From: Saksenaea vasiformis B4078
Taxonomy: Eukaryota; Mucoromycota; Mucoromycetes; Mucorales; Saksenaeaceae
DNA: 64,000 nucleotides
Reading direction: 5' to 3'
NCBI GenBank assembly: GCA_000697055.1
Contig: JNDT01001577.1
Coordinates: forward strand, 1 to 64,000
Positions within the stretch are counted from its first letter, which is position 1. Each line of letters opens with the position of its first letter. The notes below the pieces were generated by a model. That model was not told the origin of the DNA. It saw only the letters and a list, made by a program, of their open reading frames with translations, and did not search any database. Of the stretch, positions 1 through 64,000 are shown in pieces. The position numbers and the translations under genes are program-made.

Positions 1-473
1 CAGGTCATGTGCGTGTTACATGTAAAATCGAAAAGACATCCGGACTATTGCATCAATGTATTTGCAAGAGAGCGATCTACAACGCTAAAACACCGGGAAC
101 AATTGTCTTGGCATGTTATGTCATTTTTTTGGGCGAGATAGAAATCTTTCATCTTTCGCAGCTTGGAGTCACAAAGGCTTGCATTGCATCTGACCAATGA
201 CGAGGATGCATAAGCATGTTTTTTATTTTATTATGTATGATCATCTTACAAGAAAAATTTAACTAATAGGGGGAAGAGAGAGAGAGAGAATAAAAGAGAG
301 AAAAGTGTTCGAACGAATGGCCTCTAGTTGAGAAAAAATGACACAAACTAGTTTTCCTAATGTGATGCACGCAATCGATAATGCTTTTGCGTATGAAAAG
401 GAATGGGAAGATACACAGGACACAAAAGTAGTAGAAATATAAAAAGTAATAAAGTAAAGAATAAAAAAAAAGC
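1..473. other. Gene-poor left edge
   Basis: No supportable gene. Short open frames here have no recognisable motifs. A purine-rich GA tract lies at about 276-303. The AT-rich stretch at 430-473 is probably the 3' flank of the minus-strand gene that ends at 474. Confidence 0.5.
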
Positions 474-971
474 TTATCGTCTTCTTTTGACGCACTCGAT
501 GTGTTTTTGGACAATTGATTGAGCAACTCCTACTGTAGGTAGATTGTCATTTGAACCAAGCCCCGGAACGGACCAACGGGCGGAAGCAGTGTAATAATAG
601 GTCAACGGAGCGCCTGGTGCCGATTTGGATCGCCTCCTGAGCGAGTGTTGCAAAAGACACGATGGTATCTTAAAAGATGTTTTCCCATAGCCTTTCCGGT
701 GGTTCATATGGTCGCGTATTACGCTTTTGACGCACTCAGCTTTATAGAACGACCGCATCTTTTGATCCAAGTCAATTGCATCTAACAATATCGCCATAGA
801 AAGACGGTTTTCTTGACTGGGCAGTACCGACGGTAATGAAGTTGTACGAGAATGGTTACGTTTTGCTTCAATCTCAGGGCAGAGGGACCGGATAGACGGA
901 AGTGTGTCACGCGGCCGATCTTGCTTTGACCAGATCATCGGAGGAAGCACAACGTTCTCTATCTTATCCAT
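474..971 (-). CDS. Hypothetical basic 165-aa protein
   Basis: Single uninterrupted frame of 165 codons with a genuine ATG at 971 and a TAA at 474. I do not recognise a family. The protein is basic, has no membrane segment or signal peptide, contains an Arg/Ser-rich stretch (LRRRSKSAPG) near residues 110-120, and ends in a KRRR cluster that could act as a nuclear signal (inference). Support for it being real is the length compared with background frames, balanced composition, and a TATAAAT box on the minus strand at 1051-1057, about 80 bp upstream of the ATG. Overlapping frames on the plus strand are shorter and featureless. It could still be a chance frame in a repeat-rich area. Confidence 0.5.
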   Translation of the reverse strand: MDKIENVVLPPMIWSKQDRPRDTLPSIRSLCPEIEAKRNHSRTTSLPSVLPSQENRLSMAILLDAIDLDQKMRSFYKAECVKSVIRDHMNHRKGYGKTSFKIPSCLLQHSLRRRSKSAPGAPLTYYYTASARWSVPGLGSNDNLPTVGVAQSIVQKHIECVKRRR

Positions 972-1049
972 CTTTCCTCGCTACCGATAACGACTCTTAT
1001 TACCAGGAAAGAAAAACAAAGGATAAGAAACAAGCTGGTATATCCCTTG

Positions 1050-1057
1050 TATTTATA
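1050..1057 (-). promoter_or_regulatory. TATA box for the 474-971 gene
   Basis: The minus strand reads TATAAAT about 80 bp before the ATG at 971, a typical fungal core-promoter position. Seen in sequence; its use as a promoter is inferred. Confidence 0.45.
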
Positions 1058-1490
1058 ATGGTCCCTACAATTCCAGCCAATTTTGATACAAACCGGTTTG
1101 TGCGCTAGCTTTTTTGATCCATACGCATGCTAAACGAAAAAGGCAGTGCGGTGATTAAGCTTTTTGTTTTTTTAGGTAGCCGAGTGACATTGGAAAAGGA
1201 GCGTGTACCATGCCAAAAAGAAAATAAAAGAAAATAAACGAGGAACTGAGTGCATCTATCCAATGTTTAACACTAAATCCGTCCTTACAGCAATCAGGTT
1301 CCTATTATCAAGAAAATAGAAAATTCACTTCAACAAAAATTTTAACGGAAACAGCGCTAAGAAAAGTTGATGAAAGTGATGTAATGTAACATAAAACACA
1401 TGGGCCTTGCTACTTGCAAACCCCTTATATGCTTTGCGAGAGAACATGATAATAGGCTGCCTCTGAATTGCATAGCAACCCATATTAAAA

Positions 1491-1513
1491 CACACACACA
1501 CACACACACACAC
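1491..1513. repeat. (CA)n microsatellite
   Basis: Eleven and a half uninterrupted CA units, followed by a short CA-rich tail. Confidence 0.95.
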
Positions 1514-2697
1514 CACAAAATTTGGCACTCTCTCATGGGAATGGTGCAAATACCTTCGCCTATTGGCTGCATTGCCATCATTCGGTTGGAGGAAACAGTC
1601 TTTCTGTCTATTAAGAATTAATGTTACACAAGATGCTCGGGATCTTTATTCTTGACATCAGTTAATATCTTCTCATTGTTGTTTGCTTCTCATAATAGCT
1701 TGAGTTGGTGTCTAAGTACTGAAAGCCATGTGCGCGTGTCATCCAATTCCAAGACAAACGATAGAATGGAAACGTGAACGTGTCGACATGCAGGGTGACT
1801 CAATTTGAATAAAATACTTTTTCCGTAAGAACGCCATGACCCCGTTTTCCATTTGATTACTACGCGTAAATACCAAAAACAATAGTAAGTTGTGCTGCGC
1901 CTCCAAGTAATCTTTTTGTTTTTCACAGTGCAATTTTTAAAATAATGTGGCGTTTGTGTGATGCATCCTAAGAAGAGACACGATCAAAACTGTACATTGC
2001 ACCATGGAAGACGCATAGTCATATTTAAATAAAAAGTGCGTCCTCATATAGTAACGCAAACAGTCAGATGGAGCTGCAGTTACAATTCATTCTGTGCAAA
2101 GTTAGTACAGCACAACTTGAATATGATCTTGAGGGCATTTTCGGGCGGATTTCTTTTTTTTTTCTTGAGGTAATTATTTCCATGCAAAGTGCATCGCGTG
2201 GATATGCATAGAAAAAGGCCACGAAGCCGCTGAACATTTCTTCAGGAGCATTGTTATGCAAGGTCTCAATTAGGTAACCATTTGCTTGTTGCCATTCCTC
2301 GCAAACTACTGCGATTATCAGCAGTCGGTGCTTCTGCTTTAGCCTACCACCATATGGGAGGTTCTCAGAAGCACCGAGGCAAGTGCTGCAATACGCAGCC
2401 TGACCTGACACAGCCTACCATGAAAGTAATTGTTCGTAACTATTTCAGATGGTAAAGCGGCCATGAATTCATCAGGTATCCTGTTCATTAAAACTGGTGT
2501 CCGCTTTCGCACACAATGGTGACTATGATGCAACATGTAGCAAGTAGTAGTCCTTTCCAATTACTGTTTATTTGGATAGATTATACGCTAATCTATGAGA
2601 GTTTACATCCACTGATGCCCAAGTCCGCGCTAATGAAGATTGGAGTAAGCAGCATTAGCACATGAATTGACAACTAACTCATATTCTGCTTTCATCA

Positions 2698-3160
2698 ATT
2701 CAGTCCCCAATGGACGCAGGTTTTATCTAGAAGGACATAAAGACCCAGTCATGATTAGTAAATGGAAAAATGCTTGGACGTTGTTATGTTACGTGACCTG
2801 ACGCCAGGTCTCCACAACTGGGCGTTTCTGTCCCGCACCCTAGCCCGTAGGGCAACGTAGAGAGAATTATGACGCCGACGACCAGCAATAGGAGATACGC
2901 GCGTTGCAGAGGGTTTGAAGCGACACAACACCTGTCAAGCCGAGAGATGCTGAATTTAACGACTTTTTATCTACTTAAGTAGCGGTAAGAAAGGCCACCC
3001 CAGGCAAGGTCGTTGGGAAAAAGAGCATGTAGGCTAAATGACACAGATAATTCTGTCTACATGATGAAGTTGCACCTTCACCTGGCACGTCTTTGGAGAA
3101 GACAGAGCTGAAGAAAAAGAAAGAAAGAAATAGTTTACAGGTCTTTTCAAATAGCCATCA
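2698..3160 (-). repeat. Dispersed repeat family R1, copy A (diverged)
   Basis: Shares ordered landmarks with the copies at 4.6-6.3 kb, 23.3 kb and 52.1-52.8 kb: a GGACGCA block near 2712 followed by GGCATAAA-like and AGTAAATGGA blocks, and a segment near 2905-2940 that matches, in reverse complement, the 'TTGCATCGCTTCA...CTCTGCA' landmark of the other copies. Non-coding. I read it as an old mobile-element relic in minus orientation; its boundaries are approximate. Confidence 0.5.
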
Positions 3161-4626
3161 CGCCTATTGGATGTTCGAGAAGCTTATAACGACGACTCAG
3201 CACAGTGTACCTTGAACTGTGAAAAAAAAAAGATCTTATCTCAGCGTAGAGTTTGTTTGGCATTGGCACCAATGGTTTACTGGACCTATCCGTCGTACTA
3301 GCACTTTCTCATTTCTTTTTGACGTATTTAAAGACACGGACTTTACGGTAAAACTGAAGCAGAACTATATGAAAAATCCAATTATTTTAACGAAGTGCGT
3401 TAGACTTCACAGATTACGAAACATTCTAAAGGAACCTGATGTTATAAGTTTGCCTAGGTTCTACGACGACGTAGGAAGGGGAACGCTAGTATTTTCATGC
3501 ATTGTCGTACTACGGCATTAAAGAACCGCAACAATGTCACTGCCTTTCTGGCCATCCAATGACATGCCATCGTTGCGATGCAAGAATACATTGTGAATGA
3601 CTGCAGCTTTGATCTGAGATGCTGAAAATTTGTCAAACTACTGGGAAGTGCGCCCCTTTACGGGATATATAATTGTATGATGATCCATTAATGCTGCGGT
3701 GTGCGAATTTTATCATGGTTTGCAACCTTTGACATTTCCTGCAGCTGAACATTTGCTGTTTAAGGCAGGAGTCTAACGCGAAAAAGTTACTAGTCAAACA
3801 GTTGAGTAGAGGTACATATCTGCCTTTATAAAGGTATTACTGATTTAACATTACTTGTTCATTTAACGTATTGTACAACTGTGTATATATCAGTAATGAG
3901 ACCTACACCCTTTGGCGCACAAAAGGACTAAATTTTGTCAGCTTTAAACAAACGCACCTAGTACAGGTTCTGCTGTCTAAAGTCAAATTCAATTAAGGCG
4001 TGCGTCATGCAACTTTATCAATATTTCGTTTTATCACATGGAAGTAGTTCAACGCTTCTAGGTATTGTATATTGTAAAATGTCTATGGATTTTTGAAATC
4101 ATATTATTATAGCCACGCTCCTTTCATTTTAATTGAAATGACTCGATATCCAGCGAAATCACGATAAAGAAAAAAAATTGGTAGATATCTGTTACAAACC
4201 CGCCCATTAATTTAACCGCAACAACATTGACAGACTAGCTGCCTGGTTATACATCTTACGCCGGCACGTTACCTAGAGGGTAAAATTGATCGTCAAAAGT
4301 TGACACTCTGACGCACGCCGCTAGCACAGAGACGCTGCTGTTCTGTGCACGGTTTCCCCATTTTGCGTCTATTTGAAATTATTCGGCGTTACTTCCAGAC
4401 GAACAATTCACGCTTGGATAACTGGGGTTTGTTTAAGAGTTCATTTTTACAGTGATGGGCTCCTTAGTATCCTATTGGAAAGGGTGAAAACGTATCAGAA
4501 AAGAAAAATGTTCCTCCGAAAGTAGCACGCCTTTTTGATGTTGAGATGATTCATTGCGTCCGTGAGAGGTCTCTTTATACCTTATCACAAAGCAGAGAAA
4601 TATTTCGAGGTGAGGTTCCCGCCAGA
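3161..4626. other. Intergenic, one unexplained open frame
   Basis: No firm gene. A 100-codon plus-strand frame at 3219-3521 (starting within a run of Lys codons) looks less random than its neighbours but has no motif I recognise and no start context or intron support. The rest is AT-rich non-coding sequence. Confidence 0.4.
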
Positions 4627-6326
4627 ATAATCCGTATTTAAAGAGACGCATGATCTTTGTTTATTCTTCGGCTCTGTTAATCTTGAACCTCCCCGGTAAG
4701 GATGTCGATTCATCGCACTTACAAGATTATCCGTGCTTCCTGTCTCTTGTTTAGGTTGCATGATCTCTGCCCCGGACCGTCGTGGTCGTGTAAAGCTTTG
4801 TTCACCGCTCAAGTGATACTCAACATCACTCATTTTCTGGTGATAAATCCCCAGACGCTGCATCGCTTCAGGTCCTTTGCAGATGGTTCACCAATCGGAC
4901 GCTCCTCGATGCCGACCTCTCCCTCCATCCGTTCCCACCGCTCCAAGCGGGGGGGGGCCATGTTATCATGGGATTACCCCTTCGGGGAGAGAGGTAAGTA
5001 AATTAACTTCAAAGTATCTTCCATCTACTGACCATGGATTACCTTTTATGCTGCCCGAATAAAATTTGGCGTCCACTGGGAGAGACCAAGTCCATGTAAG
5101 TTTATTAATCTTCTGACGAAAAATGTATGTATTAATGATCGCATGTTCAATTCTTCCTTAGCGCGAACTTGCTCTTCAGAGATGCAGGATTTACTTGGAG
5201 TAGCCTAAAAAATAATTCAATAGATAGTATTTGGCGATGACAAAGGGGGCGCTGTTAGCTCATGCACTTTTTTAATATCTGCCATGCTACAGTCCCTTTC
5301 AGGCAGGTTTGCAGAAATTTGTTTCATGCTTTTGCCACTTGTTAAAAAGCACTTGAGGAAACAGAAGGGATGGTAACAGTTGAGGAGGAAGCTATTGTAG
5401 TCATGTCGAAAAAGGGCATTCATTAACCTCGAAACTGCAAGTAGCAGGAGGACAGAGGACGCCTTCAGGGTGCGATAGACAAGTGTCCAGCTCAATAGCA
5501 TTTCAAGGCATCTTCGTTGCCTTTCTTCCATCTAAAATACATTATGGTATAGCAATATGAACACACTATCGATTATTTAGATTTTTTGAGACTAAGATGC
5601 ATTAAGGAACCTGTGCGGACACATCTCAGATATGTCATAAGCTTATCCGAGAAGTTTAGCACGAGCTTCGGATATGTCTTTGCCAATTTTGTGAGGGTCT
5701 ATATATACCCTTTATTGAATGCATCTTTACACTACCCTATGTAAATTTTGCGTCCATCAAGAGCCAGGTTTGCGCTAAATAAGGGATGAAATACGCGGTT
5801 ACCAGTACATAAATTGGCGATAAAATAATATTCCACTTACATCAACTTGGTCCCCAGATGGACGCAAAATTTATTTGAGCGGCATAAAAATTCATTCGCG
5901 GTTAGTAAATGGAAGATACTTTGATGCCACTTCACCTACTCCCGAAGGGCATAGCTGCCCAATGACAGCAGCCTGCCCCGCATCTGACGCGATGGGGGCG
6001 GCAGTGAAGATTATATTGACAGGACTGCCAGTTTGGGTGTTAACGCCGTGCAGAGGACTTGAAGCGATGCAACGTCTGGCGAGGTTCCGTCGTGGAAGTT
6101 GGAGCGAGGCTGCGTGTGACAACATTTACTTACCTGGTGGTGAAAATGGGCTACACCGCAGCCGAGACAGTTCGGGACAGAGGTCATGCAGGCCAAAGAA
6201 TAGACATAAAAATATGAGTAATTCTGCATGTATATAAATTGACATCCTTACCGGGGATGCCTTCTTGAAAAATAGAGCCAAAGAATTTAAAAAAATGGTT
6301 CATCCGTATCTTTAAATACGGATTAT
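4627..6326. mobile_element. Head-to-head pair of R1 repeats with inverted ends
   Basis: The 18-bp end ATAATCCGTATTTAAAGA at 4627-4644 recurs exactly, in reverse complement, at 6309-6326. The similarity continues inward on both arms through a 'TTCTT(C/T)GGCTCTRTT' block, a CCCCGGTAAGGATGTC block (~4691 and ~6242), the TTGCATCGCTTCA landmark (~4858 and ~6062), the CTTCGGG(G/A) block (~4980 and ~5942) and the TTTGCGTCCA block (~5066 and ~5865). Each arm is about 500-600 bp, and the spacer between them is unique. This looks like a foldback or long-inverted-repeat non-autonomous element, or two oppositely inserted copies. No transposase frame is present. Confidence 0.65.
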
Positions 6327-6344
6327 TTTTCGATGAAACCTTTT

Positions 6345-6522
6345 CTTGTCTTGAGACATTTTTACTGCTTTCCGACAGGATATGGGGAAATCGATCACTG
6401 AAGTACGTCAATGCAAAGATAATATTTTTGCTTCAACGCAACGTTTGCCTTATCTTGAGACATTTTTACTGCTTCCGGAAGAATACCGAAAAACCATCGC
6501 TGAAGCACTTTAATGCAGAACT
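6345..6522. repeat. Imperfect tandem duplication, period about 104 bp
   Basis: A ~73-bp unit beginning TCTTGAGACATTTTTACTGC is present at ~6349 and again at ~6453. It shares further blocks (ATCGCTGAAGCA-like, AATGCA) in the same order. A partial third TCTTGAGACA occurs near 6717. Non-coding as far as I can tell. Confidence 0.6.
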
Positions 6523-7198
6523 TGAGGTTACCCAGACGCAAACTATTCCTTGGACTAACACAAATGGACCACTTCCTCGCGCCAAGACACATCACTGTCC
6601 AGCGCTAAAATTATTTGACTTGAACGTCTCATAATATTTATCTGACGCAAACGTGGATTCCAAGTCCATTATTTGAATCTGCCACTCTCCGAAGTTAAAA
6701 ACATGCGCTTGTCCTATTCTTGAGACACTGGGGACAAGGCACAGTAATTAACTCCATTATAAGCATAGAGCTACTCAAATTTTTCTTTCATCATGGGCGA
6801 TGCTAATCTGATTCTTGCAGTCACTGTAAGCGAATCCTTCTCATGTGCTATAAGTCGAAAACAGCAAAGGCCAGGCTACTAACACCTCTATCCATTATAT
6901 CAAAGGATGATGACATTTCCACCGATCTGTACAGCTACGCTGATTTACACTTATCAGCAAATGTAATAAGGACAAGAAGCTGGGAAGCATGAGCATTTCG
7001 AATCTACTCTCGTTAGAAAATAAAATGCTTGTAAGCTTTGTGCCGCCTTATGTTACTTTCCTTTTTCATTTCCCCCCTTTTTTTATAAAAAAAAATCAGA
7101 AGTAAAACGTAAGACTCGAATATAAATGATATAAAACGGATCCGCTGTTGAATAGAACCATTGGGCTTCTTTTCTTCCCAAAGGATAGATTTTATTGA

Positions 7199-8389
7199 TC
7201 ATATATACATGGTCTTCTGTAGTTCTTCTTTGATAATCTGGTCGGACACACCAAGCGAAGGCCATGCCCTTTTGTTTGCGTTCAGTAGATCGTCTTCGGA
7301 CGGGAGCAAGGGTATGGCGGGAAACTTGCGGGTCGCGCTTCTTATCCATTAAGGGCTTAGAGAGGTGTATTGTTTCACTCTCAGCGGTACCCACCGACTT
7401 GTTTCTATGCAAGAATCGGTTTGATGGAGCAAGGATACGTTGAGAGGAGTGCCGCTGTTGCCAATGATTTTTGGCTTCTGCTGGGTGCAAAAGACACAGA
7501 AGAAGCTATTGTGAACCTTTGCGATGGCAGTATGCCATTCGCAGGGAAGCGGCAGCCTGAAGATAGCAGGAGTTGGACACCGTTTTGCTTGATATACAAT
7601 CATCAAGCCATGATGAAGGATAGAGTGGCCCCTCGTGAGGATTCGCTGGTAACATCAGCGACTGGCTCAATTCCTCGTTGTCGTAGCCAGTCCAGCGCTC
7701 TCTTGAAGTTTCCTAAAGGTAGCATGCGCAAGGCGCTTTGACAGGCAGATTTCGGTCAAATGTGGCGAGAATACGCGAAGAAGAACTTTGATACCGTTAT
7801 GCAAGATGTCCAGCCTATCGTGAGACCGAGAACAGAAGGACGGCAACAGCCACAGTATCGTACGATAACTGTACCAATAAAAAGTATCATATAGCGCAAT
7901 ATGGGGCAGGAGACACAGGACATATTCATGCATCATATTTCCTCAGCACCAACACAAATGGCTGCCGACATTTTCGAGCCAAGCGCCATTATGCGTGGAT
8001 TGATGATACGGTATGCAACAGGTGGTGCCGATAGTGAAAGCGTTGCAGTTACAAACTCAATACCTGAATCTGCCATCCGAGATCGCAACTGCCTAGGTCA
8101 AGATGGAACACGGCTAAATTCATCCGCCAGCGCGAAAGTGCCTCTCTGGACGCGCTTCGCCTCCTTAAATTCTCCCACAATCATTCCCTTTTCTCCTCTG
8201 TTCTGCTTTTGGATTCTTTTTGGAGTCCTCATCTTGTACTGCTGTAAAAGTACTGCAAATTAATCCACGTAATTTGCTGGCAAAGACAGCGTCCTCTTTT
8301 GAGATCGGCAGCTCTCGTGCTGAACCTACTACACCTCTCATGTAGTCCGCATAGCCTTGCGTGGCATCACGGCGGGGTGCATCAGACAT
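7199..8389 (-). pseudogene. Decayed or unresolved minus-strand gene
   Basis: Coding-like peptides appear in order on the minus strand but in different frames. First is an ATG-started N-terminus at 8389 (MSDAPRRDATQGYADYMRG and onward, about 50 residues). Then comes a stretch at about 8190-7925 containing KEAKRVQRGTFALADEFSR and LSAPPVAYRIINPRIMALG, with one in-frame TGA. Next is a segment near 7690-7525 (YDNEELSQSLMLPANPHEG), and finally a C-terminal piece ending SDQIIKEELQKTMYI and a stop at 7199. I do not recognise the family. Frame changes and an internal stop suggest a pseudogene, although undetected introns could explain part of it. No neighbouring gene informs its function. Confidence 0.4.
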
Positions 8390-9930
8390 GTCGATTTCAG
8401 ATTGTCCACTGAATTTCAGATGTGGGAGCTACAATAGGATCACGTTATCACAAGCTATCTTGATTGAATCATAACTTACTTTGAAGACAGAATATCAGAC
8501 TGCTAGCTGCTCCTTCCTCTGTAACTTACAGATAAAGAAAGAGAAAGCCTTTCAATAATGAAAATGGGATTCTTTTTGTTGTTGTTTTTGTTGGAATTCG
8601 TTGTTGCTACAGTAGTAACAATGGTGATGACTATATATGAATCGTTGGTACCATCTGCACCTAGTGTGCATTCAAAGATGTACATGTGAATAATAGCTTG
8701 TTTGATTTTTCAAACGTCAAAGAACAAATAAAATAAAGCTTGGAAGGAAGCATAAAGGGTCTGGCTAGTCTGCGAATTAAATTACTAGGGAGTGAAACAA
8801 GGTCATTCTCACAAGATCTATCAGTTGTTTCCTGCATGAGACATTCCATCTTAATCCATCAATTCGCTCCACAAAGAAAAGTAAGCAAATTCTTTTTAGG
8901 GCTGGTACATATCGGTGTATGATGCGATCAAGAATTCTCTCCTTACGGAGGGAAGTGAACAAGCATGCCAATATCTGCTACTATATTCAACCTCTCCATG
9001 CAAGATAACGGTTGTCAGATCATAATGTAAGACGCGGTAGTCATATGTTAAACAACGCATAAACCTGATAGTTTCTCGTTTACCTGGATCACAAAAAAGG
9101 CTGTTACACACAATATGTGTCACGGACACGATGAAACCACTTGCATTCAGCACTGATACAGATGCGATTTACATGCACCATTACAAGAGACATATCCCGG
9201 CAGATATTGAGGATTATTGGAACTCGGTAAAGAGCATTCAATTTCCTTTTTTACGGTTTAGATGTGGATGCAGCATCTCCAACACCTGGGACATACGTTG
9301 TTTCGCATTGGAGTTATCAATTTTTCTAAGTTTGGTAAAATCTACCCTTTGATAATAAAGTATCAACTACCAAATTGACAGGTGCGTAGGGATTACGAGA
9401 AAATCAAGTCATTGGCACGTTTTCCGTAATGAAAAAGGAGAAGATAAAATACAGATTGTATTTGTACGATCACATACTGCTCCTGCTCTCGTTACGATAA
9501 ACCTGTCGTCGCATTATTTTTCACCGACTGACGCCAAATCCGTGTTGCATTTTATGGACGTATGCATGGCGTGATGCTGAGACACAAAGAAAATGATCGC
9601 TATATAAGAGGACGACGTCCCATATATTAAGTAGGATATACAGGATATACAGGATCGACATGATTTTAGTTATGTTGTTATCCGCTGAATATCTCTCTAC
9701 GATTATTATATGATATCTCGAAAGACGTGCACATTGCAACCGACTTAAGAAATCTAAGTTGACGATTCGAAATTAGGACACTATCAATATCGTGGAAACC
9801 AAGCGATCTTCAATAGCGATCGTTTGTTGCGTAAGACAAAAACTTTATGAAACGCCAGTCAACCAACAACATTTACAGCACCTCAATTTTCGATCGATAA
9901 ACATAATAATGTGGACGAACTCCTAACATT
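8390..9930. other. Intergenic, no gene seen
   Basis: Short featureless frames only. A 9-bp tandem repeat (AGGATATAC, about 2.6 units) lies near 9632-9655. Confidence 0.4.
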
Positions 9931-10240
9931 ATGTCTTTCTTTACTGCGGAGTCCCACATCCACAGAGATTTCCGGGGCACGTCCTCTCCGCACTCACCAG
10001 GTCGCCGCAACCCACATGGCAGCCGCCGCCCTGATCCTAACCGCCGCTCCTACCATCCTGGCCGGCGTCCCAATCATTCAGGCTGCCGTAAATACCCGCC
10101 TGGTGTCCTTCCACTGCAGGGGGGGACTGGTTACCTCAGTGGCCAGCCCTAGCTCTGCACCGGGCTCTCTCGCCTTTTCCTATGGTGGAGGACCTTGATG
10201 CGGAGCCCGATTGCTGCATGTCGGATGCATGTAGCCAACT
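9931..10240 (+). other. GC-rich coding-like island
   Basis: An abrupt ~300-bp GC-rich block in AT-rich surroundings. Its plus-strand frame starting with the ATG at 9931 encodes a His/Pro/Arg/Gly-rich peptide (e.g. PGRRNPHGSRRPDPNRRS) of 73 residues, and the overlapping frame from 9911 encodes an Ala/Pro-rich one of 95. Neither is recognisable. It could be a captured gene fragment or the gag-like part of a dead retroelement (inference). Confidence 0.3.
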
Positions 10241-10969
10241 TTTTCATTTTATTTCTGCTGACACTTTCTTTTTGCTTGTTTTATACAAGCTTTCTGTAAA
10301 TCTGAATATCTAAGACCTAGTTTCTGTTTTTCGTATATGTGCAGTAATAATAGATCTTCTTCTTTCCTTAGTCATTATCGATTTGACATATCTATAAAGT
10401 CTTTCCTGAGGCGTTGCAAATCCTATAATCATTGCATGACAAGATGGATCAATGCGGAGAAACATCAGCTCATTTTCTTGGGGCAGAAACGTAAAAATGA
10501 GTCATAGCTATATTCTGTTTCACAAGGTCATCGTCGTTCGCTTATTTCTGGTAACGGCTATTTATCTTTGATACTTCATTTTTCACTCGAGTGAGAAGTC
10601 CATGACCTATAGCGCTTTCTATGCTCATGCTTTTACATTCTTCGGAAGTCATCAATTAATGATAATAAATACTTGACCCTTTAAGCTCATGTAAAGGAAA
10701 CTGCCACATAACGATTTTGTCTCTCGACTTCAGATCATTGAAAAATGCTGCGATAGAGCTAAAATTTAGAGCAGCTGGTTAGTGATTCAAATCACAGAAT
10801 CCGTGACCCCAGGTTACTATGTATTGACGTCAATTTACGCTACTCTAAACAACTTCTATGTCGATGGAGGAATCAAGTTAGCACTGAGAGAAAATAAGGT
10901 ATGCATTGTTAGTGTATCACGTATTAGAAGAAGCATAAATTCACTTTCCTGCACCACTCGAGGCGGATC
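10241..10969. other. Intergenic, no gene seen
   Basis: AT-rich sequence without a supportable open frame or RNA gene. Confidence 0.4.
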
Positions 10970-12957
10970 GTTGCGTTGCGGCACTGGATCAGCAATAAGC
11001 GCTTAAAGCGGCAATATATTCGTCCTGATGTTGATCCGTTCATGCACGGTGGTGCTTCGAAAACTGTAGTAAGTAAGAGTAAACCGCGAATGCGTGCTTG
11101 TTTTATCTTATTTTCACGAAGGCACTACGTATCGGTTATGGCAAAAATAGCTTTCCAGGTTGAGTGAGACCAAAGGCATTGCTGCTTGAGAAGCATGATC
11201 TGGGAAGTACCGATGAAAGGGACTATATCTTGATACCTATAGGGAGCTTATCAGCTCAAAATATGACAGCCAATCAGTCCGAAAGACGTTGATGGCTATT
11301 GGTGCGATGTCCGGTAACGATTATACCAGAAATATAAAGAACAAATCCTTTGCAACGATTAATAAGACTGTCATCAATATCAGCGCTAGCTTTACTTTTG
11401 CAGACGACATAGTGAGCGATATAAAGTTACGAAACTAAAATAGTTAACCGTTATCTGAAGATGATCGACCGCCTCGACAGAATCTCGGAGCTGGAAGCGG
11501 ATCGACTCAGAATCGTGTTGTATCAATTCTGCGCTCCTGCTACAGTATCGGTTTTACTGGTAACAGTGCAAAGATCCGGTTTGATTATCCACGTAAGCGC
11601 GTAGCTGATTAGGCATCCTGCACAAGGCCGACAGAAAGGAAAAACTTGTCCAAAGAATCAATTCTCTCGCTTCAAAACAACAAGCAAATAGTCGCTACAC
11701 CTTCGTTGAAGCTCACCATATAACTAAAGCCCACACTGTCAAAGAGAAGAACAGCCAACTTAGAGATCATTGGCAACCGAATAAGATACTCTCGGCAGGA
11801 AAGAATCGTAAAAAACGCAGAAATATCACCAGTGCCAAAGCTGGATCGAATGAGCGGAAAGAAGACCTGAAGCGAATTTTGTACAAGGACACCTCCACAG
11901 GAGAACATAGCAGTTTGCAAGGGATATCGAGAGCAACTGTAACTTTAACTTCAGGATTGTACTCGTCTGTCCTATCAGTTGCTAGCCAGTGATTCCCGTC
12001 TGATCCACATATCGCACCACTTCAGACCGATATAGTTTGCGAAATTATCCAAAAAGATGTAGCTAACACGTCATTGGTACGACAAATCGCTCTACAAATC
12101 GCGAAAATTGCTCTGCGCGCGGCCTTGACGTTAAACATGGATTGGAGGACGGTCGTGTCTTTCAGAACGTCCTAAAGATGAGTGAGTGCTGCGTGTTCGC
12201 GCATCACTCATCATCCCTTGCAGAAGACCTTTTCTAAATAAACAGAGTGTATCTTCTTTATAGACTTTTATATTATCGTATGGCAGCAATCATTTCAATC
12301 AACCACATTTCTTAGAACACTGGAGGTTGCTCGGATAACGCATATTTATTCGTCATCTTTTGATGCAAAAAACGATTTCGTATTTATAAAATTTCTGACC
12401 ATCTGCCATTGCAGAGAAGCTGTTTCGTGATTTCTTTCAGTCTGATATGAAAGGAGGTGAAGAGCGACGGGATAATGCCAGCAATACTTGACAAGGATCA
12501 CTTACATGGCCACGAGATATGCAGGAGAAAAACCAAACATGCTACCATTCACCGCTCGCTCGCCACTTGTCTAAGATGCTCGCTTGTCGGCGAATAGTAT
12601 TGTTCAAAGCCCGAACATTTACATTGCCCAACCCGAAGACAGTAGTGTAACCTCATTGGTCTCGCTCAAGAGCGACGAGCTGGAGCTCAGGAGTACTTTG
12701 CTGTGCGCACGGAAAGTATGATTTTAGATCATAGAAACAAGTGAAGCGAAGTCCCATGGCTACCTTCATCGTAGTACAACACCGCTGTTGTTGCCCAGAA
12801 GGCTGAACACCTTGATATCGCTTTTCGACAATGCGTTCTTTTGAATTTCATAAAGAACTCAATAGATTATTTCGGCTTCCAGTTAAAAAACAAGGCGCAA
12901 CGGCTGCAAATTTGGTGCAAAGATGATGACTTTCCTCAATACTTACTGAATGAAGTA

Positions 12958-12981
12958 CAGTAGATATTCGATATAAGAATA
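12958..12981 (+). repeat. Left terminal inverted repeat of pogo element
   Basis: 24 bp, perfect partner of 14998-15021; TA immediately outside. Confidence 0.95.
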
Positions 12982-13097
12982 GTGCCGGTCAACGAAAAAG
13001 TTATCCTTATATCGAGATTATTCTAGAAGCGGGATTTAAAAAGTGTCTGTTGGTATAACCCTTTGTTACTATCTCAGCATAGATTTATAAGCTCTAA

Positions 13098-14847
13098 ATG
13101 CCACGAAGCATAACAAATTGCCAAATCTCCATTATATATTCTTTTACATTATCTGCAGTATTGAACATGAACTCTAACTCTTCAGTTTCGAAAGTGCCAC
13201 GTTCTGCACTCATTTACAAACAGAAATCGGCGCTTATCTGTCATCATGAAGAAAATCCACCTATGACTCAGTCTGAGTTTGCTGAGTGGGCAAAGATAGC
13301 TTTCAAGCTTAACAAGGCTCCAGTGCAATCCACAATCCAGAAGATCCTTAGCAATAAGCGCAAAATTGAGAACATATGCGATGTGGAACTTTCTTCGAAA
13401 TGTCAGTGCACTGGTGTACTTCCACAATTGGAAGCTGCTCTTGCTATGTGGTTGAAATCTATGGCGGAAAACAACACCCCTATCAATCGACATATGATAA
13501 GAGAACAGGCAAAGAATTTCGCGAAGAAGATGAATTTTGACAAAAAAATTGCATTTTCAAATGGATGGATTGCAAACTTTATGAAGAGAAATGGCCTGTC
13601 GACGTACCAGATACATGGGGAAACGGGATCTGTTGACACCAACAGTGACATGATGCGGGATAAGCTGCAAGAGATCTGATAGAAGATAAGCAAGTACCCT
13701 CTCTCCCATGTATACGACTTGGATGAGACAGGCCTTTTCTACGCAATGACGCCAGACACAACAATTGCTGATAAGCCTGTACCTGGCACAAAAAAGGACA
13801 AGAAGAGACTTACACTGGTATTTGTTGCTAACGCTGACGGTTCACACTATATCCCACCCTTTTTCATCGGGAAAGCCCAACAACCTTGCAGCTTCAAGAA
13901 TAAAAGTGGTACGTATCACTGATCGAGGAACCAACTCCAGGATACTAATGGTTATACATAGGTGAACAATACGGTTTCCAGTATTATTGGTGTAAGAAGG
14001 CTTAGATGACTTCTGATATCTTTGGAAAGATCTTGAAAAAATTGGACAGAATGATGCGAGCTAATGGAAAGGATATACTTCTCTTAATCGATAATGCGCC
14101 TTCCCACAAACATATCCCAGATCTGACGAATATTGAAGTTATGCTACCTCCGCCAAACACAACCTCGAAGATCCAGCCGCTGGATCAAGGGATTTTGAAA
14201 TGCTTCAAGACCTATTACAGGTAGTTATTGGTAGACTGGCCTTTTCTTATTGCTGACACTATTGTAGATCTTTCCAATATCGCGCTGTGTCTCTTTGATA
14301 CAATCTGGGCATGCGTCAAGATCTGTATCAAGTTGATCAGCTGAAGACCATGACGTGGTGCCTCTCTGTCTGGGCAAACGTTACTCCTCTAACGATCCTA
14401 ATTTGTTTCCGTCACAGTTCACTCTTCTCATGTGAAGATGGCGATGAAGTTCATACCACTCCTCGCATTGAAAAGGAAAAGGAAGTTATGGAGAATATTG
14501 CGGAGAGTATCCATAACGTTCATGGCCAAGAAGCAACAGTGACCAGTCTGCAACAAGAGGATGAAGATGTCGAACTGCACGCTATGATGAGTGAAGAGCA
14601 AATTATCGACGAAGTTCTGAACGAAGAAGAATCAGACGGGGATATCGAACCGCTGGAGGAGGACAAGCTTCTCCATTCTTTCGCAGAACAAAGGAAAGCG
14701 ATTGATATCTTACGAGAGTCCTTAGATATGTGTGAAGATATATACTACCAACTAGACCGGCTGCTTAAAAGGAAGCTTAGTATGCTTTTAGAACAGCAAC
14801 GAAAGCTCTCAAAACAGACAAACATAGCAGATTATTTCAAAAAATAA
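13098..14847 (+). pseudogene. Tigger/pogo DDE transposase, broken
   Basis: The N-terminal segment (13098-13676) has a CENP-B-like helix-turn-helix pair: the MTQSEFAEWAKIAFKLNKAP region, then a second domain with NGWIANFMKRNGLS. After two consecutive stops at 13677-13682 the same frame continues with DLDETGLFYAM, the first catalytic Asp block of DDE_1 transposases, to 13922. Another frame (14006-14224) carries KDILLLIDNAPSHK (second Asp block) and LPPNTTSKIQPLDQG-like sequence. The C-terminal acidic tail (14311-14847) is in a third frame and ends FKK. A TGG-to-TAG change precedes MTSDIF at 14003-14005. At least one double nonsense, one nonsense and two frameshifts are present, so no active enzyme is made. 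It sits inside the inverted repeats of its own element. Confidence 0.9.
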
Positions 14848-14997
14848 ACCTACCTTATTAGCTACCTTTACTCGATAAAAGAATATTTTTCCACAAAGAT
14901 TATTCCTTATCATACAACGAGTTTTGGGATAATTTACTGCTTACCAAATTTGTTCCCTGAAAAAATATTCTTATATCGAGGTTATTCCTTTATTCAA

Positions 14998-15021
14998 TAT
15001 TCTTATATCGAATATCTACTG
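14998..15021 (-). repeat. Right terminal inverted repeat of pogo element
   Basis: 24 bp, perfect partner of 12958-12981; TA immediately outside. Confidence 0.95.
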
Positions 15022-15340
15022 TAACAGGAAACAAACCCAACACAGATCCGCCTCTGACAGGAATTGCTCGAGCTGTTAGGAAGCTTGATCCTGCGACGCG
15101 CAGGTCGATTACCAAGTTTGTGACGGATATAAAACAGATGGTACAAAAATCGCTGCAGAAGGAGAAAATGTGTCCATAGACAGTGTCTCTGCTGTGCTTC
15201 GACATAAGGCCTCCCTATCCATATGCTCAAGTCGCGACAAAGCTTGCCATACCATTGTCACATCTACAAAACAAGATACGATGACAAATAGTTCATCTTT
15301 GGTAAGGGATCAAAGAAAACCTATTTTGTATGCATTCGGT

Positions 15341-15804
15341 ATAGATGGTATTTCCAGCATCCCCGACGAGGGGCTCTAACAGCTATGGATACCGGGCTGA
15401 TGGATAGACTACGACGGCAGATCAAAGCCTATGACAAACAACACCGGGTACGCCGCGTCGATGAGTTCTGTACGCCCAAGATATGTGGTCTATGCATACA
15501 AAGTGGGGAAGTATCTTTGGTGAAGTGCCTCAAGAAGGAAGGCAACCGAGTGAAAAGCCAGCGGATAATGGAGAAGCAGAAGTTTTACGACTCCACACTT
15601 GTGACAAGCGTGGAGGGGTATTTCACGGATATGGAAGCGCTGCACACAACGAAGGCCTCTGTTTACACTACTATGCTGAAACGTGGAAAAACGTATGGCC
15701 TGGTTTGTTTGACCTTGAGCGAAACTGCAGACGTGAATTTATATTTGACAAGTAGATTCGGGCCTCTGCGCCCAGGTATGCAACACAATTTCATCGTCCG
15801 ATAA
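15341..15804 (+). pseudogene. Fanzor-like nuclease C-terminus (relic)
   Basis: The frame reads HPRRGALTAMDTGLMDRL, then a VDEFCTPKICGLC motif. It matches the arrangement before and at the zinc ribbon of Fanzor/TnpB-type RNA-guided nucleases (D-E-[FY]-x-T-x-K-x-C-x-x-C). The second half of the zinc ribbon and a clean RuvC-III D are not visible. A possible remnant, TADVNLYL, occurs about 90 residues later. The upstream RuvC-I part is absent or unrecognisable. Alternatively it is a chance resemblance, but the same motif occurs in the better preserved copy at 55.9 kb. Confidence 0.4.
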
Positions 15805-16174
15805 TTTTTGTGCCCGTGAAATTTTTGCGGTCCGTAGAGCACCTCCAGAGGACTGCTTCGGGAACCCCAACCGTTTTTCTTACTTTGCCGGTCATCCCTT
15901 TGTCTTGGAAGATTACTATATCGGCTTGATTTTAACTGTTTAAAAAAAAAAGGAAGAAACAAGATAGTGTTATAGACACGGTAAATCGTTTGTTGTTTTT
16001 CTGTACTTTTTACCGTTTCTAACATAAACTTTCCCATTACTCAGTTGACCGCATCCGATAAAGATCGCATAACGAATTTCTTTTGCTATCGAGCCCTTTA
16101 TCAACGCTGCCGATACCGTTATTTTTCCACTCACAATCACGCTTCTGATCGACCTCTGTTTCATCTGGCTTTTC
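15805..16174. other. Spacer before NST1
   Basis: Probably the NST1 promoter and 5' leader. No separate gene seen. Confidence 0.5.
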
Positions 16175-19100
16175 ATGCAAATGACAAAGTCAATGCATTT
16201 GGCTTCCAAAACTCACCTCAATACTACAGCTTCTACCCGGACAACTTCCATACCCAGCCCTGACGTGATCGCGAAAGCGCCGCATTCCAAAGCGAAGAAG
16301 AAAAAGAAAGCGACTGTTGTTCGATCCGCAATTGACGACGCACCAGCTAGCATGGCTGCTACCGAAGAAACAGAAGAATCTCTCCATCGAAATCAACTAA
16401 CGACCACTGCTCACGAGACTGCAGCACAAGAACAGTCTTGTACTTCGAACAAAAAAAAGAAAAAGAAGAAAAATAAGCCCAGACAGTCCCCTGAAGTGGA
16501 ACACGACCTCGACGATGATAAATCACCACACTGGTTAATCGATTCTCGTTCACCCGTTAGTCGCTCCAAATCAAATGATACTTTTTGGACAAGTATGAGC
16601 AATACGGAAGAACGACAAAAAATCCGAGAGTTCTGGTTGCAACTGGGTGAGGATGAGCGAAGATCATTGGTTAAAGTTGAAAAGGAAGCTGTTCTTCGGA
16701 AAATGAAAGAACAACAGAAACACAGCTGCAATTGCTCCGTATGTGGGAAAAAAAGGTAACGTGTGCATACACGCCCCACATTACAGAATATCGTCTGAAC
16801 GTAGCGTAGGACCGCAATAGAAGACGAACTAGAGGTTCTGTACGACGCCTATTATGAGGAACTGGAGCAATACGCAAATCATCAACAACAGACCAGGTTA
16901 TGTGGATCAAATGCGCTATATGGAGCATATCCAGCTTCAGACACGTTATATGAGGGAGATTTTGAGGATACAGACCATCTAGATGAGGATGATGTAGACC
17001 ACGATGACGACGGAGAAGACAATGAAGACGATTATGATGGGCAATATGACGATGACGAAGATGGTGCGAGTCGTTCGGATCAGTCAGATGCTCCATCGGA
17101 TGCCGGAAGAAGTTCTTACGGCGATATTGCTCATTATACCGCATCTGATTTAGCAAGACATACACATCTTTCGCGGACAACGACCATAAATAATGGCGAA
17201 CAATTTAACTTTGGAAATAGTCTTACTGTAAAAGGTATTGTATTACTGTCGGTGCTCTGAGTTTAGTCTCATCATGATATCTACCATTTTAGGTGGCATC
17301 CTCACGGTGGCAGATGATCTGTTGAAAAACGACGGTAAAAAGTTTCTAGACATGATGGAGCGACTAGCTGAACGGAGGATGAAGAAAGAAGAAGAAGTAA
17401 GCTTGGAGCAGGGAGAAGAGTATTATGATGATGACGAAGACGATGATGAAGCTTATGAAGAGGACGAAGATGAGGTAATTAAGAGTGCATGCATGTAGAG
17501 GCGTTAATATTTAAATTATATTTAAGGATGCACGAACGGAAGAACAGCGAATGGAAGAGGGACGACGAATGTTTCAAATCTTTGCAGCGCGGATGTTTGA
17601 ACAGCGAGTTTTGGCAGCCTACCGGGAGAAGGTTTCACGAGAAAGACAACAGCGTCTGATTCAGGAACTGGAAGAAGAAGACAGGTTACGACAGGAAAGA
17701 GAACTTAAAAAACAGAAGGATAAAGAAAGAAAGAAGGACAAGAAAAGGTGAGGAGGAGCTATTTTGGAACCCCAACTGATTTTTATTTTCTGCAGACAAA
17801 TCAAACAAGAGAAAGAGAAAGAACGTCTTGCCCGAGAAGCTCAGCGCCAGGCTGAAGAAGCAAGGGCAAAAGCTGAGCGAGAACGTAAAATGGAAGAAGA
17901 GCGACAGAAACGTGAGCAAGAACGACAAAAGAAAGAAGAAGAGCGTCGGCAGAAGGAGGAGCAACGATTACGTAAAGAGGAAGAGAAGCGACGGCGGTTA
18001 AAAGAAGAGCGAGAACGAAATGCCGAAAAGGAGCGAAAACGTAAGGAAAAGGAACAACAGGAACGTCGTGAACGGGAGGAAAAAGAACGGCAACAAAGGG
18101 AGGAGCAGGAACGAAAGAAGCGAGAAGAAAAGGCGAAAGCGGAAAAGCAAGCCGCTGCTCGTCGAGCGCAGGAAGAACGACAAAGGTCGGAAACGTCATC
18201 TACGTCTGAAGTCTCTGTTGCAGCGTCAGAACCTATCGCAACGACATGCAAAGCATCCGAAACGAATAATTCGGCCGGAAGTACCAATGATACCCATCCT
18301 CCTCCCTCAGACGAGGTTAGGCAGCGAATGCTCATGGATGCATTAATTGGTTCATCTCGAAGTCCAAGCGCTGGTCTGTTTGGTGATAGTCGACTGATAG
18401 GAGTGGATGCACATCCTTTACGTCCAGGAAGCATGCCAGCAAGATCCACACTCTTGCCATTAAATGGGATTCCAAATGTTGACCTGTTACAAGGCATGCC
18501 AACAACACCATTAGCTAGTCCAGGTACTGATCTAGGTACTGCCTGAAAGATAATTGTATTTTGCTTTTCTGACCGTTCATTGTAGGCAACACTCGATCTG
18601 ATCGGGGAAGCATAGATTCAGCGAGTCCTACTAACAACGTACCGTTGGGTTCGGGCATGGGAATGCTTCCTATGGCTTGCAACGTTGGGTCACCTGTTCA
18701 TGAAGCATCTTCCTTAGGAAAAATCATTGGACGACCGCCGTCTCATATTGCACCTATTGGGCAGCCTGTGAATGGCCGTCGATCATCTTCTGTAACTGGT
18801 CCTATCGGTAGTCCTGTAGGTACAAGAGCACAAAGGCCAAGCACAGAGATTCCTGCAGCAGTCGCGACGGATGAACCACGCCCATCTGCAATAAAACGAC
18901 CATCTGCTCCAGGTGAAAACGATCCAGGTCATTCCTTTTTCTCAAACTTTTTGTTCGGAGAACCTAACCGCGGTACGTATATATATATATAAACTATACT
19001 GCAGAAGTTCATCTGACCCGTACTCGTTTAATTATAGATCCTCGTCCGATACCAACTTTACAAACTGATCAGGATCTAAGGGGTCGAGGCCGGATAGATA

Positions 19101-19799
19101 ATCCTCTGGATAGGCGATATTCAGGTGAGAATGCTTGCTTTAATTGGACAAATGGTAAACGATGACGCATTTTATTCATCACCGCTCTCATTGTATTGAC
19201 ATACTGGCTTTAGGTTGGACAGCATCGACGACGTTATCAAACGATGTACATGGCAGGCTGTTTGGTGATGTATTGGTACGCCGATGGGTCTTTGTAAGCT
19301 CTCCTAGTCCTGACTTGAATTTTAGGCCGATCGCAACTCCCTGATCCTGGAAAGAGCCAAGGCGGCGTATCTGAAGTTAGATGAAATCACACAAACCAAG
19401 TACTTTGGGCCACCTCAGTTTCATACGCTGGTACAGTTACATCGCATGATGAGTGATATGTATTACGATAATCCAGTGGATATTCGAGAATTGTACGAGC
19501 TCGTCGTGTCACCATTTAGTGGCTTCCAATGTCTCAATCACGCTACGCATGGGTGCATTGTCCGTTTCGAACTTAGCACATCGCTCAACTTGATGGACGA
19601 CGCAACGCAAAGAACCAGTCTTTCTCGAAATAGTATGCTATCTCCACCATTCACTCCACATCCGTTGCCTTCCTCTTCACAATCGCCTCAGACATCTATC
19701 CCTTTACCACCCGTTCCTGTGCCACTACCGTTGGCGTCCTCGACGAATCCGCTGCAGCAACTCAAAGGAAATGCACCACTCTTTGGAGGCATGTCGTAA
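16175..19799 (+). CDS. NST1: Nst1-type stress response protein
   Basis: Nine exons fit GT-AG rules and keep frame: 16175-16755, 16810-17234, 17293-17474, 17527-17747, 17796-18523, 18586-18972, 19038-19124, 19214-19269 and 19326-19799. The conserved core is in exons 1-2: an [20 protein letters not shown] block, [17 protein letters not shown] (a CxC-x2-C cysteine cluster) and [20 protein letters not shown]. These are diagnostic of the fungal Nst1 family, which is linked to salt stress and P-body/condensate behaviour in yeast. A highly acidic segment follows, then a very long Glu/Arg/Lys coiled coil (exons 4-5) and a low-complexity Pro/Ser tail with an ordered block ([20 protein letters not shown]). 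An upstream poly-Lys run marks the N-terminal region. Start chosen at the first in-frame ATG; ATGs at 16181 and 16196 are alternatives. Converges on DEF1 with a 159-bp gap. Confidence 0.93.
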
Positions 19800-19958
19800 A
19801 GATTAATAAAATCCCCACCCCTCAAATATACAACAAGAAACGACATGGCTTTGTAAATACCAATTTCTGTCTGTTTTAACATGTGCAAACTGTATCACAA
19901 TCTCATAATAATAATAAAGGCAAAAAAAAAAGCAGAGAAAAAGGGCAACGTTTCACTC

Positions 19959-22518
19959 TTACTGGTTCCAGTATTGTTGCTGCTGCTGACGAGCAGCGGG
20001 GTTTGCATGAATAGGCTGCTGGTATTGTGCGTACTGCTGATACGAGAACATTTGCGGTTGGCCAAAATAGCTGGCCGCATTTGGTGTCATGTATGCTGTT
20101 TGTTGCTGATGATGGTATTGTTGATTTGTTTGCTGAGATGTTACTTGTGCGTTTTGGCTGTACTGATTAACATCATTTTGGACCTGTGGTTGCGAGGGAC
20201 CAGAGAGACTGACAGGGAATCCCTGGGATTGAGGGCCATATGCAGATTTAGAATAGTCCTGCGATCCTAGATGCTGCTGTAACGACGATTCATCATAGGT
20301 GGGCGACACGTAATTGTACGATGGTGGTAGATATGAAGAGCCATTTGCTGTGTAGGTATTTGAAGGTTTTGCGGCATACATTGAATGCATGTCCTTGTTC
20401 ATAACCGGCTGACTGTATCCTGCTTGATTATATGCGCTGTATTGGCCGGGCATGTAGTAATACGGGTAGTATGGCAAGTTCGGATACGTTTGCTGCGATG
20501 TATTCTTTTGTCCCGCTGCTGCTACTGTTTTATGGTTGTATTTATCCCGTAGTGGGTAACCATCTGTCGTCGACACCGAGGATGCGGGGTTAAACAAGGC
20601 ATTGTCATAGTAACCCTTATTAAGGCACAAGCGTCCTCCGTTGTAAGATAACGCTAGTGGATACAAACCGACTTACCATCGCAGCAGCAGTAGTAGTTTG
20701 TTGTGCTTCTTCTCCATACTCTGGAAAAGCCATTGTATTCATCGCAAATCCGGAACTGCTTACGCTCTCTTGATTAGGTAGGTAGTTGTTATAAGACGAA
20801 GGAAGAGGGTCGACAGCGAACTGCTGGAATGGCCGAGACTGCATCGGGCTTGGAGACTCCAGCTGCTTCATGCTTGCTTGTTGCTGCGTTAATGCTTCCG
20901 TACGCTGTAGGCTGGTGGATGTATTGCCGTTGATGGTATAGTGATTGAGATAAGATGGTTGAGAAGGTGGTTGTATTTCATGGTCATTGATCAAGGATGG
21001 TTTCTCCGCAAGAGGTCTGACTACGCGTCAAAATCGGCTTATAAAATACCCCACTTACCCAGCATGATTTGACATTGCTGAAGTCTTTTCTGTTGACTCT
21101 GTCAAATTGTCGTCGAGATTTAAGGTACCAAATTTAACTTCAACGGAGTTAAGTGATGCGCCATTACTGGGCAATACCACAGGAGCATCCTGATTCAGTC
21201 GCCGGCCGATAGCATTCTGTTGTTTGATCGCTATATCGTCTTCTTTCTCTGTGAAATCACACTCTGCCTCTTTCTCTTCCACCTTGGTATCTGAGGTTTC
21301 TGAGGATTTCTGTATTGCTTCCTTCTGAAGTACATGGGATTCAATCAATGCTGGTTTTTCCGGCGCATTACAAGAGTTAGCAATCTCCTCACTATTGTTT
21401 GCAAGCGCCCCATCCGCTGGGACAGTAATGCGCTCATTCTCTATTGGTGTACTATTCCATGGGTCTTTTGCCATTATTGACCCTCGATCAACTTTGGCTA
21501 ATGAAGACCACTCGGTTCTTACTGCTCCAAACACATCTTTAATGGGAGCGTCCCATTCGCTACCTCCAGGAACTTCTGTCTCCTGTTTTTTCTCTGCTTC
21601 TTTTGCTACTGCTTCGACTTTGGGTTTTGACCTGTATATCATGCGTTCGTTTCAGTTCACATGCACCAGAGTTAGAAACAAAGACTTACTTGAGCAAGCT
21701 GGCCCAAGTCTTTGGTTCTTCTCCAGAACCGTGTTGTGATGTATCAACAGACCGATTTGCTATCGGGACATTTGTTTCCTTTGCTTTGGACAGTTGCCGA
21801 TCGTTGGCCGGTGCCCAGCCATCTGTTGCGATTATTTGTCCATTAGATCTGGATGACCAGGTGTCATTAGAAAATGATGCGTCAGACGCGTTCCATGAGA
21901 CATTTTCCTCCGGCTTTTTCACGTTCCAAGAGTTCCCGTTTTCTGCTGCTGTATCATTTTGCCGTTTATCCCACGAGGATGATGACATCTGAGCGGGCAT
22001 TGTCCCACGAGCACCTAGGCAACAGAAATAAAAAGAAACGTCGTCAGATTGGCATAACGACGACGTAGCACGGATGAAACGCGTAAGGTGATCGGCCATT
22101 GTCTATGCATTTTACCTCTCGCAGGTTTATATCGATTAGAGTATACTTTAGATGACTGAGAACGGCCGTTCTTTTGATATGTGGAAGTGGAACTAGCTTT
22201 GTGCGCATCCTTTTTTGATTTTTTGGTCTTGACTTCATCCCACTGTTGGGCATGACCTGTTTATTCAAACATTACCCAGGACGCTTCTCGCCACATTCTC
22301 TCACCCTCACTTATACGGTCGATAGCGAGTTCCAGGTCGCCATCAGCATCTTTAATGGCAAACAAAAGGTCTTCGTCCGACCAGTCGGTGAATAACTCTT
22401 TCAATGTGGTTAACTGTGGTGAATATTTTTTCTGGAGCTTTTTCAAATCATTTTGTTCAGAAGCCATCATCCGTTCTGCTGAGCTGTGCTGTGTAGAGAA
22501 TGCTTTGTGGAAAGTCAT
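19959..22518 (-). CDS. DEF1: RNA polymerase II degradation factor Def1-like
   Basis: Six exons: 22518-22305, 22256-22116, 22014-21690, 21631-21059, 21016-20677 and 20615-19959. The N-terminus is a CUE-type ubiquitin-binding domain (LKELFTDWSDEDLLFAIKDA...DLELAIDRISEG) followed by HAQQWDEVKTKKSKK, exactly the start of fungal Def1. A Ser/Asn/Trp-rich middle and a long Gln/Tyr/Pro/Asn-rich C-terminus ending QQQQQYWNQ follow. In yeast Def1 promotes ubiquitination and degradation of stalled RNA polymerase II, and its Gln-rich tail is proteolytically removed. The exact start is uncertain: ATGs at 22470 and 22467 would give a protein beginning nearer the CUE domain. The reading frame extends upstream without another ATG. 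Def1 is usually 600-750 residues; this model is 749 residues. Confidence 0.9.
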
Positions 22519-24670
22519 GGAACTGTTATTGAAGATGTGTTCTGCTTCAATAAAAGAAGAAATTAATGGTTCCACCAAATGAAACCCACTCCCCCTTTAT
22601 TTTTACTTTGTTTCCCTCTGTGCCGGTTTAAAACGAACAGAAAAAGCAGGAGCAATGAGCCAGATGACCCCATGTGATGGGTCGGAGAGCGAATGGCGCG
22701 TGGGATTCGGCTGGTAGCTCTCTTTCCACCAAGACACCCCACGATGGAAGATAAAAAAGGATCAGGTGCAAAAAATAACTTATTGTTTTCAGTCTTTTGA
22801 ACTGTAGTAAAGGGACTTAGTCGTGTAAAAAAAATGAGACGAAAGATGGTGTCTTCGGCAGCTTGAACCGTAATCTTCGTTATTCTTCACCTATGGCAAG
22901 TCCTGCTTAAGCGTAGTTTGGTAGAATCCTAAGCTGAGAAAACCTGATTAATGATGGTCTTTGATCAGCAGATTAGGCAATGTCAAATGAGCAACTGGAA
23001 AAATTCTTACCAGGTAACACGGTAGATTTCCACGAGGTACGACCATATTCACTAATGACAGTACCTGTGTAGCTACCACAGCTACTTAATACTGCATTTT
23101 GAATGAGCGTTTGCATCAAATAAATAGCATGTCACGTTGCAAGTTGAATAATTTTGCGTTGGGAAGTTATGAGCCTTTTGTGCGGGGAAATAGTTCTTTT
23201 TTTACTTTAGTCCAAGGAACACTGCGCGGCTGAATGAGGTAAGCGTTGCATTGAAGTATCCATTCCTTCATTGATAGTTCCTCAGCATCGTTTCAGAAGC
23301 AATAATGGGAGGTTCCACTCAAAATAAACCGTATTTGAAGACATGCATGGATTTCCTCTTCTCTCTTTTTTTTTTTCCTTCGGCTCTATTCATCTTAGAT
23401 CTCCGGTAAGGATGCCGATCCTCCATCACATACAGAAGATCATTCGTGTCTTTTTTGTCAGTCCTTTATCCTGCACGGCCTCCGTGCCGAACGATCTTGG
23501 CTATGGTATATCCTCTTCTTTACCACCAGATAAGCCAATCTCGTCGCCAATTCGTATATATCGTTGACCGCAGATTCAATTGCTTCTTTAGCATAAACTG
23601 GCCTCTGCGTGGACGCATAATTCATTCAGAGCGGCGTAAAAAATTGTTCAATAAACAAAGACATATGTCGCGTTTATCGAACACAACGCTAATACCTAAC
23701 AGTGTCAAAATGAGACCTATTGATTATGAAGCTATGAGAGATCTGGAAGCAAAATGGCGTGGCTGTGGACAGGGAGTGCCATATGCAGAAGCCAGTACGA
23801 CCACGTTTTTTCAACAATGCAATTTGCAGCTGGCCTCTAGATTGTATACGTGCACACTTTCTGTTGGTCCGCCTATCACGAAAATCAGAATGCCATGAAA
23901 AGTCTCTAAATTTTGAGAAGTCTATGAGTTGGCGCGAAAATGACACGTGCATTTGACCAGACTAAAAGTACCGATGAGATCTCAATGAGTATTTGGACCA
24001 AGGTAGCCCTACCTACAACGTTCTGTTTGGCAGTAATCTGGCTTATGAGGCACTTCAGTGCTTGCCAATTTGAGAAAGCAAGCTGCGTTTATTAACTTTC
24101 GGGTGTAAATATTGGCCTGATTCTAAGGCATAAATACTGTAAAAAATAGAAAACTCAGAATCTATATTGTTCAAAACTAGGTGAGCTGTGGGTACAATTC
24201 AAACGTTGCAGTACAGAGATATCAATGATTTTCTTCTATGGGATTATTGAGGCCACTCTCGACAGACTTGTTTTTTTTCAGTTATGATGATTTCATCATC
24301 TGTACAGATAACAGTAGTCTTCCTGAGCAGTAAACGGCTTGATGTAAATAGTTTAGCAATGAAAATTTTTCCAGGGAGAAATGTAGCACTTATGCGGAAA
24401 ATGCCCTTTATATTAGTGTCATTTTTAGATGCAGACACACCTAGGCCAGCGAACTACCATGTACAGCCATCTGACACATCGTTCGTTTGTGACATTTCCC
24501 AGATTATCTTCATTGCATCATATACGACATCCGTCAGTCAGCACCGCCTTAACTTAAAATTTATCATTAACGAAGTTTATATAGCTATTTCATATCCTTG
24601 TCATGCATTAAACGCCTAATTTCAATTACATGCAGTAAACTAATCATCTATCTGCTATCGGGAAGTAACA
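22519..24670. other. Intergenic with an R1 repeat relic
   Basis: DEF1 promoter side, then repeat-derived sequence (23325-23660, listed separately). Remaining open frames on either strand (for example plus 24284-24619) show no motif I can defend. Confidence 0.45.
23325..23660 (+). repeat. Dispersed repeat family R1, copy D
   Basis: Begins with ACCGTATTTGAAGACATG, then a TTCGGCTCT block, CTCCGGTAAGGATGCC (~23400), a CCTGCACGGCCTC...CCGAACGATCT block, a TACCACCAGATAAGC block, and finally GTGGACGCATAATTCATTCAGAGCGGCGTAAA. The order matches the arms at 4.6-6.3 kb, but the middle third is missing, so this is an internally deleted copy. Confidence 0.6.
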
Positions 24671-26103
24671 TCAAGGGCTTCCCTCATAATATCTTCTTGT
24701 TCGCTTATCTAATAAACGAGACTTTTCTGTGGGTTCTAACGCCTCGGATATATCCACCCGACTTCCCTCAGAACTTCCGTCTATATTCTCCTCGTCTAGT
24801 GATTCATTTTCCTGCTGCTGCTGTAATGCCGAAAAACATTCACTCTCCGCCAGTGCTGCAACAGTCGTTTCTTGTATGTCTGCACCTCCAAACGCGGAAC
24901 GCCAAGACAAAATAAGTACTCCACTTACAGTGATTGCTACACCCAAGATAACAAGGAAAAGCTGCCACCATCGTAATTGCTCCCATTGATCGTAGTATAC
25001 CAGACCGTTAAATAAGCAAGATACATTAAATGCACAGAAAGATAACGGAATCAGGATGACGGTATCGCATAATCGTAGGCCTTTGTTTAGATAATAAAGC
25101 TGCCATATTTTGTTTTTCCATTTAGTTATACTGCCACTCGTTCCGAAGTTTTCTTACCTGCAGGACGGCTGTCAAAACCAACATGACCAGCAATATCCAA
25201 GTAAGCACATGTTGAAGCTGGTTCTCGTTGTACACCACCGTGAGGATGATCAGTTCCAATCCACTTTTCGCAAAGAGCATGCTCTGACTGCTGATGTTAC
25301 CTCCTAGCATACCAAAGCTGTCACATGCATCAGGATTAGGTCAAACAGGAAAAAATATGCCTGCCTTATGCCAATGTATTTCTTATTATCTGCACGCGAA
25401 AGCCACCGACCAAGTAGTGTCCCTGCTCGTGCATGATAGGGGTCCCTTTCGATACAATTGTACAGATACTCAAAGTAATGCGTCAGAATCATCGTAAACA
25501 CGATGAATGCTTCCACAACACTGAAATAAGCGATAAATGCCGGTCGTTTGTATAATCGGATGAGATCTTCAAGATTATGGCTTGGTTCTTGAATTACTCC
25601 AAACAGACCGACCAGCAGAGCACCAATAACAATCAGAAACGTACCTTGAAGTAGAAAACAGGCATTTTCTGCTCAGCATACAGTCTATTTATATCGTACT
25701 TCTTCTTACCAATTATACTCTGTTTAGAAAACGGGTCACCTAACACAATTTTTGCAGCAACTGCGTTGAAGACCAGTCCCATAGCACCGATGGGTGCTAG
25801 AATAACGATAGGTAAATAGCCGATGGAAAAGACGGAACCGATGATGTTTGCAGCGAGATATGCGATGAAACCTGTGAGCCATAAAGGTCTCCGAAATGCA
25901 TTCTTTCGAAGTTCTACTGGATAAATTTGATCGTTCAGTATATGGGATTTGCGTTGGTAAGCCATGGCAAAGGCTTGAATGAGATTTGTGCCAAATGAGA
26001 CGCCAAGTCCGATCCAAAACTGTGTCGCCAGGTGGTCTACTTGCTCCCTATGATAGCTGAACATATGGATGCGTTCCAAGGGTAAGGAGAGTGAAGAGTA
26101 CAT
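24671..26103 (-). CDS. NIPA-type magnesium transporter
   Basis: Four exons: 26103-25710, 25644-25365, 25317-25158 and 25099-24671 (420 residues). The multi-pass membrane protein belongs to the NIPA/DUF803 family of Mg2+ transporters. Diagnostic blocks are GYLPIVILAPIGAMGLVFNA and AKIVLGDPFSKQSIIG in exon 1, GNISSQSMLFAKSGLELI in exon 3, and ILIPLSFCAFNVSCLFNGLV and LGVAITVSGVLILSW in exon 4. The tail after residue ~350 is hydrophilic and acidic. The second intron (25364-25318, 47 bp) begins with GC rather than GT yet is needed to keep the conserved IGIS-FGMLGGN junction; a CTAAT branch-like site is present in it. Location is probably plasma membrane or endosome, by family. About nine membrane segments are apparent. 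Confidence 0.92.
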
Positions 26104-26284
26104 GACGATGACGGAAGCATAAGTGAAAGCATACGGCCAAAAAAAGCGGCAACGCTTTAAGTCGGGGAGAATTGAGGGGAGTTCAATTGAAAAAACAAAG
26201 CACGTGAGGTATCAATGTGCTCCCCCCATCCATGGGAAGGGGGACCGTCGGTCATGGTTAACCATAGTAAAATCATGACCAAAT

Positions 26285-27400
26285 TTAATATTGCACAACA
26301 ATTACTTTAGGTGGCGTATCATCGACTCGCGAGGGGGATGTAACACAAAGCGGAGGATGCAGCTCTCCAAATGACCTCCCACTGCTGCCATTATTGTTCC
26401 GTGACAGGAGCTTCAACGTCTTTCGCGGTCCGCTAATAACGACTGCCTGCCACTCCTCCACATAGTTTCCCTTTTGAGACAATTTCTACTATAAGGTCAC
26501 GTTTTCTTTCCTGCAGAGAGATGATCAGTAATTGATTGAATATGACGCAGCGATGCTGTTTTCTTGATCAGTCCACCTACCACTTAGCAGTGGAATCACG
26601 ATTTTCAGCATCCGATTTGACATAAACTCCTCCGTGCCAACCGAAAAATCCCATGCAGTAGAATAAACTCCGCGATCTGTGGTGCTCCGCAGGCTGTATC
26701 TGAACACCTAAAACTTTGTAGTATTCCGTTCTCCTGCTTTTCAGATATGTAAAACGTCTAACACTAAACTTTTAGCGGAATGTAGTAGATAGGGGTGCTA
26801 AGGTACCACCGTATATGTTCCTAAACGTCCATAGTGCTACACACTTCGAGTCACCGTTGAAAGTGGCACCGGCCACTTTGGTTCAAGTTTTACGCTATCA
26901 TATTTCCTACTTGTGCGTTTCCCATGGATCCAGATCGATAGATACTGCCATCAGAATACGAATCTACAGGATCAAAGGTCACACCCATTGAACAAAATAT
27001 CGACCGAACAAAGTAATTTTCCTGATTTGTCCAGATTGGCTGTCATGGGTAATGGTTACAAAACGCATGTTATGCACTAGAATGTCAAAGGCTTGATATC
27101 TTTTCTCATTCACCTCTGTAACTTTCATGGAAACACCTGTAAAACGAGGCAAACTCAATCACTGTGTTCTTACTTATACCGTCTCCCAAGCAACGTATAG
27201 CACCCCATCTTTTTCTAACGGTCCAATTCAAAACGCAATCGGGGTTGAATGGTAAAGAACAATGCGGAATCAACGACGAGATCCATCACGGTATTTTTGT
27301 TCCCATCCGTTCCGTAGCGCTGCAACTCATGAACTACACCACGGAAAAATAGGTGCGCAAAGAGTTTAAATAGAGATTTTCGCTTGCTTTACTAATGCTT
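26285..27400 (-). pseudogene. Decayed multi-exon gene, family unknown
   Basis: Ordered coding-like blocks on the minus strand: LFFRGVVHELQRYGTDGNKN...ALFFTIQPRLRFELD (about 27390-27205), MKVTEVNEKRYQAFDILVHN...ITLFGRYFVQ (about 27130-26995), GVTFDPVDSYSDGSIYRSGS, KVAGATFNGDSKCVALWTFR, VFRYSLRSTTDRGVYSTAWD (26707-26580, preceded by a TTTTAG acceptor) and a last block ending TPPKVIVVQY with a stop at 26285. Blocks are separated by stops and by frame changes that I cannot reconcile with standard introns. The ordering and composition argue for a former gene, possibly beta-propeller-like, but I could not name a family. Confidence 0.4.
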
Positions 27401-28399
27401 AAAATGATGTCAGCCTGCCATTATTAGAAGGTTTTGACGGAATCAGCCGTTGTAGCGGGATGCACCCTGCTGTATTGACTGACCTTCATTTTGGTTACTG
27501 CAAAGAGAGCCTATTGTTACAAGCGAGCGCCGTCGGACGGTGACACATTCGCATTGCAGTGCTATTTTAATGCTAACAGCGCACAATGACTTTCAGGGAA
27601 CAATGTGAGATAAATATAAAGTATCTCAAGTGTTAGTTAGAATCACACTGCTTCCTAGATGTCTTCACTGTAACCAGGTTGCATCCTGCAATGGACTGCT
27701 TCAACGTTCCCTCATCTTGCAAATCTTCCTATTCTAATGCAGTCCATTTCAGCCATTGCTGCAGTCCATTTTAGCCATTGCTGCTTCCCAGGAAACGAAG
27801 AAGGGTGATTGAGAAATCTAGGAAACATGAAATGATTGTGTTGTGTTGATGAAATTGCAACGTGTCCCCCTTTTCAAGGTGGCAACGCTGTTCTATAAGA
27901 CTTTAGTATCTATCCACCCTTGAATAAATGGGTAACGAGGGACAACAGCCACAGAAAACAATATCCGCTAACGCTGGAGGAAACACACCATAGTAAAGAT
28001 AAAATAGCGGATGACTAAGTTCCGTTAGCTATAGCACGTTAGGCAGATAAACCAGGAATAATCAAGGCTCATAATTCTAGACTTGTGCAACATCTAATCG
28101 AGCGTTTCGACAGCTTACAGAAGGAAGGACCTTTTCTAGAATGAACGAATGTAGTACTCAATATGATTCAAGCAATCAAAATACCAGAAGAACTCAGTTT
28201 TTAGCTTATTTATTTTTATTCTTTTCCCTTTGCTCGGTCAGATCATCCGTAATGACACAGCAATTAGTTTTCCACGTGTGGCGATAAAAATAATCCTGGG
28301 CATAGCAGCACCTCTGTCGGACCATGAATGCGTGTTCCGGAGAAAATATTATAATCCACTGACCTGTGCCTTCATCTCTTTTCATCATCTTTCTCCACC
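27401..28399. other. Intergenic, GLTP promoter side
   Basis: No gene seen. A 22-bp direct tandem repeat is at 27739-27782. The region just upstream of 28400 should hold the promoter of the glycolipid transfer gene. Confidence 0.45.
27739..27782. repeat. 22-bp tandem duplication
   Basis: Two adjacent copies of a unit starting GCAGTCCATT(T)CAGCCATTG; they differ by one base. Confidence 0.85.
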
Positions 28400-29211
28400 A
28401 TGACCACTTTCTTTGACACTCTCAAGCGCTCGTATGTCGATGTAGACACATCCAAGGGTATCGACACTGAGCAGTTTCTGGAAGCTACTGAGGGCATCGT
28501 CTCATTGTTCGGTAAGTTAAGAACCAGATTCACAATCGTCCTCAACGCGTCCAGAATTGCTTGGTTCCACTGCTTTCTCTCGAGTGGTTGCTGACATGAA
28601 CGGTAATATTCTGGTAAGGCAATCGTAAAAGGCACACTTTAGGAGGGAAGGTTTACAATAGTCTACGGATTATTAGAAAATCAGAGAACGCTTTTTATCC
28701 AACCCAACGGCAAATGATACACTGGAAAACCTCTGCGCAACGGAAGCACCAGAAAAGAAACGTGTCGCTACCGAAGGCCTTTTGTGGCTTACACGGTAGG
28801 ACTCTGTGGAATATATATGTCTTATTATTAATTAATGTCCGTATAATAGAGGTCTTGACTTTACTGCAAAAGCTTTAGAAAACAGCATCAACAATCCGTC
28901 AGAGGAGCTGACTGTGTCGTTTACTAGCTCTTACGGTAAGACGCTGAGTAAACACCATAACTTTGTGGTCCGTGGTGTCTTCAGCGTAAGTTTTCCTGTT
29001 TGTAAAAGAAGAGACTTATTGATTCCTCATTCGATGCTATTAGCTTGCGATGAAAGCCTGTCCTTACCGCAAGGACTTCTATGAAAAGATTGGTGTAGTT
29101 ACCGATGATGCATTGGAGGTCATGAAGAGTTGGCTTGCGGCTCTTCAGGCAATCGTTACTGCCATTGAACAAATATTCGACCAGCACCCTGAGTACATCA
29201 AGGGCATGTAA
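28400..29211 (+). CDS. Glycolipid transfer protein
   Basis: Five exons: 28400-28511, 28555-28613, 28677-28795, 28850-28985 and 29044-29211 (197 residues), all GT-AG and in phase. The product is a complete GLTP domain: VDVDTSKGIDTEQFLEATEG at the start, a FSRVVADMNGNI block containing the sugar-contacting Asp-x-x-Gly/Asn motif (D-M-N-G-N), ATEGLLWLTRGLDFTAKAL with the stacking Trp, ELTVSFTSSYGKTLSKHHNF, and MKACPYRKDFYEKIG. The family moves glycosphingolipids such as glucosylceramide between cytosolic membrane faces; the fungal relative HET-C2 belongs to it. About 200 residues is the usual length. It ends 68 bp from the convergently transcribed GPC1. Confidence 0.95.
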
Positions 29212-29279
29212 ATATTAAACGGAATTGAGCAATTGTTGTCTTTTTATTGTATTGATTGGGTGTGTTTTTGCTAACTGCA

Positions 29280-30560
29280 CTAAGTATTTTTTACTTTGCC
29301 ATTGGCTACATCCTCGTCTTTTGCCACATTTTCTTTCTTCTTGATGATTTGTTCGATTTCGAGGTTATAGCGCCTTGAGAACACTTCTATATAATAGCTG
29401 GCACCATTCCAAACGCTGGCAGCAAACATAGCAACGAGAAAGGCGGTGTGTAACCAAAAACTTTTGTACAGGAAATAGGTGGGTATGGTGGTGGCTAGGT
29501 TGTACACAAGCTGGAGCAACATAAACATGTAGATCTTGTATTTCGCTCCGAATATAAAAGACGCGTGTTGAATAAAACCTTTACGACCTTGCGAATCGTT
29601 GAGTAACCAGGAATATGATGTTAGTCGAAGACCTGATTCGATTTTTTCCCGTCGCTTCACAATGATAAAGACAAAGTAAAGCACCTGCCAGATCAGATAG
29701 GCGACTGTTGAAAAAACGAATGCATCCCTGAAGCTCATAGTGGGTATCTCAGCGAGAGCGGGGAAAAGAGTATTTCGTACTGTGGCGTCAGATGATTGCT
29801 GGAGTTGGGGCATCCATCGGATCGTGTAGGTCACCAGGGGTGGAAAAATATGAATGAACACAGAAGTGACCTTGTCCAATGAATGGAACACGAGCGAATT
29901 CCGCCATGTGACGATTGCCCAGGCAACTGGTCCGTTTGTAAGGCAGTACGTGGCGATGAACAAGGTCGCCGAAGCGGGAAAGAACCATAAGTATAACAGC
30001 GTCATAGCATTAACAAAGTAGCACAGATCGAATATAAAATAATGCCATCTGCGATATCGATAAATGACAAAACGCAATGTAAGTAAATAGATCGACTGGA
30101 TGCTGTAGTAGAGCGGGATCCACTCCGGCACGCGTGAGGCGAGTACAGGTGTTATGCATGCATTTCCTACGCCAACTACAAATGACAGTTTGTCCCGTGT
30201 ATGAATGGTCTTTTCATCGCGGTTGATTCGATCATTGATCTGCAGATAGCGATTCATAAGGCGGCTGTGGATCAATACGCGTTGCTCCTCGAGTTTCTTG
30301 GTCTGCGTTCGAATACGATCCTTCGTCTTCGTTGTCCATTCGGATGATTTTGCTCGTAGCTCCCTTTGTCTTTCGTGCAGCTGAAAGGTCACCTGGTCGA
30401 GAGCGGCCGAGAGCATATCGATCATATCGAAGTCGTTTTCAGAGACGAGGTCGGCAGCAGTCCAGCCCCATTCGTCTAACATGTCTACGTCGAAATCATC
30501 ATCCTCGGTGTCATTTACAGGTGATCCATTTAGCGAAGGAACCACTACCGGTTGTGCCAT
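29280..30560 (-). CDS. GPC1: Glycerophosphocholine acyltransferase 1
   Basis: Intron-free, 426 residues, close to the ~430 of yeast Gpc1. The N-terminus is acidic, followed by a coiled-coil helix (about residues 50-110), then at least eight hydrophobic segments. Signature blocks of the DUF2838/Gpc1 family are present: YFIFDLCYFVNAMTLLYLWF, CLTNGPVAWAIVTWRNSLVF and HSLDKVTSVFIHIFPPLVTY, the last two with the conserved Arg/His-Ser residues thought to be catalytic. The enzyme acylates glycerophosphocholine to lysophosphatidylcholine in the ER, recycling phosphatidylcholine backbones. The C-terminus is Lys/Glu-rich and cytosolic. Start is the first ATG (30560) with a purine-poor but acceptable context. 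Confidence 0.95.
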   Translation of the reverse strand: MAQPVVVPSLNGSPVNDTEDDDFDVDMLDEWGWTAADLVSENDFDMIDMLSAALDQVTFQLHERQRELRAKSSEWTTKTKDRIRTQTKKLEEQRVLIHSRLMNRYLQINDRINRDEKTIHTRDKLSFVVGVGNACITPVLASRVPEWIPLYYSIQSIYLLTLRFVIYRYRRWHYFIFDLCYFVNAMTLLYLWFFPASATLFIATYCLTNGPVAWAIVTWRNSLVFHSLDKVTSVFIHIFPPLVTYTIRWMPQLQQSSDATVRNTLFPALAEIPTMSFRDAFVFSTVAYLIWQVLYFVFIIVKRREKIESGLRLTSYSWLLNDSQGRKGFIQHASFIFGAKYKIYMFMLLQLVYNLATTIPTYFLYKSFWLHTAFLVAMFAASVWNGASYYIEVFSRRYNLEIEQIIKKKENVAKDEDVANGKVKNT

Positions 30561-31192
30561 GGGTGAGTAATTAATCAGGAAGAGAAACTAAGAAACGAGA
30601 AACATGTGCTTTTACTTTACTTATCCCAGCATACAATTACACGTGATAATTTTTATCTTAAGGTCGGAGCACTGGGACTTTCAGAACACGGAACTGGAAG
30701 TCCTCCGCGTTATCGTTCCGCAGGATTAAAATTCTCTCACAAAGTTATCGCTGCTAGTAACAAGTGATTGTGAATTTGATGTATGTCCATAGTATACTTA
30801 ATTGAATGACTTTATAAATTCAAATATGTATTTCTTTTTTTATCAGGCACATAGATAGAGTTTTTCCATCGCACCATTCGGGTTGACCCACAAGCTAAAC
30901 GCGTTGTCGCTTAGGGCTGGAAGCTTTGAGCCTGCGACAAATGCATTTACAATGATGAATAAAGTATTACGCTGGTCGAATAAGCTTTGCGCCAATATGG
31001 GGATCAATCTGATGTAACCAGGTTATCACTTTGTGGCCAGTGCATGAACTGGTGACTGCATATTCAATTTCCTCAGCACAAACGTGGGTCTTCTTGAATA
31101 CATAATTTATAGAACGTAGCATAAAAATACATTCAATAAGCATTATGAAAACTTGTCAACGATAAGAAAGCATTCGCTATCATTAACAGAAG
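30561..31192. other. Intergenic
   Basis: GPC1 promoter on the right side of its start and the 3' flank of the large gene ending at 31193. Nothing else recognised. Confidence 0.5.
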
Positions 31193-34100
31193 TTACTGAG
31201 AACCTAACTGCCTTGCCAAATTTCGGAACACAGAAGCCTTCTCAAGATTACGTTCTACACCTACACCTCGTGCATAACATGTGGCTATCCCGAGAAATAC
31301 CATATCGAGACCTGACTCGACCAGATCCAGTAGAATATCGAAGCCAATGGTTGGATCATTCTCGCAACCACTCCATCCATTTAGATGGTATACAGCTACC
31401 ATAAACTTAGCATATGTTTCGGTCTGAGCAGCTTCTTCAAATGACTTGTACGCTTCTCTCCGAAGCTGGTCAGCTTCCGACTCGTCTGTCGAAACGTTGG
31501 CCAGATTGTGTTTTACCCTTCCAATTGCTACGTCCGCAAGGGTACTCTCGAGTTCATGTTTGACATACTCATACCACCGCAACGCATGGACTTGATCACT
31601 TCCAAATTCTTCATGATATCCTTTTTCAAAGTATTCGCCGACTGCTAACGCGGATTTCGGATCGCCCAGTATGCCCCCAATCGAATAATAAATAAATGCT
31701 GCTTTGTAGTTCTGCTCGATGTTGTAATGGCTGTTGGTTTCTGTAGAGGAAAAACCAGTATGATACCTGTCGCCCAACTCTCTGCATACCGATATTGTAG
31801 GGATATATGATGCTTCTTCGAACGTCTCCATAGCCTTTTGATACTCATATTTTTCCCACCAAATTTTTCCAAGTACACGATAAGCCTCGTGTAACCCTTT
31901 CTGCGCTGCCTTCGTCAGATACTCAATAGCCAATGAATCGTTGGCTTCTAAACCTTTCAGACCATAAAAGTGCCAGAGTCCAAACTGATATGGAATATCC
32001 GGATCGTCGTCATCGTCAGAGTTTACTTTAAGCATCTTGATTAGTCGTTTTTCCATCCCTTCTTCGGTGTTGAAAGGTTCAGATTCTTTCACGGCTTGGA
32101 ATTGATTTACGTACTGAAGTTGCCATCCAATAGCTTCGCACGAGGATTCGGTACCAGTCTTTATCGTCTTGCTATCAAAGGTCCGGTAGTTGCCACTCAT
32201 AAATACTCTGGTATCTCCGTCCACCACCATTACGCTTTGAAAAGCGATCATGTCACCTCGTCGAACGTAATCAGAACCGTCCAAATTTGTTTCTGCATCT
32301 TCTGCTTCATCTGGCACCACTGATGATAGCATAGTGTCCTCATTGTTGGGAATAAAACGTATAATTTTCCTACTTCCAATTGAGTACATTATGCTAAACA
32401 AGAGCCTCCACGCCAAACCATTGAAAACTCAAATCAGACTGTTCAGGATCCACATCTGGGGGTGTAGGATTCATCAAATCGTGCCCATGCACAGCAAGGT
32501 CCAGCTCTTTGTCGCAGGAGACGTAATGTACATGAGGGCTGATATAAACGTCTTCACTAGACTTCACATATCTCACTTTCACTATGTCCCCATATTTCAT
32601 GTAGTGAGGATTGGAACCCTCTTGATCGCGCGAGACACTTTCAGGCTCAATAACGACAGTAACTGGGGGTATTGTTTCGACAATCGTGCGGTTCTTCGCC
32701 ACGATACCTTCCTCGGGTATTCCCAGGTGGACTTTCTCAGGAATTGGTAGCTCGTGATTGTGCTCGGATTCTTCGGGATTTTCGAATTTTTTGTATCCCC
32801 ATTGACCTTCCTCTATCTCTGAAAGCATAATTCTCCATTGACATGCGTGGCCTTGTTGTTGCTGCTTCTGCAACCCGCGTGCTATGCGTTCTTCGGCATC
32901 ACTAAGGCAGCAATAGATACAAATGACCTGACATGATATTATTTTAGGCGCTACAATAATGCTGGATAACTTACTTGGCCTGTAATACGTTCTTCTGTAA
33001 TTGAAAAGCCTGCCTCATTGCATGCATGCTGGCAATATTCGGTTGCTGTTTTGCTGTCTGGAAATTTCTTATCCAGCAAGCTATCAAATAACGCATCCGT
33101 CTGCAAAGTAGAGTAAATCGCACTTTCTCTCTGTTTCAGATTCATACCGGCATAGATGCAGTTGACACACATCCTTTACGTTCTTCTTCGAGAATTCTGC
33201 GGTATATAGTCATTTTCAGCATGTAGTTATAGCAGATACGGTCTTCGGAAAGAATAACATTCTCGTATGTTTGTTGAACTTTGCTGCTCTCTTCTTCATC
33301 TAGTAACATATAAAGAGGCTTCAACTCCTTTACTTGGATGACGGCTTGGTTTGATTTGATTGTATTTATCCAATTCTTAACATCATTCCAGAGCAGCAAC
33401 TGAGAGTCGCCGCCTTAAAGAGAAAATCTTCATTAGTTTTTTTTCTCCTCTTGCATTAACCTACCGACTGCGTCCCAGAAGTTGCTTTTTTGGAGCGATT
33501 TCTCGATTTCAGTAGTAACTGTACTACGTGAAAGCGATTTTTCTATCCTTGCTACTGTAGTACTTGGTTCGACATTAGCATCATCTTGCTTATTTTCCTC
33601 AGGTTGCAAAACTTCGTCTAGTGTTGGTCCGTCGTCTATATCTCTGTCGGGAATGGTCCCTGGAATATCGCCACTTTTTCCAGCCTTTTCTTTCTCATCA
33701 TTTTCTGCAGAAGCTTCATATGCAATTCTTCCGCCTAGAGACCTCATAAGTCTACGAAATTTCTACAGAACCTTACCATAGCGCATAATGGAGGGATAAT
33801 AGTAACCAAACTGTTGGAAAACATCTTGTAACGCGTCATACGTATCTTCATCTTCGTTCCCAACCAGTAAAGCTGAACGGATAGCTTCCTTAAATTGCGC
33901 AGTTGGTTGAATGAGCTCACTATTTAAATGTAGCTGGAACGGTCATTTGGTTACTTATTATCCATGAATTGCCCTCATTATACTTACTTCTTTGCAAATC
34001 ACGTACGCTACATGATATGGTATCATTTTTCCATCGGTACTTCCCATGCGGATAAGGCTCCTCTCTTTGCATTCCCCTTCTGCACCCGACTTAAATCCTT

Positions 34101-36497
34101 GTGTGCCTTCCAGTTCATGCTCTCCATCGATGTCCATGGATGAATATTTCAAAATAGCGGAACGAGCGGTCGCAGACCGCTTGGCACACTCGACAACAGG
34201 CTGCGCAATGAATTCTTTGACCATCATCTCCTTGAAGAACGCGTTTGTCGTAGAAATTTCAATTGCTTGCTGATCCGCCTCGATCCCGTCAAAATGTCTT
34301 CCTCTAGGTATCTCAGGAAACGCGTCGTCGTTGTCGCGCATACTGTTATATATGCTTTTAACCTCCTCACGTGTCTCTTCGTCCAGCAAATCGTATAGCG
34401 GTTTCATTGACTTAAAGTGAATGCGCGTTTGGTTTGTTTTAACTGAATTTATCCAATCTTCACATCCCGTGATCACAGAGCTTCCGCCTAGTTAGAGGTC
34501 AGTAAATCGTGTAAAATGGGCTTATTAGTCAACAAAGTACCGATTGCTTCAATCTTGGCCCTTGCGGCCTCAAAATTGACGAAGTGAAACACTAATATTG
34601 GTTAACAAGGCAGCCTATTTAACTCGCCAAATTTATCATACTGTTGTTCTCGTCTTCTGCCTCCGCGAACTCAGAATCTCTTTGAAAAGCACCTTCGACG
34701 GCTCTTTTCCAGTTTGCAATCAGCCAACTATCTGGTTGGTCGTTTGCAAGAATTTCGAATACTATGCGTCCACCTAGAACAATGCGATAATTAATATACC
34801 CGTCGTTATAGCCGCGCAGGAGCGTACCAAGGGATATGACTTCTGGATAGTAGAATCCAAAGCGTCCAAACACCTTTTGCAGTTCTTCGTATTTTTTCTC
34901 GTTCGATTCAGCATTCAATGCTTGACAGATAGCTTCTTTAAGCTCATCTGTGATCTTTACGTATTGTCGATCAAACACGAACTAAACAGAGCACGTAAGT
35001 TATCATGGAATTGGTGTATATCGAGTACGAAGCAGATATCTTCGAATCGATAAACTGTAAACAAACGCATCTTCCTTGATTTACTAACCTCTCTGTAGGT
35101 AACGTACATAACGAAGTATTTCACGCCACTTGTTGCGGACTGCAATTGCCCACTGTTCACGGTCATGTGGTGGTGCGCAGCTCCTCTCATAAATGCAGAG
35201 TGTTCTTCTGAATGTTCTGGAAAATTTGAAGGAAGGAAGGCATGTGTCCTAGCGTTGGTTCCCAGCATGGCTTTTTGCACTTTACATTCGATGTGAGGCT
35301 TGTTCCCGGCTGACACAACTCTTATCATTCTGCTGATGTCGCTATCGTTGATTAACTCGACCGCAACTTCATTAGACGAAAGTCCGCCGAAATAGACTCC
35401 TTGAGCAGTTCCAATTCGCCTACGTGTATTTGAAAGTCGAATAAGAGCATTTATATTCTCATGAGGATCGGATGGAAGCTCAGTACGTGATACAGATCGA
35501 GCGTACTGGTCATTATATATTCTCTGTATCTCAGCACTGGTTAGGTCGTCCAAGAGGTTGTATATTGGATTGGCGTCAAGCGACTCAAGCATGATCTGAT
35601 GAATTGCTGTACTCTCCAGCCAACCACTAACATCACCCTTTTCCGATAGAAGTTGCGTTTCTCCACCTACAAGAAATAATGCTTGTTATGAAAACCGGTT
35701 CAGTTATTAACTTAGTGTAAATATACCGAAAGATTTCCACCGAATCTTCTCATTTCTCATAACTTCTGAAACTGCTTTTTCTATTGAACCGGTTTTGTAT
35801 ATATATTCATCGCATAAGACCTTTCCTCCTTCAATAGGTGTTAGTAGACAATTGCTGAATCTGGGACCGACCTGTCAAGATCCAGTACGGGTAGTAGTAG
35901 CCAAATTCTTGGAATACGTGCTGTAACTCAATAAATTTCTCTTCATCGCCAGGTACTTGCAATGCAAGATCAACTGCTTCCTTAAATTCTCTTGTTGCCC
36001 GAAGAGAGGTCGGTGAAAAAAGTATCTACGAAGATCCACACGTTAGTACCTTATTTTCCTATCGGTGTCCAACTAACATAACGCCGAGGTATATTGATTG
36101 TTTCTATGAACTGCTTGTCCTGCGTATCGCTACCGTGCAACTTGCCCTCAGCTTCTGCAGCTGATCTGAATCCAGAGGCTCCTGATAATGGGAGCTTGTT
36201 TCGTACATAACCTCTTGCGTCTAAGTCGAGTTTCCCCGCGGTCCCAACCACATGCCTTCGATTATGCCAAATCTTAAGCGGCCCGTTAGGGTAAAAGTAT
36301 ATGCTTTGACTTCTATCTATCTCAACGGCTTGCTCTTTGGCTTGCTGACCGTTGGCATGGATTCCACGCACCCACTCAGCTGGAATGTCCGCATCTGACT
36401 GATGGTTTGGACAGTTAGTTGAGGGATGTAAGGTCGAAAACTTATGGTCTCATACAGCAGTCGCGTACTCGTCAATATTTTTTTGTCCTGTCTCCAT
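31193..36497 (-). CDS. MACPF-like / FAR1-like zinc finger / Sel1 chimera
   Basis: One large multi-exon gene (start ATG 36497, stop 31193), roughly 1,450-1,500 residues after splicing. In order: a short N-terminus; a ~105-residue beta-rich block (36398-36078); then three related modules (36025-35090, 34985-33990, 33930-33150). Each module has an EF(K/R)EA(I/V)..AL helix, an F(G)YYYP..I.xGG(K/R)(I/V) motif and, across an intron, GG(E/S/D)..(L/I)...W(I/L).S/T...(I)....L.P(L/I)Y.LLD. The GYYYP-x-LGG and LLD motifs recall MACPF-like domains of Mucoromycota. Next comes a FAR1/WRKY-GCM1-type finger (FPDSKTATEYCQHACNEAGF; CIYC; ACQWRI; EHNHEL; ~33110-32760), a MIR-like beta domain (~32750-32090) and Sel1/TPR repeats (~32020-31193). 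Introns use TACTAAC-like branch sites. No signal peptide. Function unknown; DNA- or RNA-binding plus scaffold roles are conceivable. Splicing of 36.1, 34.6 and 32.4 kb junctions is my best reading. Confidence 0.75.
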
Positions 36498-38065
36498 GAG
36501 AAAAGTTGTTTTTGCTAAACTTTTTTTCCTGCTATTTAAAAGGACTTAAGCTGATGAATCTTATTTAAAGTTTGTGGCTCGGGATTTTAGTGGTTCTATC
36601 ATTTCTCTTTGTAGTCTCTACGCAAGTAGCACAAAGAACAGGAATCCACCTATCGAGAACAATCGTAAAGCAGGTGGATATTGAGACGAAGGCTTATGCA
36701 TGTTTTGGTACTCTTTACAGTTCTGCGCTTTCTACGTATGATTTTTAGTCAGACGCATACTTAGGGTTAAAACTACAACAGAAAAATCTTTCAATATGCT
36801 TGATCAAATGCGAATGCCCTGTAGTGTTATCGAGCGAGCTAGCTGCTGTAAAACTGATGTTTGGGCTTATCCTAAAAAACAGGGAATGTTCTCTACTGTA
36901 GGAAACAATAGTGACACTGGCTGGTACACAAGCCTATTAGATCTGAGATTTAATTGATACACACACGGTGGCAGTTGGTTGAACAATCCTTGGCCAAGGT
37001 GCCATTTGCATAGCAACGCCGACAGGGAGGTGAGTAACTAGACGAGAATGAAGGGGTATACAACTTTATAACGCAAAAACGTTATCATCGGTGTATTCCA
37101 ATCACCCATAGACAGATACTTAATATAACCGCCTGGTCAAATGATTTTATAAAAGTCACTTTCATCAAGGACAGAGAGCAAGGCCAGTGAAAACTTCAAA
37201 TATTATAGAGAGCTATTTAAAAATCGAAAGGAAAGTATACATGTTATGAATATTTAGGAAGCGGGTAGCCAAGTATGCATGCGATATCTTATTCGCTCCC
37301 CTTTTTATGGGATTTCTGGGAAGATCAGTTCCTTTTGTGCCATTCTATTCATACATGTCTGTCTGTTATCTTTAGAGTGGGGGAAGTTGGCGGACTATTT
37401 TCCATATCTATTTCTATTCATCAGGAAACGGACCGCTCTTGTTATTGTCCTTGTTAATTGTCCTTCTTCTTCATACCGCACGCACATAGAGTATCTTGCA
37501 CGATTGATCCCCGTACATAAAACGTGTATGAAGGCATATGAACTCATCTAACGTTGTATAAATATCATATGGCATCGACTTGGTTATTGGTATGTAGATA
37601 GAGCGGATATTTAATTATGAATTTAACAATATATACTGGCGATATCGTTCATACAAATGGACGTCATTGTGATGAAGGACGACACGAACCATGAGCCTGC
37701 GGCGGATAAGGAGACTGAGAAGCAGCTGCCATCAGCAAAACGAGCGGCTAAAGGTTAAGGAGAAAGTCGAACCACATATATTCTTTGCACGGCGATTCAA
37801 ACCTTTTTACAAATGCCTAATTACAGCCAAGGGCCATGTGTATGGGAATAGACAGCTTCCTTTGATGATTGTTAGCTTCGTGTGTATTGGGCGTCTTTGG
37901 CCAGCAAACGCGGATTTTGCATGATATTCATGATTCTGCAACTGAGACGACCGACCCAGTCCAAATGTAGGATTGTTTGACTGCTGGACCCTCGGCATTG
38001 CTTGCGGTCATTTCACGCTTGAAAATTTGTTTCGCTCTTTCTTTTTTTGCTCTTCGTTATTTGTC
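36498..38065. other. Intergenic, no gene seen
   Basis: Divergent promoter space between the large chimera (minus) and DGAT2 (plus). Plus-strand frames at 37279-37551 and 37691-37924 have no recognisable motif. The pyrimidine-rich 38035-38065 is the probable DGAT2 leader. Confidence 0.45.
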
Positions 38066-39355
38066 ATGTCAACCGATTCCCCTGAACCGAATCGTTCAAA
38101 GAGTGACAACATGCATGTACCTCCGCGCATGGCACCGCTGAATGTGCCACTTCCTCGGCGTCTTCAAACGCTGGCTGTCATGTTCTGGGGTATTGAGCCT
38201 TCATTTGTAGTTGGTCTGTTCTGTCTCCTATGCACTATTCCATTCTTTTGGCCCTTTATTATTATATACCTTGTATGGATGTTTTTTGACAAGGCGCCAG
38301 AAACAGGTGGTCGACGTGTCGAATGGATGAGAAATATGCGCATGTGGAAATATTTTGCAGATTACTTCCCAGCGTCCATTACCAAGGTAAGCTTCAGCAT
38401 TTCTTCTTTTTCACTCTCTTGATTGATGATGGATGATAGGAAGCGGATTTGGATCCATCAAGAAACTACATTTTTGGGTAAAGTAGTAGTAAGAGAGAAG
38501 AGGGGAACGGGGTGGACGCGTTTCTTATCTGATCGCATAGTTATCATCCACATGGCATCATTGCCATGGGAGCTGTCGCGACTTTTGCCACGGAAGCACT
38601 TGGATTTTCAAAATTATATCCAGGGATTGTAGCCTCATTGATGACCATTCAGTCAAATTTCCTGTTCCCAATTCATCGTGATTATCTATTAGCTCATGGC
38701 ATATGCTCTGTGTCACGTAAGTCTTGCAAGGCGGTGCTACAGTCAGGTCCTGGTCGTTCGATTGCCATTGTTGTCGGCGGTGCTTCTGAATCTTTGAATT
38801 CTCGTCCTGGATCGATGGATTTAACGATTAAACGACGACTTGGATTTGTGAAGATCGCTGTGGAAACGGGTGCCAGTCTGGTACCCGTTTTAAGTTTTGG
38901 CGAAAATCAATTATTTGATCAGGTGAAGAATGACGATGGAAGTTTGCTACGTCGTTTCCAAAAACGAACAAAGCAAATCTTTGGTTGGACAATGCCTCTC
39001 TTTCACGGACGCGGCGTATTCAATTGTAAATAAGAGAAAAAAAGGCACTCAGGCAGGTCACTTAATTGCTGTCTTTTTTTTTTCTTGCAGATGATATGGG
39101 AATTATGCCTTATAGACGTCCAATGAATATCGTCAGTATGTGTAACGCAGGAAAAGATATCCGAAATAATGTCTCAAACTTTTCTTTATAGTTGGTGAGG
39201 CGATCCATCCGCCAGCAGATACCGAAGGACGTAGTCAAGAAGAAATCGTGCAAGAGCTTCATCAGCGCTATATGGACAGTCTTCGTGCTATCTACGACAA
39301 GTACAAGGACGTTTATGCTCCCGATAGGATCAAGGAGATGGAATTCGTTGAATAA
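38066..39355 (+). CDS. Diacylglycerol acyltransferase type 2
   Basis: Five exons: 38066-38386, 38440-38477, 38541-39025, 39091-39135 and 39192-39355 (350 residues). DGAT2 family features: two adjacent N-terminal membrane segments (about residues 40-75), then the catalytic YHPHG motif (split by the second intron: Y-I-F-G/Y-H-P-H-G), a VVGGASESLNSRPG block, RRLGFVKIAVETGASLVPVL with FGEN, and FHGRGVFN-YDMGIMPYRRP. The reaction is acyl-CoA plus diacylglycerol to triacylglycerol at the ER and lipid droplets. Length is typical (~340-390). The last intron gives NIV-IGEAIHPP. It converges on the phosphatase gene, with only 35 bp between stops. Equivalent to yeast DGA1; wax ester or monoacylglycerol specificity cannot be excluded from sequence alone. 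Confidence 0.95.
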
Positions 39356-39390
39356 TAAAAAAAGTTGTATTGTTGTGTATTCTATTGGTT

Positions 39391-40441
39391 CTACGAATAA
39401 AATCCGGTTTCAACCGCCTGCAACACCTTGTCGGATGTTTCCCAGTAAGTGACGTTGGCTACCACTTTTCTAGCTGCTTCCTGTTCACTTTGAAGTTTTG
39501 CTGCTAGTGTCTTTCCTGAGCGGACAAATAGCTGATCAGAGGGTTTCAGACGTGTGGCAGGACAGAAATCGTTCTATTGACATGTCAGTCTAAACTGATA
39601 CGTGTTTCATAAGCTGCAAAAGATAGTTTACCTTGCCATCGCCGACATACATGATCTTCTGGAAAGGACCATGAAGACGGAGGTATGTGTCAAGCTCTTG
39701 TCCTAACAGACATCGATTGGAACACGTCTTTTTAGAATCAGCTTTCCTTCCTTTGGAATTACCTTTGCAGATGTTTACGGCGCAACCATTTGGACAGTTA
39801 TGTTGAGGCGCCGATGCAGCGATGCGCCGTCGGATACGCCATCGGCCTTGATCATCTGTATAGACTGGATTGGTAATGATATCCGCCACAAGATCACGCA
39901 CGCCGTACGCCTTATCAGTTTTTAATCAGTTTTTTTTTTCCTGCATGATCATGATCGATGACTCACCTCCAGGATGGTCTCAATGTAAAAGGTATTTGCA
40001 TCCGAAACGATTACGATTTGCGTGTGGTGATTGTGAAGTATTTTCAATGTCTTGAGCATTGCTTCTGTCTAAATCCATTGTGTTATCGATCTAGTTGTAA
40101 GCACGATCTATCCTACGAATGGAATCTTTTCAAGCACACTTTTAAATTCTGCTTTGGTTGCGCCTCGGTCCTGAAGCTGTCGAATGGCCATATCCCTTTC
40201 CATAACAGCCTTAGGAGCTAGAATGGTTCATTTTCTGCTTACATGCAATCGGTGAACTGCATATCATGGTGAGCAACGCAGTCTTCCCACTGTTCCTGAG
40301 ACAAATGAGCGATTGTCCAATGGTCGCTGTCTTCCTCTATAAGCGACCTGCATTATTACGGTCGTTAGGTTAGAGTCAAAGAATGGAGAACTAAACAAAC
40401 CAGTCAAAGTCGAAAACAGCAAGCGTTTTGAAGATGGTCAT
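39391..40441 (-). CDS. PHOSPHO-like HAD phosphatase
   Basis: Start ATG at 40441. The nucleophile motif FDFDWSLIEEDSDHW is at about residues 10-24 (split by intron 1, W codon at the junction). An ERDMAIRQLQDRGATKAEF helix follows, then ILHNHHTQIVIVSDANTFYI (HAD motif 2, S-D-A-N), APQHNCPNGCAVNICKG, and motif 4 MYVGDGK-NDFCPATRL spanning an intron. The stop is at 39391. This set defines the PHOSPHO1/2 family (phosphoethanolamine/phosphocholine or pyridoxal-5-phosphate phosphatases). Five introns are needed. One of them, near 40240-40200, does not restore frame with an ordinary GT-AG pair (see findings), so this exon junction is unresolved. Divergent from NTG1, sharing about 180 bp of promoter. 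Confidence 0.85.
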
Positions 40442-40621
40442 TAAGATGCAAGCCGAATGAAAGCCAATGTGCGTGCGAGAGAAAGAAGTCGGCTTGTGCC
40501 ACCTGCATTGTCGAGGTTCCAAACGCCGACCGGACTGCGAAATCTTGCTTTCTCCATCTTTGTCCCGAGTGAGCCCTTCTCTTGTCCAACCAAGTCACCT
40601 CGTGCTCACGATCGTTGGATC
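40442..40621. promoter_or_regulatory. Shared divergent promoter, phosphatase/NTG1
   Basis: Only 180 bp separate the two ATGs, so regulatory sites must be shared or overlapping. An in-frame upstream ATG for NTG1 lies at 40457. Confidence 0.5.
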
Positions 40622-41911
40622 ATGTCTGTTCGTCGGAGCTCTCGTCTTGCCAAGTCCTCCACTGATCTTGTTCATGAATCACTTGTACCAGTGGTAACAG
40701 AGAAGCAGCGCCAGCGGCGGCGGTCAGTGAGCGTCACTGTCACCACTGCCAAGGTGAAGCGAGTCAAAAAGGAAGAAAAGCCAGCGACGTCGGGACCGCC
40801 CGAAAACTGGAATACCGTCTTTCAGCAAATTAAAGCCTACCGGCAAAAGACACCTGCACCAGTGGATACTATGGGATGTGAACGTTTAGCAGAAAAAGAT
40901 GTACCACCTAAAGTAAGTCCAATTTTATCCGACATGCGTCCAACCTCTTGTATTTCAGGTGTCAAGGTTTCAAACATTGATTTCATTGATGTTATCATCA
41001 CAAACAAAAGATACAGTGACAAGTGTCGCTGTTAGAACATTACAAAAGGAATTGCCAGGTGGACTGTGTCTCGAAAGCATTTTGAACATTGACGAGAACG
41101 TCCTCGATAACTATATCAGAGCGGTAGGATTCCATACAAAGAAAGCAGCGTAAGTTCTATGCTTTTGAATGGATGATGCTAAGTGATTTTTTTTAGGTAC
41201 ATTAAGAAGGCAGCCGTTATATTACGTGATCAGTACGATGGAGATATCCCAGATACAATTGAAGGACTAACAAGTTTACCCGGTGTCGGTGAGTGGGAAC
41301 ATAACAATAATAATAATAATAATACATGTCAAACTAAACAAACCAAAAGGTCCAAAAATGGTCAGTCATGATTGATAATGAAAGAGATAAACTTATGTCA
41401 TCTTGGTACAGGGTTATTTGACATTGCAATGTGCATGGGAAAAGTAAGTCTATCAGATAAGAGAGTAGTATTGATAAGGTAAAAAAAAAAAAAAAAAACC
41501 AAAAGGAATATGGGCATTGGTGTTGATATCCATGTACACCGTATCGCAAATCGCCTAGGATGGTGTAATACCATGAAGGGATCACCAGAGGATACCCGGA
41601 AGGTTGGTGCAAAAAGGAATGAGTAAACTTTTTTCTAACTTGCCGAGAAGAATCTTGAATCTTGGTTACCAAGGGAACATTGGCGAGAGATTAACCCAAT
41701 GTTTGTTGGTTTTGGTCAAATTACTTGTCTCCCGCGTGGGCCCAGGTGTTTTGAATGTCCCGTAAAGGATCTCTGCCCATCTGCGGAAGTGAAGAAGATT
41801 AGGATAAAAAAGGAGACTGTCGTCAAAGAAGAATCAATCGATGCCGAGAACGCCACCAGCTCGCCCTATTTTATGGATCCTCCTGTAAAAAATGAACCAC
41901 TGGACTGGTAA
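40622..41911 (+). CDS. NTG1: Endonuclease III, DNA glycosylase/AP lyase
   Basis: Seven exons: 40622-40912, 40959-41149, 41197-41288, 41350-41360, 41412-41443, 41506-41602 and 41651-41911 (324 residues). Nth family hallmarks: [18 protein letters not shown], the helix-hairpin-helix LPGVGPKMGYL with catalytic Lys, [15 protein letters not shown] with catalytic Asp, and the [4Fe-4S] cluster ligands C-x6-C-x2-C-x5-C ([17 protein letters not shown]). It removes oxidised pyrimidines and cleaves at abasic sites in nucleus and mitochondria. The N-terminus is Arg/Lys/Ser-rich (nuclear-type), and a KKIRIKKE basic tail follows the cluster. Exon 4 is only 11 nt and encodes P-K-M, including the catalytic Lys. 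An upstream in-frame ATG (40457) would add 55 Arg-rich residues. Confidence 0.95.
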
Positions 41912-42014
41912 ACAGATTGTTGGAAATTAGACGGAATCTGGAATTTGGAATCAATCATCATCATCATAAACATCGAAAGCTAGGAGATAGCTATTTTGCA
42001 CTTTTTTCTTTCCA

Positions 42015-42586
42015 ATGTCTCTCGAGTCCTCACAAACGATGCGGCACATCGTGCCTGATAAGATGATTGTTGGCTTTACAGTAGGGAATCTTAATAGCAA
42101 AGACGATCGTATGAAAACATCTAAACAACGCGATACCCAGGGTGGTGAGGAGAGGGCTTTTGAATGAGCACGATCGGCTGAGTAAGCATAGGTGATCGAA
42201 AGAATTGGGATGATGAAGTCTATCCGACGATCGAGACACATCAGTCAACTATTGCTCATCGAAACGACGTGGACGGCTTGGCTGAAGGGCTTTCAACAGA
42301 TGCCATGAGAGTGCGACCTTCATTGGAGCAAGTTGCTCCGACTACCTCATCTTATGAGCCAGCAACGACCTTTGTCTCCCATATTTCTATCCATGCTCCA
42401 TCAAGACCGCGTCCTGTATTGGTCGAACAGGGACCAGCTACATTCACTGGATTGTCACTGGGTCAAATGGGATTCCTACCATCAAACAGTAGCAGTAGTA
42501 GTAGTGCAGGGTTAGACGGTCGTACCACGTGGCTTTGGATCGTCACTGCAGCGATGATTTTGGTATGGTTTCGTATTCGTCAGTAG
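42015..42586 (+). CDS. Tail-anchored membrane protein, unknown
   Basis: Two exons, 42015-42144 and 42192-42586 (174 residues), with GT-AG junction and phase 1. The start ATG has a CCA-ATG-T context. The body is hydrophilic and low in hydrophobic clusters; a poly-Ser run (~residues 150-155) precedes a single C-terminal hydrophobic segment (TTWLWIVTAAMILVWFRI) with three residues after it. That is the form of a tail-anchored protein of ER, mitochondria or peroxisome. I do not recognise the family. Follows NTG1 by 103 bp on the same strand and converges on the Mid2-like gene. The first exon could be mis-called, since the minus strand also has open frames there. Confidence 0.6.
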
Positions 42587-42885
42587 ACATTGGTGAAACA
42601 AACGGCTATTATTTAATACCGACGGGGTTTATCAGAAGAAAGCAGAAAACAAACACGGCAAAATTTCGTTCGGATATTATCCATTTTTGCTGACTGATGT
42701 TGTACAAAAAATACAATTCAACCTTGACAGTTACTAACAATGACAAAACAACATGATTAATATGATGATTATTTTATTTTATTTTTTATTTTTTTTAATC
42801 TGTACAAGTTTATATGGTGGATGGAATTGATGTTGACATGCAGAAAAAAAAGAAGAACAAAAAGTAATGTGTTGGATGGATGCCT

Positions 42886-44114
42886 TCAGCCTCGGTTACG
42901 CGGGTGATCATCTTCGATTAAATGTGGAACATGTCTTTCTTCCATCGGATAGTCTATTTCATTGGGCACGTGTCGAAATTGGCCATAGTTCGGAGGTGGT
43001 GGATATAATTCCATTGGGTGATGTACTTGAACATTTGGAGGACCGTAGCTTGTTGAGCTGGGTGGATACGGAGGAGAGACATCTTCGTAATAACCACCGC
43101 TAGCAACAGAATGTTCGGTGGACATGACAGGATAAGGAGAATATTGCTTATCTTCCATGACACCTTCACCTTTTGGAGGTGCAACGAGATGTCTTGGTGA
43201 TGCTCCACCTGCTGGTCCAGCAGAATGACGGACGGTATTTTCAGTGAATGGGCCACCAAAAGGATCGATTACATCATCGAATGTGTCTTTCTTTTTCTTA
43301 CGTCGGAGACAGAAGAAGGCCAAGAAAGCTGAAACCAATCGAAACGGTTACTGCATTGATTTTTTTCTTAGAAGTCCTTTTTCATTCCTTACCTAGCAAC
43401 GCCACAAACGCCACACCTCCCACAACACCACCGATAATTGCTGGTTTTGAATCTGTTCCTGGTGACGTGGAGACAGACTGAGAGGAGTTACTACCAGCAG
43501 CATCCGTAGGATTGATAATAGAATAGGAAGTAGATGTAATTGTTACTATTTCTGTACCAGAACGGGTAACAGTAACAACAGTGACCATGGTTGAACTAGG
43601 CCTAGGGGACACAGTGGTAGTAGGTCTTACATCATTGGTGGTGGTACTTTGAACAGTTGTAGTCGCCGACGTTGCAGGGTCCGGTCGCTGCGTTCTGGTT
43701 GGTCGTGATTCTTCTGTTGTTGTAGTGGTAGTTGTTGTACGTTGTGTGGTTGGCTCAGGGTCGGGACTAAAGGTCGAGGTAGTAGTATAAGTCGTAGTTG
43801 ACGTAGTAGTCGTCGATGGAACATCGGGTGTCGTTGTATCAGGAGTTACCTGTCAACTTCAATTTCAGTATTCTTTCTGTTGCAATAAAGAGAAAGAGGG
43901 AGAGAGAGAGAGAGAAAAGACTTACGGGATCCCTTGTTGTAGTAGGTGGAGGTGGCTCAGTTGTCGTTGGTACTGGTATGTCAGAAGTTACTGGTGGATT
44001 GGATGATGTATTAGGATCTTTCGTAGAGGTATCACCAGAGGATGAAGAAGAATCAATAGGTGGAGGAGGTGACGACGGCCCGCCGTTGTCATAAGTTGGA
44101 CTGCTTGCATCCAT
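42886..44114 (-). CDS. Mid2/Wsc-like mucin-type membrane sensor
   Basis: Three exons: 44114-43926, 43849-43393 and 43328-42886. The ectodomain is about 200 residues, almost entirely Thr/Ser/Pro (long TTT runs), as in O-mannosylated wall sensors. It is followed by AIIGGVVGGVAFVALLAFLA, a single membrane helix with the GG-rich entry typical of Mid2/SKG6-like segments, then basic RRKKKK and a Pro/Tyr-rich cytosolic tail (FDDVIDPFGGPF, PPYPPSSTSYGPP). Predicted role is sensing wall stress at the plasma membrane (inference from architecture). No signal peptide follows the chosen ATG. The same frame extends upstream without ATG through a hydrophobic stretch, so an upstream exon with the signal peptide may be missing from this model. 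Intron 1 contains a CT/GA microsatellite. Confidence 0.8.
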
Positions 44115-45509
44115 TCCGTTCAAAACTTGAAAGAAAAGAAAAAAAGAAGGAAAACAAAGAAATCTCGGTGCCTTTGCCCGGGAAAGGTGAAAAAAAAAAG
44201 AAGAAAAAAAAGAAAAGCCAAAAATAGATAGAATCAAATGGCCGACCACGCTCTTGATGTCAAAAAGATAGTTACTGCCAAGCCATTCGTTGGGTTCATC
44301 CCCGATTCTCAATACACGCGGAGATGCTGCTCATTCATGGTTATGTTGTTAATCCACTTTTTGTTATTTCATCGCATCAAATTAAACAGTATAAGCTTGT
44401 CTAACCTATAACCGCACTTAAACCAGGAACAGGGATCAAGCTTATCTTTTAGCCAATCAAAAATCAATCCTTCCATCGTTGATCGCTGTCATTCAATCTT
44501 TACAAAGAATGGACAATCGTTCAATGCCTTACTTCCCGTGGACCAGTGAAACAAATTTTGTCTTCCGCTATTGGTCCATTCCTATCCTATTCCCAGAACT
44601 ACGCGCCGATGAAACACGAATTTCGTATAACCTTCGTCTTCTTTGTTCATCGTATAGGTCAAAAATCTGGTGATCTTACAACTACAGGAAAAAAAATTAA
44701 AATAAAAAAAAACAACAAATGCTCAGCTTTTCTCGTTTCCATATTTGCGCTTGACGCCATTTGGTGTCCTAATGTCTATAAGGAATGCCAGAGCACCGAT
44801 CTCCTTCGAGATAAGGTTTGTAGGAGTTATGATGAACAGGACGCTCAGCAAAAGTTTGAGTTCGCCCATCGGAAGAGAACAAGTTACTGCGGATTCAATG
44901 ATAGTAACACGAAAGGGTGGTTGTGGAATTCTTTTTTTACATTGTCCAGGCTTTGTGCAATTCCAATGGAAACTTAGACTTTCATTTACTCTTGTTCTTG
45001 TGAAGGCCTGGATTGATCTATTGTTTACCGTAGAAGGATGCTGACAAGAAAAGAATAAAATACCTGAGTTTAGATGACCATGCGGTTCTTCGCAAAAAAA
45101 AACATTGGCACGAGGTATCGCCAGCTCCTATCCATATGCGAACATGGTACAAGAAATAGCCTCATTAGCCAAGCCCATACGTTAGTCGTCGTATGGAACT
45201 GCAAGAGATAGACGTGTGCTGGTTACTGGAATTAGAACAGGGAAGCAGACAATTGTATTTTCGTTAGTTAGTAAGGATGGCAATAGGATGTGTATATGTG
45301 CGTTTATGGCATGCCTGCATGAGCACACTGAATCTTGTGAGTCAATGCTCGATGCATGAAAGAATGGACACTTTTCTGCACATGTATGATCCACTCCGAG
45401 CATTGGTCTGAATCCAGTGGTTACACTTGTCCTACCTTGTTGCAGGCTATCGTCGTCACAGAGCGATTTTTTTTCTCGAGTCCCGCTTCTGCATAACTGA
45501 CACCTACCC
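44115..45509. other. Intergenic, no gene seen
   Basis: Promoter space for the Mid2-like gene (left) and YME2 (right). Plus-strand frames at 44546-45044 are open for 100-140 codons but show no motif and no consistent splice structure. Confidence 0.4.
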
Positions 45510-48509
45510 ATGCAGTCTCAACTGGGACGAATTCATGTGGCTCGAACCATCGCCTGGTGTCGACCCACCTTGATGCCGAGGCAATCCATAAGAGGATTGA
45601 GGACCTCATGCATACGCCGAGCTGACACAATTTACGATCCTGTTACGGACATGACTGTACGCAAGTTGTACTCTTGTTTCTTCTTCTTCTGCAACTAACT
45701 GACGGTATGTTTGATAGATAAAGTCAGGTTCGGGTTTGCAGGAACAAACAGGCATGTTATATCTTGACAACGTGTTCCCTTTGCGAATGAGTGCGCTGGA
45801 TATTCGTCAATGGTTATTCCGAAAGACGCGTCAGTCGTTAGAAGGAACAGCTCACAAGGTGATACCTGGCGAAGAGATGCCTCACCAATTTGCGATTCGT
45901 GAAATACAAGAACGGTAAATACACAAAGAGATAGGTTAATGGATTGAAAGGAAGAGTAATAAAAGAAAATAGAACCAAGGATGGCGGTGCTATTGTCAAG
46001 TTTACTTTTCAAAGTTCAAATGAAGAACGCAACAAAGCAGCAAAAGACATTGTTTCACGTGTGAGTAAACACCTCACTGATCATAACAAGGTAGCTCCGT
46101 TCAACTTGCAACCACTACGTGCCTTTCTCGTTAAAGGAGAGCCTTTCCTGGAAGATATCGTCACACGATATCCTACCACGCGGCTGCGGATTGAATTTCA
46201 AGGTGAGCCTGTCGGTGTGGAGAAACTGTACAAGCATCTGCGCCAGTACGGTCGTCTGCATGATATTTCACTCTATCCATCACCTCTTACGTCCAAGGAT
46301 CCGCCACGTTACGCCATTGCACAGTTTACGCGTATCCGATCAGCAACGAGTGCAAGAAACTGTCTTCACGGTCACATCATCCATGGAAGTCGGCTCAATG
46401 TGTTGTACGAACGACAGTTGGTAAGAGCAAATGAGCAGGAGGATTGGTAGATGCTTATCTTTAAAAAAACAGCGACCCAACGTTGTGAAAGAATGGCTTG
46501 TTAGTCATCCTCGTATTACAGTGCCCGTTCTTGCTGCGGTTGTAGCTGGTGCCACCTATGCCGTGTTCGACCCTATTCGCATCTTCTTTGTCACTTCAAA
46601 GATTACACAGAGGTTCAACCCTGAGGAATACGCGTTGTATCGTTGGCTTCGTAGTGAAACGTGGGCACGACTGATACCTGCTGAACCGCCTGAACAATTG
46701 TCTGTATGGGCAAAGGATACCGAACACACAGAGAAGCTAAAATCGTGGATGAGAGAAAATCCAGGTAAGTGGATGTAGAAGGCACTAACAGTCGAATAAC
46801 TTTTTATTCTTTTTAGAGACATTTATCCTTGTCACAGGGCCTAAAGGATCTGGCAAATCATTACTCGTCAACGCTGCTGTTGCCGATCGAGGGTAAAGAG
46901 CATGGAACGAAGGTTATTTTGTTGTGCTGATAAGGGGATAATAGGCAAAAGATATTTTTGGATTGCGAGGAGTTATCCAATGCACGAAATAAGGCGGATA
47001 TGGCCAAACTTCTTGCAAAAGAAGTAGGATACTTCCCCATTTTCACCTGGGTGACTTCAATGAGCAGTCTTCTCGAAACCTTGGTGACAGCAACCACGGG
47101 ACAGAAAGCAGGAATCACTTCTTCACACGATTCCCAGATCAAGGATATTCTTGAAACATTGGCCATTTCCTTGCGAAACATCGGACCAAAGGTTGCAGCG
47201 GAGCATGCGCATACAGAGAATATGCTTGAGCGAATGAAGCGTTGGGTAGCTTCTCTTTTGCATGAATCGGAGGAGGTTATCAGCGAAAAAGCGCCCCGTA
47301 GCGACGAGAGGGCTAACCATGCTAACGTACCTGTGGTGGTGGTTGAAAATTTCATGTACCGTGAAACCGCCAAGAACGCGTCGCTGTGGAACGATATTGC
47401 TGAATGGGCTGCGCTTCTTGTCGAAAATGAGATTGCCCATGTTGTCTTTGTTACCGTCAATCCAAGTGCATCAAAGACATTAGGCAGAGGTAACGAAAAG
47501 TTGGTAGAAAGTTGAGCGACTGACGGATTCTATAAAGCATTGCCTGGAAGAAGTTTCTCCAATATCATGTTGACAGACGCCCCGGCAGAAGTCTCTATGT
47601 CTTTTGTTTCAAAACAATTAGGTAAACCAAGGTTGCTGGAGCGGACTGTTTCACTAACAACTACTAGATCTGGAAACGGTGGATGAGCGATTGCGTGATA
47701 TTGTAGTTGCTTTAGGTGGTCGTCTGACAGAATTGGAGCTGCTTGTGTCGAAGATGAAGATGGATATGGATGCCGAAGGTAAGGGAGACTGCGGAATAAA
47801 AACGAAGGTATGCTTTGCTGACAGCAAGATAAAAGTTGCATTTGAGGATATTATTCAACGAAACATTATTGAAATCCGGAAATATGGATTTGGCGACGCC
47901 ACCGATAATGAACAAGGCGCTATGGAATGGTCTTCGATTCAATTCTGGGAAATTGTGAAACGTCTTGCAGAAGCCAAAAGTGTAAGTTTCACTTCATAGA
48001 TTAACGGATGATAACGGTTGGGTGAAACGTAGATTAACTATGATGAGCTTCGTTGGACATTACTGTTCAACGGTGACGAGAAGCCGTTACGAGCTATGGA
48101 ACGGGCAGAACTGATTACGATTTTACAGAAAGATGGTAACTGGAGGAGAACGTGATGACAAATGTCTGATCCTTTTTTTTTTACAGGACGACCCAATTCC
48201 ATTCGACCTGGAAAACCGGTGTTTTACACGGTGTTTAACCGACTCGTTTCAGATAGTGTCTTTGCGGCATCTATGGAGATCGAGACAAATAATTCATTGA
48301 AGAAAGCAGCGGAGAAAGAGATGACGAAGTTTGAGGAGAAGATTCTTTCTTTGTCTCAAGTATATAACGGCAGACCACCTCGTGAAATAGATGGTCGTAT
48401 TCGACATATGCTTGGTAAAGTAACTACATACCAGAAAAGAATTGAAGAGTATGAAGCGAATATCAAGCAAGCCAAGGAAGTAATATCCAAAGCATGGGAA
48501 GACGCATAG
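45510..48509 (+). CDS. YME2: Mitochondrial escape protein 2 (RNA12 domain)
   Basis: Eleven exons: 45510-45656, 45718-45914, 45955-46420, 46473-46764, 46817-46892, 46945-47489, 47538-47621, 47668-47778, 47836-47981, 48033-48135 and 48187-48509. The N-terminus is Arg-rich without acids (MQSQLGRIHVARTIAW...), a mitochondrial presequence. GMLYLDNVFPLRM and DGGAIVKFTF precede an RRM-like fold (LRIEFQGEPVG...YAIAQFTRIRSA). A membrane segment follows (ITVPVLAAVVAGATYAVF), then the RNA12/AAA-like domain with P-loop GPKGSGKSLLV, IFLDCEEL and HVVFVTVNPSA. The C-terminal half is helical with a coiled coil at the end. Yeast Yme2 sits in the inner membrane and affects mtDNA escape and nucleoid structure. 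Domain order and length (~830 residues) match the family. Intron 2 (40 bp) is the shortest. Confidence 0.95.
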
Positions 48510-48656
48510 ACTGGAACATGTTACCGAGGAAGGAAAGAAACCGCCTCGGGGAAATAAAAAAATGAATGACCTTTGATCCATACTTTCTACCATTTCTTCA
48601 TTTTCTTCCAACAAACAACTGCATCCTTTTTTATTACTTATGTTCGTTCATCTGGT

Positions 48657-50057
48657 ATGTTAAGACGAGGTATATTCACCAACGATCGCTATAACGAAAA
48701 GACGAAGGAGTCACATGAATGTGATGACAAGGTGATTTGCCAACAACAACAGAAGAAGAGAAAGAAGAAGAAACAGTCGGATGTGATTAATATTGAATCC
48801 CTTGATGGCTTACTTCAAGAAAACCTTCAAAACCTCGAATTAATTCGTTCTTTATGTGAACAAGCAAAAGCAAGTGGTAGCAGGAATACCCAACTCAAAT
48901 TGTACCATGCTTTGATGGAAACTGCCAAACGAGCAACAAGAACAACAACAACAACAACAACAACAACCAAAGACTCCCCACCAACGTCATCTACTTCCTC
49001 TTCTTCCTTTTCTTCCTCTTCCTCATCTACCTCCTCCTCTACTACCTTTTCTTTTCGAAAAGGGAAGACAAAGCAATCCGAAGACCATGGGCAAATGATG
49101 ATATACGAAGCTCAGCAGTTATTGAAACGACTTACGCTAGACGATGGGTATAGTCGATATATGGACTGTGAAGCCCAATTTTTATTGGCGAGTTCGTTTG
49201 GCGATGGTTTATGTGTGGATCATGAACGAGCGTATCAATACTATGTTCAAGCATCGAAACAAAATCATGCCGAAGCAACCTATCGAACAGCTGTTTGTCA
49301 TGAACTCGGTATTGGCACACGTAGCAATCTTCCGCGCGCCATGGCATTCTACCGCAAGGCCGCCTATTTGTCTCATTCACCCAGCATGTACAAATTAGCA
49401 ACCATTCTCTTTCGCACCAAAGGTCGTGAAGCAGTACGCTGGTTACGGCGGGCAGCTGTATGCGGTGAAAGTGTTGAAGCCCTTCATACATTGGCCATGC
49501 TGCATTTTGGCTTTGTGGATTCCCCCGAGCTGATTGCCGACCCGTCCTATGGTGTCCAGTTGTTGGAAACGGCGGCCCAACGCAATCATATACCAAGTCA
49601 GGTCAGACTAGGCCAAGTGTTCGAGACGGAATGGGGTATGGATGCATTTCAATCCATCTATTGGTATTCCAGGGCTGCTCTTCAAGGAAGCGCAGATGCA
49701 GCCTTGGCTCTTTCTGCCTGGTACCTCACAGGTGCTGACAACATACTCGAACAGTCCGATTGGCAAGCTTACATGTAAATAGACTTAACTTTTTTTTTTT
49801 ACATTTTCACTTACCTTATCTATGTCTGTATCTCTAGGTGGGCACACAAGGCAGCAATGACAGATCAGTACCAAACGATGTCTAATGCATGTTTTGTTGT
49901 TGGACTGTACTGGGAATGTGGGATTGGAGTTGCTGCACCCTCTATCGAAGAAGCAGCAAGATGGTACAGGAAGGCAGCAGAGCAAGGTCATGATGCAGCA
50001 ACACAACGTCTCGATCAATTAGGTCTTTTAGACCATAGAGGTCAAACCTCCACTTAA
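48657..50057 (+). CDS. Sel1-repeat protein, Chs4/Skt5-like
   Basis: Two exons, 48657-49774 and 49838-50057 (445 residues). The N-terminus is basic (KKRKKKK, residues ~35-42); a poly-Thr run from an ACA microsatellite (~48938-48966) and a poly-Ser run follow. From about residue 145 there are at least six Sel1-type repeats (AQFLLASSFGDGL...ERAYQYYVQASKQNHAEATY; GTRSNLPRAMAFYRKAA; GVAAPSIEEAARWYRKAAEQ). Fungal proteins of this kind include chitin synthase activators (Skt5/Chs4) and related scaffolds. I see no C-terminal CaaX box, which Skt5 has, so a chitin synthase role is only a possibility. Starts 147 bp after YME2 on the same strand. Confidence 0.85.
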
Positions 50058-50904
50058 AATAATAATAATACTATTTTATCTGTTACATTGGTGCTTTCTC
50101 ATATCTTTTTGACTTGTTTAACGAGGGTGGATTTGTGCACTCTCAATGTGAATTGGAATGCGCGTCTGATCGGGATCCTACATTACACAGAACAAAACAT
50201 ATTTGCGCGTTCTTTATACCATGTTTAGTCAGGTGTGATGTCCTTTAATAACGTGTAAACTCAAAGGGTACACTGCAACTCTATACGTGAATGAGCAGCT
50301 TTCTTGGATAGGCAACGTGTGAAGGATCCAATGAATTGGGATCATCTTGATGGTTTCTGTATAAACAGTCCAGAAAACGTAATCCATACTGCATGCCACC
50401 CCGGATGAGATGCGCCGCTGTCCCTGGCCCACGCCTCGGAATTACACCCATGGTAAGCGAGATAACAAACTATCATTGAATGTGTACTTATCGTGAATAC
50501 TACTCCGATAAATCTCGTGCCTATGGAGAATCGGACTCCACGTAGGGTAAATTTATGCTTCTTCTCATAGATGACACACTTACAAAGCATATTTCCATTT
50601 AATATGATACCGCCGCCGTATAGTGATAAATTTCCTTTCCACCGATGGTATCGTCATATCTAGCGACCACTGTATTACCATCTCAATGTCCTCGTTGATA
50701 ACGCTTTTATTTACCGGCTCTGAAAATATATGGCGATGTGTTTCAGTAAGCTTTATGTTGGATGAAATCCTTTTTGCGTGCTGGACTCTTGAATCTTACG
50801 TGGGAAGCATCAATTCAAAGGGCTTTATGCTGGTGTTATATTGGTTCACTGTTCTGATTTATTGGTTCCTGTTTTCAACCGCAGCATCTGTTTTATATAA
50901 CGAG
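50058..50904. other. Intergenic, no gene seen
   Basis: Short frames only; probably the 3' flank of the Sel1 gene and repeat-adjacent sequence. Confidence 0.4.
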
Positions 50905-51040
50905 TGTGATGTGTATTTAAAGAATCGCATAAATCCTTTTTATTTTCTTCGGCTCTGTTTCCCTTTAACAGTTCCGGTATATACTTCTGATGAACCACAC
51001 ATCCAGGATTACTCATGTCCATTTTGTCTGTCATTTAGCC
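50905..51040 (+). repeat. R1 repeat, copy E, left part
   Basis: GTGTATTTAAAGAATCGCAT, then a TTCTTCGGCTCTGTT block and a TTCCGGTAT block, matching the start of the R1 arms at 4627 and 6326. Its right part resumes at ~52140 (see next R1 entry), so the copy seems interrupted by about 1.1 kb. Confidence 0.5.
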
Positions 51041-51666
51041 AGTAAGACCTTTCCCGAGCTTTTTTATAATTCTGGTTGCAAAGTGGATGAACGCTCGAGC
51101 AAAAGACGTAGGGTACTTGCAGCTGATCTTCAATGGTGTGTAGACAACAAAGCTACCCTGTCTCATATTCCCTTTGCTACCAAGTTTGGTCTGCTGGACA
51201 AACAATATGCCAATAATCGCTATTTAGCAATAATCAGCTTGCATCACCTGAAAGAAGATTCAAGGCGATTGAAGTCTGATCTGGCTACCTTAAAAAAAAG
51301 CGAAGAATACAATCAATTTTGGCTAACGAGGTCCCGCCGAGCAACCCAATTGAACGCCCATTCAAGTTGTGCTGAGTTTGTCCAAAATGTTGGCAGTGAT
51401 GAAACTTCTGCTCTCTTTTCCAGCGTGCCACCCGTCTGTGAACCACCTGCCGACATTAGTAAGTGCGAATGGAAGTTGAAGAAAAAAAAGAGATTGATAA
51501 ACTCTCAGTTCTCTAAGACATAGGCTCAGCAATCACTTCTTTATCAATCATTCCTTCACCAACCACACCTTGCCCTTCTGCAACGCCTCTGAAGAATCAA
51601 GAGGATAGTGAAAACGGAAGAGACAAGAGAAGTCAGCGAGACTTAGATAACCCTTTTATTGAATAA
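50990..51666 (+). CDS. Lineage-specific protein, multi-copy family
   Basis: Two exons, 50990-51458 and 51524-51666. The coding-like core begins near 51045 with KTFPELFYNSGCKVDERSSK, RRRVLAADLQWCVDNKATL, NNRYLAIISLHHLKED and a coiled stretch to TRSRRATQLN. After a GT-AG intron the C-terminus is Ser/Pro/Thr-rich and ends RDKRSQRDLDNPFIE. The same C-terminal residues and ~225 bp of 3' flank recur at 58824-59078. The family is not known to me. The first ~18 codons derive from R1 repeat sequence, so the true N-terminus may be missing and this may be a gene fragment carried by or inserted into a repeat. Confidence 0.5.
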
Positions 51667-51851
51667 AAAAACGTTCCTCCTTTTATAACAAAATCATCTG
51701 TAGAACCAGATAGGTCGGACTATATTCCATGATTGCACAGATGTCTATATATCAAAGATATAGCCGTCATCTGTGCTGAAACCTTCTTAGTGCAGTGTTC
51801 ATGGAGGACAGATCGAGAGTAGATCTTAGAAAACTCAGTGAAAGGCATTGT
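51602..51851. repeat. Repeat family R2, copy 1
   Basis: Same orientation and ~90 percent identity by eye with 58824-59078. Landmarks: GACAAGAGAAGTCAGCG, CGTTCCTCCTTTTATAACAA, GACTATATTCCATGATTGCA, CAGTGTTCATGGAGGACAGA and GTGAAAGGCATTGTA. Both copies include the last codons of the gene entry at 50990-51666 plus its 3' flank. Confidence 0.85.
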
Positions 51852-52134
51852 ATAAAGGAATCCGGAATAAGAGTTTATCCGCAAGTGATTCAAAGTCCAC
51901 AGTCTGTGCTCTAGATAATTCCGGAGCAGAAACAGGATATCTTTATAGCAATGTCTCTGACAGTGAATAAAGGATGTTGGAATACAACAGCGTCCATTCG
52001 TGACGGATAATGGTAAGTCATTATCAACAGATACCAGTACCAATAAATCAGCAACTATTGCATCCACAGACAACAATAGTTCTGTCATTATGACAGCGGC
52101 TGTGCAAAGCACGGTTTATACATTCTGACGGTTT

Positions 52135-52380
52135 GTGCGGGGTGGGGCCCCCATGGAATCATGGGAATACCCTTCGGGGGTTAAGTAAAATGACATCCAA
52201 GTATTATTCCATTTACTAACCCTGAACAAATTTTATGCTGTCTATATGAATTTTGCGTCCATCGAGGGGCCGCGTTGATGTAAGTAGTGTATGAATTTGT
52301 TGCCAACTTATGTATTAACGAACGCATATTTGATTCTTTTTCTTAGCGTAAAAGTTCTGTTCGATGAACAGAGTAGTATA
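52135..52380 (+). repeat. R1 repeat, copy E, right part
   Basis: CATGGAATCATGGGAATACC, then CCTTCGGGGGTTAAGTAAA, CCATTTACTAACC, ATGAATTTTGCGTCCATCGA and TGTATTAACGAACGCAT in the same order as 4960-5180. Orientation is the same as the left part at 50905. Confidence 0.65.
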
Positions 52381-53015
52381 TTCAAAAGGCAAAAGTCATG
52401 TTCCCCGTGAAGAAAGAAACATTTAAATCAAGTGCCATGAATGAAAAAGTCGATCTCACTGCCGTACAATCCTGTACTGGATCTCAAGTTGGATCATGTA
52501 GCAAGGAAATTCAAGAACAGCTTATCGTTATCGGTTTTTGAATATGTCAACTGACCCGACCTTTTTGGCAGTGATGATCAAATTGTGGGAATTTTCCCTT
52601 CAAACGATGATTCTATGTCCATTACAAGTTATGGGGCGTTACTTCCAAGTAAACTCGGAACTTTGAAGTATATCATTTTTACGTTCATTTGATCATTTTG
52701 TATGCTACTTGGATAACTTTTGCTTCCACTGGAGAGACCAAGGTTCGTACAAGTTTGTTGATCTTCTGACCGCATGTCCAGTTCTTCTTTAGCCCGAACT
52801 AGGCTTTTTATGGACGTCATCCTTATTTAGAGTAGTATAAAAAACTAGTGCAGTAAACAGAATCGCAACGGATGCTGTCATACACCCTGTGTTGGCGTTT
52901 CTCTTTCCTACGATCATGAGCATCGTTTAAAACGCCGAACAAACCTGTGCTTCTTTTCTTTTCTTTTTATTTTCCCTTGTGTTCATAGAAAGAGAGGGAG
53001 AAAGAGATAAGGAGA
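52381..53015. other. Intergenic with an R1 fragment
   Basis: A further R1 fragment lies at about 52720-52825 (CTTCCACTGGAGAGACCAAG, TTGTTGATCTTCTGACC, TTTAGCCCGAACT), matching 5070-5170. The last ~60 bp are pyrimidine-rich and then purine-rich, the likely leader of the PXA gene. Confidence 0.55.
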
Positions 53016-54846
53016 ATGGCGCAAGACGATACCAAACATACAGTCTCACTTCGACCATTACACCTTCGTATTCTCTTTCCGCACATTTTGACTTTACCTA
53101 AAACTGACCCGCGACGTTGGAAATTACCGTCCGACATTACCGCTTCGAAACCCATTGACCTTGAACTCTATACCTACTTCTCCCTTCTGGTACGTGACTT
53201 TATCCATCCGTGGTATCGACTTGTTACAAATGACCAAGATCTATGCACCGAAATTACTCGCATTCTGACAACCGTCGTTCAGCGATTACAAAAACGTTTA
53301 TGTGAAGAGGTACTAGTAACAGCCACTTTACCGAATACTGATCGCAAACAGGTGGACTGGACAGAACTTATCCTTGTTAGAGCTCCACAGCTTTTGACAC
53401 TTCATTATCGAGATTATCGCACCGCAAAAGCAAGGTTGCACATGGCACATGCGGGCGGTGCTGCCTCGCTAGAAGAACTGTTTCATGGTATGCAGCCACA
53501 CTTTGCTATACAAAGAGAACCAGAGTACTTGCGGCTTTTGTCCGATGTTATCCTCAAAACACTGTTGGATCCAGAAGACTACAACAGCGACTGTGTACGA
53601 CATCTTGTACGAGAAATTCTAGCCAATTTGGTTCTAGGAAGTCTCGTCGAAGTACTATCTGATCCCTATACCATTCACATGATCATTTGCAAGGTAAAAT
53701 AAAAAATGCATGGAATAACGAGTAGCTGAGTATCCTACCATCTATCTTAGTTACTCGTCGCTTACGAACCGGTCGTCGAACAGCTTGAAGCAGAAGGAAA
53801 ATTTAAAAAAATTGATTTGACACATCACCAGAAGAAAGAGCCATCTGAATCAACAGGGAAAAGCGGCCCCCTAAAAGCCGATCTAAAAGAACCCAAAAAA
53901 AGCCATATCTCCGAAACAGCCCCACCACGAAAACCGTCCCCCGATAAAAAAGGATTACCGATGCAGTTGCAGCGTCTTCAAGAAAAACGGAGAGAAAAGG
54001 GAGATGAGATTGTCTATGCTGGACCAGAAGACTTGAAAACACAAAAAGAACGGCGGCGCTTTTCATTTGGTTATATCACCTTGCAAGTTTTTCTTGCTCC
54101 AGTACAGACTCTCTGGCTATACCTTATCGCTGCCTTCACCAGTTCTCAGGAAAGATATCAACAAGTAACTCAACACAAGAAAAGAACACGTCATATGCGA
54201 CTTTTGGAACCGATTATGCAATTTATCAGGGTCGCTTTGCTTGTAGAAGACCGACCCGTGTTGCAATGGGCTTGGCAGATGGTTGCCATGTTTTTCTGGC
54301 CTCTGATACGTGTTTTTGGAGGAGGATTACTTGTGGATAAGTAAGTAAGCATTGTAACAACCTCATGCATGATTCAGACTGTTTGCAGATTTTTAGAACA
54401 GACGATTCTTCACGTCCTTAGTGAAGGCTACATTGTATTTTATCTCCAACTTGGACGTGATCTTTTATGGCCCGATGGAGTGTTCATCAGTCGATCTGAA
54501 TCGCCAACGTTGATAGAACGCGAAAAGCGAAGGATCCGCGCCGAACGACTTCTTGTTGTTTCATTTCCATGTAAGTTATCTCGTCTTTTCTTTTCTTTTC
54601 TTTTTTTTATTGCAAAGATCAATAAGGAAGAGTGTGTCTCACGACATCACAGCAAAAATCAGAAACGTCCTTTTTGAAACAAGTGATTTCAACGAACTTC
54701 AATCGCATCTACATGATACCATCGAGCCTCTCCAGAATAAGTACATCAACAAGCATCTCATGTTCCTCCTTATCGATCTCGTCGCATCCACCATCATACC
54801 CGATCTCGTTGAAAACAATGAAAACGAGCATGACAATTCTTTGTAG
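53016..54846 (+). CDS. PXA / Nexin_C domain protein (Nvj3/Mdm1-like)
   Basis: Four exons: 53016-53693, 53751-54340, 54389-54570 and 54653-54846 (548 residues). The PXA domain fills about residues 40-240 (ELYTYFSLLVRDFIHPWYRL, HYRDYRTAKARL, YLRLLSDVILKTLL, SDCVRHLVREILANLVLGSL, then K-LLVAYEPVVEQL). A basic, Pro/Lys-rich linker leads to FGYITLQVFLAPVQTLWLYL and the Nexin_C region (FLEQTILHVLSEGYIVFYLQ, NKHLMFLLIDLVASTIIPDL). PX and RGS domains of full Mdm1/SNX13 are absent, so it resembles yeast Nvj3. The family works at ER-vacuole/lipid droplet contacts in lipid metabolism. An amphipathic/hydrophobic N-terminus (ILFPHILTLPK) is present but no clear transmembrane pair. Exon 4's acceptor (CACAG at 54652) restores the frame exactly. 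Confidence 0.88.
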
Positions 54847-55780
54847 TTTATCACACTATCCATTTGTATAATATTTACCCAGAAAGCATCCACTACTTCA
54901 ATCCTATTCAACTACTGCACCTTCCTTTTCTCTAATAGTATCATGATAAGTCTTCTCGATGTAAAAAAATGATTACCTCTCTTCCGAACACGGAATATAT
55001 GCTTTGTGAAGTACCAATTGGTTTTTGTCATTTATTGGGAACGGAAAGTTACTTTCGTTTTTAAGCAGATCTCGGGACAGGATGACTATAGTGGGCAAAT
55101 TCCGACTTTTTTTGTGGTGCTGCTAAAGATTGGAACGTCATGATCGCGCAAAAGGAGCGAATTACAAAGACCGTTAGTCATTTGCCAACACATATCGGAC
55201 AGAAAAACATTTCTAGCGGACAGATGGCGGTCTATAGGTGTATTTATTATCGGCTCAGATGGACACGATATCGTTCAATTCCAAGAACTCAATGAACACC
55301 AAGACGGACGAGCTCCGTGACCATGTCTGTAGCCCTAATTTTTGTTTTGGTTACCAAAGCCATGATGCTTTCTGCCGACCACTTACCTGTCGAACAAGCG
55401 ACGAGTTGGCAGTGCCTTACTGCCGAGCCGCCCTTGACAGCGCTTCTGGACGTGACGCCAGCTGACAACCGGATCGTATATATTCGACGAATATGTTATG
55501 GATGTTTCGGCCAGCATTAATATCTCTGTTCCAGAACTAAATGGGATGGTCAGATTTGAAAACGTTAAAGCTAATCGATGATCCTTACGAGAAATGTTCG
55601 AACTTGGTGTCTATCGTACTTCGCGCTGGGGGAACAGCCCGATAGGATAGACAACGTTTCTATAATTGTTGCGAGCTATTCTTGTGTCAAAGAAGATTGT
55701 ACGTATGCAGCATTACACCATACCAGGTAGACGTCTATCAGGGCATTCACTGCTGATATGTAAAATCTGCGTGTTGCCAT
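54847..55780. other. Intergenic / 3' flank of the Fanzor gene
   Basis: No gene supported. If the Fanzor at 55.8 kb belongs to a mobile element, its 3' end and guide-RNA region should lie here; I could not identify an end by eye. Confidence 0.4.
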
Positions 55781-57462
55781 TTAAACAATGTTGGCGTTTG
55801 TGCGTATGATGGCACCTCCTGATATTTTTTTTTTTTTTACTAAAGATACATTTGTACAAGTCAGTCTTTCATCGTGCTCAGTTGCTTGGCAAAACGTACC
55901 AATGATTACATATCTGCATGTTATAATCGCGGAAATCGACAGTGTCATGATGACATACACTGCATACTTTACTGGTTTTGTACTCGTCGATACATATGAC
56001 AGGACATCGTTGAGCTAGAACCTTGCGAAATGTCTGCAAGAACAGCCGGTATCAATAGAATTCTCCGGGAAAGATGGATTAAACACCCTCACCTTTACTG
56101 GAAGGGGAGCATACGTCTTGTAACCCCCAGTTTGCCGATCAGCATTACCGTATGCTGTAAGGACTCGACGCTGGTCACGTCTGCTGTTTTGGCTTCAACG
56201 GTGCTGGCGATGTTTGAGTTGCCGCGACCTTTTGTTTGTTTTCTGTATGTTCTGGATAGGAGGCTAAGGCATTGATGCGCAATTAATCAGCGAACAGCAA
56301 ACAAACAAGTACTTACCAGCGTTGTGTTGGGGTAGAACCTCCAACCTGGTCTGCAATAACATCCATGGTCAAACTTCTGGAAGACGCTTGTAAAGCACGC
56401 CTCTCTTTGTGTCTGTAGTGATGGTTGTACTCATCAATCCTGGTAAAAGTTTATTCAATGTGATTACATATGGACGAGAATATTTGCAGTTACCTGCGTT
56501 GTTCCGCAAATTGTGCCACAAGAAATTGTCGGAATACTTCAACAGATGAAGCTGTGCTTGGGTGTTCCGACAAACGGTCGTACACCTCTTGCATGTTGGC
56601 GATTGAACGATTTTTCCGTTCTACCTGAAGACTCCAGTTGAATTTCGAGCTGGCTCTAAAAATTATAGTCATTTCGTTGATTACACATAGAGTTCTGATA
56701 GCTTACTGATAATAATCGTTTGTAACACTGAACGTGTGGTTTTCTCTCGCCTCTTGATCATGAAGATCATCTGCAGTATCCACAGCGGTTACAAGAGAAC
56801 GGATCCCTAAGATACATACATAACTTCTGTTGAGTTCATTATAGAGAAAAAAAAAACCTACCGGGATCTATTCCCACTATGCGGGTTATTTCAGGGTTCA
56901 AGTCGCGTGCAGTTGTTAGGCCCGTAGGTTCCTTCTTTAAATGATAGATGCCACGCTATAAATTAGATAAATCCCTATTCCGAGGAAAGAACTGGAAATC
57001 TCTCTGGGAGGATGGATATGATGCTGGAATACAATCTTTCCGTTAACGTGCTTCACGGTAAGTAAAGACCGGGACTGACCTAGGTTGAGTTTTCGAGATT
57101 TGAATCTTACCGCCACCATAACACCGTCTGTCTCAAAACCGTAGTCAAACTCTACCTCCCGGTAACGCATCATTGTTCATATCAGCCATGAACAAGTGTA
57201 AGGACATTATTTCCATGCAGTTGAATATAACCAAATCTTGCGCCCAGCAGCGGCGAGGCAGAACCTTATCGAGGCATAAAATAGCCTCCCAAACTTGTTC
57301 ACGATATGTAATGTCCTTGAGCGCATTGCTGAAGCTCTTAAGATCTTGCAATGGACCCTAGTAGAAGGTCGTCAATTTTTCTTTACTGATCCTATGCTTG
57401 TCTCTACAGACACTTACTTCTAAATGGTCCGACAGATTGCGGGGAATGTCTTGGAGCACCCG
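55781..57462 (-). CDS. Fanzor-type RNA-guided nuclease (TnpB relative)
   Basis: Multi-exon minus-strand gene. Recognisable order: helical N-terminal region (VLQDIPRNLSDHLE, then NALKDITYREQVWEAILCLD, ~57462-57170); YREVEFDYGFETDGVMVAVRF (the 'TDGV' strand before RuvC-I); RIVGIDPG-IRSLVTAVD (RuvC-I Asp, intron after GIDP-G, ~56880-56780); a helical bridge (MQEVYDRLSEHPSTASSVEV, 56670-56490); RRVLTAYGNADRQTGGYKTY (RuvC-II area, ~56160); then CPVICIDEYKTSKVCSVCHH with a C-x2-C zinc half-site (~55990-55930) and ICNH-C for the second. At least six introns fit GT-AG. RuvC-III is not clear: a run of 14 A/T at 55825-55838 shifts frame, and only an ...RTNAN... remnant is seen in the neighbouring frame. 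There is also a frame change near 57165. The gene may therefore be recently inactivated. Confidence 0.75.
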
Positions 57463-57656
57463 CTAAAGTACTGTGTAATTCACAGGAAGATATCCTACGT
57501 AAGGTACACTCCCTGAAAGAAAATGTAGATACGATTTGGAAAATTCCAAAAATCATGATAAGGCATCATGAACTTTGTTTGTCGTTTTTCCCTCTTTTTC
57601 ATTTATAAGCTTTCCTTATGACGCTTACATAAGACGTTTCCAATACTGCAAGAACA

Positions 57657-58680
57657 CCTAGAACTGAACTGTCAGAACAGCAGCGGTCAACGATCTATGG
57701 AATGAGGGAAGCGGGATTGTCCTTAGGCGGAATTGCAAAGTCCCTGAAGCTGTCGAAATCAACTGTCCAGCACATTATAGAAAACATAAAGAAAACGGGA
57801 ACTACGACATCCAAGCCAAGACCTAGGAGGCCTAAGAAGATAACAGAACGTGAGCAGTGCGTACTTGACCGCGACGTCAGACGCCATCCGCGTTTACCCC
57901 TGAAGGTACAACACGCCAGTTTCTCCGATTCGACTGTCAACGTCTCATACCCGACATTCAGGAAAGTGGTTCGCGATCTTGGTTTTCTTTCGTGTCGACC
58001 AGTTCGTAGACCCAGGTTAACGGAAAGACATAAGGGAACAGGTTGCAATGGGGAAAAGAGTATGTCGATTGGACTGTGGAACAGTGGCAAAAGGTCATCT
58101 AGTCAGAGGAGTCCAGATTTCGTGTCGAAAGCAACGATGGCAGAGAGCAAGTCCTACGAAAGAAAGGAGAAGCTCTTATGCCACAGCATATCAAAGAGAC
58201 CACGAAGTATGGCCGAGGTTCTGTTATGGTGTGGGGCTGCTTTACAGCTAGCGGAGTCGGCCCTATCGTTCCTGTGGAAGGCAGGATGAATGGAAAGGCG
58301 TATGTGGCCGTCTTGAGGAAGAAGCTGCTTCCCTTTTTGAGGCAGAACAGTCAGAGCGACTATATCTTTCAAGAAGATGGGGCGTTGCCCCATACTTCTG
58401 CATTTACGACTCGCTGGAAACAGAGAAACAACGTCTCCGGTTTTCCAAACGGCGCTCAATCTCGTCCCAGAGGTGCTCAATCGGGTTGAGATCGGGACTT
58501 TGTGCAAGCCAGTATGGAAAATCGGAGACATGTTATCAAGAAGTCAGAGGAGTTGGAGGCCATTCTGGTAGAATAATGGGCCTCTATACCCGAAAGTGTG
58601 TGTGTCAGAAGTTAGTTGCTTCTATGCCTGAAAGATGTAAGGCAGTAATAGAAGCCCGTGGCGGTCACACAAGATACTAG
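57657..58680 (+). pseudogene. Tc1/mariner transposase, broken, internal inversion
   Basis: The frame at 57657 begins PRTELSEQQRSTIYGMREAG (ACA stands where the ATG is expected), then a paired-like HTH (LSLGGIAKSLKLSKSTVQHI) and RRPRLTERHK. After a frameshift near 58036, a second frame has the GRGSVMVWGCFTASGVGPI block with the second catalytic Asp context and FQEDGALPHTSAFTTRWKQR. The segment 58441-58521 reads backwards: on the minus strand it encodes QSPDLNPIEHLWDEIERRL, the third catalytic-acid block. Downstream the plus frame resumes with KSEELEAILVE, a stop, and ASMPERCKAVIEARGGHTRY to 58680. A TGG-to-TAG at ~58110 and a GT duplication near 58603 add damage. TIRs not found by eye. Confidence 0.9.
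58441..58521 (-). other. 81-bp inverted segment inside the Tc1 gene
   Basis: Bounded by TTTTCCA (58441-58447) and TGGAAAA (58515-58521), a 7-bp inverted repeat. Reversing just this interval restores one continuous reading frame from GFP-YWLAQ through DEIERRLENRRHVIKK. Seen directly in the sequence. Confidence 0.9.
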
Positions 58681-58823
58681 ATGGCTATACAATTTCAAAT
58701 AAATATTGCTTATATCTATACTGCTCTGCTCCTCTTTTTATGAGTCTTCTTAGTTATAAAGTCATGAGATCTAGTTCATGTCGAAAGGTGTGCATCATCA
58801 ATCTGACTTCGGTGAAGGATCAG

Positions 58824-59078
58824 GAGGATGAATGAGAAAAAACAAGAGACAAGAGAAGTCAGCGCGATTTAGATAATCCTTTATTGAATAAAAAACGTTC
58901 CTCCTTTTATAACAAAATCATTCATAGAATCGGATAGATCGGACTATATTCCATGATTGCACAGATGACTATATGTCTAAGATATAGCCGTCACCTGTGT
59001 TGGACCTTTCTTAATGCAGTGTTCATGGAGGACAGATCGAGAGCGGATCGTAGAAAACTCGGTGAAAGGCATTGTACA
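58824..59078. repeat. Repeat family R2, copy 2
   Basis: Second copy of the 51602-51851 repeat, same orientation, including degenerate codons for DKRSQRDLDNP. It is truncated just upstream, where the Tc1 relic ends. Confidence 0.85.
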
Positions 59079-59092
59079 GTAGCATGGTATCA

Positions 59093-59290
59093 TCAGTATA
59101 GTGTCTCCTCCAATAACCTTATTCCTTTTTCCACACTTGCTAATTCTTCTTCATGCCACTTTTCTGTTGCTCTTAATTCCACAATCGGTCGATGTTCAAG
59201 TTCAACAAATGATTGAGGTCCAGGAGTTTGGGATTCATGTTCAACGGAAGGTTGAGCTGTTTGTTCAGCAGGAGTTTGAGGTTGTAATGT
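59093..59290 (-). CDS. Short coding-like fragment, unknown
   Basis: A 66-codon frame from ATG to TGA on the minus strand: a Pro/Gln/Thr/Glu-rich part, then a helical end (ELRATEKWHEEELASVEKGI). No family recognised. It ends a few bases before R2 copy 2. It could be the last exon of a gene starting upstream, or a fragment. Confidence 0.3.
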   Translation of the reverse strand, partial: TLQPQTPAEQTAQPSVEHESQTPGPQSFVELEHRPIVELRATEKWHEEELASVEKGIRLLEETLY

Positions 59291-59390
59291 CATTGATGTT
59301 CTGAACATTGAGAGGATAACTTGTACCAATTTGATCTTTGGCGAGTGGGAGTATGGACCAGCCTTCACCGTTTAGTTTGGTTGTTTGGCT

Positions 59391-60718
59391 TTACTTTCGC
59401 TGTGAGAAGCGTATCATTGACGGAAGAATCCGTCTTGTGTCTTCATCCTCCATCTCGGCTGTGATATCAATGCTGTTGAAATTTTCAACATAAGCTACAT
59501 AGAATTCGCTAAGAAAGAAAAGTGTACATAAGCATTGACGGATACAAGTAGCATCAGTCACATACATGTAGAATTCCTCAAGCTCAGTGACAGCGTTGTC
59601 GTCCAATGCTGTCCATGCACCACGATCAAAGTCACGTTGGTTCAAGATTCCTTGCGTGCATCGAGAAGCCAAGCCTAGCAATGTCGGATGGGTTAAATGA
59701 TTAGTACTTAAAGCAATCCTTGCGTAGTGTATACCTAAACTTTTCACATTTTAGGCCTAATTTTGTGAATGACGTTCAAAGAGATCCAGGAGAAAGGCCT
59801 TAAAACTTCTCCGCATGTAGCATTCAAGGTTGGTTGTAACATGCACTACGGGAAAACATCTTGGAAAAATCTTGGATTTCGTTGGTTTTGTAAGACTTTT
59901 GCAAGATTTTGCTGATTTTGTTAAGATTTCTCCAAGATTATGTGATAGTTAAGATTTTGCCCCATAGTGACATGTAGGTACGTATCTGCAGAACAGAGAA
60001 AAGGATATTTAATAACAATAAAACGTCTGATCCTCTATTTTTATGCACTCACTCGAAATCATCTTCCTTGCGAACGAAGGTGCCAAGTCTCTTACGAGGG
60101 CACTTGACGTTGGAGGAACATAATGTTCTAGGAACTGATAAGCATATTTTAACTCGCAAAACTCATATGTACCTCCCTGCGTCTCTCTACTGAATCTACA
60201 CGGTTCGTAGTAGCGTTCAAAGTTCTGCACTGGTCAAAGCACCAACGACAGTTCGACTGTGGGAAAAGCGATCAGTTCATACTTTTTGCACGTTTGATCA
60301 CAGAAATATACAGGATTCATGCGAATGTTTGCGGAGGGTCCCGTCGTAGGATCAATTTAAATGCAGCGGTGTAGAATTGTTCCTCTGTAAGAGGTGGAAA
60401 CTGCTCAAATCCTCCTTCGAGCCACCGACGAATACGCAGATTGATCAAAAGTGTGGCACATTTTCGAGATGCAGCGTACTCTTCGGCTGCTGTGCGGAAG
60501 CCGCCCTGTAAGGAAGGCAGTCAGTAACAAAAGAAAAAGAACTTTACAGTACGGATCGAAGAATACGATACCCTTAACGGCTTGTAATCGTCATTAAGGA
60601 AGTTGCAAAGCTTTGACAACCGTACGGATGTGTAAACTCTGCCTGGTAAATGCGATAACAGAGTGTTCAGATAACCATACCGCCTTCTACGGCGTGGAGG
60701 CTCCTCTTCATTCTCCAT
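59391..60718 (-). CDS. Lineage-specific protein, unknown (multi-exon)
   Basis: ATG at 60718 (MENEEEPPRRRRRYGYLNTL...SVRLSKLCNFLNDDYKPL). Then a GT-AG intron leads to GGFRTAAEEYAASRKCATLL and EQFPPLTEEQFYTAAFKLIL (~60500-60310), next NFERYYEPCRFSRETQGGTY...LKYAYQFLEHYVPP (~60220-60060), and finally LASRCTQGILNQRDFDRGAW, an intron (~59569-59513) and VAYVENFNSIDITAEMEDED with a stop at 59391. I do not recognise a domain. The donor after DPPQTF near 60310 is not GT, and a stretch at about 59790-59990 holds repetitive CAAAATCTT-like sequence, so the model is incomplete and the gene may be damaged. Confidence 0.4.
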
Positions 60719-60860
60719 GTTAGGTGATTTTACAACGATAAACGGTGACAAATAAAAGTAGAAGATAAAAGGAAAAAGGTAAAGGACAAAAGATGAATGG
60801 TAAAAATGAAAAGCAAAAGATGAAGACAACAAACTCGCGCAAACAGCCTATCTGGGCCGT

Positions 60861-61160
60861 TCACTGGATGGACCAATCGGAAAGCAATGAAATGATAAAG
60901 TGATATATTGTATTTAAACAGTCTAACTGATCAGTCCGTCTCGATATGACTTCATACCAAAAAGCCAGGCGTAGGAGCCGTACAATTTTTTCAGCCTGCA
61001 CATCATCAATCACGGCTTTAAATAAAACAAGATATGACGGACCGGACTTGACATGGTTCCTACGAAATCGGTGAAGGCTACATTTCTCGTTGAGATAACC
61101 TTTCCTTTTGCTGATACGGAAAACCTGTGTGTAATGTGACTCAAAGTTCCTCATCACCAT
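60861..61160 (-). CDS. Related fragment of the same unknown family
   Basis: A 100-codon frame with ATG at 61160: MRNFESHYTQVFRISKRKGY, then a helical Leu/Ile/Val-rich part to a TAA/TGA at 60861. The start resembles NFERYYEPCRFSRE of the neighbouring gene, in the same orientation, so it may be a tandem paralogue or its broken remnant. Confidence 0.35.
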   Translation of the reverse strand: MVMRNFESHYTQVFRISKRKGYLNEKCSLHRFRRNHVKSGPSYLVLFKAVIDDVQAEKIVRLLRLAFWYEVISRRTDQLDCLNTIYHFIISLLSDWSIQ

Positions 61161-62287
61161 GCACCAACTGCCAGTTTGTGACCGCCATGACAGACAGATA
61201 TGAAAATGTCAAACTTGAAAAAAAGAGAAAAAGAGAGTCCACCCATTCAATTGCATGAATGTACGGCTGTGTAACTTGCGGATCGATTTTGGTGGATCCT
61301 TAATGAGTATATACATTCTATAGCTTGATTCTACCAGAAAATTACTACATCGAGTTGTATTAGGTAAAAATGAACGTCAGATCAGCTGTCACTGTCCATA
61401 AAACTTGCACTATTAGCATCCTGGACAGTACGTCTTTTCACAGTAATGCAGTGGCAAATGCTTCCTAAAATACAATTTATATCTTGGAAGTAGGATGAGA
61501 AGTTATGCGCGTAGAGCGTGCGGGAATCTGCATCGAAAGCTGCTCATACATTGTTGTTCCGTGGAAGCAGTTGATGCCTAGAACAACTTGGAGGGGTAAT
61601 AATGTTACCCGAAGAACTAAGACTAATAGAGAGAAACAGATGTATTAAGATTCATCAAATCGAATTGATATCAGAGGGTTGTAACTGTATTGTAACAGTT
61701 TTATGAATAGATGCAGAACCGTATTAATTCGAACATCGCGACTTATCCTTGCTTTCGGAACAGCTTGCTTCACGGCAAAGAGCGCAGTGTCTCAACCGTT
61801 TCCTGCTCTGAATTGGTTGTGGTAGTCTTCGGAGGTGAGGTACAAGAGGTTGATCCTGATGGTATTGTAGGTGATGCAACTAACTGGGGCAGAATGGGAG
61901 AAAGTGCTGTGGCAGGCGTTATAAGAGGTTGATGGGATTTTCCATTGGTCTCTTATCATGTTTCTAATTTCCTCGAAATATGGTATGAACAAGGATCCAG
62001 ATTGAAGAACAGCATCGGCGTCAAAGCTGTTTACATTTAGATCGTTGTGGATATGTCACACATAAAAGTCCATTGTGCCTTTATGTCTTTTTGTCTTCTT
62101 TGTTTTTTTTTGGTATTATTTATTGGAGATTTCAAAAGAGAGTGTGTTAATGGCCAATCCGCTATGTCTGTGTTAATAGTTAGTCTGCTCCAATTTTTTG
62201 GAAATTCTGCACTTTAATGGCGAATCAGGTTGCCACCCGACTTAACGTGATAAAAAAGCAACTTCATTGGATATTAACACCACAGAG
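61161..62287. other. Intergenic; one Ser/Pro/Thr-rich frame
   Basis: On the minus strand about 61925-61760 encodes a Pro/Ser/Thr-rich peptide (ASPTIPSGSTSCTSPPKTTT) without start support. Otherwise no gene seen. Confidence 0.35.
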
Positions 62288-62539
62288 ATGGGCCCGCCAG
62301 CCGACGGATGGACACGAGCGGACATTCTCAATATTTACAAGGCTCCTGCCAATCAGATCGCCGTACCCGAGCAGTGTGTTGTGCCCTTTTCGGTCATCAT
62401 CAAAGTCACACGAATCTGGGCAAGCCCAACACAAAAGGAGGGGCCATTTCTTGCTCCGCCGATAGACGTTCCACAATGGGTAGCAGCAGGCGAACGGTTG
62501 CGGGAACGATCGTCCTCCTTTTTTTCCTACTCATTCTAA
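62288..62539 (+). CDS. Small 83-aa ORF overlapping the reductase start
   Basis: From ATG 62288: GPPADGWTRADILNIYKAPA, then a beta-like stretch (VVPFSVIIKVTRIW) and an amphipathic end; stop at 62539. Composition looks coding, but it overlaps the first ~64 bp of the reductase in another frame. It could be a separate small protein or an upstream exon of an alternative transcript. No family recognised. Confidence 0.35.
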   Translation: MGPPADGWTRADILNIYKAPANQIAVPEQCVVPFSVIIKVTRIWASPTQKEGPFLAPPIDVPQWVAAGERLRERSSSFFSYSF

Positions 62540-64000
62540 TACAGTCATGGTCATCTGCTCAACTTATCTTTTCATGGTCGGACACAGAAGACATACTGGA
62601 CATTAGCTCTGCCGACGAGGTGCATACAGCACGCTATCAACGCGATTACAGTACTTTGCAAAGTTATCCCAGCACGTTGGGCGGCATTTACCTATGTATG
62701 CTGTGTTGCATTGGGTGGAAACGAAAAAGGCGGTCTATGCAACCTAAAACGATGGAAGAGAGCGCATGGGCAGTGTGGATTCGTCAATGGCAGTGTCGCT
62801 GGCGCCGCTGGCTTAATTACGAATGGCAATGGCTAAATATCACCATGAGCGTCGGTCGATGCCTCTGTCTTTTTGGCCTTCTTGGGTTGAATGCCATACA
62901 GCTGTTGCGAGAACGACGGATTCCCGATGAAGAGAGCCCTGGTGATGGGGTAGATAGAATTCAGCGCGATATTTACCAACAAGAGCTGGCCAATCGAACA
63001 GCTCAACTAGCGCTTGTTAATTTCGCCATTGCCGTCGTTCTCTCAGCCCGTTACTCTCTGCTGCTACGCCCCTTTGGTGTCGATCGGGCACGTCGATGGC
63101 ATATGTGGTTTGCTCGCGTTGGGTCCTGCTGCGTTCTTTTTCACGCTTGTTTCCAGTTTGCACGCAATTATCCTCGCCAGAACTATGACTTGCTGTTAAC
63201 TTTTTCAAGTAATATTCGCTATTTGACCGGTTTCTTAATGATGGCTGCCACGTTTGTCCTATTTGCCGGTTCCCACCCGCTCGTACGGATGGTTTCCTAC
63301 CGGTTGTTCCGGTATTCACATCTCACAGCATTTACGATCCTAGTCTTACTGAGCTTCCTACATCATTGGTCCTTTGCAATCTTTTATGTGGCCGTGATAG
63401 GTGTCTGGCTTGTGGATCAATTTCAGCAATATGGCGTAGGAAACGTCCGTGCACGATTGGTATGCATGGAAGCACTTGGTGGAAATATATTGAAACTACA
63501 AGTCAAACCCGCCCGCCATTATGATGCGATACTTCCTGGTCAATTTATTCTCTTGTCCCTCCATCCATCCACAATTGCTGGATGGATACAAGCTCATCCT
63601 TTTTCTATTGCACGTGTGGATACATGCACAGATAATAAGCCGTCCGATGCGACAGATCACGCCAATCCATTTGCTGTGACCACGCGATCACATAGTGCCT
63701 TTTTGGAAACGACACCTGATCAGACCACGATAACCTTCTATATCAAGGCAATCGGAATGCACACACGGGAATGGTTCAAGAAGGCACGGATAGGCGATAT
63801 AGAAGACATCTCGGTACTGATGAGCAAACCGCTAGGCCGACCTCTTTTGAGTATGAGTGGCCACGGATATGGGGACTTTGAGCAAGTGGTGCTGGTGGCT
63901 GAAGGCATTGGCATCACACCTTGGTTATCTGTACTACAGTACATCGATCAGCAGCAACATCATGTTCGAACCAAGGAAGTGACACTTATTTGGAGTCTTC
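62476..64000 (+). CDS. Ferric reductase-type flavocytochrome (partial)
   Basis: Open from ATG 62476 to the window edge (508 codons, 3' end cut off) with no intron. An N-terminal signal-like segment (TIVLLFFLLILIQSWSSAQ) and a lumenal/extracellular part are followed by at least six membrane segments. Paired haem-binding His occur in RWHMWFARVGSCCVLFHACF and YSHLTAFTILVLLSFLHHW (spacing ~14). Next come an FAD-binding HPFSIA motif and an NAD(P)H-binding VAEGIGITPWLSV motif. This is the ferric reductase/NADPH oxidase superfamily. The reductase subgroup fits best, acting in surface iron or copper reduction. Substrate cannot be told from sequence. Confidence 0.9.
   Translation, partial: MGSSRRTVAGTIVLLFFLLILIQSWSSAQLIFSWSDTEDILDISSADEVHTARYQRDYSTLQSYPSTLGGIYLCMLCCIGWKRKRRSMQPKTMEESAWAVWIRQWQCRWRRWLNYEWQWLNITMSVGRCLCLFGLLGLNAIQLLRERRIPDEESPGDGVDRIQRDIYQQELANRTAQLALVNFAIAVVLSARYSLLLRPFGVDRARRWHMWFARVGSCCVLFHACFQFARNYPRQNYDLLLTFSSNIRYLTGFLMMAATFVLFAGSHPLVRMVSYRLFRYSHLTAFTILVLLSFLHHWSFAIFYVAVIGVWLVDQFQQYGVGNVRARLVCMEALGGNILKLQVKPARHYDAILPGQFILLSLHPSTIAGWIQAHPFSIARVDTCTDNKPSDATDHANPFAVTTRSHSAFLETTPDQTTITFYIKAIGMHTREWFKKARIGDIEDISVLMSKPLGRPLLSMSGHGYGDFEQVVLVAEGIGITPWLSVLQYIDQQQHHVRTKEVTLIWSL

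Follow-up and report, generated by a model that had tools for sequence, protein, structure and literature searches.

A dead Fanzor1 copy and its intact relatives in a multicopy DNA transposon of Saksenaea vasiformis

Elements with Fanzor1 as their only content are already known from Mucoromycetes, as described by Bao & Jurka (2013; PMC3627910). In their description, ROr-4, PBl-3 and MCi-4, from Rhizopus, Phycomyces and Mucor, are assigned to MuDr on the basis of TIRs and duplications of 9 bp. The family that we describe here resembles these elements in its Mucoromycete host, its Fanzor1 cargo, the lack of a recognised transposase gene, and its short target duplications. It differs from them in that a duplication of 8 bp is favoured and its ends are unlike those of the MULE family that we read. 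(The comparison is with the published descriptions.)

The element of the Spodoptera frugiperda ascovirus (SfAV) is, as reported, also non-autonomous and carries just Fanzor1. Its reRNA reaches ~15 nt past the duplication and is predicted to form three stems (PMC10711439), and our family has a candidate for such a three-stem reRNA at its right end. The TTAN duplications of the ascovirus element (PMC3627910) are a proposed part of the scaffold, whereas the duplication varies between copies of our family. Another similar case is SPu-1/SpuFz1 of Spizellomyces punctatus, which is described as a multicopy Fanzor1 element with several intact copies and a guide from the 3' flank (PMC3627910, PMC10432273). 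In our family, the guide's location would be by analogy: the Fanzors that were tested in the latter study take their guide from the omega RNA's 3' flank. As described, SPu-1 has a single open reading frame, 33-bp TIRs and putative TA duplications, in contrast to the 19 exons and 8-bp duplications that we report here. Finally, the RuvC core of the Fanzor1 from Guillardia theta (PDB 9cer) matches our family's profile, but this protein is distant and only the C-terminal half aligns.

Our analysis began with a window of 64,000 nucleotides from S. vasiformis B4078 (contig JNDT01001577.1). One copy of the element lies at 55312..61954 on the minus strand. Its right end is at ~55312: across an alignment of 26 copies, similarity collapses at ~55310. 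The left limit is where similarity to the closest copy, L002, stops, and may not be the true left end. (L002 matches the window at 55312-57506, 59287-59843, and 59972-61954.) On the same strand, the gene runs from an ATG at 60718 (60716-60718) to a TAA at 55417 (55417-55419), with exons 1-7 at 59327..60718 and exons 8-19 at 55417..57494, as projected from the gene model.

That model, which came from codon-substitution scoring and replaced a first model made from open frames alone, has 19 exons and 18 introns and encodes 795 amino acids in intact relatives. Among the aligned copies, splice sites are conserved and changes fall at third positions. Splicing is thus read from conservation: among the 19 sequences that we scored, the model's splice dinucleotides are 89-100% conserved. 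The intron between exons 9 and 10 is less sure, as it has an alternative reading. An earlier note on this DNA had described an intron-rich Fanzor with at least six GT-AG introns. Both statements fit the model: exons 8 to 17 enclose 9 introns, and in the window copy 8 of these still have their GT and AG. The motifs that the note named on the minus strand are all where it put them: ETDGV (57120-57134), VGIDPG of RuvC-I (56860..56877), which has the catalytic Asp by homology, the AYGNAD strand (56138..56155; IAYGD in relatives), and DEYKTSKVCSVC (55953..55988), which has the candidate catalytic Glu, the TS pair and the first Cys pair of the zinc ribbon.

We searched the genome (38,675,218 bases in 666 contigs) with positions 55700-57560 of the window and found at least 41 DNA matches, counting partial ones and the window's own; this is a lower bound because scoring covered the best 40 among 56 candidates. 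The other matches are 66-89% identical to the window. At 6 of 29 loci (L003, L004, L007, L013, L019, and L021), the whole frame is free of frameshifts, stops and lost splice dinucleotides. These uninterrupted frames, the 41 matches and the conserved splice dinucleotides are beyond chance. In L013, a His replaces the Asp of RuvC-III; the other five intact copies keep all three acidic residues. L003 shares just 76-79% DNA identity with the family A copies over ~3.5 kb, yet it has the full 19-exon frame, so it is a strong check of the gene model. The genome also has further Fanzor sequences: we obtained at least 164 matches when we searched with exons 15-16 and scored 150 out of 200 candidates, which is not a count of copies since a whole copy gives two matches. 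Some of these have the exon 16 region within long open frames (~170-190 amino acids, as in C525 and C537), and perhaps represent less intron-rich Fanzor families.

Judged by its sequence, the protein is a Fanzor1. Profile searches bear out the earlier note's assignment to the Fanzor family. First, the protein from the intact copy L003 matches the Pfam zinc ribbon (PF07282) with 26.4 bits, just above the cut-off of 26.3 (E = 7.7e-6). (The window's exon alone scores 25.4 bits, under the cut-off.) Second, a family profile built from 13 sequences (L003 and 12 relatives) matches the Guillardia theta Fanzor1 in the PDB (9cer; E = 1.7e-5), with GIDPG, IAYGD, DEYKTS, and WNRDVNA in register. At E ≤ 10, the profile matches just one further PDB sequence, that of a designed protein (E = 0.045). 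With L003 alone as the query, phmmer found no PDB chain at E ≤ 1, and a profile search of a protein database with A2 found no match. Third, L003 has the motif that Bao & Jurka (2013; PMC3627910) give as common to Fanzor and TnpB, D-X(125,275)-[TS]-[TS]-X-X-[C4 zinc finger]-X(5,50)-RD: the residues are D459, T666-S667 (206 residues between), KVCSRC...CPQC, and RD at 760-761. The 12 relatives came from a protein search with residues 380-795, and include proteins from Mucor, Lichtheimia, Rhizopus, an aphelid, and oomycetes. The best of them, from Mucor circinelloides, is 36% identical over 99% of that region. (An AlphaFold model of the Mucor relative P0001 was too poor for a fold search, with a pLDDT of 47.2.) The choice of Fanzor1 rather than Fanzor2 is based on the profile match to GtFz1 and on a carrier that is not IS607.

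The carrier is a eukaryotic DNA transposon: it is multicopy, has a sharp right end, and is flanked by target duplications. The left end has matches at 35 places and the right end at 40. Elements of family A have the ends GGCTCGCC...GGAGCC, which include an inverted repeat that is short and imperfect (TGTCTGTrG), and the five that we measured are 4,513-4,955 bp long. Among the 12 loci that we examined for duplications, six have a perfect 8-bp one, such as CCCATATT, CCGCTTTC or CACAAAAT. (C623 and C643a were judged by eye.) At C478, 7 of 8 bases agree in the strict frame, or all 8 if the element finishes on the right with ...ATAGCCG, like L010 and L014. Four loci have no duplication, and at the remaining one the left end was not located.

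Our first reading was a duplication of 9 bp. A G is found beside the left end in 22 of 25 left flanks, and a G at the matching place on the right in only 4 of 23 right flanks. Therefore, the G more likely belongs to the element, and the duplication is more likely 8 bp; after comparing the right flanks, we gave up the 9-bp reading.

The size of the duplication bears on the type of carrier. We recognised no transposase domain in the element. In L008, the ~1.3 kb to the left of the gene has no open reading frame of over 87 amino acids, and Pfam searches with seven reading frames gave a best E value of 0.01, below the cut-off; a caveat is that a transposase split by introns could escape this check. 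Elsewhere in the genome we found 48 MULE and 50 hAT domain matches, and, by eye, no match of either type is within 10 kb of a listed element end. Similarly, a 22-base pattern from the left end has 29 matches (the reversed control has 0), and by eye none is within 10 kb of a MULE match. A search for the KDZ family was uninformative, as its own controls were silent too. hAT elements make 8-bp target duplications. A carrier of the MuDR/MULE type would fit the published elements (PMC3627910), which, as described, share our family's host group and Fanzor1-only content. The 48 MULE domain matches and the ninth base, which agrees in four of the six perfect duplications (by eye), also fit such a carrier. 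But the asymmetry of the G counts against it, as do element ends unlike GGGAATTGCTACGGACA, the ends of the one MULE family that we read. Overall, we consider a MULE carrier possible, though somewhat unlikely.

Several observations concern how these elements are put together. A miniature element of ~390 bp, with the ends GGGAATTGCTACGGACA and the 9-bp duplication CTTGCTGAA, lies inside a Fanzor element (L008 joined with L037, ~888-1289). GGGAATTGCTACGGACA also starts the MULEs at L080:1750 and L081:1722. The left part of the window copy is shared with L002 but is unlike that of most family A copies, and therefore left parts seem to have been exchanged between copies. In L005 and L008, the left noncoding part and the introns give different distances (0.034 vs. 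0.227), which suggests exchange between copies. In L063 (C383) and L052 (C396), the Fanzor element is present for its first ~120 bp and then gives way to unrelated sequence. The left end in L063 runs into an intron-rich gene from a divergent multigene family with 27 matches. We considered this gene as the transposase and rejected it, as it belongs to a divergent family and has no Pfam match.

The left flanks contain a motif at a fixed distance from the element. Aligned on the element's end, they read T(-29)T n A A n C T C(-21) C G(-19) ... C(-9). CCG at -21 is present in 16 of 25 flanks; at 260 other offsets, the count averages 0.18 and never exceeds 2. With a leave-one-out matrix, 19 of the 25 sites score among the best 1% within their own 1-kb flank, considering both strands. 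The 25 flanks are otherwise unrelated (by blastn). They are from 25 of 31 loci (L041-L070 and L007), as L050, L058, and L067-L070 lack an exact left end; L052, L053, and L063 were kept although their left ends reach other sequence or the contig end. In the right flanks of 23 loci (a set that omits the window copy and L002, and in which L014 is anchored at the wrong site), we saw only the motif's first C. The motif is thus one-sided, which means that insertion occurs in a fixed orientation relative to it.

We also tried to read a TAM from the left flanks and rejected this, as no bases directly 5' of the duplication are conserved and the motif is ~10 bp too far upstream. Near the left end of the element are three TTAATCTTCGGA repeats, 41 bp apart, which are loosely like the target motif. 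Our guess would be that one protein binds both these repeats and the motif. A more speculative idea, which we would give only a small chance of being right, is that insertion is orientation-locked to TTnAAnCTCCG (CCG at -21..-19, C at -9) and that a complex of Fanzor and RNA helps to choose or keep these sites. If true, this would be a mobile unit that lacks a transposase of its own and relies for its spread on an RNA-guided nuclease that acts in cis, with the motif and the guide a fixed distance apart.

The right end contains a candidate scaffold for the guide RNA (reRNA or omega RNA) at 55311..55475 on the minus strand, which overlaps the end of exon 19. This is within 54.9-55.8 kb, where the earlier note had suggested looking for a guide RNA. 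From 24 distinct tails, RNAalifold predicts a series of hairpins over the final ~165 nt. Eight further relatives (seven from family B and one from family C) were read as well. We counted pairs in 17 of 31 tails, as the omitted tails are mostly near-identical. Three hairpins stand out, all on the minus strand: SL1 (55427..55441) has 98.0% of cells paired and an exchange of AU to GC in 6 of the 17 sequences, SL2 (55408..55424) has 99.0% paired and a first pair that is GU in 11, AU in 3 and GC in 2, and SL3 (55389..55402) has 98.5% paired and an exchange of AU to GC in 2. The first and last helices are weak (88% and 75% paired). In the same 17 sequences, the whole named structure is 92.0% paired, versus 25-42% if it is slid.

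The support for the scaffold from covariation is modest. The covariation score and the number of doubly changed cells are above all 500 shuffles. However, a count of 3 pairs that changed on both sides is reached in 125 of 500 shuffles, and there are 12 further pair types as compared to 13.1 in the shuffles. The terminal stem region (55312..55335, minus strand) is at the right end itself, which can form the stem GGGCT/AGCC, or GGCCC/GGGCC in family C; these tails were compared by eye. Rfam has no match in positions 55000-61500 of the window. By analogy with tested Fanzors, we would place the guide in the adjoining flank, immediately below 55312.

We then asked how the protein evolves among the copies, using 153 pairs from the 18 copies that align over the whole gene. 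In the youngest bin (dS < 0.05, 3 pairs), the mean dN/dS is 0.80. In later bins it is 0.35, 0.24, 0.19, 0.18, 0.16, and 0.16 (the last being dS 0.6-1, with 18 pairs), and for all 66 pairs with dS > 0.4 it is 0.16. If dN is compared to intron distance instead, then the ratios are higher, ~0.35 for L003/L004 and 0.23 for L004/L007, but still below 1. (In most pairs, introns diverge less than fourfold sites do, as in 0.317 vs. 0.539 for L003/L004; this involves family A and L003, and perhaps reflects composition. An initial impression that the introns are oddly conserved became weaker with fourfold sites.) The fall of dN/dS with age fits the decay of single copies combined with a protein that is kept in spreading lineages: we would expect a single copy to decay after insertion, and lineages that jump on to keep the protein. 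Because we recognised no other gene in the element, we infer that the constraint is on Fanzor itself, with some coupling in cis.

These results bear on whether the Fanzor gene could be a passive passenger that adds nothing, in an element moved by a trans-acting transposase that likes its ends. Many copies are broken, and L063 and L052 share the left end and then continue into other sequence, as a passenger would allow. Against this, the mean dN/dS drops with age from 0.80 to 0.16, and L003, a copy divergent from family A, keeps its full frame. We think that a passive Fanzor is improbable. Alternatively, the gene might be a host gene that was domesticated from Fanzor, which would explain the long-term constraint on the protein and the many introns. 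This is very improbable, as the family is dispersed and multicopy, with element ends, target duplications, unrelated flanks, and young copies that decay.

The window copy itself is a dead relic, a pseudogene of Fanzor1, because it has a 1,780-bp insertion, frameshifts, lost splice sites and a lost CPxC pair. The insertion is in intron 7 (57507..59286, with edges good to a few bases). It is absent from L002, in which the same base ends one match at window position 57506 and the other at 59287. (A second insertion relative to L002, of 128 bp, is the gap between matched segments at 59844..59971.) Frameshifts were called in exons 2, 3, 5, 10, 14, and 18, and the donor of exon 9 and the acceptors of exons 5, 6, and 10 are lost; the calls in exons 2-6 are less sure, as they are from a pairwise alignment to a divergent subfamily. 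In exon 18 (55589..55675, minus strand), the frame is shifted and the second zinc-ribbon pair, CPQC in relatives, is gone.

The earlier note had seen a near-complete nuclease in 55781-57462, with its RuvC-III motif hidden by a homopolymer that could decide its activity. This interval contains exons 9-16 and parts of exons 8 and 17, out of 19; exons 1-7 are past the 1,780-bp insertion and exons 18-19 are past the interval's low end. RuvC-III (WNRDINAGRNI) is intact at 55501..55533 on the minus strand, outside the interval and 3' of the second zinc-ribbon exon. The run of 14 A's (55825..55838, minus strand) is not over RuvC-III; instead, it is where exon 17 starts and separates the two halves of the zinc ribbon. 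Exon 17 has no frameshift flag, and it is other lesions that break the gene. So a working, near-complete Fanzor in the window, with an activity set by the homopolymer's length, is hardly credible, even with RuvC-I, RuvC-III, and DEYKTSK present, given the lesions listed above.

The insertion in intron 7 includes fragments of a Tc1/mariner-like transposase (57633..58489, plus strand) in two overlapping frames, with Pfam matches to HTH_SB (E = 9.2e-9) and HTH_Tnp_Tc3_2 (E = 2.1e-4); DDE_3 reaches only E = 0.15. We rejected a Tc1/mariner element as the carrier of the Fanzor gene: its absence from L002 marks it as a later insertion. The window has other repeats as well. A pair of direct repeats (51590-51852 and 58813-59076) is 87% identical, and its second copy is inside the intron 7 insertion. 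A dispersed repeat from the right flank of L006 matches the window at 4993-5229, 23538-23657, and 52171-52352, with 70-78% identity. An open reading frame at 13098-13679 has a DNA-binding domain of the Tc5/CENP-B type (HTH_Tnp_Tc5, E = 4.9e-16), and the adjoining one at 14299-14847 has no Pfam match. A neighbouring single-exon gene (29283-30587) is 88% identical to proteins from Apophysomyces sp. BC1034 and A. ossiformis, and at most 71% identical to proteins from other Mucorales, which puts the host among the Mucorales, close to Apophysomyces.

Overall, we think it probable that the window holds a dead copy of a Fanzor1 gene, the sole gene recognised in a multicopy DNA transposon; that in its relatives, the Fanzor protein and an RNA from the right end retain the element; and that the transposase acts in trans. 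The Fanzor protein from an intact copy would bind an RNA that is transcribed from the end of the protein's own gene and on over the element's right end. By analogy with known systems, this transcript would be processed to the scaffold and a guide derived from the flank. If the flank just outside is the guide, then each copy would target its own insertion site. Fanzor could then cut the site where the element is missing, such as after excision, and the cut would favour repair from the chromosome that still carries the element, so that copies are not lost. Movement itself would be by the transposase supplied in trans. Once inserted, a copy may decay freely, as the window copy presumably did.

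To our knowledge, based on the open-licence literature, the orientation-locked target motif at a fixed distance and the age-graded constraint are new. With many copies, both intact and dead, and with Fanzor as the sole recognised gene, the family is a set of natural replicates. It bears on the role of Fanzor in eukaryotic transposons, as age-graded decay argues that the protein is needed for spread. This role is testable with existing sequence and with yeast assays, and the target motif may help to identify the transposase.
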